Shown here piece by piece: positions 1 to 41,525 of a stretch of DNA of 41,525 bases. Source of the DNA: a virus; IMG/VR virus record IMGVR_UViG_3300042923_000582, positions 1 to 41,525 of that record; one strand, given 5' to 3'. The translations under genes were made by a program, and so were the position numbers. The notes beneath the pieces were generated by a model. It was given only the letters and a program-made list of their open reading frames with translations. It was not told the DNA's origin and ran no database searches. How positions within the stretch are numbered: position 1 is the first letter of the stretch; the number at the start of each line of letters is the position of its first letter.

Positions 1-113
1 CGGAAATTGAAGCAATGGAATGTATTCAAAGGTGCAGTTACATAGTCAATAACAACGAATCCTTTGAGTTTTTAAAAGCACAAATAGATATGATCGTTAA
101 AATGATTGATTAG
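1..113 (+). CDS. 3' fragment of dNMP kinase (duplicate caused by the overlap)
   Basis: This is the last 37 codons of the gene that is complete at 40985-41515, ending in TAG at 111-113. It is not a second gene; it is present because the circle was opened inside the kinase gene. In the closed molecule the kinase is followed 11 bases later by the HNH-like gene at 125. Confidence 0.9.
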   Translation, partial: EIEAMECIQRCSYIVNNNESFEFLKAQIDMIVKMID

Positions 114-123
114 GGGGTTGGAT
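1..123. repeat. terminal direct repeat, left copy (circular overlap)
   Basis: These bases are identical to 41403-41525. The repeat begins inside the dNMP kinase reading frame and ends just before the ATG at 125. An exact repeat of this modest length that cuts a gene is what a circular molecule gives when an assembler leaves an overlap; a true terminal redundancy would usually be longer. The unique circle is therefore about 41,402 bp. Confidence 0.93.
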
Positions 124-124
124 A

Positions 125-538
125 ATGGCTTACGATGAAAACTGCCGATACTGTGGAGAACAAGCAAAACATCATCATCATAAATTTGAAAAGGGTATGG
201 GTGCGCCGAAAAAATACAAATACATGGATAATTATATAAACCTAGCTGATGATAGTTACTTGTGTACCGGCTGCCACAAAGATACACACGCACACCCACA
301 CGAAGGCAAAGACCTTCAAATGAAAGTTGAAGCATACCTAACATTTAAGAAGATATTCTTCAAGCCATATTATAACCCATACATTATCCAAAAGCTATTG
401 AGATATAACCCTATACAGCTAAGAGGACTTCTTAAGAGTATGACACCTAAAGGCGACCAATATTCAAGTGAAGATATAATCCTTAAGTTGTGCGGCGGAA
501 GTATAGACGAGAAGATACTTGCGGAGGTGGGCGAATGA
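125..538 (+). CDS. small zinc-binding protein, possibly HNH-like
   Basis: This protein has 137 residues. Near the N-terminus it has CRYCG, then a run of four histidines (about residues 17-20), then CTGCHKDTHAH (about residues 48-58). The CxxC...CxxCH spacing with nearby His resembles the zinc and metal sites of HNH nucleases, but I do not see a clear catalytic H-N-H order, so nuclease activity is only a possibility. The C-terminal half is basic and helical with no recognised domain. The ATG follows GGGGTTGGATA. The stop overlaps the next start as ATGA, so it is translationally coupled to the RuvC-like gene, which fits a role in recombination or DNA processing. Confidence 0.55.
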   Translation: MAYDENCRYCGEQAKHHHHKFEKGMGAPKKYKYMDNYINLADDSYLCTGCHKDTHAHPHEGKDLQMKVEAYLTFKKIFFKPYYNPYIIQKLLRYNPIQLRGLLKSMTPKGDQYSSEDIILKLCGGSIDEKILAEVGE

Positions 539-1014
539 TATTAGCAATTGATCCGGGAAGTGTAGAATCAGCTTATGTGCTGTTAGATAAAAATCTTAAA
601 GCTATAGATTTTGGGAAACTACCAAATGAAGAAATGAGAAATAGAATTAAGCTCAAATTCTTTATGCCAGACTCATTAAAACTTGATATAGCAATAGAGA
701 TGATTGCGAGCTATGGAATGCCAGTTGGCGCAGAAGTTTTTGAAACTGTTAGATGGATAGGGAGATTCCAAGAAGTTGCATTTCCTAAAGAGGTGAAATT
801 CATCTATCGCAAAGATGAAAAAATGAACCTATGCCACACAATGAAAGCTAAAGACAGCAATATAATTCAAGCCTTAAAAGATAGGTTTGGAGATAAAGGC
901 ACTAAAAAGAATCCCGGTTGGTTTTATGGATTCAGTAACGATGTTTGGCAAGCTTATGCCGTAGGGATAACCTACTATGACTTATACATACGAGGTAAAC
1001 AAAATGAAAGCTAA
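535..1014 (+). CDS. RuvC-like Holliday junction resolvase
   Basis: This is a 159-residue protein of the RNase H-like resolvase fold. The opening MILAIDPGS is the RuvC motif with the first catalytic Asp. EMIASYG at about residues 62-68 supplies the expected acidic residue, and DVWQAYAVG near the C-terminus is the final acidic motif before the last helix. Resolvases of this type cut branched DNA made during phage recombination or before packaging. The ATG at 535 is chosen because GGAGGTG precedes it and it overlaps the upstream stop (ATGA); an in-frame start farther upstream would lie inside the previous gene. The next gene starts 11 bases before this one ends. Confidence 0.8.
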   Translation: MILAIDPGSVESAYVLLDKNLKAIDFGKLPNEEMRNRIKLKFFMPDSLKLDIAIEMIASYGMPVGAEVFETVRWIGRFQEVAFPKEVKFIYRKDEKMNLCHTMKAKDSNIIQALKDRFGDKGTKKNPGWFYGFSNDVWQAYAVGITYYDLYIRGKQNES

Positions 1015-1336
1015 ATATGAATCAAGTTACGATGATTACTTCCCTGAAGAATCAGCAGAGTATTACAACTTAGTATTAGCATATGCAAAGCTAACTGATG
1101 AAAACCATGTAGGAGCATTACAAATAAGCCAAAAGGCTTTAATACTAGCAGATAGATATAACACCATAGGAAATGATGCAGCGAAGTTAGATAGCATAAA
1201 GATTGGTAATAAATCAGATCGTCAGAAGTTCTTTTATGGCAGATACAGATTATTAAGGGAAGTGCATAACCACGCAAGAATGATGTGGAGAGATGCAAAT
1301 GAGAACAGTAAAAATTATGGGAAAGGGGCGGTTTAA
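1004..1336 (+). CDS. conserved-looking phage protein of unknown function
   Basis: This protein has 110 residues, is mostly helical and charged, and has no Cys cluster and no membrane segment. I do not recognise a family. The ATG at 1004 follows GAGG at a good distance and overlaps the end of the RuvC-like gene by 11 bases; the in-frame ATG at 977 would overlap by far more. It is in tight series with the resolvase and the dCMP deaminase, so it belongs to the early DNA-metabolism operon. Confidence 0.7.
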   Translation: MKAKYESSYDDYFPEESAEYYNLVLAYAKLTDENHVGALQISQKALILADRYNTIGNDAAKLDSIKIGNKSDRQKFFYGRYRLLREVHNHARMMWRDANENSKNYGKGAV

Positions 1337-1672
1337 ATGAGAGGTAAATGTGCAAAACAAGAAACTATTGCAGTTATAGAAAATAATGGTCAGTATTGGA
1401 CTGGGTCAAATTGGTGCGAAAATGCACAAGAAATATGTCCTAGAAGTGATATGCCAACGGGAATCGGATACGAACTATGCAAAACAATATGCAAGCAAAA
1501 TAATCACGCAGAAGTTGATGCTTGTATAAATGCTAGAGAAAACGCAGATGGAGGTACGCTTTATTTGATAGGGCATACATATTGCTGTGATAATTGCAAA
1601 AAGGTTATGAAACAACATGGCATAAAAAAAATTATAATAGGCAGAACCCCATTCGAGAAGAGGGATAAGTGA
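1337..1672 (+). CDS. deoxycytidylate (dCMP) deaminase
   Basis: This 111-residue zinc deaminase should convert dCMP to dUMP, feeding dTTP synthesis during phage replication. The zinc site is visible: HAEVDAC (about residues 57-63) contains the His ligand and the proton-shuttling Glu, and CCDNC (about residues 82-86) supplies the two Cys ligands in place of the usual PCxxC. The length is short for the family (about 140-180), with a compact N-terminus. The ATG directly follows the upstream stop, and GGGGCGG precedes it. The stop overlaps the methyltransferase start (TGATG). Confidence 0.85.
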   Translation: MRGKCAKQETIAVIENNGQYWTGSNWCENAQEICPRSDMPTGIGYELCKTICKQNNHAEVDACINARENADGGTLYLIGHTYCCDNCKKVMKQHGIKKIIIGRTPFEKRDK

Positions 1673-2208
1673 TGAAGTTCATAGATATGTTCTCCGGCAT
1701 CGGCACTGTAAGAATGGGATTTGAACAGGCAGGACATGAATGCGTTTACTCAATAGAATGGGATAAACACAAAAGGGGGATTTACAATGTTATTTTCGGT
1801 GAAGAACCACGGGGGAGAGATATTAGGACAGTACGAGCAAATGAGCTTCCTAGAGCCGACATATGGACATTTGGCGCACCTTGCCAGGACTTCTCAATTG
1901 CAGGAAGGCGAGAAGGACTTGAAGGAGATAGAAGCAGCCTTATTAGAGAAGTATTTAGACTCGTTAGGGAAACTAAAGAAGAACATAGACCCGAATGGCT
2001 GCTCTATGAAAATGTTAAGGGAATGCTTTCATCAAATAAAGGATTTGACTACCTCGAAATACTCTTTGAAATGGAGTCGCTTGGGTACGATATCGAATGG
2101 CAATTGCTCAACTCAAAAGATTTTGGAGTACCCCAAAATCGTGAGAGAGTGTTCACTATCGGACATTCTCGAAGATATGGTGAAAGAAAAGTATTTCCTA
2201 TCAGATGA
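1672..2208 (+). CDS. C5-cytosine DNA methyltransferase, catalytic N-terminal part (first frame)
   Basis: This 178-residue open frame carries the catalytic core: motif I DMFSGIGT (about residues 4-11), motif IV GAPCQDFS with the nucleophilic Cys (about 69-76), motif VI YENVKG (about 110-115) and motif VIII QNRERVF (about 154-160). It stops at 2208, before the target-recognition region and motifs IX-X. Those lie in the overlapping frame 1787-2830, offset by +1. A full enzyme therefore needs a frameshift near 2150-2205, two associating polypeptides, or else the gene is broken. The start at 1672 follows AGAGGG and overlaps the deaminase stop. The likely role is self-methylation against host restriction. 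Confidence 0.85.
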   Translation: MKFIDMFSGIGTVRMGFEQAGHECVYSIEWDKHKRGIYNVIFGEEPRGRDIRTVRANELPRADIWTFGAPCQDFSIAGRREGLEGDRSSLIREVFRLVRETKEEHRPEWLLYENVKGMLSSNKGFDYLEILFEMESLGYDIEWQLLNSKDFGVPQNRERVFTIGHSRRYGERKVFPIR

Positions 2209-2830
2209 CGTTGTGGAAAAGCTTATATGTAAGGCGGAAAACAGTGAATATAAGAATCCTCAAGCAAGATATAGGCCACAAATTGGTGATGGGTCGTATG
2301 CACTCAGAAGTCAAGAATTTGTTAGAACCGGGTTTTCTAATGAATGTCTTACACTTTCCGCAAGGGATTATAAAGATCCAAAATGTGTATGCGTAGGAAT
2401 GCTGGATATACCGGGGCAAGAAAATATTAGGAGAGTATATGATACAGAAGGTATAGGTCCTTGTTTGACAACAATGGAAGGAGGTAACCGGCAGCCAAAA
2501 GTATTAATTAAAGAAAATACGAAACAAGGTTATGTCGAAGCATATGAGGGTGATGGAATTAGACTTGACCATATAGGCGGCACAACTGGTAGGGCGAGAG
2601 TACAGCCACAAAGAAGCAACACTCTGACAACCGGGGACCATGCTGGAGTAATAGATAAAGGCTTTAAAATACGGAAGTTAACACCTAAAGAATGCTGGAG
2701 GTTGCAAGGGGTAAAAGACGAAATAACAAATCGAGTAATGGCTGCAGGAATATCAGATACACAAATGTATAGGGGAGCAGGAGATGCTTGCACAGTTAAT
2801 GTGATATATGAAATAGCTAAAAGATTATAA
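1787..2830 (+). CDS. C5-cytosine DNA methyltransferase, C-terminal part (second frame)
   Basis: This 347-residue frame overlaps the catalytic frame for 422 bases. From about residue 130 it reads as a real methyltransferase tail: LSDILED and EKYFLSDDVVEKL, a target-recognition stretch, RKLTPKECWRLQG (motif IX, about 298-310) and a Gly/Asn-containing motif X-like end (GAGDACTVNVIYEIA). It stays open through the whole overlap and its ATG at 1787 has GGGGGA at good spacing, so independent translation is possible. The N-terminal 120 residues match no domain I know and may simply be the frame-shifted reading of the catalytic core. A split enzyme of the M.AquI kind, a programmed +1 shift, and an indel all remain possible. 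Confidence 0.7.
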   Translation: MLFSVKNHGGEILGQYEQMSFLEPTYGHLAHLARTSQLQEGEKDLKEIEAALLEKYLDSLGKLKKNIDPNGCSMKMLRECFHQIKDLTTSKYSLKWSRLGTISNGNCSTQKILEYPKIVRECSLSDILEDMVKEKYFLSDDVVEKLICKAENSEYKNPQARYRPQIGDGSYALRSQEFVRTGFSNECLTLSARDYKDPKCVCVGMLDIPGQENIRRVYDTEGIGPCLTTMEGGNRQPKVLIKENTKQGYVEAYEGDGIRLDHIGGTTGRARVQPQRSNTLTTGDHAGVIDKGFKIRKLTPKECWRLQGVKDEITNRVMAAGISDTQMYRGAGDACTVNVIYEIAKRL

Positions 2831-2844
2831 AGGGGTGAAAAATT

Positions 2845-3060
2845 ATGTCCCAACACGATAATAGATATTATTTGGAGTTGGACAAAAGATTCAACGGTTC
2901 AAAACTAGACTATGACGAGGTCACAAACGGTCATATAACAGCAGATAGAGAGAAGATATATATAAGGTACTGTGACGGCAAACGTTGGTTAAAAAGACTT
3001 GTAGACCTTACAGAGATAGTCTGCATAGTAGGTGCTGCACATAAGTTTAATATATGTTAG
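2845..3060 (+). CDS. small protein of unknown function
   Basis: This protein has 71 residues and is charged and soluble, with many Tyr and Asp. The ATG follows AAGGGGTG. No domain is recognised. It sits between the methyltransferase and the late regulator in the same transcriptional direction. Confidence 0.65.
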   Translation: MSQHDNRYYLELDKRFNGSKLDYDEVTNGHITADREKIYIRYCDGKRWLKRLVDLTEIVCIVGAAHKFNIC

Positions 3061-3070
3061 GAGGGGTTAG

Positions 3071-3511
3071 ATGATTATACAGAATTATAACGACCTATGC
3101 CTAGAGATAGAGGGATTAGAACTCAGAATAGACGATATACATACGAGTATCAAATATAATCAAGACTTATTACATGGCAATTGTCCAAAGGAAATGAAAG
3201 GCATGACATATAGCGATATGCCAAAGGGTTCAGCTAATTATACAAGTATTGATAGAATATTTGAAACCATAAGCAAATTAGAATCGCACTTGTACTTAGC
3301 AGAGGAAAACCTAAAGAGTAAGAGAAAGTCAAAGAAGGATATAGAAGGGGTAATGGCTCGCTTAGAAGGGGTTGAGAACAAAGTATTTTACCTTAATAGG
3401 ATAAAAGGTATACCATTGATAAAAGTAGCTGAAGAAATAGGTTATTCAGTAAGACAGACAGAAAGAATATCGGGGGAAATAAGCAAATTATGTAAGGAAG
3501 AAGCAGTATAA
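3071..3511 (+). CDS. RinA/ArpU-like late transcription regulator with sigma-70 region-4-type HTH
   Basis: This is a 146-residue protein. The first 80 residues are coiled and helical. The end, about residues 98-138, reads KVFYLNRIKGIPLIKVAEEI... and carries a helix-turn-helix of the sigma-70 region 4 type (AEEIGYSVRQTERI). This architecture and its place immediately before the terminase cluster are those of the late activators ArpU and RinA in Firmicute phages. Its probable target is the promoter 4 bases after its stop, where TGTCGGTG occurs twice. The ATG follows GGAGGGG. Confidence 0.75.
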   Translation: MIIQNYNDLCLEIEGLELRIDDIHTSIKYNQDLLHGNCPKEMKGMTYSDMPKGSANYTSIDRIFETISKLESHLYLAEENLKSKRKSKKDIEGVMARLEGVENKVFYLNRIKGIPLIKVAEEIGYSVRQTERISGEISKLCKEEAV

Positions 3512-3514
3512 TCT

Positions 3515-3565
3515 TGTCGGTGGTATGTCGGTGACACCTTGAAAATCCTATGATACTATGATATT
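3515..3565 (+). promoter_or_regulatory. candidate late promoter with paired activator sites
   Basis: TGTCGGTG occurs at 3515-3522 and again at 3526-3533, eleven bases start to start, about one helical turn. An extended -10 (TG-A-TACTAT, about 3551-3559) follows, so the second repeat falls where a -35 would be. No good -35 hexamer is present. Such a promoter would need an activator, and the regulator gene ends only 4 bases upstream. Inference from arrangement only. Confidence 0.55.
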
Positions 3566-3613
3566 AGGGAATTGTTCCCAAACACATCGACACCCCTCGA
3601 TTGTTTAATGATC

Positions 3614-3650
3614 AAGAAGGCGCATCAGAAATGGTGCGCTACTTCTTTTT
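3614..3650 (+). terminator. leader terminator between late promoter and late genes
   Basis: AGAAGGCGCA (3615-3624) pairs with TGCGC (3635-3639) and CTTCT (3642-3646), followed by T residues. It lies downstream of the candidate late promoter and upstream of every structural gene, so it could be a controlled early stop. Confidence 0.7.
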
Positions 3651-3660
3651 AGAAAAGGTC

Positions 3661-3745
3661 GTGCAGGCGGTGACAATTTGAAAAGCTACAGACCTGCATA
3701 ATGGGAATTGTGAGATAGGTGCCTTGTGCGCCTGGAGTGGCACCC
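3661..3745 (+). ncRNA. structured leader of the late operon
   Basis: There are two stem-loops in 85 bases: TGCAGG (3662-3667) with CCTGCA (3693-3698), and GGTGCC (3718-3723) with GGCACC (3739-3744). They are richer in G+C than the surroundings and contain no ORF. They sit between the leader terminator and the first late ORF. A cis-acting antitermination or processing element is possible; no known RNA family is recognised. Confidence 0.45.
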
Positions 3746-3771
3746 ATTACATAAAATTATGAGGTGAGTAT

Positions 3772-3942
3772 ATGGAAAAAATCATAGAAACCCTAAAAGA
3801 CTATCAAAGAAAATTAATAGATAATAAACAACTTGACATATCTCGTAGATGCCTTATACAAAAGGCATTATTAACCGCAGAAGAAGAATTAACATATGCT
3901 AATAAGCTATGTAAAACAAATAATATAAAGCTGGGTGATTAA
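3772..3942 (+). CDS. small coiled, charged protein
   Basis: This is a 56-residue protein starting MEKIIETLKDYQ, with ATG after GAGGTGAG. It is predicted helical throughout, rich in Lys, Glu and Leu, with two Cys. It is the first ORF of the late transcript and overlaps the next start (TAAATG). Function is not recognised. Confidence 0.7.
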   Translation: MEKIIETLKDYQRKLIDNKQLDISRRCLIQKALLTAEEELTYANKLCKTNNIKLGD

Positions 3943-5295
3943 ATGGAAGGTTGGCTTATAGATGCTCTGGAAATGAGAGAAGTAAATAAGGATATAAGCA
4001 TAAAAGAAATTGAAAAAGCTCTCAACGTTCCATATAAAACAGTGCAGCAAGGACTTTATAGATATGACCATCCAAAGGAAGGCAAAGAAGAACCAAAGCC
4101 AAAGTACGAAGAACAAGACAAAGGCTATACAATTTACTACGGACAAAAACAAAGACATAAGGTATATATAACCTTTGAGGATTTAGAAGAAGCCTTTAAC
4201 CTATACTGTATAGCACACCTAACACTCAATCAAGTATCACTTAAAATGAATCTGACTCGCAGAGAATTTTATGCTATTAAAACAGCGTTTGATATGACTA
4301 AGAGTAGTATGCCATTTACACCAAAACAACTTGATTATTATACTGCTGATGAAATAGCAGAGAAATGCAGGATAAAGAAAAAGCAATATGCTTTAACTAA
4401 GATAGAGCAAAATAAAAATAATGACATAGAACATCGTATCAAGCAAATGGATACAGTTGACTTTTGGCATAAAGAACTTTGCAAGTCTGTCAATCAAATA
4501 GATGCAAAGCCATACAGCATAAGCAAGGTAAAAAGAAATATTGATGAATTATATATAGCCTACATAGCAGATGTACACGCAGGTTTAGAGGTAGACAATT
4601 ACTTCAACCAATACAATATAACTATTATGAATGAAAGAATGTCAAAACTAGCACAAAGCATTATAGATAATGTACCAAATAAAACAATCTATCTTGCTGA
4701 GCTAGGAGATACAGTACATGGCATTATACACGGCTCAACACAAAAGTATAGTGCATGGGTAACAGATGCCACTACAGAGGTTATAAAGGCATATGAACAG
4801 CTATTCTTGACATTGATTAGCGCAGGATTTGAAATAGATTTTGCAAAAGTAAATGGATCTCACGAATCAGTTGAGAAAGCCAAGCAAGAACGCACAGAAG
4901 AAGAAAACTTTGGCAATATAATATTTGATATGCTGCAATGGAAGTATGAGAAGTTTAAAATGATACACTTCATACCTAAATTAAAAGGACTTAATATGTG
5001 TATCTTGCCTATATTTGACTACAGCACGTTGCTACTGCATGGAGATAATGCCGGAATAAGCAAGTTAAAAGAAGTTGATAGGCTATTCAGAGAACACAAT
5101 GTCAAGGAAGTAAACGCAGGACATAAACATCATAGAATAGTTGAGGATTACAATGGATTAAATATATTTTTCAATGAGCCTTTTTGTGGTACAGACCAAT
5201 ATGCCGGCAATGGATTAATGAGTAGTGGATTTGGTACCAGGTTAGTACAGTACACCAGGGAAGGCAGAGGTACAGAACAATTAATTAGATATTAG
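3943..5295 (+). CDS. HTH-metallophosphoesterase
   Basis: This protein has 450 residues. The N-terminal half (to about 200) is basic and carries HTH-like stretches (EIEKALNVPYKTVQQGL and a second one near LTLNQVSLKMNLTRREF). The C-terminal half is a calcineurin-like metallophosphoesterase with the metal motifs in order: IADVHAG (D-x-H), ELGDTVHG (GD), NGSHES in place of GNHE, LLLHGD and NAGHKHH (GHxH). It probably hydrolyses a phosphodiester, possibly DNA or RNA, with the HTH part for binding. It lies two genes upstream of the small terminase, so it is expressed late. The substrate is unknown. Confidence 0.75.
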   Translation: MEGWLIDALEMREVNKDISIKEIEKALNVPYKTVQQGLYRYDHPKEGKEEPKPKYEEQDKGYTIYYGQKQRHKVYITFEDLEEAFNLYCIAHLTLNQVSLKMNLTRREFYAIKTAFDMTKSSMPFTPKQLDYYTADEIAEKCRIKKKQYALTKIEQNKNNDIEHRIKQMDTVDFWHKELCKSVNQIDAKPYSISKVKRNIDELYIAYIADVHAGLEVDNYFNQYNITIMNERMSKLAQSIIDNVPNKTIYLAELGDTVHGIIHGSTQKYSAWVTDATTEVIKAYEQLFLTLISAGFEIDFAKVNGSHESVEKAKQERTEEENFGNIIFDMLQWKYEKFKMIHFIPKLKGLNMCILPIFDYSTLLLHGDNAGISKLKEVDRLFREHNVKEVNAGHKHHRIVEDYNGLNIFFNEPFCGTDQYAGNGLMSSGFGTRLVQYTREGRGTEQLIRY

Positions 5296-5306
5296 GAGGG
5301 GTAATA

Positions 5307-5414
5307 ATGAATATACCAAAAAGACCAGAAGGAAACGCATGGTATCAAGACCCTTTGGGATGGGCTATATTTTTAGTAGGTTTAACACTAATGATTACAA
5401 TAGCAGCATGGTAG
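5307..5414 (+). CDS. 35-residue single-pass membrane peptide
   Basis: The peptide begins MNIPKRPEGNAWYQDPLGWA and then has one hydrophobic segment to its end. The ATG follows GGAGGGGTAATA. The N-terminus carries Lys and Arg, so it is probably N-in. It is too small for a standard holin but could act in lysis timing or membrane attachment. No homologue is recognised. Confidence 0.65.
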   Translation: MNIPKRPEGNAWYQDPLGWAIFLVGLTLMITIAAW

Positions 5415-5616
5415 GTTATAAGAAAGTATTGATAATACAACAGTAGGATATTAAACACATACAAGAGATATGTGAATATATAAAGTTAATGCGAGGTGTA
5501 TCCAGCCTCTAAAAATGGAAGTTTTAATGCATATAAAGTTTAGGAGTAACGATTGAAAGAGTCGTGCGGGATAACTTCTGCAAGGTGGGGGCAGGAGATA
5601 AATAGGAGGGGTAGAT
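5415..5616 (+). other. non-coding gap within the late operon
   Basis: This gap of 202 bases has no start-stop frame of note. A short hairpin GAGG...CCTC lies near 5492-5507, and the last 60 bases are unusually G-rich for this genome. The strong GGAGGGG at the end belongs to the next gene. A packaging signal could lie in such a gap ahead of the terminase, but nothing here proves it. Confidence 0.35.
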
Positions 5617-5952
5617 ATGGATATAAAGATAAAGCATAAAGAAGTAGATAAGAAGGCAGAAATCGATAAACTGTTTAAAGAGTTGGCAGATCCATGCAAT
5701 AAAATAAACCTAAATTGTCAAACTGGATTAGCCAATTTGGTTGATGCTATATATAAAGAAGAGAGTAAACAGATAGAGAGTGTAGAGATAAGCAAATATC
5801 CAAGCCTTATAAAAATGGTATTAAAAACAGATGGTAAGTTATTAGGAATAAATATAGTAGCGCTAGGTAAGATAATGGCTGTAAGTTATACTAAATCTGA
5901 GCTAGAACAATATATTAATACACTACAGTTAGTACATAGTAAAATGGAGTAG
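5617..5952 (+). CDS. late-operon protein of unknown function
   Basis: This protein has 111 residues with a Lys/Glu-rich N-terminus (MDIKIKHKEVDKKAEIDKLF) and a more mixed alpha/beta remainder. The ATG follows GGAGGGGTAGAT. No domain is recognised. It sits directly ahead of the small terminase region. Confidence 0.7.
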   Translation: MDIKIKHKEVDKKAEIDKLFKELADPCNKINLNCQTGLANLVDAIYKEESKQIESVEISKYPSLIKMVLKTDGKLLGINIVALGKIMAVSYTKSELEQYINTLQLVHSKME

Positions 5953-5961
5953 GTGAGAGAT

Positions 5962-6072
5962 ATGGCAGCAAGGATAAAACAACGCATTGTAGATTGGACG
6001 AAAGAACAAAGAGTAATAATGATAGAGAAAAAGCATTTAATTGATAGACCAATAGCAAAATGGAGTGCATGA
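5962..6072 (+). CDS. 36-residue basic peptide
   Basis: This short basic ORF (MAARIKQRIVDWTKEQRV...) has ATG after AGGTGAGAGAT. Its stop (TGA 6070-6072) overlaps the ribosome site of the terminase gene. Net positive charge suggests nucleic-acid contact. Weakly supported by itself; kept because start, ribosome site and spacing fit the operon. Confidence 0.5.
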   Translation: MAARIKQRIVDWTKEQRVIMIEKKHLIDRPIAKWSA

Positions 6073-6082
6073 GGTGAGTACA

Positions 6083-6559
6083 ATGGCAAGACCAACTAAA
6101 TGGATTGAACTTAATATGGATGATAAGCTTGATTCGGTTAGAGGGTGGGCTAAGAATGGATCTACTGATGAAGATATAGCAAAGATGCTAGGGATAAGCA
6201 CGGCTTTATATTATCAATGGAAAAAAGAGAAGATAGAGTTTATGGAGGCTATAAAAAAGGGAAAAGAAGTTGCTAATGGTGAATTACTTAATAGTGCCTT
6301 TACACAGTCTGTAGGCTTCTTCTATAAAGAACAGCAAACGTTTAAGGTAAAGGATTATAAGCTATTTGGCGATGAATTAAAGCAAATAGAAAGGCTTGAA
6401 ACTGTAGAGGTTGAGAAGTTTAGTCCTCCTAACCCTACAATGAACATATTTATGTTGAAGAATAGATTGCCTAGCGACTACAGAGATAAGCATGAGCTTG
6501 ATGTAGATGCAACAATGAGCATTAAAATAGAGGGTGAAGTTAAAGAGTGGGCGAAATAA
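6083..6559 (+). CDS. terS: terminase small subunit
   Basis: This is a 158-residue protein. An N-terminal helix-turn-helix (about residues 18-45, with GWAKNGSTDEDIAKMLGIS and YYQWKK) resembles the DNA-binding domain of small terminases of Firmicute phages. It is followed by an oligomerisation-type helical region and an acidic tail. It should recognise the packaging site and present DNA to the large subunit encoded next. ATG 6083 is preferred over the GTG at 6065 because GAGGTGAG precedes it. A 177-base gap separates it from the large subunit. Confidence 0.75.
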   Translation: MARPTKWIELNMDDKLDSVRGWAKNGSTDEDIAKMLGISTALYYQWKKEKIEFMEAIKKGKEVANGELLNSAFTQSVGFFYKEQQTFKVKDYKLFGDELKQIERLETVEVEKFSPPNPTMNIFMLKNRLPSDYRDKHELDVDATMSIKIEGEVKEWAK

Positions 6560-6736
6560 TGCATAGTATGCAATAGATATTAACTTGTATAATAGAATAA
6601 ATATACAACACAATGAAAGAATATGCATAATTCAAGTAAAAAGTGCCAAAAAAGACGCCTTTATATATTGCAAACTGTATAAAGTTATGAAAATATTGCG
6701 CGAAAGGTTTTTTTCGCGACAAGTTTAGGTGATACA
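6560..6736 (+). promoter_or_regulatory. gap between terminase genes with a palindrome and a hairpin
   Basis: TGCATAGTATGCA (6560-6572) is a palindrome that touches the terS stop. TATAAT lies at 6588-6593 without a clear -35. CGCGAAA (6699-6705) pairs with TTTCGCG (6712-6718) around a T-rich loop, 18 bases before the terL start. The hairpin could tune terL translation or mark a packaging or processing site. Roles are not shown by sequence. Confidence 0.45.
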
Positions 6737-8065
6737 ATGCGATCAATTAAAATAGAACCATACCCAAAGCAAGTAGTATTCTTTACCTCTACTAAAAGAT
6801 ATATAGCTTATGGTGGAGCTCGTGGCGGTGGTAAAAGTTGGGCAGCAAGAACAAAAGCTGTGCTATTAGCTTTAAACTACTCGGGCATACAAATTATTAT
6901 ACTCAGAAGAACATTGAAAGAGTTGAAAGAAAATCATGTATTACCTTTAATGATTTTACTTGACGGAGTGGCAAAGTATAACGCGCAAGAAAAAGAGTTT
7001 ATATTTCCAAATAAAAGCAGGATATTGCTAGGCTATTGTTCTGCTGAATCTGATGTATTACAATACCAAGGGCAAGCATATGATGTTGTATTTTTAGAAG
7101 AAGCTACACAATTTACAGAGTTTCAATTTACAACAATGACAGAAAGCAATCGTTCTAGTGGTATGATGAAGGAAAGATTTACTCCTAGAATGTATTTTAC
7201 ATGTAACCCTGGTGGAGTTGGTCATGCTTGGGTAAAAAGATTATTTGTAGATAAAGACTATAGGAACAAAGAAAACCCTAACAACTATGATTTTATACCA
7301 TCTACAGTATATGACAATGAGTTCCTAATGACTAACAACCCTGAGTATGTTGAGAATCTTGAAAACCTTCCTGAGATGCGTAAAAGAGCAATGTTGTATG
7401 GGGATTGGGACGCATTTGAAGGTCAATACTTTGATGAATTTGATAGAGATATTCATATAATAGATCCTTTTGCAATACCTGACGAATGGCGAAGATATAT
7501 CACAATAGACTATGGACTTGATATGTTGGCAGCTTACTTTATAGCAACAGATACTCACAATAAGGCCTATGTATATAAAGAGATATATCAAAGTGGTTTA
7601 ATTATATCTGATGCAGCTAAGAAAATTAAAGAAATGATTAACGAAAAGATATATGAGATATTTGCTCCGCCTGATTTGTGGAATAAAAGGCAAGAAACAG
7701 GCAAGAGTGCTGCAGAGATATTTGGTGACAATGGAGTATGGCTAGTAAAAGCTAATAATGATAGGGTGCAAGGTTGGTATAATCTGAAAGAGTGGTTAAA
7801 ACCTTACGAGGATGAACAGAGCATAAAGACAGCCAATCTAGTAATAACTAAGAATTGTGTAAACCTTATAAGAACACTACCACAATTGCAATGCGATCCT
7901 AAAGACCCTAATGACACAGCAAATGAACCTCACGAACTGACACACGCACCCGACGCAATACGATATTGGACTTCTGGCAGACCAACACCAACGAGAATAA
8001 TGGAGCCGAAACCGGCGGATAAATTAATAGATAAACTACAGCCTAAACCTAAAATAAAGATGTAG
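6737..8065 (+). CDS. terL: terminase large subunit
   Basis: This is a 442-residue packaging motor. The N-terminal ATPase has Walker A GGARGGGKS (about residues 28-36) and Walker B VVFLEEATQ (about 116-124), followed by a coupling TCNPGG motif (about 155-160). The C-terminal RNase H-like nuclease has TIDYGLD (about 254-260) and a late acidic motif in HAPDAIRYW (about 411-419). Length and motif order are normal for the family. It translocates DNA into the prohead through the portal encoded downstream and cuts the concatemer. Confidence 0.95.
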   Translation: MRSIKIEPYPKQVVFFTSTKRYIAYGGARGGGKSWAARTKAVLLALNYSGIQIIILRRTLKELKENHVLPLMILLDGVAKYNAQEKEFIFPNKSRILLGYCSAESDVLQYQGQAYDVVFLEEATQFTEFQFTTMTESNRSSGMMKERFTPRMYFTCNPGGVGHAWVKRLFVDKDYRNKENPNNYDFIPSTVYDNEFLMTNNPEYVENLENLPEMRKRAMLYGDWDAFEGQYFDEFDRDIHIIDPFAIPDEWRRYITIDYGLDMLAAYFIATDTHNKAYVYKEIYQSGLIISDAAKKIKEMINEKIYEIFAPPDLWNKRQETGKSAAEIFGDNGVWLVKANNDRVQGWYNLKEWLKPYEDEQSIKTANLVITKNCVNLIRTLPQLQCDPKDPNDTANEPHELTHAPDAIRYWTSGRPTPTRIMEPKPADKLIDKLQPKPKIKM

Positions 8066-8074
8066 GAGGGTAAT

Positions 8075-8248
8075 ATGCCAACATATCCTTATAAATGCCC
8101 TAAATGTGGCGAAATAGAAATTGACAAGAAAATGAGCGAGCCGGAAGTGGAGAAATGTCCTAAATGTGATAGTGATATAAAAAGGATATTCACACCGACA
8201 AAGTGGTTCGATTTTGAAGGTGCTTATGGAAATGGAAATAGGTTTTAA
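8075..8248 (+). CDS. FmdB-type zinc ribbon protein
   Basis: This 57-residue protein has two knuckles, CPKCG (about residues 8-12) and CPKCD (about 28-32), followed by KRIFTPTKWFDFEG, typical of small FmdB-like zinc ribbons. These often lie next to terminase and portal genes in Firmicute phages; their role is not settled. The ATG follows GGAGGGTAAT, and a terminator begins right after the stop. Confidence 0.75.
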   Translation: MPTYPYKCPKCGEIEIDKKMSEPEVEKCPKCDSDIKRIFTPTKWFDFEGAYGNGNRF

Positions 8249-8274
8249 GGTGCAGTGATGCATCTTTTTATTTT
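8249..8274 (+). terminator. intra-operon terminator before the portal gene
   Basis: GGTGCA (8249-8254) pairs with TGCATC (8259-8264) around GTGA, with one G-U pair, followed by TTTTTATTTT. Confidence 0.65.
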
Positions 8275-8291
8275 GCAAAGGAGTTGATACA

Positions 8292-10289
8292 GTGGGCAAA
8301 AAGTTAGCAGAAAGAATAAAGAAAGCAGTAAGTGCATTAACCGATGGAGTAACCAAAGCAGGTAATATATATGATTACTCTTCTAAAGAAGGTAGAGAAA
8401 GAACAGTAACATTCTTATATGACTATGCTAAGACATACCGCACACAATGGGTTGAGCTATGGAGAATGTATGACGATTATGTAGAAGGTAAGCATAAAAC
8501 ACAGTTAGAGATACAAGAATCATGTGAAAAAGCCGGCATACCTTGGATTCCTGCAATAATTCCTGACCCTTGGATTCAAGTAGAAAGTCAAATAATACCC
8601 GATATACCTGACTTTGAATTCAACGGCCGTGATGATGATCTAGACAGTCAAAAGGCGAAACAAAGAGAATTTGTAGTTAAGTATGTAGTAGAAAATAACA
8701 AGCTTAATGCTATGAATACCATGAATGAACGTAGATTAAATAAGCTTGGCAATGCTTTTTGGAAGGTTGCTTGGGATGGAAGAAAAGAAGCACCTGGAAA
8801 ACATGGAGATATAGTAATTGGGGATCCTGATTGCGCAACAATATTCCCTGACCCTGCAGCAATAGACATAGACGATTGCGAATTTATTGATTATGCCTAC
8901 AGAGTACACAAAAACAAAGCTGCTAGGGCATTTAGAGAAGAACTTAAAGCGCTTGAAATTACAATTAATGAAATAGGACTAGATGGGAACCATTCAGATA
9001 CACAAATATATAACTCCAAGGTGCATGAGTTGGACGATGATACAGTACAAATTATAGAACATTGGTTTAGACAGCTAGAAGATGGCAATGACACTTATGA
9101 ATATGAAATATTCGACGAACTAAGAGGAAAGCCATACACAGTAAGTCAAAAGGTTAAATATGAAGCAGGGGACATTGCTTGCTCGATACTTATAAACGAT
9201 ACAGAAGTTAAATACATCCCTAAGTATTGGATAAAGACAGGTAAACAAAATAAGATGTACCCATTTGTTAAGTACTGCAAGATACCTGATGAAAACAACT
9301 TTTGGGATAAATCAGAATTAAAGCCTATATTAGATTTGGTAGATGCTGCTGACAGAGAACTTGCAATCGCACTTCTAAATGATGCTTTTATGGGTAATGA
9401 CATAATCATATCAGAGGAAAATGCTTTTGCTGATGATGGAACACATGAAAATAGACCAGGCGCAGAATGGAAAATGAAAACAGGCATGCTTAATTCAGTA
9501 AGAAGATTAAGCGGACTAGGTCAACCAAGTAACAGACTAGAAATGATTAACTTCCTCCGTGGGGTTATCCAAGAAACAGTAGGAAACTTTGACAGCGCAC
9601 AAGGTAAAGAGCCTGTAAGAGTAACAACAGCAAGTGGAATTGCACAACTTAACGAAAGAGCAGATGCAAGAAAGAACATCAAGAAAGCTGATAGGCTAGC
9701 AGGATTTGAAAGGCTGTATGAACTAATAGATTGGACAGCATTAGAATTCTACGATGATGATAGACTAATATTTATTGGTGTCAAGGATGATGAAACAAGA
9801 GCCAAGTTTAGCCAAGGCTTGCAAGGCATTGAAGGTCTACCAATGAATTTAGACATTAATCAAGGACCCGTAATATTCAAATTCAACTCCGATAAAATGA
9901 GAGTACTTGACAATGACACGACAGAAACGGCAGACGAAGCACAATACTATTATCCTCGTGTAGATGCTGTAGTTAATGCAGGAGATGGACTAAATAAGTC
10001 AAAAGCATTTACATTGGCATCAACTGAAAACCTATTAAAACTCAATATAACACCACAAAATTATAAGATAGTCATAGCAATGGTAGATATAATGGATTTG
10101 CCGAATAGAAAAGAGATAAGAGAGCATTTAGAAACAATGTATGCTCCGCAACCTCCACAGCCTGCAGTCGAAGAAGAACAACCTTTGAATGTTGATGATA
10201 TACTAAGCCAATTGACACCGGAGGAAATACAGGCATTAGAAGAAAACCCAGAGTTACTTGATGATTTAATGCAGGGAGATCAAATATAG
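8292..10289 (+). CDS. portal protein (short-tailed phage type)
   Basis: This is a 665-residue protein with the length and character of P22-like portals: a mixed N-terminal wing, a central stem region (about 380-480, with the conserved-looking AQGKEPVRVTTASGIAQL) and an acidic Gln/Glu-rich C-terminal tail (about 615-665). It forms the ring through which DNA enters and leaves the head, and it should contact the terminase and the tail adaptor. The start is GTG at 8292 behind AAAGGAGTTGATACA; no ATG is closer to a ribosome site. It is separated from terL by the small zinc ribbon gene and a terminator. Confidence 0.88.
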   Translation: MGKKLAERIKKAVSALTDGVTKAGNIYDYSSKEGRERTVTFLYDYAKTYRTQWVELWRMYDDYVEGKHKTQLEIQESCEKAGIPWIPAIIPDPWIQVESQIIPDIPDFEFNGRDDDLDSQKAKQREFVVKYVVENNKLNAMNTMNERRLNKLGNAFWKVAWDGRKEAPGKHGDIVIGDPDCATIFPDPAAIDIDDCEFIDYAYRVHKNKAARAFREELKALEITINEIGLDGNHSDTQIYNSKVHELDDDTVQIIEHWFRQLEDGNDTYEYEIFDELRGKPYTVSQKVKYEAGDIACSILINDTEVKYIPKYWIKTGKQNKMYPFVKYCKIPDENNFWDKSELKPILDLVDAADRELAIALLNDAFMGNDIIISEENAFADDGTHENRPGAEWKMKTGMLNSVRRLSGLGQPSNRLEMINFLRGVIQETVGNFDSAQGKEPVRVTTASGIAQLNERADARKNIKKADRLAGFERLYELIDWTALEFYDDDRLIFIGVKDDETRAKFSQGLQGIEGLPMNLDINQGPVIFKFNSDKMRVLDNDTTETADEAQYYYPRVDAVVNAGDGLNKSKAFTLASTENLLKLNITPQNYKIVIAMVDIMDLPNRKEIREHLETMYAPQPPQPAVEEEQPLNVDDILSQLTPEEIQALEENPELLDDLMQGDQI

Positions 10290-10676
10290 ATGCAAAACTT
10301 AACCGACGAACAACTAAAAGAGATAGTTACATATTGGAAAGCAGAACTAGGTTTACAAGATTGGCGCATAGGCATAACAATATGCAGAGAAAGCGAAATG
10401 CAATTAAATGATGTAGATGGCGAAAACGAATATAGTCATCAATTAAAGACTGCGATGATAAGCATACTCGACGTTATTGATTATGGTGATCGAATCATAA
10501 AACAAGACCAAGAGAAAACCATAGTACACGAATTATTACATTGTATATTTTCTCCTATAGATACCCAAGAAATATTGCAAGATAGAATTCAACACCAAAT
10601 GATAGAAACGCTTGCAAGAGCCTTAGTAAATGCAAGAAGGAGCGATAATAATGAAATGTCCACAATGCAACCTTAA
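10290..10676 (+). CDS. small HExxH-motif protein
   Basis: This protein has 128 residues, with IVHELLHCIF at about residues 73-82 containing the HExxH zinc-protease signature, followed by an acidic helix and His at about 98. It begins directly after the portal stop. A peptidase placed between portal and scaffold could trim head proteins, but this one is small and could also be an inactive or structural metal site. The size would suit a minimal metallopeptidase domain. Confidence 0.6.
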   Translation: MQNLTDEQLKEIVTYWKAELGLQDWRIGITICRESEMQLNDVDGENEYSHQLKTAMISILDVIDYGDRIIKQDQEKTIVHELLHCIFSPIDTQEILQDRIQHQMIETLARALVNARRSDNNEMSTMQP

Positions 10677-10839
10677 CACAACCATAGCCAAAACAGAATA
10701 TAAAAGTGATATAGGCAGTACAGATATATTTGTCGAGCAAACTCATGTATGTACTAACTCAAAATGTGGCATGTACGCAGGAAAAGATTTAAGTAATCCA
10801 TCAACAATAGTAGAAGTAACAAGAACTCAAATTAATTAA
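10651..10839 (+). CDS. 62-residue zinc ribbon protein
   Basis: CPQC lies near the N-terminus and CTNSKC at about residues 33-38, in a compact beta-rich context. The ATG at 10651 has AGAAGGAGCG upstream and overlaps the preceding gene by 26 bases, so the two are coupled. Function is unknown; it resembles other small phage zinc ribbons. Confidence 0.7.
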   Translation: MKCPQCNLNTTIAKTEYKSDIGSTDIFVEQTHVCTNSKCGMYAGKDLSNPSTIVEVTRTQIN

Positions 10840-10903
10840 TGGTATAAACTATTACCCTATATAAAATAATGGCTTAAAAACGGTTTTAGGAGGGTGTTGT
10901 CCT

Positions 10904-11014
10904 ATGAAGAAAGTAACCAAGATGCCTAAAGGCAAATGCATGACGAAACTTAAAGAGTTAGTCATGGAAGAATACCCCATGAGAAGTGGAAGAAAGAAAA
11001 AAGATAAAAAATAA
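10904..11014 (+). CDS. 36-residue very basic peptide
   Basis: This peptide begins MKKVTKMPKGKCMTKLKELV and ends in a run of Lys and Arg. The ATG follows GGAGGGTGTTGTCCT. It is the sort of basic peptide that binds nucleic acid or an acidic protein. No family is recognised. Confidence 0.55.
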   Translation: MKKVTKMPKGKCMTKLKELVMEEYPMRSGRKKKDKK

Positions 11015-11027
11015 AGGAGGAATAAAT

Positions 11028-11180
11028 ATGCTATTTAAAACCACAAACGGTGTTGATGTTACATTTGATAACAATATTATAACAAATATTGATAAGGCTA
11101 CTAAACCACTATTGAGTTTTGACAGCGAAGGGAATTTAATAGAGATTTGTTTTGATGGATATGAAATAAAAAAAATCTAA
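11028..11180 (+). CDS. 50-residue protein of unknown function
   Basis: The ATG at 11028 follows AAAGGAGGAATAAAT at ideal spacing; the more upstream in-frame starts overlap the previous gene and lack such a site. The protein is beta-rich (FKTTNGVDVTFDNN, then LLSFDSEGNLIEI). A terminator begins at the stop codon. Confidence 0.6.
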   Translation: MLFKTTNGVDVTFDNNIITNIDKATKPLLSFDSEGNLIEICFDGYEIKKI

Positions 11181-11208
11181 GCACTTGTTTTATGCGAGTG
11201 CTTTTATT
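11179..11208 (+). terminator. intra-operon terminator before the scaffold gene
   Basis: AAGCACT (11179-11185) pairs with AGTGCTT (11197-11203), followed by TTATT. It overlaps the stop codon of the preceding small gene. Confidence 0.65.
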
Positions 11209-11286
11209 ATGCCTATAGATAGGCTGACCACCTTGAAAGCAAGGGAATTAAATGACCACCATGTCTTTAAACTGAGGGAGAGAAAT

Positions 11287-12063
11287 ATGGATATGTTTAA
11301 AATGAATTTGCAGTTATTCGCTGAAGAAGGCGAAGAAGTAAAAACCTTCACACAAGAAGATGTTGACAGAATAGTCCAAGAGAGAATAGCAAGAGTGAAA
11401 AAAGAGGTTCCTGAGGATTATGAGGATCTGAAAGCAATTGACGAAGAATTGAAAGCTTTTGGATATGAAGGTACTGCAAAAGAAAGGCGAGAAGCCATCA
11501 AAGCACAAAGAGAAGCTGTTGCAGAACAAACAAGAAAGCAACAAGAACTTGAAGAACTGCAACGCTTGGAGGAAGAAGATGAGTTAACTCCGGCTCAAGC
11601 AAGGAAAATGAAATCTCTTGAAGATAGCGTTAAGCAGTTATCTGAAACTATAAAAGAGATTACAAGCGAAAAGCAAAAGGTAACAGAGGAACAAAAGGCT
11701 AAAGCCAAGGCTGATGCAGAATGGCAAGAGCAAGTATCGGAAATGAACGAGACTCATCCAGATGTAGACCTTGAAGAACTCGGCAAAAATGCAAAATTTC
11801 TAAAGTTTATTAAGGGCAAGGGAATGCCATTAAAAGAACTGTATGAGGATTTTGTAGAGTTTGTAGGGGAAACAGAAGCAGAAGCCATTATAAAAGTGAA
11901 ATCCAAAGATATACGCTCTACTTCAAGCGGTAAGGGTAATAACTCAGAAGGTAATTCTTATGGATTAAGCACAGAGGAAAAAGCCTTAGTTGATGACCAC
12001 AACAGAAAATATCCAAAATCAAAAATGAGTTACAAAGAATATAGCGAAAACAAACGCAATTAG
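11287..12063 (+). CDS. capsid scaffolding protein
   Basis: This is a 258-residue, highly charged protein. MNLQLFAEE near the start is a common opening of Firmicute phage scaffold and capsid proteins. About residues 60-165 form a long Glu/Lys/Gln coiled coil, and the end is a basic, Ser/Asn-rich segment that would contact the capsid protein. Size, composition and position (portal, scaffold, decoration, capsid) match a scaffold that directs HK97-fold shell assembly and is then lost. ATG 11287 is chosen for GAGGGAGAGAAAT upstream; the longer frame would run back through the terminator. Confidence 0.75.
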   Translation: MDMFKMNLQLFAEEGEEVKTFTQEDVDRIVQERIARVKKEVPEDYEDLKAIDEELKAFGYEGTAKERREAIKAQREAVAEQTRKQQELEELQRLEEEDELTPAQARKMKSLEDSVKQLSETIKEITSEKQKVTEEQKAKAKADAEWQEQVSEMNETHPDVDLEELGKNAKFLKFIKGKGMPLKELYEDFVEFVGETEAEAIIKVKSKDIRSTSSGKGNNSEGNSYGLSTEEKALVDDHNRKYPKSKMSYKEYSENKRN

Positions 12064-12075
12064 GAGGAATAGAGA

Positions 12076-12759
12076 ATGAAGAAAAGATTTGAATATGCTT
12101 ATGATCTAACAGGAGCTCAAACTCCAATGCTAAGATCATTTGCAATTGCCACTGGTACAGTAATAGAACTTGGTGAAATGGTGAAGTTAGTCGAAGGAAA
12201 AGTTGTTGCAATCGGTGATGCGGACCAAGACGATCCTTACCTTGGTTTAGCAGCAGAACCCCATGACGGCGCAAGTGACGGACAAAAAGGCTTGACAATT
12301 AAAGTATTCTGCTCACCTACAGCGGTTTTCAAATGTACACCTAATGTAATATCAACTGCCGACAGTGGTAATGGTACAACTTGGGTAGATGGTGAATTAG
12401 TAGCAGGTGCAGGATATGCTGATGATTTGCTAAATGGTGGATATTTGAAGCTAAAAACAAAAGCAGCTCTGTCAACATTGACTGATGCAATCGGCAAACT
12501 GTATGCAATAACTGATTTTGCAGTAGCAACAGGAACTTGCACAGGTGTATTCGCAGGAAATGTAGTGGCAGGCGATCAGGCAGTCATACTTCCTCCTGTT
12601 GGTTCTAAAGGATGGGACTTCACGGCAGCAGGCACAAACCTAGACTTAAAAGCTAATGGTGGCGAATCAGTAATCATAGTTGATGTAGATACTGACACAG
12701 AAGAAATATTCTTCAAGTTAAGACTACACACATTCGGCGCACACGTAGTTGCAATTTAA
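12076..12759 (+). CDS. head decoration-like protein
   Basis: This 227-residue protein is rich in Gly, Ala, Val, Thr and Asp with little helix, as expected of a beta-structured protein that stabilises the outside of a head. It lies between scaffold and major capsid, the usual place for a decoration or cementing protein. The ATG follows GGAGGAATAGAGA. No specific family signature is certain; a minor capsid role is the alternative. Confidence 0.6.
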   Translation: MKKRFEYAYDLTGAQTPMLRSFAIATGTVIELGEMVKLVEGKVVAIGDADQDDPYLGLAAEPHDGASDGQKGLTIKVFCSPTAVFKCTPNVISTADSGNGTTWVDGELVAGAGYADDLLNGGYLKLKTKAALSTLTDAIGKLYAITDFAVATGTCTGVFAGNVVAGDQAVILPPVGSKGWDFTAAGTNLDLKANGGESVIIVDVDTDTEEIFFKLRLHTFGAHVVAI

Positions 12760-12773
12760 TAACAATTAATCTA

Positions 12774-12800
12774 GGCACTCGCGAGGGTGTCTTTAATTTT
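12774..12800 (+). terminator. intra-operon terminator before the major capsid gene
   Basis: GGCACTC (12774-12780) pairs with GGGTGTC (12785-12791) around a GCGA loop of the GNRA type, followed by TTTAATTTT. Two of the seven pairs are G-U. Confidence 0.65.
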
Positions 12801-12814
12801 AGGAGGAATGAATA

Positions 12815-13708
12815 ATGTTTAATGAACAAACTTGGAGAGACGCGATGTACCCACTCGTTACAAAATGGTTTAACGATGAGTACAACAAAAACACAAACAT
12901 AATTGAGCAGCTTATCGACGTTGAAAACACTGATAGATATGAAAAGATTAACTACGGTGTTGGCGGTGTTGGTGAGATTCCTAAGTATGACGGTACTAAC
13001 CTTACTGAATTATCAAGAAAGAAAGGTTTCAAAGCTTCATACATCACAGAAGAAAAGGCTGGTGTTTACAGAATAGGCTACAAGGCAGCTAAAATGGATA
13101 TGTCTGGCGAAGCTAAGAAAGCAGGTCAAGTAATGTCCAATGCATTATACATGACTGTTTTAATGGACTTCTACAGAATGTTCGCTAATGGTTTTAACTC
13201 AACATTCACAGGCGCAGACGGTAAAGCATTATTTGCTACTGACCACGCTGTTAATGATGATACAGATGAAACTTACTCAAATGCAGGAACAAGCTTATTC
13301 ACAATAGCAGCGATTACAGCATCACAAACAGCAGCAAGAAGATTCAAGACTTACGATGGTCTTCCTTTTATGTGCCAATATGATGTGGTTCTCGTATCTC
13401 CCGAATTAGAGCCAAAAGCAAAAGAATTCTTCGGAAAAGAAGCTAAGTTAATTCCAGAATCAGAGCAAAACGGTGCAAATCCTGTATATGGCACAAAATA
13501 CTTCGTTATGGATGGCTTCAGTGCTAAGCAGTGGGCAATCGGCGATAGTAGACTAATGAAAATGTACATGCACTTGTACTATGGCACAAAGCCAAAAGTT
13601 ATACAACAAGCAGCTCCTAACCCACTAATCAGCGAATACATTCCATATGCTGACTACGTTTTGGGTTGGGATGATCCTAAGGTTGTATTCGGACACAATC
13701 CAGCTTAA
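12815..13708 (+). CDS. major capsid protein (HK97 fold, Mu gpT-like)
   Basis: This protein has 297 residues. It opens with FNEQTWRDAMYPLVTKWF, then has the long spine region, an ALFATDH segment (about 131-137) typical of Mu gpT-like major heads, and a C-terminal A-domain with YKLI-like strands. Length is normal for an HK97-fold capsid without a fused delta domain, so the separate scaffold fits. It should form the T-number shell. It is bracketed by two terminators and has its own strong GGAGGAATGAATA ribosome site, consistent with very high expression. Confidence 0.85.
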   Translation: MFNEQTWRDAMYPLVTKWFNDEYNKNTNIIEQLIDVENTDRYEKINYGVGGVGEIPKYDGTNLTELSRKKGFKASYITEEKAGVYRIGYKAAKMDMSGEAKKAGQVMSNALYMTVLMDFYRMFANGFNSTFTGADGKALFATDHAVNDDTDETYSNAGTSLFTIAAITASQTAARRFKTYDGLPFMCQYDVVLVSPELEPKAKEFFGKEAKLIPESEQNGANPVYGTKYFVMDGFSAKQWAIGDSRLMKMYMHLYYGTKPKVIQQAAPNPLISEYIPYADYVLGWDDPKVVFGHNPA

Positions 13709-13723
13709 TAAAACATTAATAAG

Positions 13724-13751
13724 GGGAGCTTAATTGCTCCCTTTTATTTTT
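13724..13751 (+). terminator. terminator after the major capsid gene
   Basis: GGGAGC (13724-13729) pairs with GCTCCC (13736-13741) around TTAATT, followed by TTTTATTTTT. Confidence 0.8.
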
Positions 13752-13765
13752 AAGGAGGTTTTCAT

Positions 13766-14038
13766 ATGTACGTTACCCCACAAAGAATGGATTCGGTTAA
13801 ATCAATAGCCGGATTAGTTGCAGCAGCGCAAAGCATACCTATAAACGGAAGAACTTTTATAATATCCAACACAGGCGCACAACCATTGTATATAAACCCT
13901 GACGGAACAGCAACGGCAACAAGCTTTTTAATACCTGCCGGAGTAACATTGCCTATAGTATTTTCATGTTTAGGCAACTTATCAGTAATTTCAAACGCAA
14001 CAGGAACAAGTGTATCTGTTATGTATTTAGATATATAA
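13766..14038 (+). CDS. small beta-rich virion-type protein
   Basis: This 90-residue protein is rich in Thr, Ser, Gly, Ile and Val and contains SNTGAQPLYINPDG and repeated short beta strands. It resembles small fibre or head-decoration domains, but I recognise no family. The ATG follows AAGGAGGTTTTCAT. The gene lies between the capsid and the tail adaptor. Confidence 0.6.
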   Translation: MYVTPQRMDSVKSIAGLVAAAQSIPINGRTFIISNTGAQPLYINPDGTATATSFLIPAGVTLPIVFSCLGNLSVISNATGTSVSVMYLDI

Positions 14039-14053
14039 AGGGGTGATTAACCC

Positions 14054-14656
14054 ATGAATTTAACTGCTTGTGATGAAAAAACTATAAAAATCATAAACAA
14101 TTATTCTAACAGCGGAAATTTAATACTTGATACTGATCCTAACCAACTAGATTATTCGCTAAGATTCAGAGCATTGCAGGATACAGCACAAAAAATGATT
14201 GCTACGGTCAAGAAGATACAAAGATATTTTACAGTAGAAGAAGCTGACATAACAATAACAGATGCTTCATTCATCGAAATAGATATGCCGACAGTTTATT
14301 ACCAAATGGAAAAAGTAGAATATGATGAAAAACCTGTACAGTGGAGAGCTAGAGGAAGAAATAAGATAACAGTAAACAAATTAACTACATTCCCTATTGA
14401 TGTTTTTTATTTTGCTTACCCTCAAGATATAACAGATTCAACACTTGGTACTTACGAGTTTGAAATAGATACAGAAGCACAAGAAGCAATTCCTTATTAT
14501 GTGGCAGCACATATGCTTATGGATGAAAGCAACCTGTATGCAACGCTGTTAGGAATATACAACAATATGCTTGCCAACCTTGATACCAAGATAGCAAACT
14601 CACCTAACGGAGTGCAAAATTCATTATTCTCAGCCACTGCAAAAAAATTATTCTAA
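14054..14656 (+). CDS. head-to-tail adaptor (P22 gp4-like position)
   Basis: This is a 200-residue protein. The first two-thirds is mixed, with a central beta segment, and about residues 145-190 form helices (AAHMLMDESNLYATLLGIYNNML). Size, order (after the capsid and before the nozzle) and composition fit the tail accessory factor that plugs onto the portal in short-tailed phages. Identification rests mainly on position and length. Confidence 0.6.
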   Translation: MNLTACDEKTIKIINNYSNSGNLILDTDPNQLDYSLRFRALQDTAQKMIATVKKIQRYFTVEEADITITDASFIEIDMPTVYYQMEKVEYDEKPVQWRARGRNKITVNKLTTFPIDVFYFAYPQDITDSTLGTYEFEIDTEAQEAIPYYVAAHMLMDESNLYATLLGIYNNMLANLDTKIANSPNGVQNSLFSATAKKLF

Positions 14657-14668
14657 GGAGGGGATATA

Positions 14669-16492
14669 ATGTATAAACCTATGCCAATACCACAAATGCA
14701 AGATATCCCTCCTGATGAATGGAGAATACCACAAATAGACGGTGGTGTATGCTATGAGGATTTAGAGTTTAAGTTACTTGATAATCAATCTCCTTACATG
14801 AAAAATATGTGGTACAAAGAAAAGGTACTAACTAAAAAACCCGGTCAAGAATACATGCCAGGTACTTCGTTATCAGCAACATTAATCATACAATCAATCA
14901 ACTATGACGGCGATATAATCTTTCATAGTGGAACTAAGCTATATAAGAAGGTCATAGCAACAGGACTAGAAACAGAATTATTGAGCGGACTGCCTACAAC
15001 AAAGGGCAGTTTTGTTATTTTCAACGATATTTTATACTATATCAACGGACTATGGACCAAATATGACGGAACAACTGCAAGTGTAGTAATCCCATATAAC
15101 CCAATAGTGGTAATCAATCGTACTCCAACTGGCGGTGGTGATGTAAATGAAAACTACAACCGATACGGCGCAGGATTTATTACATGGTTTAATGGAGATA
15201 ACACAGCAGTAAATTATACATTACCTCAATCAATGTTAGATGCAACAATCGTAATAATTACAGTAGGCGGAGTTAATAAGATTGAAGGTGTTGACTTTAC
15301 AGTAAATCGTACAACTGGGATAGTAACATTCTCTGCAGCTCCGACAACAGGACAAAACAATGTAATTATAACAGCATTTAAAACTGATGCAGCTGAGATT
15401 AATAAAATCAAGAATTGCAAGTTTGCAACAACCTTTGGTGGGGATAACAACACAAGAGTATTCCTCGGAGGAAATGGAACGAGCGAATATTATTGGAGTG
15501 GTTTACAAGACCCTTCATACTTCCCTGATGATAACTATAATCTGACAATCAGCGGTGAGCCTATATCTCAATTCGGCAAGCAATACGGCATATTGGCAGT
15601 GTTTACTGAAAGGTCAATGGATAGGATAGAATATTTGCTCGATATAGATGGAGTGTATTTCCCTGCTAAACAAATAACCTCTGCAATTGGTTGCGACATG
15701 CCTTGGACAATTCAAGTAATAGACAATAGGCTTGTATGGGGTAATACTTATGGCGGAGTTTATACCCTTGTTTCTACGAATATCCTTGATGAAAGAAACG
15801 TGCAGCCGATAAGTAGAAATATAAACGGAACAACAGCAAGACCGGGTTTAATGCAGGAAACTAACCGACAAAATGCGGTAAGCGTAGACCATGACGGAAG
15901 ATACTGGCTATGTCTTAATGGAAAAGCTTTTGTGTGGGATTATACATTATCTCCTTATGTTTATAGTGGAAACCCTAGAGAAGATGCAAGACGATTAAGC
16001 TGGTTTTACTTTGACAATATCAATGCAAGTACATTTGTGTATGACGATATCAATTTATACTATGGTGAAACAGGTAAATTTGTTAAGTTTACAACTGATT
16101 ATAAAGATTTTACGGATCCAATTGATGGTATATGGAGAAGCGCAGTAAAAGACTTTGACATAATTGATTACTTAAAAGATATAATAGAAGTCCACTTTAC
16201 AACAACCGCCAATATAGGAGCTGAAATAACAATAACTCACTACAGCGAAAACGGACAAATAGCATCTTCATTTACAGTGCCTAAATCTAAGGTTAAAACC
16301 TTTAGTTGGGCATTTTTTGATTGGGCGAATTTCACATTTGCATCATTGAAATATGCTACTTCTATCCGTAACAAAACAAAGATAAGGAACGTGCTTTATT
16401 ATCAGATAGAGTTTAGAAACAACAATCTCAATGAAAACCTTTCAATCACTGACTTGTTAGTAAAATACAAGCGTGGCAAAAAAGTTAAGTAA
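14669..16492 (+). CDS. tail nozzle / DNA stabilisation protein (P22 gp10-like)
   Basis: This 607-residue, largely beta-stranded protein has repeated Trp/Tyr/Gly blades (for example LYYINGLWTKYDG, RVFLGGNGTSEYYWSG, RLVWGNTYGGVYTL, RYWLCLNGKAFVWDY) that look like a beta-propeller. The nozzle proteins of P22-like and T7-like phages (gp10, gp12) have this size and fold. It closes the portal channel after packaging and forms the tail tube with the adaptor. Its presence, with no tape-measure gene, is the main reason to call the phage a podovirus. Confidence 0.72.
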   Translation: MYKPMPIPQMQDIPPDEWRIPQIDGGVCYEDLEFKLLDNQSPYMKNMWYKEKVLTKKPGQEYMPGTSLSATLIIQSINYDGDIIFHSGTKLYKKVIATGLETELLSGLPTTKGSFVIFNDILYYINGLWTKYDGTTASVVIPYNPIVVINRTPTGGGDVNENYNRYGAGFITWFNGDNTAVNYTLPQSMLDATIVIITVGGVNKIEGVDFTVNRTTGIVTFSAAPTTGQNNVIITAFKTDAAEINKIKNCKFATTFGGDNNTRVFLGGNGTSEYYWSGLQDPSYFPDDNYNLTISGEPISQFGKQYGILAVFTERSMDRIEYLLDIDGVYFPAKQITSAIGCDMPWTIQVIDNRLVWGNTYGGVYTLVSTNILDERNVQPISRNINGTTARPGLMQETNRQNAVSVDHDGRYWLCLNGKAFVWDYTLSPYVYSGNPREDARRLSWFYFDNINASTFVYDDINLYYGETGKFVKFTTDYKDFTDPIDGIWRSAVKDFDIIDYLKDIIEVHFTTTANIGAEITITHYSENGQIASSFTVPKSKVKTFSWAFFDWANFTFASLKYATSIRNKTKIRNVLYYQIEFRNNNLNENLSITDLLVKYKRGKKVK

Positions 16493-16503
16493 GGGGTGAT
16501 TAT

Positions 16504-17184
16504 ATGAATTTAACCCCTAGAAGAATGATTGAACTAGATAAGATAATTAAGGCTTCTATGCGCGGAGAACTTTCAGTCGAAAAACCAATAACAACAAAGC
16601 AATGGTATGTATTGATAAGGTATTCAGAAGACGGATCCACCTTCAATAATACAACAAGTTTTGATTGGTCAAAGTTCACATGGGATTCGTTCACTTTTGC
16701 AGGATTCAGCAATACACCAGGAAAGTATATGGGTGTTTTAGTAACTGATACCCCTAGCCAAGGTGATATTTTTAGTAATTACACATGGAAACAAATCGAA
16801 GGAGAGCAAGGCATTCAAGGACTTAAAGGCGAAACCGGAAGCCAAGGTTTAAAAGGTGATGTTGGAAGTCAAGGAATACAAGGTATTCAAGGGCCAAAGG
16901 GTGATGTTGGAAGTCAAGGGATACAAGGAGTAAAAGGCGACACTGGTTCACAGGGCATACAAGGAATGCCTGGGACAACAGATTACGCGCAATTAATAAA
17001 CAAGCCAACTATACCCGTGCAAATGGTTTTGAGTGGTTCTGCATTACCAACAGCAAATGCGACATACAGAGGGAAAATATTCACCGTATTAGGCGGTACA
17101 GACATAGCTGACAAGCATTATATTTGCGGTAAAAACGCAGATAACACATATTCGTGGAAACCAATTACAGGCTTTAGTTGGTAA
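16504..17184 (+). CDS. collagen-like tail fibre protein
   Basis: This is a 226-residue protein. About residues 100-158 are Gly-X-Y triplets (GEQGIQGLKGETGSQG and so on), about 19 triplets, rich in GIQG, GSQG and GDVG, which trimerise as a collagen-like shaft. The N-terminal 95 residues are beta-rich and probably attach to the nozzle; the last 65 form a small C-terminal head. The underlying DNA is a degenerate 9-base-periodic repeat and may vary in copy number between relatives. Confidence 0.8.
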   Translation: MNLTPRRMIELDKIIKASMRGELSVEKPITTKQWYVLIRYSEDGSTFNNTTSFDWSKFTWDSFTFAGFSNTPGKYMGVLVTDTPSQGDIFSNYTWKQIEGEQGIQGLKGETGSQGLKGDVGSQGIQGIQGPKGDVGSQGIQGVKGDTGSQGIQGMPGTTDYAQLINKPTIPVQMVLSGSALPTANATYRGKIFTVLGGTDIADKHYICGKNADNTYSWKPITGFSW

Positions 17185-17199
17185 GAAAGGAGAAATAAA

Positions 17200-18921
17200 A
17201 TGGATTTTGCATATTCAAAGGATTTAACTAATCCAGTAGACTACCCAACTGTTCCTGCTGGCGAACCGGCAGCGAGACAACAATTTATGGATTTATTTAA
17301 TGAAATAAAAGATGCACATAATGCACATGCTGCCGAAATACTGCATATGAGAAGATACCCACTTATACTACCGGAGATAGACGATACAGCTAGAATGCAA
17401 AGAGCCTTAGTAGCTTCACAAAATAAAATACTTATGCTTGAAGAAGATGAAAACTATAATATAAGTCAAACCTTGCTTTTGCCTACAGGGTGTAGAATAT
17501 TTGGACAATACGCAACTATTACCAACAATATAACTACTCAAGACATGGTGTTTCATATCAAATACTCAAACTGTGCTATATGTGGTATTAATATTGTAAA
17601 CACTGTAAATAACATAGGAATAACCCTTGCTGAATCTTCTTACAATGGCTCTGCAATAGTAGTAGGATATGACACAAACGTAGATACAATTTACAATACT
17701 GTTATTGATGGCGTAACTGTCACAAATGGGATCGAAAACGTATCAGGCATTATATTAATGGGGAAAGTTGAAAATGCCGAGGTTAGAAATTGTGTAGTTG
17801 ATGGAGATTTTCTCACATCTTTTCACGTTGAGTGGAATGGTGTTTCTGTTATTAGTCCAAAAAATGTTACGTTTACAAAATGTATAGCTCAAAATAATAC
17901 CCATACTGACAGCTATGCTTACTATATCTCGGGAGCAGTTGGTGTCAATTTAAAACAATGCATAGCTAAAAATGTTGTTAGCGGAGTAATGCTCTATTGC
18001 GGTGATAACGGAGCAGAAACGGGCACAGAAATTGTATATACTTTAGACAATAGTTCTATACTTAATTTCACAGGCTATGGAGTTTCTATCAAAGGAACGA
18101 ATATAGCACAAACAATTGCCCGTTATACAGGTGTAAAAATTGATAATTGCAATATTAAGGGCTTAAGCAATGGTGCAGCAGCAGTAACAGAAGGAATACG
18201 CATTTTCATAAATGATGGTGGTATATCTATTACAAATAATAAAATTGAAACAGTGAATAAAGGTATTAGATGTGACCCAAGTTCGGGGATAGATATAAGT
18301 CATAATGAATTTGACGATATTTACGAGCAAGCTATTAAAGCAACTTCCTTTAAACGTGGTTGGATAAAAGACAATATATTTAAAGATGTGTCAATCGTTG
18401 GTAATACAACAGCCGATCACGTTAATATATACTTAACTTATAATTCTGACGATAATGAAATATGTGGCAATAAATTTGGCTATGCAGGGCAAACGATTAG
18501 ACCATTTGCTCACATTTATTTATTTAGAGATGCAAATGCCAATAATCTATCACAAAATAACAATATCCACGATAACAGTTTCTACAAGGCAGAAATTGGT
18601 TTTAGCATCATTAATGGAACATCGGCAGATAATCTAGTATTAAAAACCTATATTCACAGTAACAAACCGATATCAGGAGATGCTATTTCAACGGGCGCAT
18701 ACGTTTATACAACGCAAGGAACTTCGCTCGTAATTTATGGTGGTGCTATGCCTACAAGTGGCACGTGGACAGCTAAAGATTATGTAGTTAATATGTTCTC
18801 TACTATAGCAGGAACAGCAGGAAGTAAATACACTTTAGATGGATGGAAAAGAATTACTACAGGTAGCAACAATGTGCTGAATGTGGATTGGGTAGAAGAT
18901 AGGGCATTAACAGGTGCATAA
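17200..18921 (+). CDS. beta-helix tail spike or receptor-binding protein
   Basis: This is a 573-residue protein. The N-terminal 60 residues form a short helical connector; about residues 75-500 are repeating short strands with Asn ladders and recurring N-x-I and G-x-x-I patterns, a right-handed parallel beta-helix of the pectate-lyase class. The last 60 residues are a Thr/Gly-rich tip. Such spikes bind and often cleave surface polysaccharide. I cannot point to catalytic acids with confidence, so enzymatic activity is open. The neuD-like cargo gene may alter the same kind of surface sugar. Confidence 0.75.
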   Translation: MDFAYSKDLTNPVDYPTVPAGEPAARQQFMDLFNEIKDAHNAHAAEILHMRRYPLILPEIDDTARMQRALVASQNKILMLEEDENYNISQTLLLPTGCRIFGQYATITNNITTQDMVFHIKYSNCAICGINIVNTVNNIGITLAESSYNGSAIVVGYDTNVDTIYNTVIDGVTVTNGIENVSGIILMGKVENAEVRNCVVDGDFLTSFHVEWNGVSVISPKNVTFTKCIAQNNTHTDSYAYYISGAVGVNLKQCIAKNVVSGVMLYCGDNGAETGTEIVYTLDNSSILNFTGYGVSIKGTNIAQTIARYTGVKIDNCNIKGLSNGAAAVTEGIRIFINDGGISITNNKIETVNKGIRCDPSSGIDISHNEFDDIYEQAIKATSFKRGWIKDNIFKDVSIVGNTTADHVNIYLTYNSDDNEICGNKFGYAGQTIRPFAHIYLFRDANANNLSQNNNIHDNSFYKAEIGFSIINGTSADNLVLKTYIHSNKPISGDAISTGAYVYTTQGTSLVIYGGAMPTSGTWTAKDYVVNMFSTIAGTAGSKYTLDGWKRITTGSNNVLNVDWVEDRALTGA

Positions 18922-18937
18922 TCAGATTACACAACAT

Positions 18938-18960
18938 AAGAGAGGATTTCCTCTCTTTTA
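18938..18960 (+). terminator. terminator after the tail spike gene
   Basis: AAGAGAGGA (18938-18946) pairs perfectly with TCCTCTCTT (18949-18957), followed by a T-rich tail. Confidence 0.75.
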
Positions 18961-18985
18961 ATTTACTCTAAAAAGGAGTGATAAT

Positions 18986-20293
18986 ATGGCAAAAAGGCAA
19001 GATGCAGATGCATATAGCAGAGAAGAGGAATTGTTGGCAGGGGCAGCATCGAAACCATTTTCAGCAGGTAGCCAAAGTGGAGTATTTTACGATTATAACA
19101 ACCCATTAGTAAAACAACTTCAAGAAATGCAAAGCCAAGGCAAGAGTTACAATGAGTTACAATCATATTTTAAAGCTAACTCTAAACCACAAGCAACTCA
19201 AATATTTAATAATATGAATGAAGCATACAGCGCGAATGGTTATGACCCCACAAAAGTGGTCAACTCGCCAACTTCGACGCCTGCTTCAAATAATTTAAGG
19301 TCGGCAATATCAAATAATCAACAAACTAATGGCACTACAGCACAACCCACATCAACTAATCCGAGAATAGCAGCATTAAAAGCTCAACTACAACAACGAA
19401 TTGCACAAAGACAACAACAGTCACAGCCTTTGCGTAATCAATCCGAAGTAACAAAGGCACAAGATTTGCGAGCTGTACTTGAACGTAATGCAAATATGGG
19501 TTACAGCAATCCTATTGGTCGTTCAAATGCACTCCAAAGCCAAATAGCAGGAGAAAACAGACTAAATGACATTAACCTAGCTGAGCAAAATGACATAAGC
19601 AATATCGAAACAGAGGGAATTATTCAAGAAAGCCAAATAGAAGCAGAAGCATTAAGGCAAGCAATTGCAGATCAACAGAGAAAAGATGATATTGCAAGAG
19701 AAGATGCTAAATATAACACAGATTTAGCTTTAAGATTAGAAGATAGAAATTATAACAGGAATCAAAATGCTAACGAAACTGAGTACAACAGAACACAAGA
19801 CGCACTACAACAAACTCAGAACGATAAAATGTTTGAGCAAACACAATTACAACAGCAAGCAAAATTAATCGCACAAGCTAATTTCAACAATATTCAAGGC
19901 TATATAAACACGCTAGCACCTAATGACCCGATAATTCCATACTTGCAAGCAGAAAGGCAACAAAAAGTATTAGACGCAGAAGCTAAATTCCAACAACAGG
20001 GTATAATTACTCCTGACTTGGCACCCATACTCAATAAACCAGTAGGAACTATGACACCTCAATATGAACAAAATCAAAAAATACTACAAGCAAAAGCAAC
20101 AGATGCACAAATTAAGGCTGAAACAGACTTGGCTTGGGATAAATGGACTAAAAATGCACCATTAACAGCTAGAGAATATCAATTAATCAATGTTGATCCT
20201 GGAGTTAAATATGTACCACCAAAGAATACAACCCCTGTTCAAAAATCTTCAAGCGGTAGCAGTGATCCATACACTTTAGATTGGAAAAAGTAA
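18986..20293 (+). CDS. internal virion / DNA ejection-type protein
   Basis: This is a 435-residue protein very rich in Gln, Asn and Ala. The N-terminal 150 residues look disordered (TSTNPRIAALKAQLQQRIAQ and similar). About residues 150-300 are charged helices, probably coiled coil. No membrane segment is seen. Its place after the tail genes and before the giant protein matches the ejection proteins of short-tailed phages, which leave the virion ahead of the DNA and build a conduit across the envelope. The call is by composition and position. Confidence 0.55.
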   Translation: MAKRQDADAYSREEELLAGAASKPFSAGSQSGVFYDYNNPLVKQLQEMQSQGKSYNELQSYFKANSKPQATQIFNNMNEAYSANGYDPTKVVNSPTSTPASNNLRSAISNNQQTNGTTAQPTSTNPRIAALKAQLQQRIAQRQQQSQPLRNQSEVTKAQDLRAVLERNANMGYSNPIGRSNALQSQIAGENRLNDINLAEQNDISNIETEGIIQESQIEAEALRQAIADQQRKDDIAREDAKYNTDLALRLEDRNYNRNQNANETEYNRTQDALQQTQNDKMFEQTQLQQQAKLIAQANFNNIQGYINTLAPNDPIIPYLQAERQQKVLDAEAKFQQQGIITPDLAPILNKPVGTMTPQYEQNQKILQAKATDAQIKAETDLAWDKWTKNAPLTAREYQLINVDPGVKYVPPKNTTPVQKSSSGSSDPYTLDWKK

Positions 20294-20306
20294 GGAGGGT
20301 TTTATA

Positions 20307-23300
20307 ATGCCAACAACAGAACAAGCAAAAATGGCTTGGAATCATGGTAGAAAAAGCGAAAAACATTATAATGCCCTTACTACAGAGCAAAAATCTGCAT
20401 TTTGGTATTATGGCAGAGATAACGGATTAGTCGACAAAAACAATCTAGGGGACTTCCAAAAGTCTGAGTACGATAGATATGTATTTAAAAAAGAATTACA
20501 GTATGCTCCGAACGTCTATAAAAATAAAGACTATGGCACAACAGAGCTAAAAGCTAATAAAGATAACCTATCAAGAGATTTAAAGGCTGATAAATACGCA
20601 GGATATACTGGACCAACTGTACCACTAGATAAAAAATACACATTCCCCGATAACAAACTTACTCCTACACAAAATAGGCTTGAAACTGCTAAGATAGTCT
20701 CGAAGTTAACTCCTGCACAAAAGGAAGTGTATGCAGATTCACAGCCAGAGCCTTTATCTATACCAAAGCAATCTACTAAAACATTAGTTGTAGGCAAAGG
20801 GAAAAAGGTTACAGTAACACCGCAGGCTAAAATTGCTCCCAAAGACCTAGTAAAACCCGAAAACGGATTACTAAAAGCAGTAGGAACAGGCGCAATGGCT
20901 GTAGCCGATGGATTTAACAATGTACTGCAAACCATACCTACAATTGCAACTCGTGGCGGTCAAGGTGTAGATATAGCAAAAGCTAACGGACAAAATCAAT
21001 TACTTGGCGCAATTAAAGGAATAGGCACAGGCATAAAGGATTCGGTGACAGGCAATGTAGTTACAAATACAGAATCAATTGAGCAAATAGCACCTAAAAC
21101 CACAGCAGAATTAAAAGCTAAATATCCTAAAGCCTATAATGTAGCATCTACACTTGCTGAATTTGTAGGAGTTGATGATGTTATAGGGTTAGGTATTATA
21201 TCAGACATAGCAAAGGTTAGAAAGTTAAATGATTTACCGACTAGTACAAAGGCATTGAATGAATTGTTTAGCAAGATTAAGACTAATGCACCTTTGACAG
21301 TGGCAGAACAAGCGATAGTAAAAGAAAATCCTGATCTAATTAGCATAATAAGAAAAGATTTAGGAATAGAAAGTGGCATAGATAGTTTAAAGACTTCAAG
21401 AGTGGTTGACGATGCAGTTCCACAACCAATTATAAAACCACAATCAAATGTATTAGAAATGCCTAAGGTTGAAGTAAAACCTCTGGCAAACACTAATGTA
21501 TTGCCATCGCAACAAAACGTGCTTAAAAAGGCCGTAGGTGATTCGGTGACTAGTGGCGGTGATGAAGTTGCTGCAACTGTAATGAAAGAAGTACCAAAGA
21601 CTAAGCCACGAAGGGTATCTAACAATGTTTATGAACTTCAAAGAACTATTACAGAATTAGAAACTACAGGACAGACAGCAAATCCATTATATCAAGAAGC
21701 TAGAACACAACTTGACGAAGTATCTAAGCTATACGATAACACTTTGAAAAATGCCAACTTTTTAACCGATGTAGAAAAGAAAGCGTTAAATGTAGAGGAC
21801 TTCACTTATGACATTAAATCTGAACTTGAAAGCCTTGCAAATGCACGCAGGAGAATATCAACTAATCTCAATGGCGAAATCCAAAACCTTTACACCAAGC
21901 AAGCTTATACTGGAGAAGATTTTGACACAGCTATGGAAATACTGAAAGATAAATTTTTAAATGAAGCAAGACAAACAGGAAATTATTCACAAGTTAGAGA
22001 TTGGCTACAAAATATTCGCAAATTCTCTACAGAAGCAGGCCGGGCAGTGCAAGCGCACGCAAAGTATAGTAAAACTCCCGAAGGCATGGCAACGGCAGCA
22101 CAAAGAATGGTTGACAAGGCAAATGATGCCTTAAGAAAACAAAACCCTAAGTTGTATGAGCTTAAAAAAGCCAAAGGCGAACTGCAAGAACTTGCTGACA
22201 ATGATATTAAAGACATTATCACAGGCATGGAGAAATATGAGCAGTTACCCGATGGATGGGATAAACAAGCAGAACTTGCAAAAGTACAAAAGCTTATAGC
22301 TGACAAATTGCCTCCTACTATGATTGACAAATATAAAGGCATACAAAGAATAGCTTTTTTATTGAATCCTAAAACACTGTTTACAAGAAATGGATTAGGA
22401 AACCTAGTATTGCAATCAGCAGAAACTATAAAAGATATACCTGGAACTTTGGTTGATAGTCTAACAAGTTTAAAAACAAAGCAAAGAACAACCAACCTCC
22501 CAAACTTAGGCAGACTCGAAGAAGGCGCAAAAGGATTTAAGCAAGGTTTTTCTGATGCAGTAAAAGATATGAGGGCCAATGTAAATACTTCGCCAACACA
22601 AGGCCAAGCAGAAATACAAAAGGCTAGAGTGTTCAAAAATAATGTGTTGAATAAACTTGATGAAACAGTATCGAAAGCTTTACAGTTGGGTGATAGGCCA
22701 TTCTATCAATCAGCTTATAATGATAGAATTATGCAACTAAAGCAAATTAACAAAACCGATGTTGTAACCGATACTATGAAGCTTGATGCAGAGGAATTTG
22801 CACTAGAAAGAACCTTCCAAAATGACACTGAAATATCGAAGGTATTCAGCAAAATTAAAAAGGCCTCTGATAATCCAATATATCAAGTGTTCATAAATAC
22901 AGTATTGCCATTCACAAAAACTCCTGCAAACATACTAAATAAGTTAGTTGAATACACTCCGGCCGGATTTGTAAAATCAATGGTAGAATTGGGAACATCG
23001 GCTAAAACAGGTAGAGTATTTAATCAAAAGTATTTTGTAGATAACATAGGTAGAAGCTTGACAGGCACAGGGTTATTAGCATTAGGTTATGCAGGTGCAA
23101 AGAATGGCTTCATAACAGGCAAAGCAGACAAAGATAAGGAAGTTGCTTCAATTGAGAGATTAATGGGTATTCAGCCTTATGCTTTTGTTACTAAAGACGG
23201 CTCATATACATTCGATTGGGCGCAGCCTGTTAGCGCATTGTTAGCAATAGGAGCAGATGCTTACTATGCCGGAAAAACAAAAGATACCTTTGCAGAACAA

Positions 23301-23987
23301 TTACAAGCAGGAGCAGAAGCAGCTGGGAATACTTTCTTTAATATGAGTATGTTGCAAGGCATGACAAGACTGTTTAACCAATACAATCCGGCAGCAGGAG
23401 TAATCGACAGTTTGACGGGCGGTGTTACTGGGTTAGGTGCGCCAACTATATTAAACCAGACAACGAAAGTATTAGATCCATTTGTTAGAGAAACACAAGG
23501 TAGCAAGTTTAAACAAACACAGGCTAAGATACCGGGATTAAGTCAAAACCTTCCTGCTAAATTAGATTTATTCGGTAGACCTATAGAGCAATTCCAAGGT
23601 CGCGGAATAGCCAACAAAGCACTAGAAAGCTATTTAAGCCCGGGATATTATGCATCAACTAAGAACTCAACCCCTGAGTTAAAAGAAGCTTACAGAGTGT
23701 ATAAATCCACAGGAGAAAAGAATATTTTCCCAAGACTTGCACCGAAAGAAATAACCGATAAAGGACAGCCAATTAGATTAACTATTGAAGAGCAACAATC
23801 ATTCCAAAAGGAAATGGGAGATAAAAACTTAAGAGAACTTAAAGCATTAATTAACAGTGGCCCTTATAGACTTACAAGTGACGAAAACAAAGCAGAAATG
23901 TTAAGAAAATTGATTGATGCTAATTACAATGAAACTCGAAAGAGATTTTTAAACAAAATTAAGTCTAGATTAAAGACTTTTAAATAA
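20307..23987 (+). CDS. giant internal virion protein with LPD38-like region
   Basis: This protein has 1226 residues and is the largest in the genome. The N-terminal part (1-150) is short-motif rich and basic. About 380-620 is helical and charged, and 620-900 contains long helices. About 850-1010 has the run VFINTVLPFTKTPANIL, GLLALGYAGA, then IQPYAFVTKDGSYTFDWAQP, which resembles the LPD38 segment of large polyvalent phage proteins. Hydrophobic stretches there could insert in the host membrane. It is probably an ejection protein working with the preceding gene. No lytic transglycosylase or protease motif is evident to me. Confidence 0.6.
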   Translation: MPTTEQAKMAWNHGRKSEKHYNALTTEQKSAFWYYGRDNGLVDKNNLGDFQKSEYDRYVFKKELQYAPNVYKNKDYGTTELKANKDNLSRDLKADKYAGYTGPTVPLDKKYTFPDNKLTPTQNRLETAKIVSKLTPAQKEVYADSQPEPLSIPKQSTKTLVVGKGKKVTVTPQAKIAPKDLVKPENGLLKAVGTGAMAVADGFNNVLQTIPTIATRGGQGVDIAKANGQNQLLGAIKGIGTGIKDSVTGNVVTNTESIEQIAPKTTAELKAKYPKAYNVASTLAEFVGVDDVIGLGIISDIAKVRKLNDLPTSTKALNELFSKIKTNAPLTVAEQAIVKENPDLISIIRKDLGIESGIDSLKTSRVVDDAVPQPIIKPQSNVLEMPKVEVKPLANTNVLPSQQNVLKKAVGDSVTSGGDEVAATVMKEVPKTKPRRVSNNVYELQRTITELETTGQTANPLYQEARTQLDEVSKLYDNTLKNANFLTDVEKKALNVEDFTYDIKSELESLANARRRISTNLNGEIQNLYTKQAYTGEDFDTAMEILKDKFLNEARQTGNYSQVRDWLQNIRKFSTEAGRAVQAHAKYSKTPEGMATAAQRMVDKANDALRKQNPKLYELKKAKGELQELADNDIKDIITGMEKYEQLPDGWDKQAELAKVQKLIADKLPPTMIDKYKGIQRIAFLLNPKTLFTRNGLGNLVLQSAETIKDIPGTLVDSLTSLKTKQRTTNLPNLGRLEEGAKGFKQGFSDAVKDMRANVNTSPTQGQAEIQKARVFKNNVLNKLDETVSKALQLGDRPFYQSAYNDRIMQLKQINKTDVVTDTMKLDAEEFALERTFQNDTEISKVFSKIKKASDNPIYQVFINTVLPFTKTPANILNKLVEYTPAGFVKSMVELGTSAKTGRVFNQKYFVDNIGRSLTGTGLLALGYAGAKNGFITGKADKDKEVASIERLMGIQPYAFVTKDGSYTFDWAQPVSALLAIGADAYYAGKTKDTFAEQLQAGAEAAGNTFFNMSMLQGMTRLFNQYNPAAGVIDSLTGGVTGLGAPTILNQTTKVLDPFVRETQGSKFKQTQAKIPGLSQNLPAKLDLFGRPIEQFQGRGIANKALESYLSPGYYASTKNSTPELKEAYRVYKSTGEKNIFPRLAPKEITDKGQPIRLTIEEQQSFQKEMGDKNLRELKALINSGPYRLTSDENKAEMLRKLIDANYNETRKRFLNKIKSRLKTFK

Positions 23988-23991
23988 AAAA

Positions 23992-24078
23992 ATGGGAGAG
24001 CTGCCACTCACGACAAACTCTCCCATAACCCCCAATTAAGGAAGTTGTATTTTATTATACACCTTCTTTTTATTTTTT
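23992..24078 (+). terminator. paired hairpins between structural and lysis genes
   Basis: ATGGGAGAG (23992-24000) pairs perfectly with CTCTCCCAT (24018-24026) but lacks a T tract. A second hairpin, GAAG-TT-GTAT with ATAC-AC-CTTC (24041-24066), is followed by TTTTTATTTTTT and looks like an intrinsic terminator. The first may be a processing or stabilising hairpin for the structural-gene mRNA. Confidence 0.7.
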
Positions 24079-24103
24079 CAACTAAAAGAACGGAGGTAAA
24101 TAA

Positions 24104-24520
24104 ATGAATAAGGCACAAGAAATAGCAACATCCATAAAATTCTCCGCAGCAGTTGTAGGAACATTGACAGCAAATTTGTTAGGAGGATGGGATATGATGC
24201 TTCAAGTATTAGTCGCAATGTCAATTATTGATTTTATCAGTGGAGTAATGGCAGGAGCTTATACTAAGAAGCTATCATCAAATGTCAGTTACAAAGGTTT
24301 AATCAAGAAAATAGGTATATATATAATGGTCGCAATGGCTTGTTATCTCGACAAAATGATGAATACTAACATGATGCTAAGAACGGCTATGATAGGCTTT
24401 TACATTGCAACAGAGGGTATTAGCATACTTGAAAATATGGGTAGAATGGATATGCCATTACCTAAATTTATTAAAGATATGTTGATACAGCTAAAGGAAA
24501 AATCAGACGGAGGAAATTAA
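24104..24520 (+). CDS. holin (toxin secretion / phage lysis family)
   Basis: This is a 138-residue membrane protein with three hydrophobic segments at about 38-52 (MLQVLVAMSIIDFISGVMAG), 68-83 (KKIGIYIMVAMACYLD) and 90-108. The IDFISGVMAGAY motif is characteristic of this holin family, and the C-terminus is charged (IQLKEKSDGGN). It should pore the membrane to release the endolysin encoded 2 bases downstream. The ATG follows CGGAGGTAAATAA. Confidence 0.88.
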   Translation: MNKAQEIATSIKFSAAVVGTLTANLLGGWDMMLQVLVAMSIIDFISGVMAGAYTKKLSSNVSYKGLIKKIGIYIMVAMACYLDKMMNTNMMLRTAMIGFYIATEGISILENMGRMDMPLPKFIKDMLIQLKEKSDGGN

Positions 24521-24521
24521 T

Positions 24522-25127
24522 ATGCAAAACTTCATCAATCAAATACTTCCGGGAGCAAAGAGGGCGCATGCCGAATATGGTGTGTTGCCCTCTCTTACTT
24601 TATCTCAAGCAATACTAGAATCTAATTCCGGCAAATCCTCGATAGGCAACAATATATTTGGCATAAAAGCTACATCGACTTGGAAAGGTAAAAAACAGCT
24701 AGTTTGGACTACTGAATATATCAAAGGTGTTAAAACTAAAGTGCAAGCATGGTTCCGAGATTATGACAGCATAGACGAATCTATATTAGATCACGCAAAG
24801 CTATTGACATTAACAAGATATAAACCAGTTGTTGCTGCAAAGGATTATAAAGAAGCTTGCATTCAAGTACAAAAGTGCGGATATGCTACAGACCCCAAAT
24901 ATGCCACTAAGCTAATTAACATCATAGAACAAAATAAACTCAACCTACATGATGTAGAATTAACAGAGGAACAACTCTTAAGTGCTGCTATAGACAAACT
25001 AAGTAAATTATCAAAACCAATAATAACTTCACCTTCGTTCTATAAAGAAAATGCCAAAGAAGGTAAAATGATACCCGGGGAATATGTGGCAATTATACTT
25101 AAAAGAATGGCTGATTATTTAGGGTAG
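24522..25127 (+). CDS. endolysin, glucosaminidase (GH73-like)
   Basis: This is a 201-residue protein. Residues 1-145 form a glucosaminidase domain of the FlgJ/GH73 kind: GVLPSLTLSQAILES contains the likely catalytic Glu, then SGKSSIGNNIFGIKA, WFRDYDSIDESILDHA and a Tyr-rich GYATDPKYATKL segment. It cuts the glycan strands of peptidoglycan at the end of the cycle. There is no signal peptide, so it depends on the holin. The last 50 residues are helical and may bind the wall. Its stop codon lies in the stem of a terminator. Confidence 0.9.
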   Translation: MQNFINQILPGAKRAHAEYGVLPSLTLSQAILESNSGKSSIGNNIFGIKATSTWKGKKQLVWTTEYIKGVKTKVQAWFRDYDSIDESILDHAKLLTLTRYKPVVAAKDYKEACIQVQKCGYATDPKYATKLINIIEQNKLNLHDVELTEEQLLSAAIDKLSKLSKPIITSPSFYKENAKEGKMIPGEYVAIILKRMADYLG

Positions 25128-25147
25128 CTACGGCTACCCCTTTTTTA
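25122..25147 (+). terminator. end-of-late-operon terminator
   Basis: GGGTAGC (25122-25128) and GCTACCC (25133-25139) form a perfect stem around TACG, an extra-stable UNCG-type loop, followed by six T. The endolysin TAG is within the stem. Confidence 0.9.
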
Positions 25148-25156
25148 TGCTATAAT
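25148..25156 (+). promoter_or_regulatory. extended -10 promoter of the neuD-like gene
   Basis: TGCTATAAT is an exact extended -10 (TG-N-TATAAT). It begins directly after the late terminator and 34 bases before the start codon. No -35 is evident, as usual for extended -10 promoters. It would allow expression independent of the late operon, for example in lysogens. Confidence 0.65.
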
Positions 25157-25181
25157 ATAACAAAAACTATATGAGGTGTAT

Positions 25182-25835
25182 ATGAAAGATATATTAATAT
25201 TCGGCTGTGGCGGTCATGCAAAGGTAATAACAGATATTATCGAAAAACAAGGCACATACAATATAGCAGGTTTCGTTGATGCATATAATGCGCCGGGCGA
25301 AACATTTATAGGCTATCCGGTTTTGGGTAGCGAATCCGATATATTGGATATAGGTATAAACTTGGGGATAGTTGCTATAGGTGATAATTGGACAAGAAGT
25401 AAAGTTGTCAATAAGGTATTAAGTATAAATAGTCAATTTAAATTTGTAACTGCCATTCATCCTTTTACTTCCATTGCAAAAGATGTTGTTGTAGGTGATG
25501 GCACTGTAATAATGGCAGGAAGTATAATAAATAGCAGTACGAAAATAGGAAATCATTGTATAATTAATACTAATTCGTCAATAGACCACGATAATACAAT
25601 AAATGATTTTTCGAGCATTGCACCAGGAGCAATAACAGGTGGAAATGTAAATATCGGAGAGTTCACATCAATTTCTCTAGGCGCAAAAATAAAACATGGC
25701 ATCACAATAGGCGAACATAGTGTAATAGGAGCAGGAAGCGTTGTACTCAAAAATGTAGACAGTAACGTTGTGCAATATGGTGTACCTGCCAAACATATAA
25801 GAAATAGAAATAAAGGTGATAAAAGTTTAGGGTAG
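25182..25835 (+). CDS. NeuD/PglD-like sugar O-acetyltransferase
   Basis: This is a 217-residue protein. The N-terminal PglD domain opens KDILIFGCGGHAKVITDII, a nucleotide-sugar-binding fold. From about residue 95 a left-handed beta-helix of hexapeptide repeats runs to the end, with SSIDHDNTI carrying the usual catalytic His. Proteins of this family transfer acetyl from acetyl-CoA to sialic-acid-like or amino sugars of capsules and glycans. It is not a virion or lysis gene. With its own promoter and terminator it looks like a cargo gene that changes the host surface, perhaps blocking superinfection. ATG 25182 follows GAGGTG; the GTG at 25176 lies inside that ribosome site. Confidence 0.88.
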   Translation: MKDILIFGCGGHAKVITDIIEKQGTYNIAGFVDAYNAPGETFIGYPVLGSESDILDIGINLGIVAIGDNWTRSKVVNKVLSINSQFKFVTAIHPFTSIAKDVVVGDGTVIMAGSIINSSTKIGNHCIINTNSSIDHDNTINDFSSIAPGAITGGNVNIGEFTSISLGAKIKHGITIGEHSVIGAGSVVLKNVDSNVVQYGVPAKHIRNRNKGDKSLG

Positions 25836-25860
25836 CTTCGGCTATCCTTTTTTTATTTTT
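25830..25860 (+). terminator. terminator of the neuD-like gene
   Basis: GGGTAGC (25830-25836) pairs with GCTATCC (25841-25847) around TTCG, followed by TTTTTTTATTTTT. The gene's TAG is in the stem, as in the sister terminator at 25122, whose left arm is identical. Confidence 0.88.
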
Positions 25861-26134
25861 TGGTACTTGCAAATACTTAACATGGTTTACATAGTATGTA
25901 ATATAACTGTAAAGCAACTATAAAATCAGTATGCTTCGAAGCTACAACAAGGAGAAAAGCAAGGTCGAGGGGGCAAGCTTTGGCTAAATAAAGGCAATAA
26001 GATATATTATACCATTTCCCCCATGTAAACCCGGACAATGAAGTCTTTGGCTCCGTCCCGGGCGACTTCTAATATATCCCCTAGCAAAAGCAAAACACTA
26101 TCGTTAGCCTTACATAAAAAGGGGGTAGAGCAAA
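25861..26134 (+). other. structured non-coding region ahead of the transfer genes (candidate oriT or regulatory region)
   Basis: No credible gene lies in these 274 bases. There are several symmetric elements: TTACATAGTATGTAA (25887-25901), GCTTCGAAGC (25933-25942), a GGGGG...CCCCC pair enclosing about 26 AT-rich bases, and near 26030-26070 a GC-rich nest where GAAGTC pairs with GACTTC around CCGTCCCGGG. A sigma-A-like promoter reads TTGGCT (25980-25985), 17 bases, TATATT (26003-26008), and could drive the ATPase gene. Density of symmetry and position beside a coupling-protein-like gene suggest a transfer origin, but no nick site is recognised. Confidence 0.45.
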
Positions 26135-27409
26135 TTGGATCTCGCTATATTAATCACATTCACTGGCATAGGCTACTATATCTTATCAGAGTTTTTCGCC
26201 AAAGAGCAAACATTAGAAGATTACCTAAGGCACGGCATTAATACTGGTCAAACTGGTACTGGCAAATCTGTTAAATGCAGAAATGATATACTTGAATTTA
26301 AAAAATATGGTGGCTGTTTATTTATAGACCAACATGGAGTAGATAGCGAAAAGCTTTTAAATGAAATACCATTGGAAGATGTAGAAAGAACTATATATAT
26401 TAATCCCGCTGATTTAGAAATGCCTATAGGAATTAGTGTTTTTAGTGATGAAAAAGGGGAGCTGCAGAACGAATTATCTGTTAACCAATTGATATCCATA
26501 TTTGAAGCTTTATGGTCAAATAGCATCGGGCCACAAACTGAAGATTTAATAAGAATGTCTAGTTTATCCATAGTAGAGCAGGAAATATCAACTTTACTCG
26601 AAGCTTATTTAATGCTTACAAGTGAACAGTACAGAAATAGTATTAATGTAAAAAATGAAGTAGCGAAAGATTTTTGGGAAAATTGTTTTCCTGATTTTAA
26701 ATCAACTCAATTAGCGCCGCCCTTAAATAAATTTCGTGCATTAATTGCTCCAACTGTGCATAGGCTTGTACTATGTCAGAGTAAACCGAAACTAGACCTA
26801 CTTCAAGCCATGGACGAAGGTAAAATAATTATCTGTAATTTTTCTCAAAAGTTAGGGGATAAAACAAGTCAACTTTTATCAGCTATCACCGTAAGCAAAA
26901 TACAACTATTAGGCTTTACTCGAGATGAAAATAGTAAACCTTTCGGAGTATTCCTTGATGAATTTCAAAATTATGTTATAAGAACATTTTCCAAGTTTCT
27001 TTCAGAAGCACGAAAATTCAATATGCCTATGAGTTTATATCACCAATATAATTCGCAGGTTCCTGATTGGTTACTTGATGCCATTGCCGGAAATTGCGGA
27101 AGTAGATATAGCTTTAGAGTCGGAGAATTAGATGCAGCATACCTAGCTAAATTTCTAAAACCTTTTACTGAAGATGATTTAATTAATTTGCCTAATTTCA
27201 AGTATATTGCAAAGCGACTAGTCAATGGCAAAAAGGAAAAGCTTGCAATCAAGTATAAGGCTCCAAAACCTCCAAAGGTGTATGGTTATGGCGAAGAGAT
27301 TAAAAAACGTTCTAGGGAACTTTACGGCACACCAAGGGGCAAAGTTGAGGAAGATATTAAAAATAGGATTAATGCAAAAACGAAAAGCACAAATGAGGGG
27401 GAATTTTAA
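26135..27409 (+). CDS. VirD4/HerA-type DNA-transfer ATPase (coupling protein-like)
   Basis: This is a 424-residue protein. One N-terminal membrane helix (about residues 2-20) precedes a RecA-like motor with Walker A GQTGTGKS (about 39-46), Walker B-like GVFLDEFQNY (about 271-280), and a C-terminal region of the TraG/TraD-like kind (LINLPNFKYIAKRL). Such hexameric ATPases pump plasmid DNA in conjugation. It is not the packaging motor, which is terL. The start is TTG at 26135 behind GGGGGTAG; no ATG suits better. It is coupled to the next gene as TAATG. Neither a relaxase nor other mating genes are visible, so any transfer would need a helper. Confidence 0.75.
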   Translation: MDLAILITFTGIGYYILSEFFAKEQTLEDYLRHGINTGQTGTGKSVKCRNDILEFKKYGGCLFIDQHGVDSEKLLNEIPLEDVERTIYINPADLEMPIGISVFSDEKGELQNELSVNQLISIFEALWSNSIGPQTEDLIRMSSLSIVEQEISTLLEAYLMLTSEQYRNSINVKNEVAKDFWENCFPDFKSTQLAPPLNKFRALIAPTVHRLVLCQSKPKLDLLQAMDEGKIIICNFSQKLGDKTSQLLSAITVSKIQLLGFTRDENSKPFGVFLDEFQNYVIRTFSKFLSEARKFNMPMSLYHQYNSQVPDWLLDAIAGNCGSRYSFRVGELDAAYLAKFLKPFTEDDLINLPNFKYIAKRLVNGKKEKLAIKYKAPKPPKVYGYGEEIKKRSRELYGTPRGKVEEDIKNRINAKTKSTNEGEF

Positions 27410-28167
27410 TGATACTGACTAAAAGAGATAAGCAAATGTTAATCACACTTCATAACAATAGGTTTATGAATACCGACCAAATTGCGGAGCTCTTCTATAA
27501 ATATGACGAAGAAGGCAAAGAAAATAAACTATATAGAGATATTGCCTTAAGACGGCTCCGCAAAATGAAAGCTAAAGAAAACTTATTGATACTTGAATAT
27601 ATTCCCTATGCTAGAGAGAGTAAAGTCTATACCCTAGCCGAAAAAGGCTCAATCATGGTATGCAGTTGGCTTAATAAAAAATATGAAAGCTTTACATCTA
27701 AAAATGATATGCTCCAAATAGGCTTAGTCGAACACAGTTTAGAGATAAATGATATATACATACGATTACTGGCATTATGCCAAAAATACAATTATGAAAT
27801 GCTGGCTTTCTTAGTTGAAAGACACAATCGCAGAACAGTAAAGCATAATGGAATGAATATGACTTTTCAACCCGATATGTTTATGATAATAAAAAATAGA
27901 TCCACACAAAAAGGCAAAGCCTATTATGTTGAATTAGACCGAAACACCGAAGCACCTAAGAAGTTTGCACAAAAGGTTATAGCCTATGAATCCTTTTATC
28001 ATGCTGATGTGTTTAAAGAGGATTGGAACAATCAAAACATAAGACCTGACATATTAGTATTAACCGATAATAAAAATCGTTCTGAAAGGCTACAAAGTGC
28101 AATCAAGAGTAGTTTGAAATGGGTATTTATAGAGAAGGATAATATAGAAATAATATTTAGGGGGTAG
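27409..28167 (+). CDS. replication-relaxation (MobC-like) family protein
   Basis: This is a 252-residue protein. A winged-helix N-terminus (LTKRDKQMLITLHNNRFM, TDQIAELF, LRRLRKMK) is followed by a nuclease-like alpha/beta domain with QPDMFMII and YYVELDRNTE (about 154-180), where Asp, Glu and Lys are arranged as in restriction-like folds. The order of domains matches the replication-relaxation proteins of Gram-positive plasmids and integrative elements, which often lie beside a HerA/FtsK-like ATPase as here. It may bind or process the neighbouring non-coding DNA in transfer or replication. Confidence 0.7.
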   Translation: MILTKRDKQMLITLHNNRFMNTDQIAELFYKYDEEGKENKLYRDIALRRLRKMKAKENLLILEYIPYARESKVYTLAEKGSIMVCSWLNKKYESFTSKNDMLQIGLVEHSLEINDIYIRLLALCQKYNYEMLAFLVERHNRRTVKHNGMNMTFQPDMFMIIKNRSTQKGKAYYVELDRNTEAPKKFAQKVIAYESFYHADVFKEDWNNQNIRPDILVLTDNKNRSERLQSAIKSSLKWVFIEKDNIEIIFRG

Positions 28168-28169
28168 CT

Positions 28170-28331
28170 ATGGATATAAAGCATAAAGATTGTAAAATAA
28201 CCGATATTAAATTAGATAGTCATGTACAAATAGATTGGGTAAAGAATGAATATAAAAGCGATTTTAAATATACTGATGTGAAAGTAAATGATATGAGGAA
28301 AGACAAACCAATTAAAGAATTTCAAATATAA
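28170..28331 (+). CDS. 53-residue protein of unknown function
   Basis: The protein begins MDIKHKDCKITDIKLDSHVQ and is charged and beta-prone, with 11 Lys and 10 Asp. GGGGGTAGCT precedes the ATG. It is the last gene of the rightward transfer-like operon and runs into a terminator. No family is recognised. Confidence 0.6.
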   Translation: MDIKHKDCKITDIKLDSHVQIDWVKNEYKSDFKYTDVKVNDMRKDKPIKEFQI

Positions 28332-28358
28332 AAGGGACTATATAAAGTCCCTTCTTTT
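28331..28358. terminator. bidirectional terminator between convergent operons
   Basis: GGGACT (28334-28339) pairs with AGTCCC (28346-28351) around ATATAA. A tracts upstream and T tracts downstream let it work both ways. It separates the rightward transfer genes from the leftward maintenance operon. Confidence 0.8.
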
Positions 28359-28376
28359 ATTGCTTTATGCCACTAT

Positions 28377-28565
28377 TTATTTTTCAATGACAGTTACCAT
28401 TTCACCATCAATTACCACGGCATCACCTTTGTAAATTTGTTTCGCCCCTTTGCATGTAGGTATAATGATTGAATTTCCAATCCTTCTAATAGTCTTTGAC
28501 TTACTTGGCAAATTTTCTAAAATCTTCAAGATGTTATTTTCACTGCCTGTAAATTGTATTTCCAT
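28377..28565 (-). CDS. 62-residue protein, weakly AbrB/MazE-like
   Basis: The segment IRRIGNSIIIPTCKG followed by DAVVIDGEMVTV resembles the GNS-x-x-x-x-IP core of AbrB/MazE swapped-hairpin DNA-binding proteins, but the fit is partial. A strong GGAGGTAAAGGGA precedes the ATG. It is last in the leftward operon. If it is MazE-like it could be a partner of the distant MazF-like protein at 31940, which has no adjacent antitoxin; this is speculation. Confidence 0.5.
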   Translation of the reverse strand: MEIQFTGSENNILKILENLPSKSKTIRRIGNSIIIPTCKGAKQIYKGDAVVIDGEMVTVIEK

Positions 28566-28596
28566 TCCCTTTACCTCCCTTATATAATACTAGGGG

Positions 28597-28869
28597 TTAC
28601 ACTAAGCCTTCTTGAACTCCATCTTTGGTTTCGAAATCTCCATATGGATGTGAAATTTCTGATACCTGGAAAAATCTACTACCGCAACTTGCACAAAGAT
28701 ATGTGTCAATATCATATTTTTCATGTATATATGTTTCATCTGTACTAATATAGCTACTACATTCATTAGGGCAATCTAGCATTCCACTATCTGCACATGG
28801 TTTGTTTCCACTTGTTTTTAAATAACCAACAACTTCACTCAAACTTTTTCCTACTAAAACAATTTTCAT
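28597..28869 (-). CDS. Cys-rich protein of unknown function
   Basis: This protein has 90 residues from the ATG at 28869; the upstream in-frame ATG overlaps the ribosome site. Four to six Cys occur as CADSGMLDCPNEC and CASCG, suggesting a zinc knuckle. The start lies 2 bases past the stop of the RHH gene, so the two are coupled. Confidence 0.6.
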   Translation of the reverse strand: MKIVLVGKSLSEVVGYLKTSGNKPCADSGMLDCPNECSSYISTDETYIHEKYDIDTYLCASCGSRFFQVSEISHPYGDFETKDGVQEGLV

Positions 28870-28871
28870 CC

Positions 28872-29030
28872 CTACTTCCTCCATAATACTTTTTTATTCC
28901 TATCCTCTACAGACTTACGGATATATTCACTCACATTCTCTTGCTCTATCTCCGCAGCCTTTTCCGTTTCTTCCTTTAGCTTTGGCGATACCCTTACATC
29001 AGGAAACTTCTCTGTTTTAACTCTTACCAT
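28872..29030 (-). CDS. small ribbon-helix-helix-like protein
   Basis: This protein has 52 residues: MVRVKTEKFPDVRVSPKLKE, then an acidic helix and SEYIRKSVEDRNKK. The pattern of a beta strand (VRVS), helix, turn and second helix (VSEYIRKSV) is that of CopG/Arc-like DNA-binding proteins. GAGGTGAACA precedes the ATG, which overlaps the end of the yopX-like gene by 14 bases. Confidence 0.6.
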   Translation of the reverse strand: MVRVKTEKFPDVRVSPKLKEETEKAAEIEQENVSEYIRKSVEDRNKKVLWRK

Positions 29031-29418
29031 TGTTCACCTCGTAGATGTTTCCTATTACTTCTAATTCTTGCACATCATCCCATAAATATATTCCATCTTC
29101 TCCGTCTAAACTTTCTAGCATAAATGATGCACATTCAAATTTTACTATCCCTATAAATCCATCGTGTTTTGACCCTATTAAATCGCAAGTGCGTTTGGCT
29201 ATATCTCCCTCATATATCTCTACACCATTCTTATCTTTTAAGCCTGTGTATTCTCCAAGAGTTTCTATTTTAATAATATTATGTTTCGCAAAAGCCAATG
29301 CACCATTATCTTTACTGGGTAATATGAACCAATAATTAATGCCATCAAAATAATACCCATTGCTGTAAATCCATTTGTCATATACATTATCTTTCGCTCT
29401 GAATTTAATTTCCCTCAT
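29017..29418 (-). CDS. YopX-family protein
   Basis: This 133-residue protein begins REIKFRAKDNVYDKWIYSNG and contains YTGLKDKNGVEIYEGDI, both hallmarks of the YopX family of Firmicute phages and plasmids. The family has a beta-rich fold and no established biochemical role. It is first in the distal part of the leftward operon, with its own promoter upstream and GGAGGTATTT before the ATG. Confidence 0.88.
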   Translation of the reverse strand: MREIKFRAKDNVYDKWIYSNGYYFDGINYWFILPSKDNGALAFAKHNIIKIETLGEYTGLKDKNGVEIYEGDIAKRTCDLIGSKHDGFIGIVKFECASFMLESLDGEDGIYLWDDVQELEVIGNIYEVNNGKS

Positions 29419-29446
29419 ATAAATACCTCCTATAATTTAATATCTA

Positions 29447-29474
29447 ATTATAGTATATTCCTCTTGTCGGACAA
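29447..29474 (-). promoter_or_regulatory. promoter of the yopX operon with palindromic operator
   Basis: Reading leftward: TTGTCC (29474-29469), 16 bases, TATAAT (29452-29447). The palindrome TTGTCGGACAA (29464-29474, on the plus strand) overlaps the -35, so a small repressor could block it. Confidence 0.65.
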
Positions 29475-29503
29475 AAGCAAGACTTGTTTGTGGAATTATT
29501 TAA

Positions 29504-29887
29504 CTATTTTATTTCAATATTTTTCCTAAAATAATCTATCATATATCTAACAAACGCACTTTCATTTTCAAACTTTTTAGCCGTTTCCTTTATATATTTC
29601 TTCTGCGACCTTGTAACATTTGCTACAAGTCTTTCGTCTACCAATTCAGATTTAACAGGGGTTTCAACAGTGTACTTATTAGTGACATTGTTAGTGTACT
29701 GTGTAGTGCCTTGTTCATTGTCATTGTTACTACTTTGTTCACTACCTTTGTTATTGTCTTGTTCATCATTCTGTGCATTGTCTTTGTCATTATCTTGCTT
29801 AGTATTAAGTTCACTATCTTTCTGAAAAAAAATGCCGACCCCTTGCCCTGGCTTTATCCTCTCCGATATATTAACCTTGCTCGCCAC
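29504..29887 (-). CDS. RHH partition partner (ParB-like centromere binder)
   Basis: This is a 127-residue protein. About residues 22-72 are a low-complexity run of Asp, Asn, Gln, Ser and Thr. The last 55 residues (LVANVTRSQKKYIKETAKKF, then SAFVRYMIDYFRK) read as a ribbon-helix-helix DNA-binding domain. Small ParA proteins of type Ib usually pair with such RHH proteins in place of HTH ParB. The start overlaps the end of parA by 17 bases. It would bind a centromere and load onto ParA. The N-terminal extension is unusual; it may be disordered and promote clustering. Confidence 0.7.
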   Translation of the reverse strand: MASKVNISERIKPGQGVGIFFQKDSELNTKQDNDKDNAQNDEQDNNKGSEQSSNNDNEQGTTQYTNNVTNKYTVETPVKSELVDERLVANVTRSQKKYIKETAKKFENESAFVRYMIDYFRKNIEIK

Positions 29888-30608
29888 GATCTATTACCTC
29901 CTGTGCTAATCTTTCGTATAATTCACCTAACTCTTTATCAATATCACATACTGGCAAACCTTCAACAGTTGAATCTTGGAAAGCAACTCTATCAGGTATA
30001 ACCACATTAAAAGCTAATCCAGTACCTTGAATGATTTCTAACACTTGTTTATTATGGTTATTTTTCTTGAACATTGTCGGCAACAAGCCTAGTATTTTTA
30101 ACTTAGGATTATAAGCCCTACATTCCTCTATTGTATTCTGCAACAAGCCGAAACCTTCCCAACATAGGAATTGAGTTTGCATCGGTACTACTACCCCATC
30201 AGAAGCCACCAAAGCATTTATAGAAAGGTTTCCTAATGACGGAGGGCAATCTATAAGGATATAGTCGAAGAAGTCTATAACTGGCTTTAAACAGTTTTTA
30301 AGGGTATCGTGTTTGCCTTTCAACTCCAACTCTGCAGCCGCCAAATTAATATTGCTTGGTACAAAGAAGAAATTCTCATTGTCTGTGATTATATCTTTTC
30401 TTATGTCATACCCATTCAACACATTGTATATTGTGGTTCCCATCAGATGCGGTTCAAACTTCATGCTGATTGTTAAACTGCTCTGTGCATCAAAGTCTAT
30501 CAGTAGTACTTTTTTACCTTTGTTGATTAATGCCCATCCTAAGTTTAATGTTGTAGTGCTTTTACCTATGCCACCCTTTTGATTAATGATTGATATTACC
30601 TTTGCCAT
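29871..30608 (-). CDS. parA: ParA partition ATPase (type Ib-like)
   Basis: This is a 245-residue protein. Deviant Walker A KGGIGKST (about residues 11-18), switch I-like DFDAQSSLT (about 39-47) and Walker B ILIDCPPS (about 118-125) identify it. There is no N-terminal HTH, so autoregulation is probably by the partner protein. It positions the plasmid prophage at division by ATP-dependent nucleoid binding. It lies directly downstream of rep and overlaps its partner gene. Presence of a partition system with no integrase is strong support for a plasmid-like prophage. Confidence 0.93.
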   Translation of the reverse strand: MAKVISIINQKGGIGKSTTTLNLGWALINKGKKVLLIDFDAQSSLTISMKFEPHLMGTTIYNVLNGYDIRKDIITDNENFFFVPSNINLAAAELELKGKHDTLKNCLKPVIDFFDYILIDCPPSLGNLSINALVASDGVVVPMQTQFLCWEGFGLLQNTIEECRAYNPKLKILGLLPTMFKKNNHNKQVLEIIQGTGLAFNVVIPDRVAFQDSTVEGLPVCDIDKELGELYERLAQEVIDRGEQG

Positions 30609-30653
30609 TCAAATACCCCCTATTTATTATTATTTGCCCTATAGAGCATAGTT

Positions 30654-30671
30654 TTTATGTATAGTCATAAA
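30654..30671. promoter_or_regulatory. dyad upstream of parA, candidate operator or centromere
   Basis: TTTATG (30654-30659) and CATAAA (30666-30671) are perfect arms around TATAGT, 46 bases before the parA start. It lies in the only gap of the rep-par operon, where partner proteins commonly bind. Confidence 0.45.
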
Positions 30672-30708
30672 CTAATATGTTGAATATGTAAAATGGCTTA
30701 AAAACGAT

Positions 30709-31353
30709 TTAAACATCAATGAATTTATTAATCTCATAATCTGCTTTTTCTGTTACTAATGCTTTCTCAAAGTAGTTCTTGAATGATTTGATATTTCCTG
30801 CTCTGTATTGGTCTATTACCCTATCGTAAACCAATAAAACTCTATCCTCTGGTAACTTCATTTTGTCTGAATAATGTCTGAGCAAATCATCTATCGTGTC
30901 AAACTCCATCAGATCAGATTTATTATTACACTCATTATTATTAATATCATTTATTAGTAGTATCGGATTTTCCTCATATGGCTTTTCCTTATCGGGAAAT
31001 TCCGTAAGTGGCTTTTCGTCCATATCCGGCTTTTCCGTAAATGGAGTTTCATAAACCTTACTTTCCCAATACAGTATTTTACCCTTATCGTCTTTTACTG
31101 GATATTTTTCCATATAGCAATATTCTTTAAGTTCTTTTAGTCCGGCATAAACACTATCTCTACCATCTTTAGACTTTTTTATTAAATGTTCTACTATAAC
31201 AGTCCAATCATCAGGCTTGCTTAATAAATATGATAATATTCCTTTAGCTTTCCAACTCAATCTATCATCAGATAAAAATTCTTTATTCATAATTACATAT
31301 GGATTATCTTTATTTTTAACTACCCTAACGATACTTTTATCTTCTTTTCCCAA
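30709..31353 (-). CDS. plasmid replication initiator-like protein
   Basis: This is a 214-residue protein. The N-terminal winged-helix region (IMNKEFLSDDRLSWKAKGIL, YLLSKPDDWTV, then SKDGRDSVYAGLKEL) is of the initiator/replisome-organiser kind found in Firmicute plasmids and phages. Residues 100-132 are ExPxx pentapeptides, and the last 70 are helical. It should bind the origin, probably the iterons inside its own gene. The start is TTG, with its ribosome site (GAGAGG) buried in a hairpin, so expression is kept low. It stands at the head of the rep-parA-partner unit. Confidence 0.72.
   Translation of the reverse strand: MGKEDKSIVRVVKNKDNPYVIMNKEFLSDDRLSWKAKGILSYLLSKPDDWTVIVEHLIKKSKDGRDSVYAGLKELKEYCYMEKYPVKDDKGKILYWESKVYETPFTEKPDMDEKPLTEFPDKEKPYEENPILLINDINNNECNNKSDLMEFDTIDDLLRHYSDKMKLPEDRVLLVYDRVIDQYRAGNIKSFKNYFEKALVTEKADYEINKFIDV
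30965..31050. repeat. iteron-like array inside rep
   Basis: Six copies of a unit starting GG[A/C]NTTTC begin at 30965, 30980, 30995, 31010, 31028 and 31043, spaced 15, 15, 15, 18 and 15 bases. On the rep strand the best copies read GAAAAGCC. In protein they give ExPxx repeats. Iterons in the middle of the initiator gene are known from lambda O and RepA_N plasmids, so this is a candidate origin. Confidence 0.6.
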
Positions 31354-31355
31354 TT

Positions 31356-31395
31356 AAAAAAACCTCTCTTTCATCTTAAGCGAAAGGAGGTTTAA
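31356..31395 (-). terminator. rep attenuator that also hides the rep ribosome site
   Basis: Reading leftward, AAACCTC (31393-31387) pairs with GAGGTTT (31366-31360) and CTTTC (31386-31382) with GAAAG (31372-31368), one A bulged, nine-base loop. Seven T follow. The 3' arm contains GAGAGG, the ribosome site for the TTG at 31353. If the hairpin forms, rep is both terminated and untranslatable. Confidence 0.75.
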
Positions 31396-31424
31396 TCTTC
31401 TATACTAAATATTATATAAAAAGC

Positions 31425-31452
31425 TTGCATAAATTCAAGCAAATGGTATAAT
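31425..31452 (+). promoter_or_regulatory. promoter of the antisense RNA
   Basis: TTGCAT (31425-31430), 16 bases, then TATAAT (31447-31452) with TG at -15/-14 (TGGTATAAT): a strong extended -10 promoter reading away from rep. GCTTG/CAAGC symmetry over the -35 could be an operator. Confidence 0.7.
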
Positions 31453-31457
31453 AATAA

Positions 31458-31526
31458 GTAAAAGAATATTAAAAACCTCATAGAAGCTCATTCCTAAAGT
31501 TTGGTCGCAGAAGGAATGAGTTTTTC
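31458..31526 (+). ncRNA. candidate antisense (countertranscript) RNA controlling rep
   Basis: Promoter and terminator define an RNA of about 69 bases. Its end is CTCATTCCT (31487-31495) paired with AGGAATGAG (31512-31520) and TTTTT. The 16-base loop includes TTGG, a YUNR U-turn motif frequent in fast-pairing antisense RNAs. It is wholly complementary to the leader made from the rep promoter and covers the leader's GAGGTTT (31479-31473), the segment able to disrupt the rep attenuator. No ORF is present. The logic is that of pT181 and pIP501 copy control. Confidence 0.68.
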
Positions 31527-31542
31527 GCTTTTTGTTATCTTA

Positions 31543-31571
31543 ATTCTACATTAATTTTCCTCAATGGACAA
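31543..31571 (-). promoter_or_regulatory. rep promoter
   Basis: Reading leftward: TTGTCC (31571-31566), 17 bases, TAGAAT (31548-31543). Transcription would begin near 31536, giving a 5' leader of about 180 bases before rep that contains the antisense target and the attenuator. Confidence 0.65.
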
Positions 31572-31579
31572 GTTTTATT

Positions 31580-31783
31580 TCAATCAGCCTTAACCTTTAT
31601 AAAATCACTCACTTCACAATCCAACGCTATACATATCTTGGAAATTACGTTAAAATCTATACTAGAAGTCTTATTGTTCGACAATTTACTTATCGTAGAT
31701 TGTGAGATTCCAGTTTCCTTTTCTAGCCAATATCTTGATTTTCCTTTACTTTGCAATAATTCTGTAAGTGTAACTACCACCAT
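31580..31783 (-). CDS. small XRE-family HTH protein
   Basis: This 67-residue protein is almost all helix-turn-helix: LTELLQSKGKSRYWLEKETG, ISQSTISKLSNNKT, then ISKICIALDCEVSDFI, a complete Cro/C1-type fold. It lies upstream of rep and is divergent from the MazF-like gene, so it can control both from the 156-base gap between them. It might alternatively act as the antitoxin of the MazF-like protein. GGGGTGGTAAA precedes the ATG. Confidence 0.85.
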   Translation of the reverse strand: MVVVTLTELLQSKGKSRYWLEKETGISQSTISKLSNNKTSSIDFNVISKICIALDCEVSDFIKVKAD

Positions 31784-31887
31784 TTTACCACCCCATTAAT
31801 AGTAGTATACACAATAAGTACGTTTTATGCTATATAGTATTAAAAATAATTAGCTTATACAATAAATAGTTTTTGTAATAATTAGTG

Positions 31888-31917
31888 TTGACAACGGGTA
31901 TTATAATGGTATATTAT
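31888..31917 (+). promoter_or_regulatory. promoter of the MazF-helical repeat-peptide operon
   Basis: TTGACA (31888-31893) is a perfect -35; TATATT (31910-31915) or TATTAT (31912-31917) gives spacing of 16 or 18. The region upstream to 31784 is very AT-rich with two related TATAC-AATAA elements (31806 and 31856), possible XRE sites. Confidence 0.75.
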
Positions 31918-31939
31918 GGTTTTGGGGGTGTTCAGCAGC

Positions 31940-32506
31940 ATGAGAAAAAGAATAAGACGCGGAGATATATGGTTCATAAATACACCGGAAGGAATAGGGT
32001 GTGAACAGCAAGGCGATAGAGTTGCATTGGTAATAAGTCCGGATATATGCCAAGAAAAATCAGACAATGTAATCGTCTTACTGGGGACAAAACAAGAGAA
32101 AAAAGTAGACCTTCAAACTCAATTTGTAGTAAATACGGATTGGGGTTTGAAATATGATACAGTTTTCATGGCAGAGCAAATCAAAAGTGTAGATAGACAA
32201 AGATTTATGATGTACTGTACTCACTTAGATAATTTCAAGATGCAGGAAGCTCATAAAGCAATGTGTGTAGCGCAAGGATTACTTGAACCTATCAATAATA
32301 AATACATCAAATTACTAATCGACTACATAAATATGCTAGATCAAGAATTAATAACATATCAATCAGCTTCTGTGCAAAAATTGCGAGAAGAAAAAATCAT
32401 TGAGTTAAAAGAATACTGTGAAGAATACAGATATGACTACAGAGTGTTTCTCGAGAGGTACTTGTTGTTTAAGGAGGTCGAGAATATTGAAAGAATTTAC
32501 AGCTAG
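31940..32506 (+). CDS. MazF/PemK-like endoribonuclease with helical C-terminal extension
   Basis: This is a 188-residue protein. Residues 1-110 match MazF: RRGDIWFINTPEGIGCEQQG, DRVALVIS (catalytic Arg), LLGTKQ (catalytic Thr) and FMAEQIKSVDRQRF. Such enzymes cut mRNA at short motifs. Residues 110-188 are helical and charged, well beyond the usual 110-120 length of MazF, with no antitoxin gene adjoining. It is first in an operon with a helical-repeat protein and a secreted repeat peptide, and overlaps the second gene, so the extension may dock that protein. ATG 31940 follows GGGGGTG. Confidence 0.8.
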   Translation: MRKRIRRGDIWFINTPEGIGCEQQGDRVALVISPDICQEKSDNVIVLLGTKQEKKVDLQTQFVVNTDWGLKYDTVFMAEQIKSVDRQRFMMYCTHLDNFKMQEAHKAMCVAQGLLEPINNKYIKLLIDYINMLDQELITYQSASVQKLREEKIIELKEYCEEYRYDYRVFLERYLLFKEVENIERIYS

Positions 32507-33002
32507 AAAAAACGAAGTACTAGAAATGTATAAAAAAAACCAGTATTTAGAGACAGCCAATAGATGCGCAGAATACATAGGCTATATAGATTTAGACGAT
32601 TTTGAAATGTTCGGAGAATTGTATTTCTTCAATGATGTTATATTCAACTGTTTCTTTAGATTAAGTGATGAAGAACAATGCTTAAAGGCTAGTAAAGAAT
32701 GTGTAAGATATGCAACTACAGATTATGAAACTCGCAAGGCTATACAAAATCAAATAAGGCTTGCAGTAAATATAGGAAAAGAACATGAAGCATTAGTCAA
32801 GATAGAAGATAACCTGGAGTATTTTAAAAGTATCGACCATACATTATCATATGCAGATACATTAGTTTTAAAAGGAAAGGCAACAAAAGATTCAAGCTAC
32901 ATCAAAGAAGCTATTGAAATATATAAACAATCAGATATTGACACAACAGCAGAGCAAGAGCGAGCAAAAGCAGCGATTAAAGCATTAAGACATTTATCCT
33001 AA
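32487..33002 (+). CDS. TPR-like helical-repeat protein, candidate peptide receptor
   Basis: This 171-residue, all-helical protein has TPR-like pairs (NQYLETANRCAEYIGYID, EEQCLKASKECVRYATTD, YIKEAIEIYKQSDI). Peptide receptors of the RRNPP class (Rap, PlcR, AimR) sense small peptides with TPR domains, and their peptide gene is normally next, as here. Unlike those it has no HTH and is about half as long. The start is TTG 32487 behind AAGGAGG at 9 bases, overlapping the MazF-like gene by 20 bases; the upstream ATG at 32418 gives a Cys/Arg-rich start that looks non-coding. It might bind the MazF-like protein and be regulated by the peptide. Confidence 0.65.
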   Translation: MKEFTARKNEVLEMYKKNQYLETANRCAEYIGYIDLDDFEMFGELYFFNDVIFNCFFRLSDEEQCLKASKECVRYATTDYETRKAIQNQIRLAVNIGKEHEALVKIEDNLEYFKSIDHTLSYADTLVLKGKATKDSSYIKEAIEIYKQSDIDTTAEQERAKAAIKALRHLS

Positions 33003-33010
33003 TACATACG

Positions 33011-33041
33011 TGCAAAGTAAATTTACATATACCCCTTTGCA
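33011..33041 (+). promoter_or_regulatory. hairpin before the peptide gene
   Basis: TGCAAAG (33011-33017) pairs with CTTTGCA (33035-33041), ending 2 bases before the AAGGAGGTG ribosome site. It may modulate peptide translation or protect the mRNA. Confidence 0.45.
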
Positions 33042-33057
33042 AAAGGAGGTGATACAA

Positions 33058-33243
33058 ATGAAGAAGTTAATAGCAATACTATTAATAGTAATGACATTGA
33101 TAACAGTAGGTGTGTTCGCTTGGGATGATACGGATCCAAGAGGTAAAAGAATAGGTTGGGATGATACAGATCCTAGAGGAACATCAATAACAGTTGCTTG
33201 GGATGATACAGACCCAAGAGGGCCCGGAATAATAAAGGCATAA
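33058..33243 (+). CDS. secreted peptide precursor with three WDDTDPRG repeats (candidate pheromone)
   Basis: This is a 61-residue protein. MKKLIAILLIVMTLITVGVFA is a full signal peptide ending in a V-F-A cleavage site. The mature part starts exactly at the first WDDTDPRG (residues 22-29); identical octapeptides follow at 34-41 and 48-55, joined by KRIG and TSITVA. Codons differ among repeats while the residues do not, a sign of selection on the peptide. Exported repeat precursors like this are typical of signalling peptides. The gene directly follows a TPR-like gene. ATG 33058 has AAGGAGGTGATACAA. Alternatives are a RiPP precursor or a surface peptide. Confidence 0.75.
   Translation: MKKLIAILLIVMTLITVGVFAWDDTDPRGKRIGWDDTDPRGTSITVAWDDTDPRGPGIIKA
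33121..33222 (+). repeat. three 24-base repeats encoding WDDTDPRG
   Basis: The copies lie at 33121-33144, 33157-33180 and 33199-33222. They differ at third positions (ACG/ACA, GAT/GAC, CCA/CCT, GGT/GGA/GGG) yet encode the same octapeptide. Confidence 0.95.
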
Positions 33244-33248
33244 AAATA

Positions 33249-33275
33249 GCGAGGTTAATTCCTCGCCTTTTTTAT
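33249..33275 (+). terminator. terminator of the peptide operon
   Basis: GCGAGG (33249-33254) pairs with CCTCGC (33261-33266) around TTAATT, then C and a T tract. It lies between the peptide gene and the convergent Cys-rich gene. Confidence 0.85.
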
Positions 33276-33397
33276 TGGGTTTGTTCGTATGTATTAGGTT
33301 TCTTTCCGGGACATTCAACAGCTTCTTTCTTACCGCCTATCGTAATAGTTTTAACCTTCTTCAACAGACATTCATCACATTCCTCTCTACATTGCAT
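33272..33397 (-). CDS. LexA-boxed small Cys-rich protein, candidate inducer/antirepressor
   Basis: This protein has 41 residues, starting MQCREECDECLLKKVKTITI and with a fourth Cys near residue 29, so a zinc knuckle (CxxxCxxC) is likely. AAAGGGGATAAA precedes the ATG at 33397; the longer frame lacks a ribosome site. Its promoter (TTCCCA, 17 bases, TACAAT) is overlapped by a perfect GAAC-N4-GTTC box. It is transcribed toward the peptide operon and away from the repressor. Several phages use an SOS-induced small protein to inactivate a repressor that cannot cleave itself; this gene is placed to do that, though nothing in its sequence proves it. Confidence 0.6.
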   Translation of the reverse strand: MQCREECDECLLKKVKTITIGGKKEAVECPGKKPNTYEQTQ

Positions 33398-33453
33398 AAT
33401 TTTATCCCCTTTATAGTTAGTAAGTATATTGTAACAAATAAAGAAAGAGATGG

Positions 33454-33465
33454 GAACATACGTTC
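33454..33465. promoter_or_regulatory. LexA (SOS) box
   Basis: GAACATACGTTC is an exact GAAC-N4-GTTC inverted repeat, the Gram-positive LexA/DinR core. It overlaps the -35 (33456-33451, leftward) of the Cys-rich gene's promoter, whose -10 TACAAT is at 33433-33428. The position would give tight repression until DNA damage. Confidence 0.75.
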
Positions 33466-33610
33466 TCATAAAATTATTATATTTTCATATATATTCGCAA
33501 GAACGCAAAGAAAAACAGGTATAATTTTATTTTACACCCGTTCCCTATATAAATAAATGTATATCGTTATATATAATATGACATTATTCGACTAATATAT
33601 AATTAGATTG

Positions 33611-34006
33611 TCATTTCTTTGCGTTACGCAGCCAATCAATCATAACACCCATATGAAAAGGAGTAATCTTATCCAAGTCATACCCTTCTAACATTTTAGC
33701 CACTGTTAAATATGGTGTATTTTCCTCTTTAACTACAAACTCCTGCAGATCAGGTGGAAGGTGCTTAAATATGCTTTCCTCATCATAATAAATCTTTTCT
33801 TCGTCAATTCCGTTAATTAAAATTTCCTCAATGCTACAATCAAAAAATTCTGCCATTTTGTGAAAAACTTCTGGGTCAGAATTCTTGACCTTATCCTTTA
33901 TTATCTTATAGACATTTCCGTCACTCATGCCTATAAATTCGGATAACTCTTTGACATTCTTTTTATTCTTCTTTAGTAAGAAGTCAATTTTCTCACCTCT
34001 GGTCAC
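33611..34006 (-). CDS. CI-like repressor (XRE family)
   Basis: This is a 131-residue protein. The N-terminal HTH is RGEKIDFLLKKNKKNVKELS followed by EFIGMSDGNVYKIIKDK. Residues 70-131 form a helical C-terminal domain with no Ser-Lys peptidase motif, so RecA-driven self-cleavage is not expected. It is divergent from a Cro-like gene, and the gap holds TGAGAA repeats, making this the lysogeny switch. The start is uncertain: GTG 34015 sits on its ribosome site; GTG 34006 (VTRGEK) has GGGGGG at proper spacing and is used here. Confidence 0.82.
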   Translation of the reverse strand: MTRGEKIDFLLKKNKKNVKELSEFIGMSDGNVYKIIKDKVKNSDPEVFHKMAEFFDCSIEEILINGIDEEKIYYDEESIFKHLPPDLQEFVVKEENTPYLTVAKMLEGYDLDKITPFHMGVMIDWLRNAKK

Positions 34007-34075
34007 TTTTTTCACCCCCCAATGTTCATATATTCTCTTATTCTATCATTTATTATATACAATTTCTACAAGCAA

Positions 34076-34166
34076 TATTCTCTAACAACGATATGAGAAT
34101 TATTTAAAATATATTTGAGAATTTATGAGAAATAGTATTGACAGTGTGAGAAAATGCGAATATAAT
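34076..34166 (+). promoter_or_regulatory. lytic promoter and repressor operators
   Basis: TTGACA (34138-34143), 17 bases, TATAAT (34161-34166): a perfect consensus promoter reading to the Cro-like gene. TGAGAA occurs at 34094, 34116, 34126 and 34147, the last inside the spacer, and an inverted copy TATTCTCT is at 34076. These are likely binding sites of the CI-like and Cro-like proteins. Confidence 0.8.
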
Positions 34167-34207
34167 ATGAGTATAAGGTTAAACTATAAGAAAAGAGGTG
34201 ATAAAAC

Positions 34208-34396
34208 ATGAGACTTGATTATTGGTTAGCTGAAAAAGATATGACAGCAAAGCAATTAAGCGAGAAAGCAGACTTAAATTATTCTACTGTGCGTGACATA
34301 AAGAGCGGAAAAGTAAAAACAGCAAACCCAAGGACAGTGAGAAAATTAGCGAACGGCTTAGGTATAGAAGTAGCTGAGTTGATGAGGGAGGTATAA
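34208..34396 (+). CDS. Cro-like HTH protein
   Basis: This 62-residue protein consists of one HTH domain: YWLAEKDMTAKQLSEKADLN, YSTVRDIKSGK, then TVRKLANGLGIEVAEL. It is the first gene of the early operon behind the consensus promoter and divergent from the CI-like repressor. It probably represses the repressor gene when lytic growth begins. AGAGGTGATAAAAC precedes the ATG. Confidence 0.85.
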   Translation: MRLDYWLAEKDMTAKQLSEKADLNYSTVRDIKSGKVKTANPRTVRKLANGLGIEVAELMREV

Positions 34397-34398
34397 GG

Positions 34399-34536
34399 AT
34401 GAAATTAACAATCTGTAAATATTGCAATGGCACTGGAAGAATTCACAAACCTAAAAAAGAATTTACATGGCAAAGAAATAATGCAATTCCAGTAAACGAA
34501 CCTTGCCCCAAATGTTACGGCAAAGGAACTAAATAA
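34399..34536 (+). CDS. DnaJ-type zinc-finger peptide
   Basis: This 45-residue protein has CKYCNGTGR (residues 6-14) and CPKCYGKGT (residues 36-44), two CxxCxGxG motifs as in the DnaJ cysteine-rich domain. It would bind one zinc. It starts 2 bases after the Cro-like stop. Small proteins of this kind are common in early operons; their role is unknown. Confidence 0.75.
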   Translation: MKLTICKYCNGTGRIHKPKKEFTWQRNNAIPVNEPCPKCYGKGTK

Positions 34537-34549
34537 GGAGGTATAAACA

Positions 34550-34849
34550 ATGCCAATTAAAGTTAATATGACCGGAGAAAATCCAAACCTATCAGTAGAA
34601 GTAAATCGTTTCGGCAATGGCAAAGTAAACTATTGCACAATAAAATTAGGCGGTAGTGAAAGCCAAGATACGGGAGCCTTAGAAATAGAACTTGATAAAA
34701 GTACTTATGAAGAATTATTAGAAAAGATGGACTTTGCATACTTTGATGAAACTAAATCAGATCTCGAAGCAAAGGTTGAAAAGCTAGAGTTACAAATTAT
34801 TAGACTAGAAGGTAAATTAAACGAAGCTTCGACTAGAGAGGTGGCTTAA
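34550..34849 (+). CDS. early protein with C-terminal coiled coil, unknown function
   Basis: This is a 99-residue protein. The first 60 residues are beta-rich (MPIKVNMTGENPNLSVEVNR, then YCTIKLGGS); about 63-95 form a Leu/Glu/Lys coiled coil (LEAKVEKLELQIIRLEGKL). The stop abuts the start of the ERF gene. It may be an accessory to the annealing system. Confidence 0.7.
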   Translation: MPIKVNMTGENPNLSVEVNRFGNGKVNYCTIKLGGSESQDTGALEIELDKSTYEELLEKMDFAYFDETKSDLEAKVEKLELQIIRLEGKLNEASTREVA

Positions 34850-35509
34850 ATGAATATATATGAAAAATTGCAAAAGTGCAGAGTGGACCTGCAAAACTCA
34901 AAGCTCAAAAAATCCGGCAAAAACAAGTTTGCTAATTATGATTACTTTGAATTAGGTGACTTTCTTCCAAGGATCAACGAACTGTTACACGAAAACAAAT
35001 TAGCTTCAATATTCAGCTTTAATACAGATGCAGCACTATTGACCATAGTAGATACAGAAAAAACCGAAGATAAATTATCATTCAGCACGCCAGTAGCAAT
35101 GGCAGAACTTAAAGGAACTCACGCAATTCAGAACATAGGAGCAACTCAGACTTATGTAAGAAGATACTTATATGTTATGGCATTTGAAATAACAGATTGT
35201 GATGCACTAGACGCAATTCCACCTAAAGATGATTCGGAAAAAAAAGAAATTGCAGAATTTGAAAGCCATAAAAACAAGAAGATTAATGCCACTAAACTCC
35301 AAACATTGAGAAACTTGATTACAGATTCACATTCAAACGAAAAGAAGTTTTGCGACTTCTACGGCATAGCAAGTCTCGAAGAAGTTATCAACGATCAATT
35401 TGTAACCATGATGAAAGCACTCGAAAACAGAATCGAAATCAACAAGAAAAAAGCCAAAGAAAAACCAATAGAGCAACCAACGGAACCAATCGAAGAACTA
35501 AATATATAG
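34850..35509 (+). CDS. erf: ERF-family single-strand annealing protein
   Basis: This 219-residue protein begins MNIYEKLQKCRVDLQNSKLK and continues with YDYFELGDFLP, a THAIQNIGATQTYVRRYLY motif (about 85-105) and an acidic, Lys-rich C-terminal tail, all typical of the ERF superfamily. It anneals complementary strands during phage recombination and replication, probably circularising or repairing the genome, with the SSB and RuvC-like proteins encoded later in the same transcriptional direction. No partner exonuclease is recognised. Confidence 0.9.
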   Translation: MNIYEKLQKCRVDLQNSKLKKSGKNKFANYDYFELGDFLPRINELLHENKLASIFSFNTDAALLTIVDTEKTEDKLSFSTPVAMAELKGTHAIQNIGATQTYVRRYLYVMAFEITDCDALDAIPPKDDSEKKEIAEFESHKNKKINATKLQTLRNLITDSHSNEKKFCDFYGIASLEEVINDQFVTMMKALENRIEINKKKAKEKPIEQPTEPIEELNI

Positions 35510-35522
35510 GGGGGTAAATTAA

Positions 35523-36389
35523 ATGAAAAACCTAGAAATGAATATCAGCAATCAACAACTACCAGTAATAACATTCAACTTTGAGGAAATCAAATCAACC
35601 TTAACTCAATCAATGGAGCAGTACAAAAACCTAATAGTAACCGAGGAAACTTTATCAATTTGTAAATCAGATCAAAAGGAACTGGCAGGAGTAAGAATCA
35701 AGATTGACGGCTACAGAAAAGATGTCAAGAAAGAAATGTCAAAGCCTATTGATGAATTTGAAGATAAGTGCAAACAGCTTATCAAAGTAGTTGAAGAAGC
35801 AGAGAAGCCACTAAAAGAAGCCATTGCAGTATTTGATGATAAGAAGAAAGCAGAGAAAAGATTAGTAGCAGAGGAATGTATAAAGGAAACAATTGCAAAG
35901 CATGGCTTAAAAGACGAATTTGCAGCAGAACTCACAGTACAAGACAGTTATTGCAACCTAACAGCTACTTATAAAACTGTAGCAGAAGATATCGAGCAAA
36001 GAGCATTTATTGCAATTGGCAAACAACAAGCGCATGAAGAACTTCTAGAAATGCTACAAGGCACTATAGACAATGTAAATCAAGGTATTAATACTAAACT
36101 ATCACTAAATGAATTTGATTACCTTATAAGAAACAGAATGCCAGGTAAAGAGATAATAAACGAGATCAACAAGAGAGCAGAAAAAATAAAACTAGCAGAA
36201 CTACCAAAAGAAGAAGTCAAGGTTGAGGTTGTTGCTCCTACTCCAATAAAAGTTGAAGCCAAAGAAAGCGAACCAATGTACTTTGTAGAGTTAAGAATTG
36301 AAGATACAAAAGGCAATATAGAAGCACTTGCAAAGTTTATGAAAGAGAATGGTTATGCTTACACAACTATAAATAAAGGTAGGCTGTAG
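35523..36389 (+). CDS. DUF1351-family protein
   Basis: This is a 288-residue protein. A long N-terminal coiled coil (about 20-120, with IKIDGYRKDVKKEMSKPIDE and KKKAEKR) is the mark of DUF1351 phage proteins, often beside recombination genes. The final 40 residues (MYFVELRIEDTKGNIEALAK) form a small alpha/beta domain. The role is probably an accessory to the ERF protein, though unproven. The ATG follows GGGGGGTAAATTAA. Confidence 0.8.
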   Translation: MKNLEMNISNQQLPVITFNFEEIKSTLTQSMEQYKNLIVTEETLSICKSDQKELAGVRIKIDGYRKDVKKEMSKPIDEFEDKCKQLIKVVEEAEKPLKEAIAVFDDKKKAEKRLVAEECIKETIAKHGLKDEFAAELTVQDSYCNLTATYKTVAEDIEQRAFIAIGKQQAHEELLEMLQGTIDNVNQGINTKLSLNEFDYLIRNRMPGKEIINEINKRAEKIKLAELPKEEVKVEVVAPTPIKVEAKESEPMYFVELRIEDTKGNIEALAKFMKENGYAYTTINKGRL

Positions 36390-36390
36390 C

Positions 36391-36513
36391 ATGTTAGACC
36401 TATGCGAACACTGTAACAACTGCATAGAAACAGAAACTAAGTTTGAATGTCCTATACATGAAGATACAAGTGAATGTGAAGATTTTGAATTCAATGTAAA
36501 TCAATTATTTTAG
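36391..36513 (+). CDS. 40-residue Cys-rich acidic peptide
   Basis: MLDLCEHCNNC, then CPIHEDTSEC, gives five Cys and two His that could hold one zinc. The ATG is 1 base after the DUF1351 stop, so translation is likely coupled. No family is recognised. Confidence 0.65.
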   Translation: MLDLCEHCNNCIETETKFECPIHEDTSECEDFEFNVNQLF

Positions 36514-36525
36514 GAGGGGTAGAGT

Positions 36526-36831
36526 ATGGATAATAAATTACCATTTACACCAAGACCGTGGAGCAGTTTGAAGGAAAGAGTTTTAGATAGCGACTTTATA
36601 CAAATATGTGAATGCAATAGTGAATCAGAATCTGAATTCATAGTAGAATCCTGTAACAACTATGAGAAGCTACAACGGATAAATAAAGAGTTGCTTAGAG
36701 AATTTGAACAACTATTGCAATATACCATAGAAAAGAATGACGATAGTTGGCATCATAGAGCATCATCACCTTTTAGATATGAGTATATACAAGACCTTGA
36801 AAATTTACTCAAGAAAGCTAAGGAGGTATAA
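36526..36831 (+). CDS. early protein of unknown function
   Basis: This is a 101-residue protein. MDNKLPFTPRPWSSLKERVL is followed by an acidic middle with Cys (CECNSESESEF) and a helical end. GGAGGGGTAGAGT precedes the ATG. It resembles short phage proteins of the ea8.5-like sort only in layout; I do not assign a family. Confidence 0.65.
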   Translation: MDNKLPFTPRPWSSLKERVLDSDFIQICECNSESESEFIVESCNNYEKLQRINKELLREFEQLLQYTIEKNDDSWHHRASSPFRYEYIQDLENLLKKAKEV

Positions 36832-36836
36832 CACCT

Positions 36837-36962
36837 ATGACTACATACAGAAGATTGGGCAGCAATGCCCTTAACATTACCAAGAAAATCGTACAAGGCG
36901 GAGTTTGGTTTATATCATGCTTACTATTTGATATGTGGATGATATATAAGTTTTTAGAGTAG
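36837..36962 (+). CDS. 41-residue single-pass membrane peptide
   Basis: The basic N-terminus (MTTYRRLGSNALNITKKIVQ) is followed by one hydrophobic segment (GGVWFISCLLFDMWMIYKFL). GGAGGTATAACACCT precedes the ATG. An early membrane peptide may act in superinfection exclusion or replication anchoring; this is only context. Confidence 0.65.
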   Translation: MTTYRRLGSNALNITKKIVQGGVWFISCLLFDMWMIYKFLE

Positions 36963-37019
36963 GTCGGGAAATGAATAAAATGCGCAACGCTCCAATGTCA
37001 TTAAAAGGCAGGTGAAGAT

Positions 37020-37967
37020 ATGGAGTTATGGCAATTAAGGCAAAGGCAGAGCAATCCATTAGAAGTGAAAGAAGTAATATCAGAATTACGAATAAGGCAA
37101 TGGTATGAAGCGAACGAAGGCAATGTTTATGTGAGTTTCTCAGGGGGCAAAGATAGTACGGTTTTACTTGATTTAGTATGGTCTATATATCCTCATGTGC
37201 CAGCAGTTTTCATTGACACAGGGCTTGAATATCCAGAAATAAGGGATTTTGTTAAAACCTTCGGGGATAAAGTGAAATGGTTGAAACCCAAAATGCATTT
37301 CAAAGAAGTAATAAAAAAATATGGATATCCTGTTATCAGTAAAGAACAATCATTTCGCATAAGGAAATTAAGAAACCAAAATCTTACTGAAAAGTACAGA
37401 ACAGCACAGCTTGAGAAACTAGGCAAGTGGAAAACATTATTAGCTGCTCCGTTTGAGTGTTCAGAACAATGCTGTAATGCAATTAAGAAAAAGGCGTTCA
37501 AAGAATACGAAAAGAAAACTGGAAATAAGCCAATTATAGGCATGATGGCAGCAGAAAGTAGTTATAGAGAACAGCAATACCTTGAAACAGGTTGCAATGC
37601 TTTTAATCTTGGTAGACCGCAGAGCCAACCAATAGCCTTTTGGACTGAAAAAGATATATGGGATTATCTAAACACCTATAAAATTCCTTATAGTAAAATT
37701 TACGATATGGGAGAAACAAGAACAGGTTGTATGTTCTGCATGTTTGGCGTTCACCTAGAAAAAGAACCTAACAGATTTCAACGAATGGCAACAACACACC
37801 CACAGTTATATGATTACTGCTTCAAGGAGTTAGAAGAAGGTGGACTTGGTTTAGGGCATGTACTCGATTATATTAATGTCCCATACAGAATTTATGAAGG
37901 AAAGTTTTTAAGCGAATACAGAAAGGTTAACGGAAAGTATCAAGAACAGTTAAAAATGATAATTTGA
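37020..37967 (+). CDS. PAPS reductase-family (PP-loop) protein
   Basis: This is a 315-residue protein. The PP-loop SFSGGKDSTVLLDL (about residues 40-53) binds ATP or PAPS, and FIDTGLEYPEI (about 66-76) and a CMFCMFG Cys cluster (about 239-245) complete the pattern. Phage members of this family are related to DndC and to sulfate reductases. The cluster could hold iron-sulfur. With two C5-methyltransferase-like genes nearby, a role in modifying DNA is possible; no dndB, dndD or dndE is present. A different sulfur or nucleotide use is equally open. Confidence 0.8.
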   Translation: MELWQLRQRQSNPLEVKEVISELRIRQWYEANEGNVYVSFSGGKDSTVLLDLVWSIYPHVPAVFIDTGLEYPEIRDFVKTFGDKVKWLKPKMHFKEVIKKYGYPVISKEQSFRIRKLRNQNLTEKYRTAQLEKLGKWKTLLAAPFECSEQCCNAIKKKAFKEYEKKTGNKPIIGMMAAESSYREQQYLETGCNAFNLGRPQSQPIAFWTEKDIWDYLNTYKIPYSKIYDMGETRTGCMFCMFGVHLEKEPNRFQRMATTHPQLYDYCFKELEEGGLGLGHVLDYINVPYRIYEGKFLSEYRKVNGKYQEQLKMII

Positions 37968-38005
37968 TGTTACACAGTTCAAGCACTTAATGTAGGAGGG
38001 ATAAC

Positions 38006-38167
38006 ATGGAAGAACCAAGATGCATCAATTGCGAATACCACTCCTGCACAAATGATAATCAACTTATAAGGCACAGATGTAGAAGAAAAGAATATCCACT
38101 AGAACAGTTTGAATACATACGCACTAGTCCTGAATGGTGTCCTAAACGATATAGAGTGTTTTGGTAG
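38006..38167 (+). CDS. 53-residue Cys-rich protein
   Basis: CINCEYHSC, then HRCRRKE and a C-terminal WCPKRY, gives five Cys and His suitable for zinc. GGAGGGATAAC precedes the ATG. Similar small proteins recur through this operon. Function is unknown. Confidence 0.65.
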   Translation: MEEPRCINCEYHSCTNDNQLIRHRCRRKEYPLEQFEYIRTSPEWCPKRYRVFW

Positions 38168-38176
38168 GAGGTCAAT

Positions 38177-38269
38177 ATGTGCAAACATGAACCGGATAAG
38201 TTAGATAGAGGATGTATCAAAAGCACAAGATGCATCAAATGCGGAGTAAAGATAAAGGTTAAAAAGTGA
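38177..38269 (+). CDS. 30-residue zinc-knuckle peptide
   Basis: MCKHEPDKLDRGCIKSTRCI, then KCGVKIKVKK: CxH and CxxC pairs and a basic tail. GGAGGTCAAT precedes the ATG. It is short, but the strong ribosome site and the Cys pattern support it. Confidence 0.55.
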   Translation: MCKHEPDKLDRGCIKSTRCIKCGVKIKVKK

Positions 38270-38278
38270 GGTGATTAG

Positions 38279-39127
38279 ATGTCAGAGGTCAAATGGATAA
38301 AGATTGTAACAGACATATTCGACGATGAAAAAATACTTTTAATAGAAAGTATGCCGGAATCAGATGCAGTAATCGTGATATGGTTTAAACTTCTTTGCCT
38401 AGCTGGAAAGAACAATAACAAAGGGGTATTTACTCTAAATGAACGGATAGCTTACACAGATGAAATGATAGCAACTATATTTAGAAGACCTTTAAATGTA
38501 GTAAGAATGGCACTTAAGATATTTGAACAATATGGAATGATTGAGATTATTAACGGAGTAATTACCATACCTAATTGGGGCAAACATCAAACCTTAGATC
38601 AAATTGAAAATCGTAGAAACTACCAAAGAGAGTATATGCAAGGCAAAAGAGCAGAACAAAAGTTGTTAGCAGAGTGTAAACCTAACAGTAAACCTAACGT
38701 TAGTCCTATAGAAAAAGAAGTAGAAGAAGATAAGAATAAGAAAAAGAATATATATAGCGATTTTACTTCTAATACTGATTTGCTCCAAACATTGAATGAT
38801 TTTGAAAAAATGCGCAATTCACTAAAGAACGGAAAAATGACAGATAAAGCTAGACAAATGATGTTAACAGAATTAAGCAAGTTGGCTAATGCAGATGAAA
38901 CTAAAATAAAAATACTAGAGCAATCAATCTTTAATAATTGGAAAGGAGTATTTCCATTAAAAGAACCATCAAAAGCAATATCTAATCAGAAAAAGACCTT
39001 CGACAACTTCAACGGAAGGAAATACGAAACTGATTATGGAGATCAATTTGTAGAGAAACCAATACCTATACAAGACGATGATATTAAAAAAGCTTTAGAG
39101 GAAATGAGAGCAGCAACTTCGTTATAG
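38279..39127 (+). CDS. replisome organizer (phage replication initiator)
   Basis: This is a 282-residue protein. The N-terminal 120 residues (VKWIKIVTDIFDDEKILLIE, then IWFKLLCLAGKNN, GVITIPNWGKHQTLDQIE) match the phage replisome-organizer N-terminal domain, a winged helix that binds the origin. The C-terminal region is helical and may load the host helicase; no separate helicase loader is visible. It is distinct from the plasmid Rep at 30709, so the element has one initiator for lytic growth and one for maintenance. A short repeated TAAACCTAAC near 38677-38700 could be part of an origin. Confidence 0.85.
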   Translation: MSEVKWIKIVTDIFDDEKILLIESMPESDAVIVIWFKLLCLAGKNNNKGVFTLNERIAYTDEMIATIFRRPLNVVRMALKIFEQYGMIEIINGVITIPNWGKHQTLDQIENRRNYQREYMQGKRAEQKLLAECKPNSKPNVSPIEKEVEEDKNKKKNIYSDFTSNTDLLQTLNDFEKMRNSLKNGKMTDKARQMMLTELSKLANADETKIKILEQSIFNNWKGVFPLKEPSKAISNQKKTFDNFNGRKYETDYGDQFVEKPIPIQDDDIKKALEEMRAATSL

Positions 39128-39196
39128 TGAAAAACCCTAGACCTTCTCATTATCTAATATAGCCAAATAAAAGATTCTTATACATACGAGGTGACT

Positions 39197-39355
39197 ATGA
39201 GAATAGATGAAAAAGTATATCAATCATACAGAGACTTTATACGTGACCATTGCCCTACAATTAAACGCTGTAAGCATTGCAAACATTATAAAGGCAAGTG
39301 TACACATGAAAGTCATCCAGTAAAGCCACTGTTTGAGCAAGGTGAACCAATTTAA
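39197..39355 (+). CDS. 52-residue Cys/His-rich protein
   Basis: DHCPTIKRCKHCKHYKGKCTH holds four Cys and several His in a likely zinc knuckle. GAGGTGACT precedes the ATG. No family is recognised. It follows a 69-base gap after the replisome organizer in which I see no special element. Confidence 0.65.
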   Translation: MRIDEKVYQSYRDFIRDHCPTIKRCKHCKHYKGKCTHESHPVKPLFEQGEPI

Positions 39356-39373
39356 TTATAGGAGGGTTAATCA

Positions 39374-39733
39374 ATGGATTATGAAATAAGAAATGTCTAT
39401 CGAGAAGCAATAGAACCAAGTGAATGTATACCTAGAAAAATGACCGACGAAGAACGGCTTAGATATGGCAAACCTAGACCAAACAGTAATGAACCATATT
39501 GGATATTAAAGAATCCTGCAAAATGCAAGGAATATCAAAATACATACGGCTTATCAGATGAACATATGGCAGATTTAAAACAATGTATGGCACAAAAAGG
39601 ATATGAAAATCAACTATATGCAAAGGTAGAAAATAGGAAAGCAATTAAAGAACTAGCAACAGCAACTTATAAAACACATAACCAAGCAGAGTTTGAAGCA
39701 GAGATTATACCAATGGGGCCGATAATACAATGA
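39374..39733 (+). CDS. early protein of unknown function
   Basis: This 119-residue protein is rich in Glu, Lys, Tyr and Pro (IPRKMTDEERLRYGKPRPNS), with a helical second half. GGAGGGTTAATCA precedes the ATG. Its TGA overlaps the next ATG (ATGA), so it is coupled to the methyltransferase-like gene. Confidence 0.65.
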   Translation: MDYEIRNVYREAIEPSECIPRKMTDEERLRYGKPRPNSNEPYWILKNPAKCKEYQNTYGLSDEHMADLKQCMAQKGYENQLYAKVENRKAIKELATATYKTHNQAEFEAEIIPMGPIIQ

Positions 39734-40344
39734 ACAATGTGAAGTCGCTGGATAACAGCCAAAAGATAATTTTAGATTTATGCGGCGGTACTGGGAGTTG
39801 GTCAAAGCCTTATAAAGAAGCTGGATATGATGTAAGAGTTGTCACCCTTCCAGAACATGATGTTTTGACATATGAGCCGCCAACAAATACATACGGAATA
39901 TTTGCAGCACCACCTTGCACAATGTTTAGTTTGGCAAGAACTACAGCAAAAACTCCTAGAGATTTCAAACAAGGTTTAGAGATAGTTGAAGCTTGCGAAA
40001 AGATTATAAGGCAATGCAGAATTAATGGCGGCTTGAAGTTTTGGGCATTAGAAAATCCTGTAGGCTATTTAAGACAGTTTTTAGGCAAGCCGTACCTGAC
40101 CTATCAGCCTAATGAATACGGAGATAATTACACTAAAAAAACTGATATATGGGGATATTTCAATCTGCCAGTTAAATGCAAAAGAGAATTGACAGCAGAA
40201 GAAATAGCGAAGTGTTCAGTAAACAACAGAGATTTACCACAATTGCCGGAAGGATATAGACCGCCAGACGGCAACTTACAAGCAGCAAGAAGGGCAATGA
40301 CCTCACAAGGTTTTGCACAAGCATTTTTCAAAGCTAATCAATAA
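39730..40344 (+). CDS. C5-methyltransferase-like protein (Rossmann MTase)
   Basis: This is a 204-residue protein. LDLCGGTGSWSKPYKEAGYD (about residues 14-33) is motif I for SAM binding. AAPPCTMFSLAR (about 58-69) resembles the Pro-Cys catalytic motif IV, and WALENPVGYLRQ (about 106-117) resembles motif VI. The enzyme lacks a large target-recognition domain and the motif VIII/IX block of normal DNA methyltransferases. It may modify DNA, nucleotides or another substrate. It is coupled to the preceding gene and upstream of ssb. Confidence 0.75.
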   Translation: MNNVKSLDNSQKIILDLCGGTGSWSKPYKEAGYDVRVVTLPEHDVLTYEPPTNTYGIFAAPPCTMFSLARTTAKTPRDFKQGLEIVEACEKIIRQCRINGGLKFWALENPVGYLRQFLGKPYLTYQPNEYGDNYTKKTDIWGYFNLPVKCKRELTAEEIAKCSVNNRDLPQLPEGYRPPDGNLQAARRAMTSQGFAQAFFKANQ

Positions 40345-40362
40345 ATTTAAGGAGGGCAAACA

Positions 40363-40752
40363 ATGAATAAATCAATTTTAGTAGGTAGGTTAGTTAAGGA
40401 CCCGGAAATCAGATACACAGCCAACAACCAAAAGGCAGTAGCAAAATTCACAATAGCAGTAAATAGACTATTCAAACAAGAAGGTCAGCCTGATGCAGAT
40501 TTTCTACCAATCGTAGTATGGGGTAAGCCAGCAGAGAATTGCGGTAAATACATCGCAAAAGGTAGCTTGGTTAGTGTAGCAGGAAGAATTGCAACACGCA
40601 GCTGGGATGATAACGATGGTAAAAGACACTTTGCAACAGAGGTTATAGCTGATGAAGTTGAATTCCTCGATAAGAAGGGTGAAGTGAAGCAAGAAAGCCA
40701 AGACAGTAATAATTTTAAACCTGCGGAGGAAGAAGATGACTTGCCATTCTAA
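40363..40752 (+). CDS. ssb: single-stranded DNA-binding protein
   Basis: This 129-residue OB-fold protein begins MNKSILVGRLVKDPEIRYTA and contains KFTIAVNRLF, FLPIVVWGKPAEN and VSVAGRIATRSW. The acidic tail ends EEEDDLPF, the tip that docks partner proteins. Residues 1-105 form the OB domain. It protects single strands in phage replication and ERF recombination. GGAGGGCAAACA precedes the ATG. Confidence 0.95.
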   Translation: MNKSILVGRLVKDPEIRYTANNQKAVAKFTIAVNRLFKQEGQPDADFLPIVVWGKPAENCGKYIAKGSLVSVAGRIATRSWDDNDGKRHFATEVIADEVEFLDKKGEVKQESQDSNNFKPAEEEDDLPF

Positions 40753-40873
40753 TCTAAAACTAGAATTTGCCAAATATGCAGCAGAATTATACTTTGAAAA
40801 GCCTGAGATAACAGCAAGAGAAGCTATAGAAAAGGCTGTAAAAAAATATAAGGGGGATAAGGAAGATGCCTAA
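40736..40873 (+). CDS. 45-residue helical protein
   Basis: MTCHSNLKLEFAKYAAELYF and then a basic helix. It starts inside the end of ssb in another frame (overlap 17 bases) with GGAGGAAG upstream, a common way to couple. Function is unknown. Confidence 0.55.
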   Translation: MTCHSNLKLEFAKYAAELYFEKPEITAREAIEKAVKKYKGDKEDA

Positions 40874-40997
40874 TTCAAGATGCACACTTAATGGCGAGTG
40901 TAATTCAGAGGGCGAATGTGGTGATTGTGATTTTCTCTATAGAGAGGAATTGGACACTATCACAGTGAAAGAGGGGGAAGAAAAATGCAAGGTGTAA
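40866..40997 (+). CDS. 43-residue Cys-rich acidic peptide
   Basis: The pattern CTLNGECNSEGECGDCDF gives a dense run of four Cys at about residues 6-21, then Glu-rich residues and a final Cys. It overlaps the previous gene by 8 bases and the kinase gene by 13. The Cys-x5-Cys-x5-Cys-x2-Cys spacing suggests a metal site. Confidence 0.6.
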   Translation: MPNSRCTLNGECNSEGECGDCDFLYREELDTITVKEGEEKCKV

Positions 40998-41515
40998 TTA
41001 TATTCGGTCAAATGGGTTCCGGTAAAGACACAGTTGCAGATATGCTCAGAGAATATGGATATACAACGGCAAAGATTGGTAAATACATACGAGAGAACGT
41101 TGATAAATACAATTATGCTTTTGAAAACAAAAGACCTTTATATCAGCAGTATGGACAAATGTGCAGACGATTGTTCGGCGACAATGTTTGGAATGAAGCA
41201 CTTGAAAATGACTTAATAACAGAGGTTGCAAAATACAAAATAGGCTACTTTGCAATAGCTGACGGAAGGCAATTGAACGAGTTTGAATATTGGAAAAGCA
41301 GAGGATTTTTAACAGTAGGTATATTAGCAGATGCAAACATAAGAGATAAAAGGCTTATAGAGCGTGATGGAATAAGTCAAAAGCAATACTTCAATCATCA
41401 AACGGAAATTGAAGCAATGGAATGTATTCAAAGGTGCAGTTACATAGTCAATAACAACGAATCCTTTGAGTTTTTAAAAGCACAAATAGATATGATCGTT
41501 AAAATGATTGATTAG
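40985..41515 (+). CDS. deoxynucleoside monophosphate kinase
   Basis: This is a 176-residue P-loop kinase. GQMGSGKDT (residues 8-16) is Walker A. The rest (a GYFAIADGRQLNEFEYWKSR segment and IRDKRLIERDG with the lid Arg residues) fits phage dNMP kinases. It phosphorylates dNMPs to dNDPs for replication, complementing the dCMP deaminase encoded about 1.3 kb after the join. GAGGGGGAAGAAAA precedes the ATG. The gene runs through the contig junction. Confidence 0.85.
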   Translation: MQGVIIFGQMGSGKDTVADMLREYGYTTAKIGKYIRENVDKYNYAFENKRPLYQQYGQMCRRLFGDNVWNEALENDLITEVAKYKIGYFAIADGRQLNEFEYWKSRGFLTVGILADANIRDKRLIERDGISQKQYFNHQTEIEAMECIQRCSYIVNNNESFEFLKAQIDMIVKMID

Positions 41516-41525
41516 GGGGTTGGAT
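41403..41525. repeat. terminal direct repeat, right copy (circular overlap)
   Basis: These bases are identical to 1-123. The left copy is followed by the ATG at 125, showing what comes next on the circle. Confidence 0.93.

Follow-up and report, generated by a model that had tools for sequence, protein, structure and literature searches.

The alpha and beta genes of the C5-methyltransferase M.AquI overlap, and the beta chain of M.EcoHK31I is read from another frame inside alpha. In M.AquI (CYCGRG), the alpha chain carries motifs I-VIII and the beta chain carries motifs IX-X and TRD sequence, and in M.EcoHK31I (YGGCCR), also a two-chain C5-methyltransferase, motifs I-VIII, the TRD and motif X reside on alpha, with only motif IX on beta (PMC3404938). 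Overlapping methyltransferase ORFs were noted in 2017 in S. thermophilus 5093-group phages, and that paper cites earlier notes of overlap, from 2003 and 1998, in a pneumococcal phage and Tn5252 (PMC5601072). Its passage on the overlap reports neither a selection analysis nor a function, complementarity or a fused variant. An HNH endonuclease is also hidden in an insertion within a phage methylase (PMC11855218). A search of the open literature found no functional or evolutionary analysis of the overlap, family-wide selection, complementarity or split variant.

The window, the whole stretch of DNA that was analyzed, comprises the 41,525 bases of one virus record, a single metagenomic virus contig, and has genes for a terminase, a P22-like portal and a replisome-organiser. 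With genes for a Replic_Relax protein (27409-28167, +), a ParA-like ATPase (29871-30608, -) and a PemK/MazF-like protein (31916-32506, +), the genome is perhaps that of a phage-plasmid. A protein with a PAPS-reductase domain (E 4e-25) is encoded at 37020-37967, within the replication region.

The original prediction assigned C5-methyltransferase motifs I-VIII to one frame, up to 2208, and motifs IX-X to the +1 frame, up to 2830, and both the ORFs and the Pfam matches agree with this assignment (Table 1). ORF1, which could start at GTG 1669 or ATG 1672, has motifs I-VIII with the catalytic PCQ and ENV, and matches profile positions 1-165 of Pfam DNA_methylase PF00145 (E 2e-55). ORF2, with the TRD and motifs IX-X, matches positions 185-321 of the same profile (E 1e-9). 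The second frame is open under the first for 422 bases (1787-2208), and has its own ATG at 1787 with GGGGGA six bases 5' of it, both as had been described. Residues 34-145 of ORF2 match phrog_16143 (E 1e-18). The window has the +1 ORF of ~140 codons that characterizes this family, within the methyltransferase gene and ending in LSDILExxVxEKYFLS, but its nested ORF does not stop ~30-60 codons after NRER, apart from TRD-IX-X, and is a fused variant.

Table 1. Features of the methyltransferase locus (window coordinates)
Feature	Position	Strand	Remarks
ORF1 (putative alpha chain), 178 aa	1672..2208	+	motifs I-VIII and 'GHSRRYGERKVFPI' linker; stop directly after linker
GGGGGA, Shine-Dalgarno-like sequence for ORF2, within ORF1	1775..1780	+	same in L001 and L003
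ORF2 (putative beta chain), 347 aa	1787..2830	+	+1 frame; nested ORF joined to TRD and motifs IX-X
Nested ORF, N-terminal part	1787..2155	+	wholly within ORF1; no stops in relatives; weakly constrained at the amino-acid level, fold prediction not confident
Dual-coded segment	2156..2203	+	frame 2, LSDILEDMVKEKYFLS; frame 1 (bases 2158-2205), IGHSRRYGERKVFPIR
ORF2 TRD region	2204..2665	+	swapped relative to L001; 2306-2388 has 85% DNA identity to in-frame methyltransferase L081
Motifs IX-X, frame 2	2666..2827	+	2759-2830 is 100% identical to L001

Both frames had been described as methyltransferase-like near 2160-2205, and both proved canonical over 2156-2205. Alignment of the protein families in both frames, which had been proposed as a check, matched each frame to methyltransferase protein: the frame 1 reading, IGHSRRYGERKVFPI, agrees with single-ORF relatives (such as L004, LGHSRRYGERKIFPI), and the frame 2 reading, LSDILEDMVKEKYFLSD, agrees with in-frame segments of another methyltransferase class. 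The double methyltransferase reading at 2156-2205 greatly exceeds chance expectation: in 64 relatives, the score of the +1 frame at the segment averages 4.8 s.d. more than that of synonymous-codon shuffles of frame 1. Mean identity in the segment is 69% for frame 2 versus 49% for frame 1, and base variability there peaks at the third codon position of frame 2. The segment is the terminal sequence of the nested ORF, LSDILEDEVDEKYFLS (the LSDILED segment), and other methyltransferases hold the same sequence in the main chain, corresponding to approximately residues 191-209 of M.HhaI. In the in-frame class of phage methyltransferases, an LSDILED-type segment is found in the chain ~20 residues past motif VIII.

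Phage C5-methyltransferases of the GH-linker type (GH-type) have the sequence NRERVFIIGHLRGxxxRKVFPI after motif VIII. The amino acid identity of ORF1 is 93% to L001, 77-82% to L002-L007 and 69-82% to L002-L011, and the nearest relatives have their entire enzyme in frame 1. Relatives with a single ORF had been named as evidence that would refute a second chain. Such relatives exist (L001-L009, 325-459 codons), but they do not refute it, because they too carry the +1 ORF nested inside their single-ORF genes, and the same overlap that was to be sought in relatives is therefore present. In translations of the relatives, the +1 frame is open for at least ~100 codons before motif VIII and ends in LSDILEDxVxEKYFLS. 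Since this holds in single-ORF relatives, the openness is a family trait and not a peculiarity of the window. The original prediction did not recognize this +1 ORF as an overlapping gene that is old and shared by the whole family.

We compared +1-frame stops with those in shuffles that preserve the frame-1 protein and the codon usage of the gene. Two such stops were observed in a first set of 53 non-redundant GH-type genes, where 186 were expected, and the controls gave 608 stops against 483 expected in the third frame and 241 against 223 in the in-frame class. An enlarged set of 100 non-redundant GH-type genes had 12 frame-2 stops (405 expected), 89 genes that were stop-free in frame 2 (1.4 expected) and 1081 stops in the other frame (908 expected). 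In 75 related methyltransferases that lack the nested ORF, 610 stops were observed and 606 expected, and stop counts in the enlarged set split nested from non-nested genes with almost no intermediates. Chance openness arising from codon usage is ruled out by the shuffles together with the in-frame class and third-frame controls. As the sequences are related, we claim no p-value, and the evidence is the contrast with the controls. Statistically, the nested frame is shown to be an old, selected coding frame in the GH-type family.

The open region has definite limits, with stops frequent before ~codon 45 and back in most genes ~33 codons after motif VIII. Synonymous variability of frame 1 is ~1.05 in codons 1-40. 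It falls to ~0.8, the value for the overlap, near the start of the nested ORF, and the segment itself has 0.13-0.4. Among close pairs, which are not independent, 356 of the 808 changes that replace a residue in frame 1 leave the frame-2 protein unaltered, compared with an expected one third or so, and changes that create a frame-2 stop number 19 of 1,935 (~6% expected). Amino-acid constraint on the nested frame 5' of the segment is weak. In per-gene shuffle tests, the Shine-Dalgarno match before nested starts averages 4.93 nucleotides versus 3.75 expected, and that of other methyltransferases 3.53 versus 3.39.

PHROG 16143, named DNA methyltransferase, holds the nested protein, and the nested ORF of L157 matches it with an E-value of 1e-53. 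Of 200 genomes sampled separately from the class of L260, eight have the nested ORF, with no stop in any match; a search for a clean nested ORF in 369 genomes from the class of L309 gave no stop-free match. The nested ORF is also present in the archaeal virus Drs3 and in one Desulfobacterales contig. No free-standing copy of the nested protein was found among 324 pooled sequences, where seeming copies were in-frame methyltransferase segments. Streptococcus agalactiae ATCC 13813 (L327, genome G002) has four nested-type methyltransferase genes, and every nested frame is stop-free.

When genes were searched with a segment profile made solely from in-frame proteins, 96 of the 99 open-frame genes had the segment in frame 2 and 41 closed-frame genes had it in frame 1; no gene had it in both. 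The single open-frame gene with the segment in frame 1 comes from a Bifidobacterium MAG, and its open frame is taken as compositional. An in-frame enzyme aligns through the segment to M.HhaI 191-209 and the alignment of the GH-type enzyme L001 ends at HhaI 169, so the main chain is without the stretch that the nested product has. In other C5-methyltransferases, this segment is located in the chain where the small domain begins. The end of the nested ORF is methyltransferase-derived and complementary to the main chain. Judging from these alignments, the most likely role of the nested product is that of a small subunit, which would supply the segment in trans.

On a tree of the catalytic half (172 genes), some of whose deep branches are weakly supported, three changes account for nested versus not nested. 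The 34 genes of the main in-frame phage class (the LKDMLED class) fall inside the nested group, a position that hints that nesting is old. Together with the second in-frame lineage formed by L081 and L122, this position suggests more than one transfer of the segment out of the nested frame and into the main chain. AlphaFold gave a mean pLDDT of 52 for a nested ORF, with just the C-terminal 30 residues near 85, and a pLDDT of 53 for ORF2 of the window; these models are confident only in the LSDILED segment and motifs IX-X. Foldseek returned insignificant methyltransferase matches only, and a search for solved structures related to the nested protein gave no significant match. A wider match of the nested profile to the in-frame TRD of L296 was set aside, because motif VIII in frame 1 forces most of that frame-2 part.

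DNA identity between the window and L001 is ~95% to base 2151, then falls to 70% and 62% over two successive 40-base blocks, and is complete at the 3' end (Table 1). L081, an enzyme with the segment in frame that forms, with L122, a second in-frame lineage on the catalytic-half tree, shows protein homology to the window extending from LSDILED to within the TRD. This homology to L081 runs on in frame 2 (window/L081, SDDVVEKLICKAENSEYKNPQARY / SDELVNKLIIKAKESEYTNKNAVY), and frame 1 of the window has stops at 2206 and 2230, soon after the segment. The window thus has its C-terminal half on the nested frame, with a recombinant pattern. The same fusion was reached independently in L080, from another sample and 48% identical, and L023 and L042 carry a variant in which the nested frame encodes the distal TRD and motifs IX-X. 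This second split layout (L023:3152-4006, L042:3128-4060), in which the main frame ends inside the TRD and the nested frame continues, is conserved in two isolates. A clear fused state is rare, occurring in the window and L080, and could be short-lived or inactive.

Other irregularities were seen in related genes. One isolate genome has two related prophage methyltransferase genes, L013 and L014, and the latter has an apparent indel at an A run, shifting the rest of the enzyme onto the nested frame. Perfect short repeats occur near the TRD in phage C5-methyltransferase genes, namely (GAACA)9 at L116:2466-2511, (ACAG)12 at L116:2645-2693 and (ACAG)7 at L074:3639-3667. The reading frame is interrupted near the repeats of both L116 and L074, and phase variation of the methyltransferase is possible.

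We propose an account that combines a nested second gene, recombination at the segment and, in the window, two separately translated chains that assemble in the manner of M.AquI, and we assign a probability of roughly 0.6 to this account as a whole. On the statistical evidence, GH-linker-type genes contain a second gene of ~140 codons, nested in the +1 frame and ending in LSDILEDEVDEKYFLS, a segment without counterpart in the main chain, and the product would most likely be a small subunit giving the segment in trans. In the window, recombination at the segment with an in-frame, L081-like methyltransferase would have replaced the 3' half, as is supported by the breakpoint at ~2152 and the DNA similarity to L081. 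Because the shared segment is in frame 2 of the recipient, recombination within it would have placed the acquired TRD and motifs IX-X in frame with the nested ORF rather than with the main one, which stops at 2206. The predicted outcome is a 178-aa alpha chain with motifs I-VIII and a 347-aa beta chain made of the nested N-terminus, the TRD and motifs IX-X. The two would be translated separately, beta from ATG 1787, and may assemble into one active enzyme with an M.AquI-like partition. Judged by its sequence, the window enzyme probably consists of two proteins whose genes share one stretch of DNA.

A TRD-swapping recombination might instead have left the gene out of frame and the enzyme inactive. 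Such a dead chimera would fit the rarity of the fused state and the early frame-1 stops of the window, whereas L001, at 93% identity, is intact; L014 and L098/L255 also resemble simple one-base indels. However, both ORFs in the window are otherwise intact, with no additional stop or frameshift, and similar layouts arose independently in L080 and L023/L042, so we consider this outcome unlikely. It is also conceivable, though decidedly doubtful, that the nested ORF is a real gene but encodes no subunit, and that the DNA shared with the methyltransferase specifies, for instance, a regulator, an inhibitor or an anti-defence protein. The tie to the enzyme comes from sequence comparison, and a fold is predicted with confidence for only a minor part of the nested protein, but its conserved C-terminus is homologous to an in-chain methyltransferase segment, the two locations of the segment are mutually exclusive, and the nested ORF can carry TRD-IX-X, as in the window and L080.

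Among the three alternatives listed in the original prediction, a split two-chain enzyme like M.AquI fits best, and neither a base-call or deletion error nor a programmed shift fared well. An incorrect base count that divides a single ORF might be suspected in a single contig whose nearest relatives are single ORFs in frame 1. Both frames are nevertheless canonical through 2203. Between 2156 and ~2230, frame 2 shows unbroken homology to the in-frame L081 and to the tails of nested ORFs, and any indel in that stretch would therefore disrupt one of these readings. As L080 has the same layout in another sample, sequencing or assembly error is very improbable. Least probable is programmed +1 frameshifting that fuses ORF1 and ORF2 into one chain. 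In its favor, the second frame is indeed +1 to the first, and ORF1 ends in TGA with a C after it, which makes for weak termination, but within 2194-2209 no recognized slippery codons precede the TGA (CCT ATC AGA TGA), and RNA structure is not significant (z -0.8). Moreover, ORF2 has a separate start with its Shine-Dalgarno-like sequence, and frame 2 is open family-wide for ~110 codons upstream, which is needless for a shift near 2200. Base-call error, programmed shift and decay are all less likely than an M.AquI-like split of an old nested frame.

The methyltransferase gene of phage SpSL1 has the nested ORF. In the SpSL1 genome, RmCRGC is methylated at 102 of 113 RCRGC sites (PMC6755750), and by this measure the GH-type family is active in nature. 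There is perhaps an even chance that the large phage C5-methyltransferase family is heteromeric, such that the small subunit of an overprinted nested gene gives in trans the small-domain segment that is in cis elsewhere, and that recombination at the segment, located in different frames in two methyltransferase classes, splits one-chain enzymes, as in the window. Many phage and prophage cytosine methyltransferases carry a one-chain annotation. If the nested ORF is a required subunit, the annotated protein would fail when expressed from a recoded gene, and methylome predictions from single genes would mislead. If true, this would be a strongly supported long same-strand overlap in phages with a plausible function, and the window illustrates a route to naturally split methyltransferases.

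In phage P0092, gp45 is annotated as nested in gp44. The overlaps of P0092 gp44/gp45, the pneumococcal phage and Tn5252 involve the same kind of nested ORF as the GH-type family. The hidden HNH endonuclease similarly is encoded within a phage methylase gene in a different reading frame, but it is a putative homing endonuclease on a mobile insert, whereas the nested ORF lies in the catalytic core and has a methyltransferase-derived end. Compared by description, M.EcoHK31I resembles the window in that two polypeptides come from one locus, although its partition, with motif IX only on the small chain and the TRD and motif X on the large chain, is different. The TRD and motifs IX and X are all on ORF2 in the window and all on the main chain in GH-type relatives, and the GH-type main chain, unlike that of M.EcoHK31I by the same comparison, holds everything but the LSDILED segment. 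M.AquI is like the window in having motifs I-VIII on one chain and TRD sequence with motifs IX-X on a second ORF. Unlike in M.AquI, the beta ORF of the window begins deep in alpha, adding ~123 N-terminal residues from the nested gene, and holds the entire TRD.

Follow-up and report, generated by a model that had tools for sequence, protein, structure and literature searches.

A candidate mobilisation cassette with a VirD4-type ATPase and a MOBC-family Replic_Relax protein on a small phage-plasmid

Phages and conjugative plasmids are commonly seen as separate routes of gene transfer. The window analysed here, the whole of a 41,525-base IMG/VR virus record (IMGVR_UViG_3300042923_000582), encodes a VirD4-like ATPase next to a Replic_Relax protein, and the question that this locus raises is whether the pair could give a small phage genome access to the second route as well as the first.

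The phage-plasmid and its cassette

The window begins and ends with the same 123 bases, and the assembly is therefore taken to be circular. Its virion and lysis genes (terminase large subunit, portal, holin and a glucosaminidase endolysin) are accompanied by genes for ParA, a replication-initiator-like protein, SSB, an ERF recombinase and a phage replisome organiser. By gene content, with virion genes together with replication and partition genes on a circular molecule, it is identified as a phage-plasmid. The larger of its two viral relatives (L002) has its own ParA and a RepA_N replication protein (RepA_N match 7e-22), pointing to a plasmid state, and we take the RepA_N protein to mean that this phage-plasmid group probably has a Bacillota host. 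The window terminase is 60% identical to that of an unannotated human-faecal phage record. No match to mating-pore families was found among the window genes scanned, which bears out, for those genes, the first-pass annotation's statement that none are present. Two genes give the plasmid-state and replicon context:

29871..30608, minus strand: ParA partition ATPase (plasmid-state context)
30709..31353, minus strand: HTH_36 protein with matches to PHROGs of phage/plasmid replication initiation (replicon context)

A PemK/MazF-type toxin gene lies near this partition region (31916-32506; 1.2e-18), with 74% DNA identity in the relatives.

The first-pass annotation had placed the ATPase and Replic_Relax genes correctly, within a unit at 25861-28331. 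Alignment with the relatives showed the cassette to be wider than this, extending from 25826 to 28364 and taking in a conserved non-coding stretch. Its features are as follows:

25829..25848, plus strand: intrinsic terminator of the upstream gene and left edge of the cassette; similarity to the relatives begins at about 25826
25849..26134, no strand: conserved non-coding stretch; candidate oriT and candidate promoter/operator region
26135..27409, plus strand: VirD4/TraG-type ATPase of 424 aa, putative coupling protein; all-alpha insertion in the NBD (residues 109-213)
27409..28167, plus strand: Replic_Relax protein (PF13814; MOBC relaxase family), 252 aa; predicted winged helix and PD-(D/E)XK-like core
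28170..28331, plus strand: small conserved protein of 53 aa, part of the cassette
28332..28353, plus strand: terminator-like hairpin closing the cassette

The two main genes overlap by one base (27409). The cassette is common to both viral relatives (39,872 and 38,600 bases) at approximately 87% DNA identity. Similarity to the 39,872-base record spans window positions 25826 to 28364, while the 38,600-base record (L003) aligns over 25826 to 28166 and again over 28157-28368, Replic_Relax and the 53-aa ORF being separated by an inserted GP88-type gene (L003 8405-9052). About as many terminator-like hairpins are expected by chance, so those at the two ends back the cassette boundaries only in combination with the alignment.

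Most head and tail genes of the two relatives have lost DNA-level alignment to the window, and in both the same new lysin (amidase by Pfam) replaces the window's endolysin and acetyltransferase. The ParA and Rep of L002 also differ from those of the window, which L003 keeps. As the cassette is retained while neighbouring genes differ, it appears to be a unit that persists through the exchange of lysis and maintenance genes. Across the three phages, the ATPase and Replic_Relax genes are under purifying selection, with dN/dS of 0.06-0.13 and 0.016-0.03, respectively.

The acetyltransferase, of PglD hexapeptide type, occupies 25176-25835 between the endolysin and the cassette; in both relatives the lysin adjoins the cassette. 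Between the cassette and ParA are small minus-strand ORFs and a YopX-family gene (28377-28884, 29017-29418), most of whose length has no DNA-level match in the two relatives.

A VirD4/TraG-type ATPase and its MOBC-family partner

The ATPase gene starts with a TTG codon preceded by AAGGGGG, and its product carries a Walker A motif (GQTGTGKS, residues 38-45) and an LDEF motif (274-277). The AlphaFold2 model (pLDDT 86) is a RecA-type motor into which helices are inserted at residues 109-213. Comparison of this model by VIA-align placed TrwB at the top (Z 28.4, 360 residues, rmsd 3.9), ahead of VirB4 (27.1), DndH-C (26.9), DotL (24.7), HerA (at most 22.2) and FtsK (at most 16.7). Foldseek alone ranked one HerA-NurA entry slightly ahead of TrwB by E-value, but with a lower TM-score, and a profile search against PDB sequences again gave TrwB as the best match (1.4e-7), with HerA proteins ranking lower. 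The features of a T4CP fold, namely a RecA-type NBD, Walker A and B, an all-alpha insertion and the TrwB fold, are thus all found in the model.

At the family level, the window ATPase scores 19.3 bits against Pfam TraG-D_C, below the cut-off of 22, and has no FtsK_SpoIIIE Pfam match. Four of its homologues (L018, L026, L019, L005) exceed the Pfam cut-offs of T4CP models. The HAS-type HerA barrel is absent before the motor, where only short helices and one strand are found, and the start of Walker A at residue 38 leaves no room for it. The first-pass annotation had named placement by HMMs in a non-transfer clade as the result that would overturn a transfer role; what emerged was TrwB as the nearest fold, no HerA barrel and T4CP models as the Pfam matches of the relatives. 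Its N-terminal membrane helix fared less clearly, as there is one hydrophobic stretch (residues 3-21) but the mean hydropathy is borderline (1.61) and the segment is poorly modelled (pLDDT 37-44).

Close relatives of the ATPase are few: the two viral records, followed by VirD4-like proteins with 31-36% identity, mostly from Patescibacteria genomes, and a Sulfitobacter plasmid protein. Many Patescibacteria genomes (L018-L097) carry a long VirD4-like ATPase, mostly of about 770-950 aa. Patescibacteria were considered as a source of the window gene. Their ATPases are 770-950 aa in most loci, the neighbourhoods are of housekeeping type where read, and the six genomes searched (five of them from the Patescibacteria loci) lack a PF13814 match; they are therefore a distant relative family and not a likely donor. 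In Bacillus phage G (gp155-gp156, L007), a protein noted as VirB-like adjoins a 26% homologue of the window ATPase.

The partner protein matches PF13814 with 56.2 bits (cut-off 25.3). This family constitutes the MobC superfamily in CONJscan and is paired with VirD4 in streptococcal IMEs (Coluzzi et al., PMC5357655). Since PF13814 is equated there with MOBC relaxases, the earlier statement that no relaxase is seen in this genome is incorrect. MOBC relaxases are related to PD-(D/E)XK restriction endonucleases, and for TraX of pAD1 a winged helix is reported, together with an active site of restriction-endonuclease type (2025 review, PMC12857230).

The Replic_Relax model (mean pLDDT 58) has a winged-helix-like N-terminus, followed by a helix, strands, a helix and a strand. 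This element order models as expected for a PD-(D/E)XK core, to be read with the caution that this pLDDT calls for. VIA fold comparison of residues 1-85 returned MarR-type regulators (Z at most 6.4), and that of residues 91-252 returned mostly PD-(D/E)XK nucleases in its top rows (Z at most 6.4); Foldseek found no match to the model below E 0.001. Four residues, P155, D156, E175 and K189, are invariant in 31/31 aligned Replic_Relax sequences. In the model, D156 lies before strand 157-163, E175 at the end of strand 169-177 and K189 in the next helix. The position of the ExK lysine is occupied by aspartate in the window (E175-L-D177) and by glutamine in the Bacillales set, and K189 sits where it would be expected if the catalytic lysine had migrated, a step that we infer from the model.

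A candidate oriT, helper mobilisation and the alternatives

A non-coding stretch of approximately 255 bp ahead of the operon is strongly conserved; over 25860-26110 it contains no indels and has 96.4% and 93.6% identity to the two relatives. Its divergence of about 4-6% is below the synonymous-site divergence of either gene in the same phages (dS 0.84-0.89 for the ATPase and 0.39-0.42 for Replic_Relax). A 15-bp palindrome, TTACATAGTATGTAA, is present at 25887-25901; the number of matches expected in the window, if one mismatch is tolerated, is 0.04. There is also a conserved 9-bp inverted repeat (25884-25892 / 26023-26031), and inverted repeats with 9-base arms number two in the window sequence, against a mean of 0.10 in dinucleotide shuffles. 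The candidate oriT showed no clear direct repeats, and outside the two relatives no copy of it was found in phages, in plasmids or among other viral contigs.

Two coding explanations for this conservation were rejected. A minus-strand 53-aa ORF loses its stop in L003 and shows several amino-acid changes among few substitutions, and a plus-strand upstream ORF shares the ATPase reading frame in L003, though not in the window. An RNA element was also rejected: Rfam gave no match at gathering scores, and the RNA fold (z-score 0.33) was no better than shuffles, for which reasons a role at the DNA level is preferred. On its sequence, the stretch is thus read as a DNA cis element, with oriT as its candidate role and an operator/promoter as the other possibility.

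Our preferred reading, with a probability of roughly 0.6, is that the cassette is a mobilisation module of the CloDF13 type, comprising a coupling protein and a MOBC relaxase with no pore, that is carried on a phage-plasmid and mobilisable in trans. In the plasmid state, the winged helix of Replic_Relax would bind the conserved non-coding stretch before the operon, and its PD-(D/E)XK-like centre would nick that stretch, the putative oriT. The VirD4-type ATPase, anchored via its N-terminal helix, would then dock to a mating channel supplied by a co-resident conjugative element, pass the nicked DNA to it and pump the DNA through. A helper would be needed, as it is for CloDF13 (PMC7431656), because no mating-pore gene was found. 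With such a helper, the cassette would probably let a mating channel carry the phage-plasmid between cells, besides transfer in virions. The first-pass annotation had already raised mobilisation by a helper, and this remains the best-supported reading given the TrwB-like fold of the ATPase and the T4CP Pfam matches of its relatives, though the annotation had missed that Replic_Relax is a relaxase family.

Three other explanations were weighed. The one that survives best, although unlikely, is that the pair serves replication or segregation in the plasmid state, Replic_Relax nicking the origin and the ATPase pumping or decatenating plasmid DNA. It would fit the PHROG label phrog_9381 ("replication initiation by nicking"), the ParA and Rep genes close by, and the reading of similar Bacillus phage pairs as plasmid replication/segregation genes (PMC9658697, PMC9703825). 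However, the same cassette stands beside a different Rep and ParA in L002, with its RepA_N protein (7e-22), and the window encodes its own replisome organiser and SSB. FtsK-type pairs also occur in the integrase-annotated phages GBSV1 and SpaA1, and since several Bacillales records are annotated with integrases, the pair does not appear tied to plasmid maintenance. The plasmid-replication alternative offered in the first-pass annotation is weakened by the RepA_N of L002 and the pairs in integrase-annotated phages.

Slightly less probable again is a nuclease-coupled pumping ATPase for exclusion or anti-competitor defence, comparable to HerA-DUF4297 or HerA-NurA, in which Replic_Relax would be the nuclease. 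In its favour, the model of the partner resembles a PD-(D/E)XK-like nuclease, the window ATPase is related in fold to HerA defence ATPases, and PADLOC reported a weak mad8 match (21.9 bits). Yet Walker A at residue 38 is not preceded by the HerA N-terminal barrel, TrwB is clearly nearer than any HerA protein (Z 28.4 against at most 22.2), Replic_Relax has a predicted winged helix and is a member of a relaxase family of plasmids, and the non-coding stretch is conserved like a cis element.

Least probable of the three is a function in lytic-cycle DNA processing or ejection, kept for its benefit to infection, since, although the cassette directly follows the lysis genes on the same strand and other phages place similar pairs in the same position, a terminator lies between the cassette and the late genes, the 0305phi8-36 island with its relaxase-translocase operon is non-essential for growth according to a review (PMC4113786), and a similar pair is found on a plasmid that has genes for conjugal transfer and, over the stretch shown, none for virions.

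Related pairs in other phages and plasmids

Helper mobilisation of the window phage-plasmid has its closest parallel by description in CloDF13, which is mobilisable without a mating pore and has its own coupling protein and MOBC relaxase in its MobB-MobC region (MOBC1) (PMC7431656). The carrier here differs in being a phage-plasmid, probably of a Bacillota host, and its ATPase is small, at 424 aa, with one membrane helix of borderline hydropathy. The likeness is drawn from that description, as no MobC gene turned up among the ORFs of the CloDF13 record. The replication-relaxation protein of the enterococcal plasmid pAM373 matches PF13814, as does that of the window, and its gene lies near one for a TraM-recognition T4CP on a plasmid typed MOBC. 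In contrast to the window, the enterococcal plasmid has conjugation genes and a T4CP of 737 aa, and the two PF13814 proteins have very little pairwise similarity: comparisons with pAM373 TraX by BLAST and hhalign were non-significant or covered the N-terminal part only.

Among phages, Tyrovirus Thrax (gp17-gp18) has a T4SS-type protein adjoining a replication-relaxation protein in a temperate phage; its authors suggested a plasmid origin for the pair and read it as plasmid maintenance (PMC9703825). These are phages of 160-170 kb, and the likeness is drawn from their published description. The jumbo phage 0305phi8-36 is described, in a review citing Pathria 2012 (PMC4113786), as having an operon of a DNA relaxase (listed first there), a translocase and a membrane anchor that is dispensable for growth. 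HerA/NurA, HerA-DUF4297 and TdtA of ICETh1, which acts in DNA donation (PMC5365140), likewise combine a nuclease with an adjacent pumping ATPase from the FtsK-HerA superfamily; the HerA proteins have an N-terminal domain ahead of the motor that is missing from the window ATPase, and a lower fold score.

The first-pass annotation held that such a pair is rare in phages of this type. This was too strong, as pairs of an FtsK-type ATPase and Replic_Relax are common in Bacillales prophages. A search with the Bacillales Replic_Relax alignment yielded at least 127 viral contigs, and a Walker-A ATPase lay directly upstream of Replic_Relax in 81/82 loci read, some of which were re-fetches of the same contig. 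Annotated pairs include those of SpaA1, GBSV1, 268TH007 and a Paenibacillus JNUCC32 phage-plasmid (with ParA close by), as well as Mangrovibacillus and B. subtilis plasmids with phage genes. They resemble the window in gene order, in genes that usually overlap or abut and in position after the lysis genes. In contrast to the window protein, their ATPase is of FtsK/SpoIIIE type where scanned or annotated (FtsK_SpoIIIE 3e-19 in the Paenibacillus protein), and in the loci read its Walker A lies at residue 126-216, compared with 38 in the window protein. Upstream conservation in these FtsK-type modules is mixed, one Paenibacillus pair having 98% identity there against 92-93% in the genes and others showing no such difference. 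Two contigs whose names carry the same sample number as L002 (3300042923), L130 and L146, contain a Bacillales-type pair.

FtsK-type ATPase and Replic_Relax pairs beside lysis genes are therefore already known, as is a phage operon of relaxase and translocase, and the related two-gene kits in Bacillus phages have gone mostly unrecognised; within our partial coverage of the literature, we found no paper naming the Bacillales phage pairs as mobilisation modules. The window differs in its VirD4-type ATPase, its small phage-plasmid setting and its conserved cis element. Within the P1-like group, plasmids that descend from phage-plasmids were found to have relaxase genes or oriT, but just two phage-plasmids did (PMC10879196). 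With a cassette under purifying selection and related pairs in more than 100 Bacillales-type viral contigs, conjugal mobilisation of phage genomes would become directly testable. In the most far-reaching reading, which we consider somewhat short of an even chance, apparently intact small Bacillota phage-plasmids maintain a cassette of VirD4, MOBC and oriT and would have two horizontal routes, virions and helper-driven conjugation, as would many Bacillales phages with FtsK-type pairs; conjugal mobilisability would then be common, though so far overlooked, among temperate phages.

Plasmids carrying the ATPase homologue were typed as non-mobilizable in 52/56 cases, as were 104/148 of those with the Bacillales Replic_Relax type, which suggests that typing tools may miss mobilisation cassettes such as that of the window. 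The B. licheniformis plasmid L006 (27.7 kb), also typed non-mobilizable, has the same gene order as the window, T4CP then Replic_Relax, within an operon that includes genes named conjugal transfer. Its single run of genes comprises the ATPase, Replic_Relax, three conjugal transfer genes, a large ATP-binding protein and a transglycosylase, and is a possible conjugation system overlooked by typing.

What the first reader, a model, noticed from the sequence alone, without database searches (positions are those of the whole stretch)
31888..33275. MazF-like RNase, TPR-like protein and triple-repeat secreted peptide in one operon: a possible peptide-gated toxin or new phage communication system
Seen: one promoter with TTGACA, then three overlapping or close genes and one terminator. 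Gene 1 has MazF motifs with catalytic Arg and Thr plus a helical extension; gene 2 is helical-repeat, TPR-like; gene 3 has a signal peptide and three WDDTDPRG copies, the first right at the cleavage site. Known: arbitrium (AimR-AimP) and other RRNPP systems pair a TPR receptor with a downstream exported peptide, and the receptor usually carries an HTH. Inferred: here the output is an mRNA-cutting MazF-type protein, with the TPR-like protein as peptide-sensitive inhibitor or activator, linking population density to lysis, lysogeny or plasmid maintenance. I know of no described system with this composition.
Basis: partly seen in the sequence, partly recalled or inferred. Interest (0 to 1): 0.95.

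Follow-up and report, generated by a model that had tools for sequence, protein, structure and literature searches.

The report
Phage operon: RNase, peptide receptor, signal peptide
A family of plasmid-like phages carries one small operon that looks like a self-contained chemical conversation: a secreted, triplicated eight-letter peptide, a receptor-shaped protein to sense it, and an RNA-cutting enzyme to act on it, possibly at an exact nine-letter tag that the phage has placed in its own messages.

Summary
The window is a complete circular phage-plasmid carrying a one-promoter operon. Gene 1 is a PemK/MazF-type RNase with invariant R27 and T50. Gene 2 is a 171-aa TPR protein (pLDDT 93.9; best superposition on phage phi3T Rap, a peptide-pheromone receptor). 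Gene 3 is an exported 61-aa peptide with three WDDTDPRG copies. Three other mosaic phages carry the same operon with WDDTDPKG, the R-to-K change being present in every copy. Copies within a genome differ only at third codon positions (41/41); mature-peptide dN/dS is about 0.05-0.1. Gene 3 is therefore selected as a peptide, which argues against a repeat-RNA antitoxin.

A new observation: the exact 9-mer ATACATACG is about 40-60-fold over-represented in all four operon-bearing phages (42 sites, about 24 independent positions). It is essentially always sense to transcription and avoids late genes. It occurs once in 306 kb of terminase-related phages without the operon. Its UACAU core is the Bacillus/Staphylococcus MazF site.

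Best reading: a peptide-gated RNase switch, functionally like arbitrium-MazF but carried entirely by the phage, perhaps with dedicated tags on its own mRNAs. Peptide binding, RNase control and cleavage are inferred. RRNPP membership fails on receptor length and sequence family.

The parts
31888..31917 (+). promoter TTGACA-16/18-TATATT/TATTAT
   Evidence: the TTGACA-18-TATTAT form is kept in G016, whose upstream DNA is otherwise unrelated
31940..32506 (+). gene 1: PemK/MazF-type endoribonuclease with about 70-aa helical C-terminal extension (188 aa)
   Evidence: R27 and T50 invariant in 4 phages
32487..33002 (+). gene 2: TPR protein, 171 aa, TTG start, no DNA-binding domain
33000..33017 (+). 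spacer block TAATACATACGTGCAAAG, identical in all four phages, upstream of the gene 3 SD
33058..33243 (+). gene 3: exported pro-peptide, 61 aa
33058..33120 (+). signal peptide MKKLIAILLIVMTLITVGVFA
   Evidence: sequence read; predicted SPase I site before W22 (VFA/W, VAA/W in relatives)
33121..33144 (+). octapeptide copy 1 WDDTDPRG
33157..33180 (+). octapeptide copy 2 WDDTDPRG
33199..33222 (+). octapeptide copy 3 WDDTDPRG
33249..33266 (+). intrinsic terminator (on paper works in both directions)
33272..33397 (-). convergent 41-aa Cys-rich ORF (CxxxCxxC), travels with the module, near-identical in four phages
   Evidence: diverged homologue in G016b
31580..31783 (-). divergent Cro/CI-type HTH protein, possible operon regulator; replaced by another gene in G016
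984..992 (+). ATACATACG site
3137..3145 (+). ATACATACG site
27756..27764 (+). ATACATACG site in Replic_Relax gene
33002..33010 (+). ATACATACG site between genes 2 and 3
33286..33294 (-). ATACATACG site at the end of the Cys-rich ORF, sense to it
38113..38121 (+). ATACATACG site
39180..39188 (+). ATACATACG site overlapping a ribosome-binding site
39540..39548 (+). ATACATACG site
39887..39895 (+). ATACATACG site
41083..41091 (+). ATACATACG site

Best explanation
The operon is a peptide-gated RNase switch of a phage-plasmid. Gene 3 is exported, cut by signal peptidase just before the first W, and trimmed to several identical WDDTDPR/KG-type peptides (inferred). These accumulate with the number of infected or lysogenic cells, re-enter through the host's oligopeptide permease (inferred) and bind the concave face of the TPR protein, gene 2 (inferred from fold and conserved polar residues N54, N88, Q89, R91, N95, K129). 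Gene 2, lacking any DNA-binding domain, acts as Rap proteins do, by protein-protein contact, on its translationally coupled neighbour, the MazF-type RNase gene 1. I expect it to restrain the RNase until peptide is bound. Freed RNase then cuts the phage's own early transcripts, most likely at AUACAUACG, slowing lytic development or replication in favour of the carried, plasmid-like state. Shown: operon, families, predicted fold, selection on the octapeptide, conservation in four phages, 9-mer enrichment. Inferred: processing, uptake, binding, sign of control, cleavage, outcome.
For: Same gene order in four mosaic phages, found again independently from gene 1 and gene 2. Confident TPR model whose best TM/rmsd among the listed PDB hits is pheromone-bound Rap of phage phi3T (TM 0.77-0.80, rmsd 2.5-2.9 A). 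Octapeptide copies differ only at third codon positions within genomes (41/41); mature dN/dS about 0.05-0.1 against 0.36-0.6 in the signal for window comparisons. R-to-K is present in all copies of the other lineage. Invariant gene 2 residues are enriched in the groove-side helices of TPR units 2-4 (24/52 v 15/57, p=0.025). The receptor C-terminus (from about residue 135) segregates with the peptide type (permutation p about 0.005). Gene 1 is an EndoA/PemK-type RNase with catalytic residues kept. The ATACATACG 9-mer: 37 v 0.6 expected with point variants at expectation, sense, almost only early genes, one copy in nine relatives without the operon. UACAU is the MazF site of B. subtilis and S. 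aureus (PMC5408214). In phi3T arbitrium acts through MazF (PMC10769878).
Against: No binding or activity shown; host unknown, so Opp and signal peptidase processing cannot be checked. No complex model; gene 1 model failed. Gene 2 is short (171 aa) with no sequence match to any RRNPP family. Foldseek E-values are weak (none below 0.001) and rank eukaryotic TPRs first. Genes 1 and 2 do not co-segregate as a fixed pair: gene 1 of the window is nearer G018 (64% v 49%), gene 2 nearer G016 (58% v 45%). The receptor C-terminus/peptide linkage can be explained by adjacency alone. MazF sites described so far are 3-7 nt, not 9. The four phages share other genes, so the 9-mer need not belong to gene 1.
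Confidence: 0.5

Rival explanations
1. Toxin-antitoxin (addiction) pair: gene 2 is a plain protein antitoxin of the MazF-like gene 1, for plasmid maintenance, and gene 3 is an unrelated passenger sharing the promoter.
For: MazF family, toxin-first overlapping gene pair on a ParA-carrying plasmid-like genome; no MazE-like gene next to gene 1; genes 1 and 2 diverge strongly between near-identical flanks, as TA pairs often do.
Against: Gene 3 is retained in 4 of 4 phages with the octapeptide under strong protein-level constraint; TPR antitoxins of MazF were not found in the literature search; genes 1 and 2 recombine apart.
Confidence: 0.2
2. The secreted peptide acts outside the cell or at the surface (bacteriocin-like, superinfection exclusion, surface ligand), and genes 1-2 are a separate stress module.
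For: Signal peptide is clear by eye; a 40-aa mature product with three acidic W-containing repeats could be a multivalent ligand.
Against: The unit conserved is the octapeptide in identical copies with linkers, next to a Rap-like TPR gene; tandem identical pheromones are known in phage Phr propeptides (PMC11343458).
Confidence: 0.12
3. Extracellular-death-factor-like: the peptide acts directly on the MazF-type RNase, without gene 2 as receptor.
For: EDF peptides (for example NNWNN) are reported to enhance MazF activity (PMC5930309); the octapeptide also has a W.
Against: Leaves the conserved TPR protein without a role; EDFs are not, to my knowledge, encoded next to mazF as dedicated repeats.
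Confidence: 0.06
4. For the 9-mer only: ATACATACG is an asymmetric DNA site for a phage repressor (stoperator-like, as in Cluster A mycobacteriophages) or a seed site for a small RNA, not an RNase site.
For: Stoperators are dispersed asymmetric repressor sites (PMC9283540); each operon 3' end carries one reverse copy just past the gene 3 terminator, which on the + strand could be an antisense seed; HTH proteins flank the operon.
Against: No copy in the divergent promoter regions 31784-31940 or 34016-34207; sites lie mostly inside genes in all three frames; core equals the Gram-positive MazF pentamer; conserved in the gene 2-gene 3 spacer.
Confidence: 0.4
5. Type III TA: the repeats are an RNA antitoxin (ToxI-like) for a MazF/ToxN-fold toxin.
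For: ToxN shares the MazF fold; the first repeat period is 36 nt as in ToxI (own knowledge).
Against: Repeat copies vary freely at third codon positions and are fixed as protein (41/41 within-genome differences at position 3); repeats lie downstream, behind an SD and signal peptide.
Confidence: 0.02

Closest known systems
Arbitrium AimR-AimP with MazEF, phage phi3T (PMC10769878)
   Same: Phage peptide, TPR receptor, and MazF RNase activity as the output that decides lysis or lysogeny
   Different: There MazF is the host's, AimR is an antiterminator with an HTH, and AimX/YosL/phi3T_93 are intermediaries; here the phage encodes its own MazF-type RNase in the same operon and the receptor has no HTH
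Rap-Phr of phages phi3T and phi105 (PMC11343458)
   Same: TPR receptor without HTH acting by protein contact; propeptides with tandem pheromones; best superposition of gene 2 is phi3T Rap
   Different: Rap chains are about 360 aa with a three-helix bundle and target host regulators; gene 2 is 171 aa with an RNase as operon partner and shows no sequence-family match
MazEF / PemIK type II toxin-antitoxin
   Same: Gene 1 is the toxin family; UACAU core in the candidate site
   Different: No MazE; toxin-first order; TPR protein and exported peptide instead; C-terminal helical extension
Extracellular death factor and MazF (PMC5930309)
   Same: Density peptide acting on MazF activity
   Different: EDF is not a dedicated tandem-repeat gene in the toxin operon and has no TPR receptor
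Stoperators of Cluster A mycobacteriophages (PMC9283540)
   Same: Dispersed asymmetric short sites in a temperate phage
   Different: Here an exact 9-mer with a MazF core, in coding regions and all frames, absent from the divergent promoters

Membership tests
RRNPP(A) quorum sensing | Adjacent gene for an exported propeptide | tested here: met
   4 of 4 phages; export judged by sequence read
RRNPP(A) quorum sensing | Receptor with TPR fold | tested here: met
RRNPP(A) quorum sensing | Receptor of 250-500 aa (RRNPP_detector criterion, PMC10075063) | tested here: not met
   171 aa
RRNPP(A) quorum sensing | Sequence match to Rap, NprR, PlcR, PrgX, Rgg or AimR families | tested here: not met
RRNPP(A) quorum sensing | Mature peptide binds the receptor | not testable with these tools
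   no complex prediction or assay available
Arbitrium | AimR with N-terminal HTH, aimX downstream | tested here: not met
   gene 2 has no HTH; AimR model does not match it
MazEF type II TA | MazF/PemK toxin domain with catalytic R and T | tested here: met
MazEF type II TA | MazE-type antitoxin next to it | tested here: not met
   neighbours are a divergent HTH gene and a TPR gene
MazEF type II TA | Toxicity of gene 1 and neutralisation by its partner | not testable with these tools
   needs expression
Type III TA | Function carried by repeat RNA, not protein | tested here: not met
   third-position-only variation
Stoperator system | Sites also at the early promoter region | tested here: not met
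   no copy in 31784-31940 or 34016-34207
EDF-MazF | Peptide acts directly on MazF | not testable with these tools
   needs biochemistry

The most novel reading that the evidence does not exclude
A phage-plasmid communication system whose output is sequence-addressed self-cleavage of its own mRNAs: peptide density gates, through a minimal Rap-like TPR receptor, a phage MazF-type RNase that reads an exact 9-nt tag (AUACAUACG) planted in sense orientation across the phage's early genes and in its own operon.
Probability: 0.3. Interest if true: 0.97.

Novelty: new variant of a known kind. Interest (0 to 1): 0.86.

Why it matters
It would be the first described case (none found) of a peptide-sensing TPR protein and an mRNA-cutting toxin-family RNase encoded as one phage operon, doing in one transcript what arbitrium phages do through the host's MazEF. 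The 9-mer, if it is the RNase's site, would show a phage writing dedicated cleavage tags into its own transcripts, and would extend MazF specificity beyond the 3-7 nt reported. Both claims are directly testable with short synthetic peptides and RNAs.

Tried and rejected
Single-protein searches of phage, plasmid and viral collections for genes 2 and 3 found nothing. Terminase relatives gave 15 records without genes 1 or 2. A profile search of viral contigs for gene 2 hit 600 candidates and did not even return the known relatives, so it is uninformative. The genome-contig scan returned only a chance Streptomyces Pro-rich match, so no bacterial host was found. L075 is a chance match. MazF homologues in other phages (Brigit, Javan405, Listeria and faecal phages) have no TPR or repeat-peptide partner. 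Type III RNA antitoxin rejected by codon positions. UACAU alone is not consistently enriched within the operon (8, 2, 2, 4 copies), so only the 9-mer is argued. A hairpin before the gene 3 SD was seen, but covariation was not formally tested and four sequences carry little information. No Rfam family passes its gathering score; no PADLOC system matches genes 1-3.

Full report
OBSERVATION. The starts I prefer are 31940 (ATG, short GGGGGTG SD), 32487 (TTG, SD AAGGAGG just upstream, overlapping gene 1 by 20 nt) and 33058 (ATG, SD AAAGGAGGTGAT). The record has an exact 123-bp terminal direct repeat, so I take it as a complete circular genome. It carries a P22-type portal, terminase, glucosaminidase lysin, ParA, Replic_Relax and ERF genes; no integrase was seen among the ORFs examined, but this was not searched systematically. 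I treat it as a phage-plasmid. The host is unknown; a Gram-positive host is inferred from the strong SDs, low GC and lysin type only.

GENE 1 matches PemK_toxin (E=1e-18), PHROG 1936 'MazF-like growth inhibitor' over residues 1-177 and, as a four-sequence profile, solved PemK/EndoA structures (E=4.6e-22 and about 5e-20). R27 (in GCEQQGDR) and T50 (in LLGTK), the expected catalytic positions, are invariant in four phages. The C-terminal extension of about 70 aa is predicted helical but the model is poor. No MazE-like gene is adjacent.

GENE 2 matches no Pfam TPR model, PHROG or NCBIfam, but a four-sequence AlphaFold2 model is confident (mean pLDDT 93.9, pTM 0.85; two of the five models reach this, three are at 67-72) and gives nine helices in TPR pairs. 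A profile search finds designed TPR proteins at E=5.6e-5. Foldseek against the PDB gives only modest E-values (best 1.5e-3) and ranks eukaryotic LGN and KLC first, but the closest superpositions in the listed hits are pheromone-bound Rap of phage phi3T: TM 0.77-0.80 of the query at 2.5-2.9 A, against about 0.6-0.74 and 3.7-6 A for most others. Invariant residues concentrate in the A helices of units 2-4, the groove side by TPR convention (24 of 52 against 15 of 57 in B helices, p=0.025; all five A helices p=0.064), and include N54, N88, Q89, R91, N95 and K129, chemically suited to an Asp-rich peptide. That last step is inference.

GENE 3 encodes MKKLIAILLIVMTLITVGVFA / WDDTDPRG KRIG WDDTDPRG TSITVA WDDTDPRG PGIIKA. 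A two-copy pattern search of viral contigs found three further phage records: G016 (38.4 kb), G017 (39.9 kb), G018 (38.6 kb). All carry gene 1, gene 2 and gene 3 in order with overlapping genes 1 and 2, the same spacer block and terminator. Their repeats read WDDTDPKG in every copy. Because those relatives were found through the peptide, I checked ascertainment: a gene 1 profile search and a gene 2 motif search of the same collection returned the same three records and no other true homologue.

SELECTION. Between the window and G018, flanking DNA, HTH, Rep and ParA are 96-99% identical, while gene 1 is 64%, gene 2 45% and gene 3 80% identical. In gene 3 the mature part has dN/dS about 0.05-0.1 and the signal peptide 0.36-0.6 in comparisons with the window. 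All 41 differences among octapeptide copies within a genome fall on third codon positions, and the only non-synonymous octapeptide change between genomes is R to K, present in all copies. The octapeptide is thus selected as an amino-acid unit in multiple identical copies. This is what a multi-copy pheromone predicts, and it argues against a repeat-RNA (type III) antitoxin. In the G016 contig the third W codon is TAG, leaving two copies, while a second, intact three-copy gene 3 lies at the other contig end; two strains appear to be assembled together.

MOSAICISM. Gene 1 of the window is closest to G018, gene 2 residues 1-135 closest to G016, and gene 2 residues 136-171 of G016 side with G018, as does its K-type peptide (breakpoint p about 0.005). 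The receptor C-terminus therefore travels with the peptide type. Adjacency alone could cause this; co-adaptation would too.

THE 9-MER. While testing the gene 2-gene 3 spacer I found that ATACATACG is the top, or in G016 the second, most over-represented 9-mer in all four phages: 9-11 copies per genome against about 0.2 expected. On the coding-majority strand there are 37 copies against 0.6 expected, while all single-base variants together are at expectation (about 20 against 23; only ATACATTCG is raised, 7 against 0.7). Both strands together give 42 sites at about 24 independent positions. The reverse ones all lie at the end of the convergent Cys-rich ORF or just past it, in sense to that gene. 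Sites in genes use all three frames, so this is not a protein motif. In the window none of ten falls in the structural region 3.9-27.4 kb (p=0.0002 under uniform placement). Nine terminase-related phage records without the operon hold one copy in 306 kb, and other fetched loci none in 220 kb. Sites are more often predicted unpaired than random stretches (0.58 v 0.48, p=0.006) and only marginally more than other UACAU (p=0.057). The core UACAU is the cleavage site of B. subtilis and S. aureus MazF (PMC5408214); B. subtilis EndoA and PemK are the nearest solved relatives of gene 1. I had tested the UACAU in the conserved spacer before the enrichment was computed. The link to gene 1 is attractive but not shown: the four phages also share other genes, and asymmetric repressor sites (stoperators, PMC9283540) or a small-RNA seed remain possible. 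Against a repressor, no copy lies in the two divergent promoter regions.

MECHANISM. I commit to a peptide-gated RNase: exported octapeptide, uptake, binding to gene 2, change of its hold on gene 1, cleavage of early phage mRNA, and a shift away from lytic growth. Probability about 0.5 for the peptide-receptor-RNase chain; the tag reading about 0.5-0.6 given that chain. The sign (gene 2 as inhibitor released by peptide) is a guess by analogy with phi3T, where high AimP leads to active MazF and lysogeny (PMC10769878).

KNOWN OR NEW. It works like arbitrium-MazF and Rap-Phr; it is not shown to be a member of RRNPP, since receptor length and family matches were tested and not met. Tandem identical pheromones are known in phage-linked Phr families (PMC11343458). 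Searches for a MazF-TPR-peptide combination found no paper.

Noticed in passing
window 984, 3137, 27756, 33002, 33286(-), 38113, 39180, 39540, 39887, 41083: Exact 9-mer ATACATACG, about 60-fold over-represented and sense-oriented in all four operon-bearing phages; worth study in its own right whatever reads it.
   Followed up: partly
window 33272-33397 (-); L060 near 189 (-): Convergent 41-aa Cys-rich ORF (CxxxCxxC), near-identical in four phages and with a diverged homologue in G016b; no family match. May be a fourth member of the module.
   Followed up: partly
L055:9506-9649 and L060:1-135: G016 contig carries two gene 3 versions at its two ends: one with the third repeat cut by TAG, one intact; likely two strains assembled together.
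   Followed up: partly
window 1669-2830: DNA cytosine methyltransferase-like sequence appears split over two overlapping frames (judged by sequence read only).
   Followed up: no
window 26135-28167: VirD4/HerA-like ATPase next to a Replic_Relax protein, unusual in a tailed phage; suggests a conjugation-like or plasmid replication module.
   Followed up: partly
window 25176-25835: Left-handed beta-helix (NeuD-like) acyltransferase homologue beside the lysin, possibly surface modification; judged by sequence only.
   Followed up: no
G016 (L060/L061): GTTGTCGGT, 5 copies against 0.04 expected on one strand, a second over-represented 9-mer seen in this phage only among the top lists.
   Followed up: no

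Follow-up and report, generated by a model that had tools for sequence, protein, structure and literature searches.

We propose that a 41-residue Cys-rich protein, encoded next to a short repressor in the phage genome described here, is a LexA-controlled antirepressor that switches lysogeny upon DNA damage. The parts of this proposal differ in strength. Judged from the sequence of a box at its promoter and from the conservation of that box, the small gene is in all probability controlled by LexA, the predicted binder. The proposal as a whole we would give about an even chance of being right, and if LexA control is granted, antirepressor action becomes a moderately favoured expectation. The DNA analysed, hereafter the window, is the whole 41,525-nt record IMGVR_UViG_3300042923_000582. 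Comparisons were made between the window and four loci (L048, L049, L050 and L055) on three related IMG/VR contigs.

The box, its promoter and the small gene

The elements considered first lie, in order of transcription of the small gene, as follows.

33454-33465: LexA-type box GAACATACGTTC (minus strand GAACGTATGTTC), a GAACN4GTTC palindrome
33428-33456, minus strand: small-gene promoter, TTCCCA-17-TACAAT, with the extended -10 TGTTACAAT containing TG
33404-33412, minus strand: ribosome-binding site AAAGGGGAT, directly before the ATG and conserved in L048-L050
33272-33397, minus strand: 41-residue Cys-rich protein MQCREECDECLLKKVKTITIGGKKEAVECPGKKPNTYEQTQ, the candidate SOS-induced antirepressor
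33248-33267: bidirectional terminator shared by the small gene and a convergent peptide gene

When the whole 41.5 kb was scanned, GAACN4GTTC occurred once, at 33454-33465. Dinucleotide shuffles give an expectation of 0.29 copies per window, with at least one copy in 24 of 100 shuffles, and the presence of a box somewhere in 41.5 kb is not significant. The significance lies in its position, because a sequence composed like this locality should contain only about 0.0002 such boxes per 100 bp, and the box sits 56 bases upstream of the small-gene ATG where, as the initial annotation had noticed, it overlaps the -35 of the promoter, three bases being common to both. GAACN4GTTC is the LexA operator of Bacillus subtilis, and clostridial LexA operators are described as GAACnnnnGTTC or GTTT variants (PMC4234289). 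The initial annotation had called the box perfect, which is correct for the 12-bp core but not for the full B. subtilis LexA 14-mer CGAACRNRYGTTYC, from which the minus-strand AGAACGTATGTTCC departs at one flanking base.

Alignment of the upstream regions of the five loci shows the box to be conserved. The distance from the box to the -10 (TGTTACAATATA) is in all four relatives exactly that of the window, and the palindromes, GAACGTATGTTC in the window and L055, GAACACTTGTTC in L048, and AAACATATGTTC in L049 and L050, fit (G/A)AACRNNYGTTC. Of the eight half-site bases only one differs among the five loci, whereas most bases between the box and the -10 vary, and the central tetranucleotides all have the R..Y form found in the Bacillus LexA box. 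The extended -10, TG(T/C)TACAATATA, is invariant in all five loci, and the -35 is poor in all five. The earlier proposal of LexA control is thus strongly supported by the comparison, half-sites and spacing being kept while the flanks have diverged, and the presumed operators of the phage repressor look different.

Farther upstream, about 45 bp between the repressor and the small gene (33550-33606, TCGAATAATGTC..ATTATATATAACGATATACATTTATTTAT) are nearly invariant in the window, L048, L049 and L050, and better conserved than their surroundings. Between this stretch and the box lies an inverted repeat, AACGGGTGTAAAATAAAATTATACCTGTTTTT (33511-33545), perhaps the repressor terminator, which is kept in L049 and L050 and altered in L048.

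The small gene itself, a 41-codon ORF (33397-33272) as first annotated, behind a good ribosome-binding site, is present in L048, L049 and L050 at about 98% identity. Relative to the window, synonymous and non-synonymous codon changes number 6:0 in L048, whose protein is identical to that of the window, 8:1 in L049 and 3:1 in L050, and the changes among the four sequences fall nearly all at third codon positions; on these grounds we regard it as a real coding gene under strong purifying selection. The L055 homologue, 34 residues long and 47% identical, retains C..C..C..L..VK.I..G.K..V..C including the C-terminal Cys. The four Cys residues could reasonably be taken for a metal site, a guess to which the AlphaFold model, a poor one with a mean pLDDT of 57.6, lends no support. 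The protein matches no family in Pfam, PHROGs or NCBIfam. We found no solved relative and no counterpart in a search of phage and plasmid records, and profile searches returned nothing convincing either from 14 genomes with related terminases or from 391 Clostridia genomes, the latter result indicating that the family is narrow.

The neighbouring repressor and the binder of the box

Upstream of the small gene lie the repressor, its probable operators and the start of the early operon.

33611-34015, minus strand: CI-like repressor of 134 aa, starting at GTG 34015 or the in-frame GTG 34006
33614-33799, minus strand: C-terminal domain of the repressor, homologous to those of L048-L050 and L055, the HTH halves of which differ from the window's
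34016-34207: interval between repressor and cro, in which TGAGAA occurs four times, these repeats being probably the operators of the repressor
34138-34166, plus strand: early promoter of consensus sequence, TTGACA-17-TATAAT
34208-34396, plus strand: Cro-like HTH protein of 62 aa (HTH_26, 8.1e-10), first gene of the early operon

The repressor (HTH_26 in Pfam, 5.9e-9; PHROG 8 transcriptional regulator, 2e-9) is made of a Cro/C1 HTH half, its only Pfam domain, and a short helical C-terminal half; its AlphaFold model was too poor to use. Relatives of the C-terminal domain sought in Clostridia were weak matches only, the best being a 243-aa HTH protein without the box, and were set aside. The initial annotation described a repressor lacking a peptidase domain, and the wider search agrees: six-frame searches, in which control genomes did give signals, found neither an S24 peptidase nor an M78 peptidase (ImmA/IrrE, PF06114) in the records of the window, L048, L049 and L050. 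Neither self-cleavage nor an ImmA-like protease therefore explains induction, and the small gene is thus the only SOS input visible in these four phages. In ICEBs1, the M78 metalloprotease ImmA inactivates ImmR after DNA damage. The arrangement proposed here similarly pairs a short repressor that does not cleave itself with a second, inactivating protein, but the inactivator would have to be of another kind, PF06114 being absent from all four phages.

Is the palindrome perhaps a site for a phage regulator, either the 134-aa repressor or the Cro-like protein, so that the small gene would belong to the phage's own circuit? We think this improbable, and in particular that the box is unlikely to be the repressor's own operator. 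The idea draws on the fact that the window box overlaps TTTATGAGAA, a 10-mer whose other genomic occurrences are confined to the repressor-cro interval, and the repressor may also touch the small-gene promoter at the TATGAGAAC overlap. TGAGAA reaches 20.8 per kb in that 192-bp interval against 0.7 per kb genome-wide, a thirtyfold difference. Yet the repressor-cro intervals of the window, L048 and L055 contain no GAACN4GTTC, even with one mismatch allowed, those of L048 and L055 lack TGAGAA although both loci keep the box, and the HTH halves differ between loci while the box stays. Since the box is kept beside differing HTH halves and is absent from the repressor-cro intervals, LexA, a host factor shared by these phages, is the best candidate for its binder.

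The host LexA box was also approached through digester genome G024, which carries a terminase relative at 72%. Matches to GAACRNNYGTTC looked enriched there, but six of the nine were copies of one repeat, mostly at contig ends and probably an insertion-sequence end, and the matches were dropped. A scan with GAACRTAYGTTCTCATA returned 13 scattered stretches, several in coding-like sequence, and no second case of the module. As a separate observation, the related phage L010 (G002) carries seven GAACRNNYGTTC boxes in two clusters (6783-6854 and 9304-9477), among them the exact 12-mer of the window, whereas the window, taken as a guide, would predict well below one; the seven cluster away from any recognised switch gene.

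Possible targets of the small protein

Let us assume that LexA does bind the box. In the lysogen, host LexA covering the -35 would keep the 41-aa gene off, and the short non-cleavable repressor would keep the early promoter (34138) off. Upon DNA damage, RecA would trigger LexA cleavage, freeing the extended -10 promoter to transcribe the small gene; its Cys-rich product, which may bind metal, would then attach to the repressor, most likely through the repressor's C-terminal half, so that the repressor would leave its operators and the early operon would start. We favour antirepressor action because of the adjacency of the gene to the repressor, the absence of any other visible inactivator, and one joint exchange.

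The exchange is seen between L050 and L055, two alleles at the two ends of contig IMGVR_UViG_3300042934_000350. Their identity is 97% in the HTH half, falls to 62% in the C-terminal half, 70% in the intergenic region, 75% from box to ATG and 63% in the small gene, and returns to 96% in the terminator and 87% in the peptide gene. Such a diverged block between matching flanks, running from the HTH/C-terminal junction through the end of the small gene, indicates joint exchange of the small gene with the C-terminal half of the repressor, as a movable cassette, which fits the two being partner proteins. The L055 allele is located at a contig end, and the two alleles are probably strain variants; both a strain mixture and a true duplication were considered.

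The comparison of the window with L048 points in another direction. The small proteins are identical, whereas the repressor C-terminal halves are only 47% identical, a pattern that a conserved target in the host would explain no less well and that speaks against a strict partner relation. It is not fatal to antirepressor action, because in Salmonella antirepressors are not limited to a single repressor target (PMC3121763). We nevertheless take seriously, as a tentative and rather doubtful alternative, a LexA-controlled small protein that leaves the repressor alone and aids phage growth during SOS through host RNA polymerase, LexA, the division or protease machinery, or the neighbouring operon of MazF-like and helical proteins. 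Besides the near invariance of the protein, small Cys-rich proteins can have many partners, the small phage protein gp7 of GIL01 binds host LexA (PMC9700832), and the convergent operon encodes a MazF-like toxin without a recognised antitoxin. The phage would then be left without any visible repressor inactivator, however, and some other reason would be needed for the joint exchange seen between L050 and L055.

The position of the small gene, co-directional with the repressor, directly downstream of it and within the immunity region, might also suit an SOS-induced co-repressor or lysogeny-maintenance factor, which would strengthen the repressor or dampen SOS so that lysogeny survives mild damage; co-repressors of LexA of the gp7 type are known from Gram-positive phages (PMC9700832). 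We consider this very unlikely, since leaving lysogeny is the simpler purpose for a gene that DNA damage switches on next to a repressor that is not cleaved, and in PMC3121763 the phage proteins under LexA control act as antirepressors.

The convergent operon, which shares the terminator with the small gene, deserves a separate word.

31940-32506: MazF/PemK-like gene, upstream of the peptide gene
32487-33002: 171-aa protein of no known family, likewise upstream of the peptide gene
33058-33243, plus strand: small protein, encoded downstream of both, whose N-terminus resembles a signal sequence and which contains WDDTDPRG three times

The repeats are kept as WDDTDPKG in L048, L049 and L055, and a stop falls at the third copy in L050. 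The product looks like a multi-copy secreted signal peptide. One might imagine two inputs converging on one switch, the LexA-driven Cys-rich antirepressor and the operon of MazF-like and helical proteins, with its terminal peptide as a possible population signal, both acting on the short repressor or its operon; we regard this extension as a long shot.

Lifestyle of the phage and relation to known switches

The 123 bases at the two ends of the record are identical, and the genome is therefore complete, either circular or terminally redundant. It codes for terminase, portal, holin and endolysin, and also for functions of the following kind.

29871-30608: ParA ATPase (partition)
30709-31353 and 27409-28167: replication proteins

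No integrase was found among the window ORFs scanned, a set that did not include a 1226-aa ORF and was not a six-frame search. ParA, the replication proteins and the lack of an integrase in the ORFs scanned point to a plasmid-like prophage. Most terminase relatives come from genomes of Clostridia; among full-length ones the nearest, at 65% identity, is in Christensenella hongkongensis. The phage probably lives as a plasmid in Clostridia. Elsewhere in the genome, cytosine methyltransferase matches at 1669-2830 are shared out between two ORFs that overlap, 1669-2208 and 1787-2830, each of which accounts for one part of the domain, suggesting a frameshift or a sequencing error.

To our knowledge, little has been described of the way in which temperate phages of Clostridia sense DNA damage when their repressor is short and non-cleavable. 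LexA-controlled antirepressors are known in coliphage 186 (Tum) and in the phage-plasmid N15 (AntC), itself a plasmid prophage. The candidate described here resembles both in its predicted control, and N15 also in the apparent plasmid state of the prophage. The comparison with Tum made in the initial annotation applies to the proposed mechanism and does not extend to sequence: family searches of Pfam, PHROGs and NCBIfam gave no sign of kinship to Tum, AntC or GfoA, and we have not filed the protein as a member of any of these groups. Tum is a protein of 146 aa with a DinI-like half (PMC3121763). GfoA, GftA and GfhA of the Salmonella Gifsy prophages are small LexA-controlled proteins that inactivate repressors of 136 aa which are not cleaved (PMC3121763); as here, the repressor is short and without a cleavage domain, but their LexA box is of the Gram-negative type, and the 41-aa protein has no family match.

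Other plasmid-like phages provide partial parallels. In linear plasmid phages, smORF antirepressors inactivate CI without proteolysis, as would the candidate here, but they do so independently of SOS, the small gene being controlled by a phage transcription factor (PMC10432266) where we predict LexA. In Bacillus thuringiensis, GIL01 and other phages with a LexA-controlled switch persist as extrachromosomal prophages of a Gram-positive host and respond directly to its LexA (PMC9700832, PMC4551915); the role of lysogeny repressor falls to LexA itself together with gp7, whereas the present phage has a separate HTH repressor. Within the part of the literature covered, we found no described case of a LexA-controlled antirepressor from Clostridia. 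If our proposal is true, this phage would represent a Gram-positive version of the LexA-antirepressor logic of enterobacterial phages, built on an unrelated 41-aa protein in an apparently plasmid-borne prophage.
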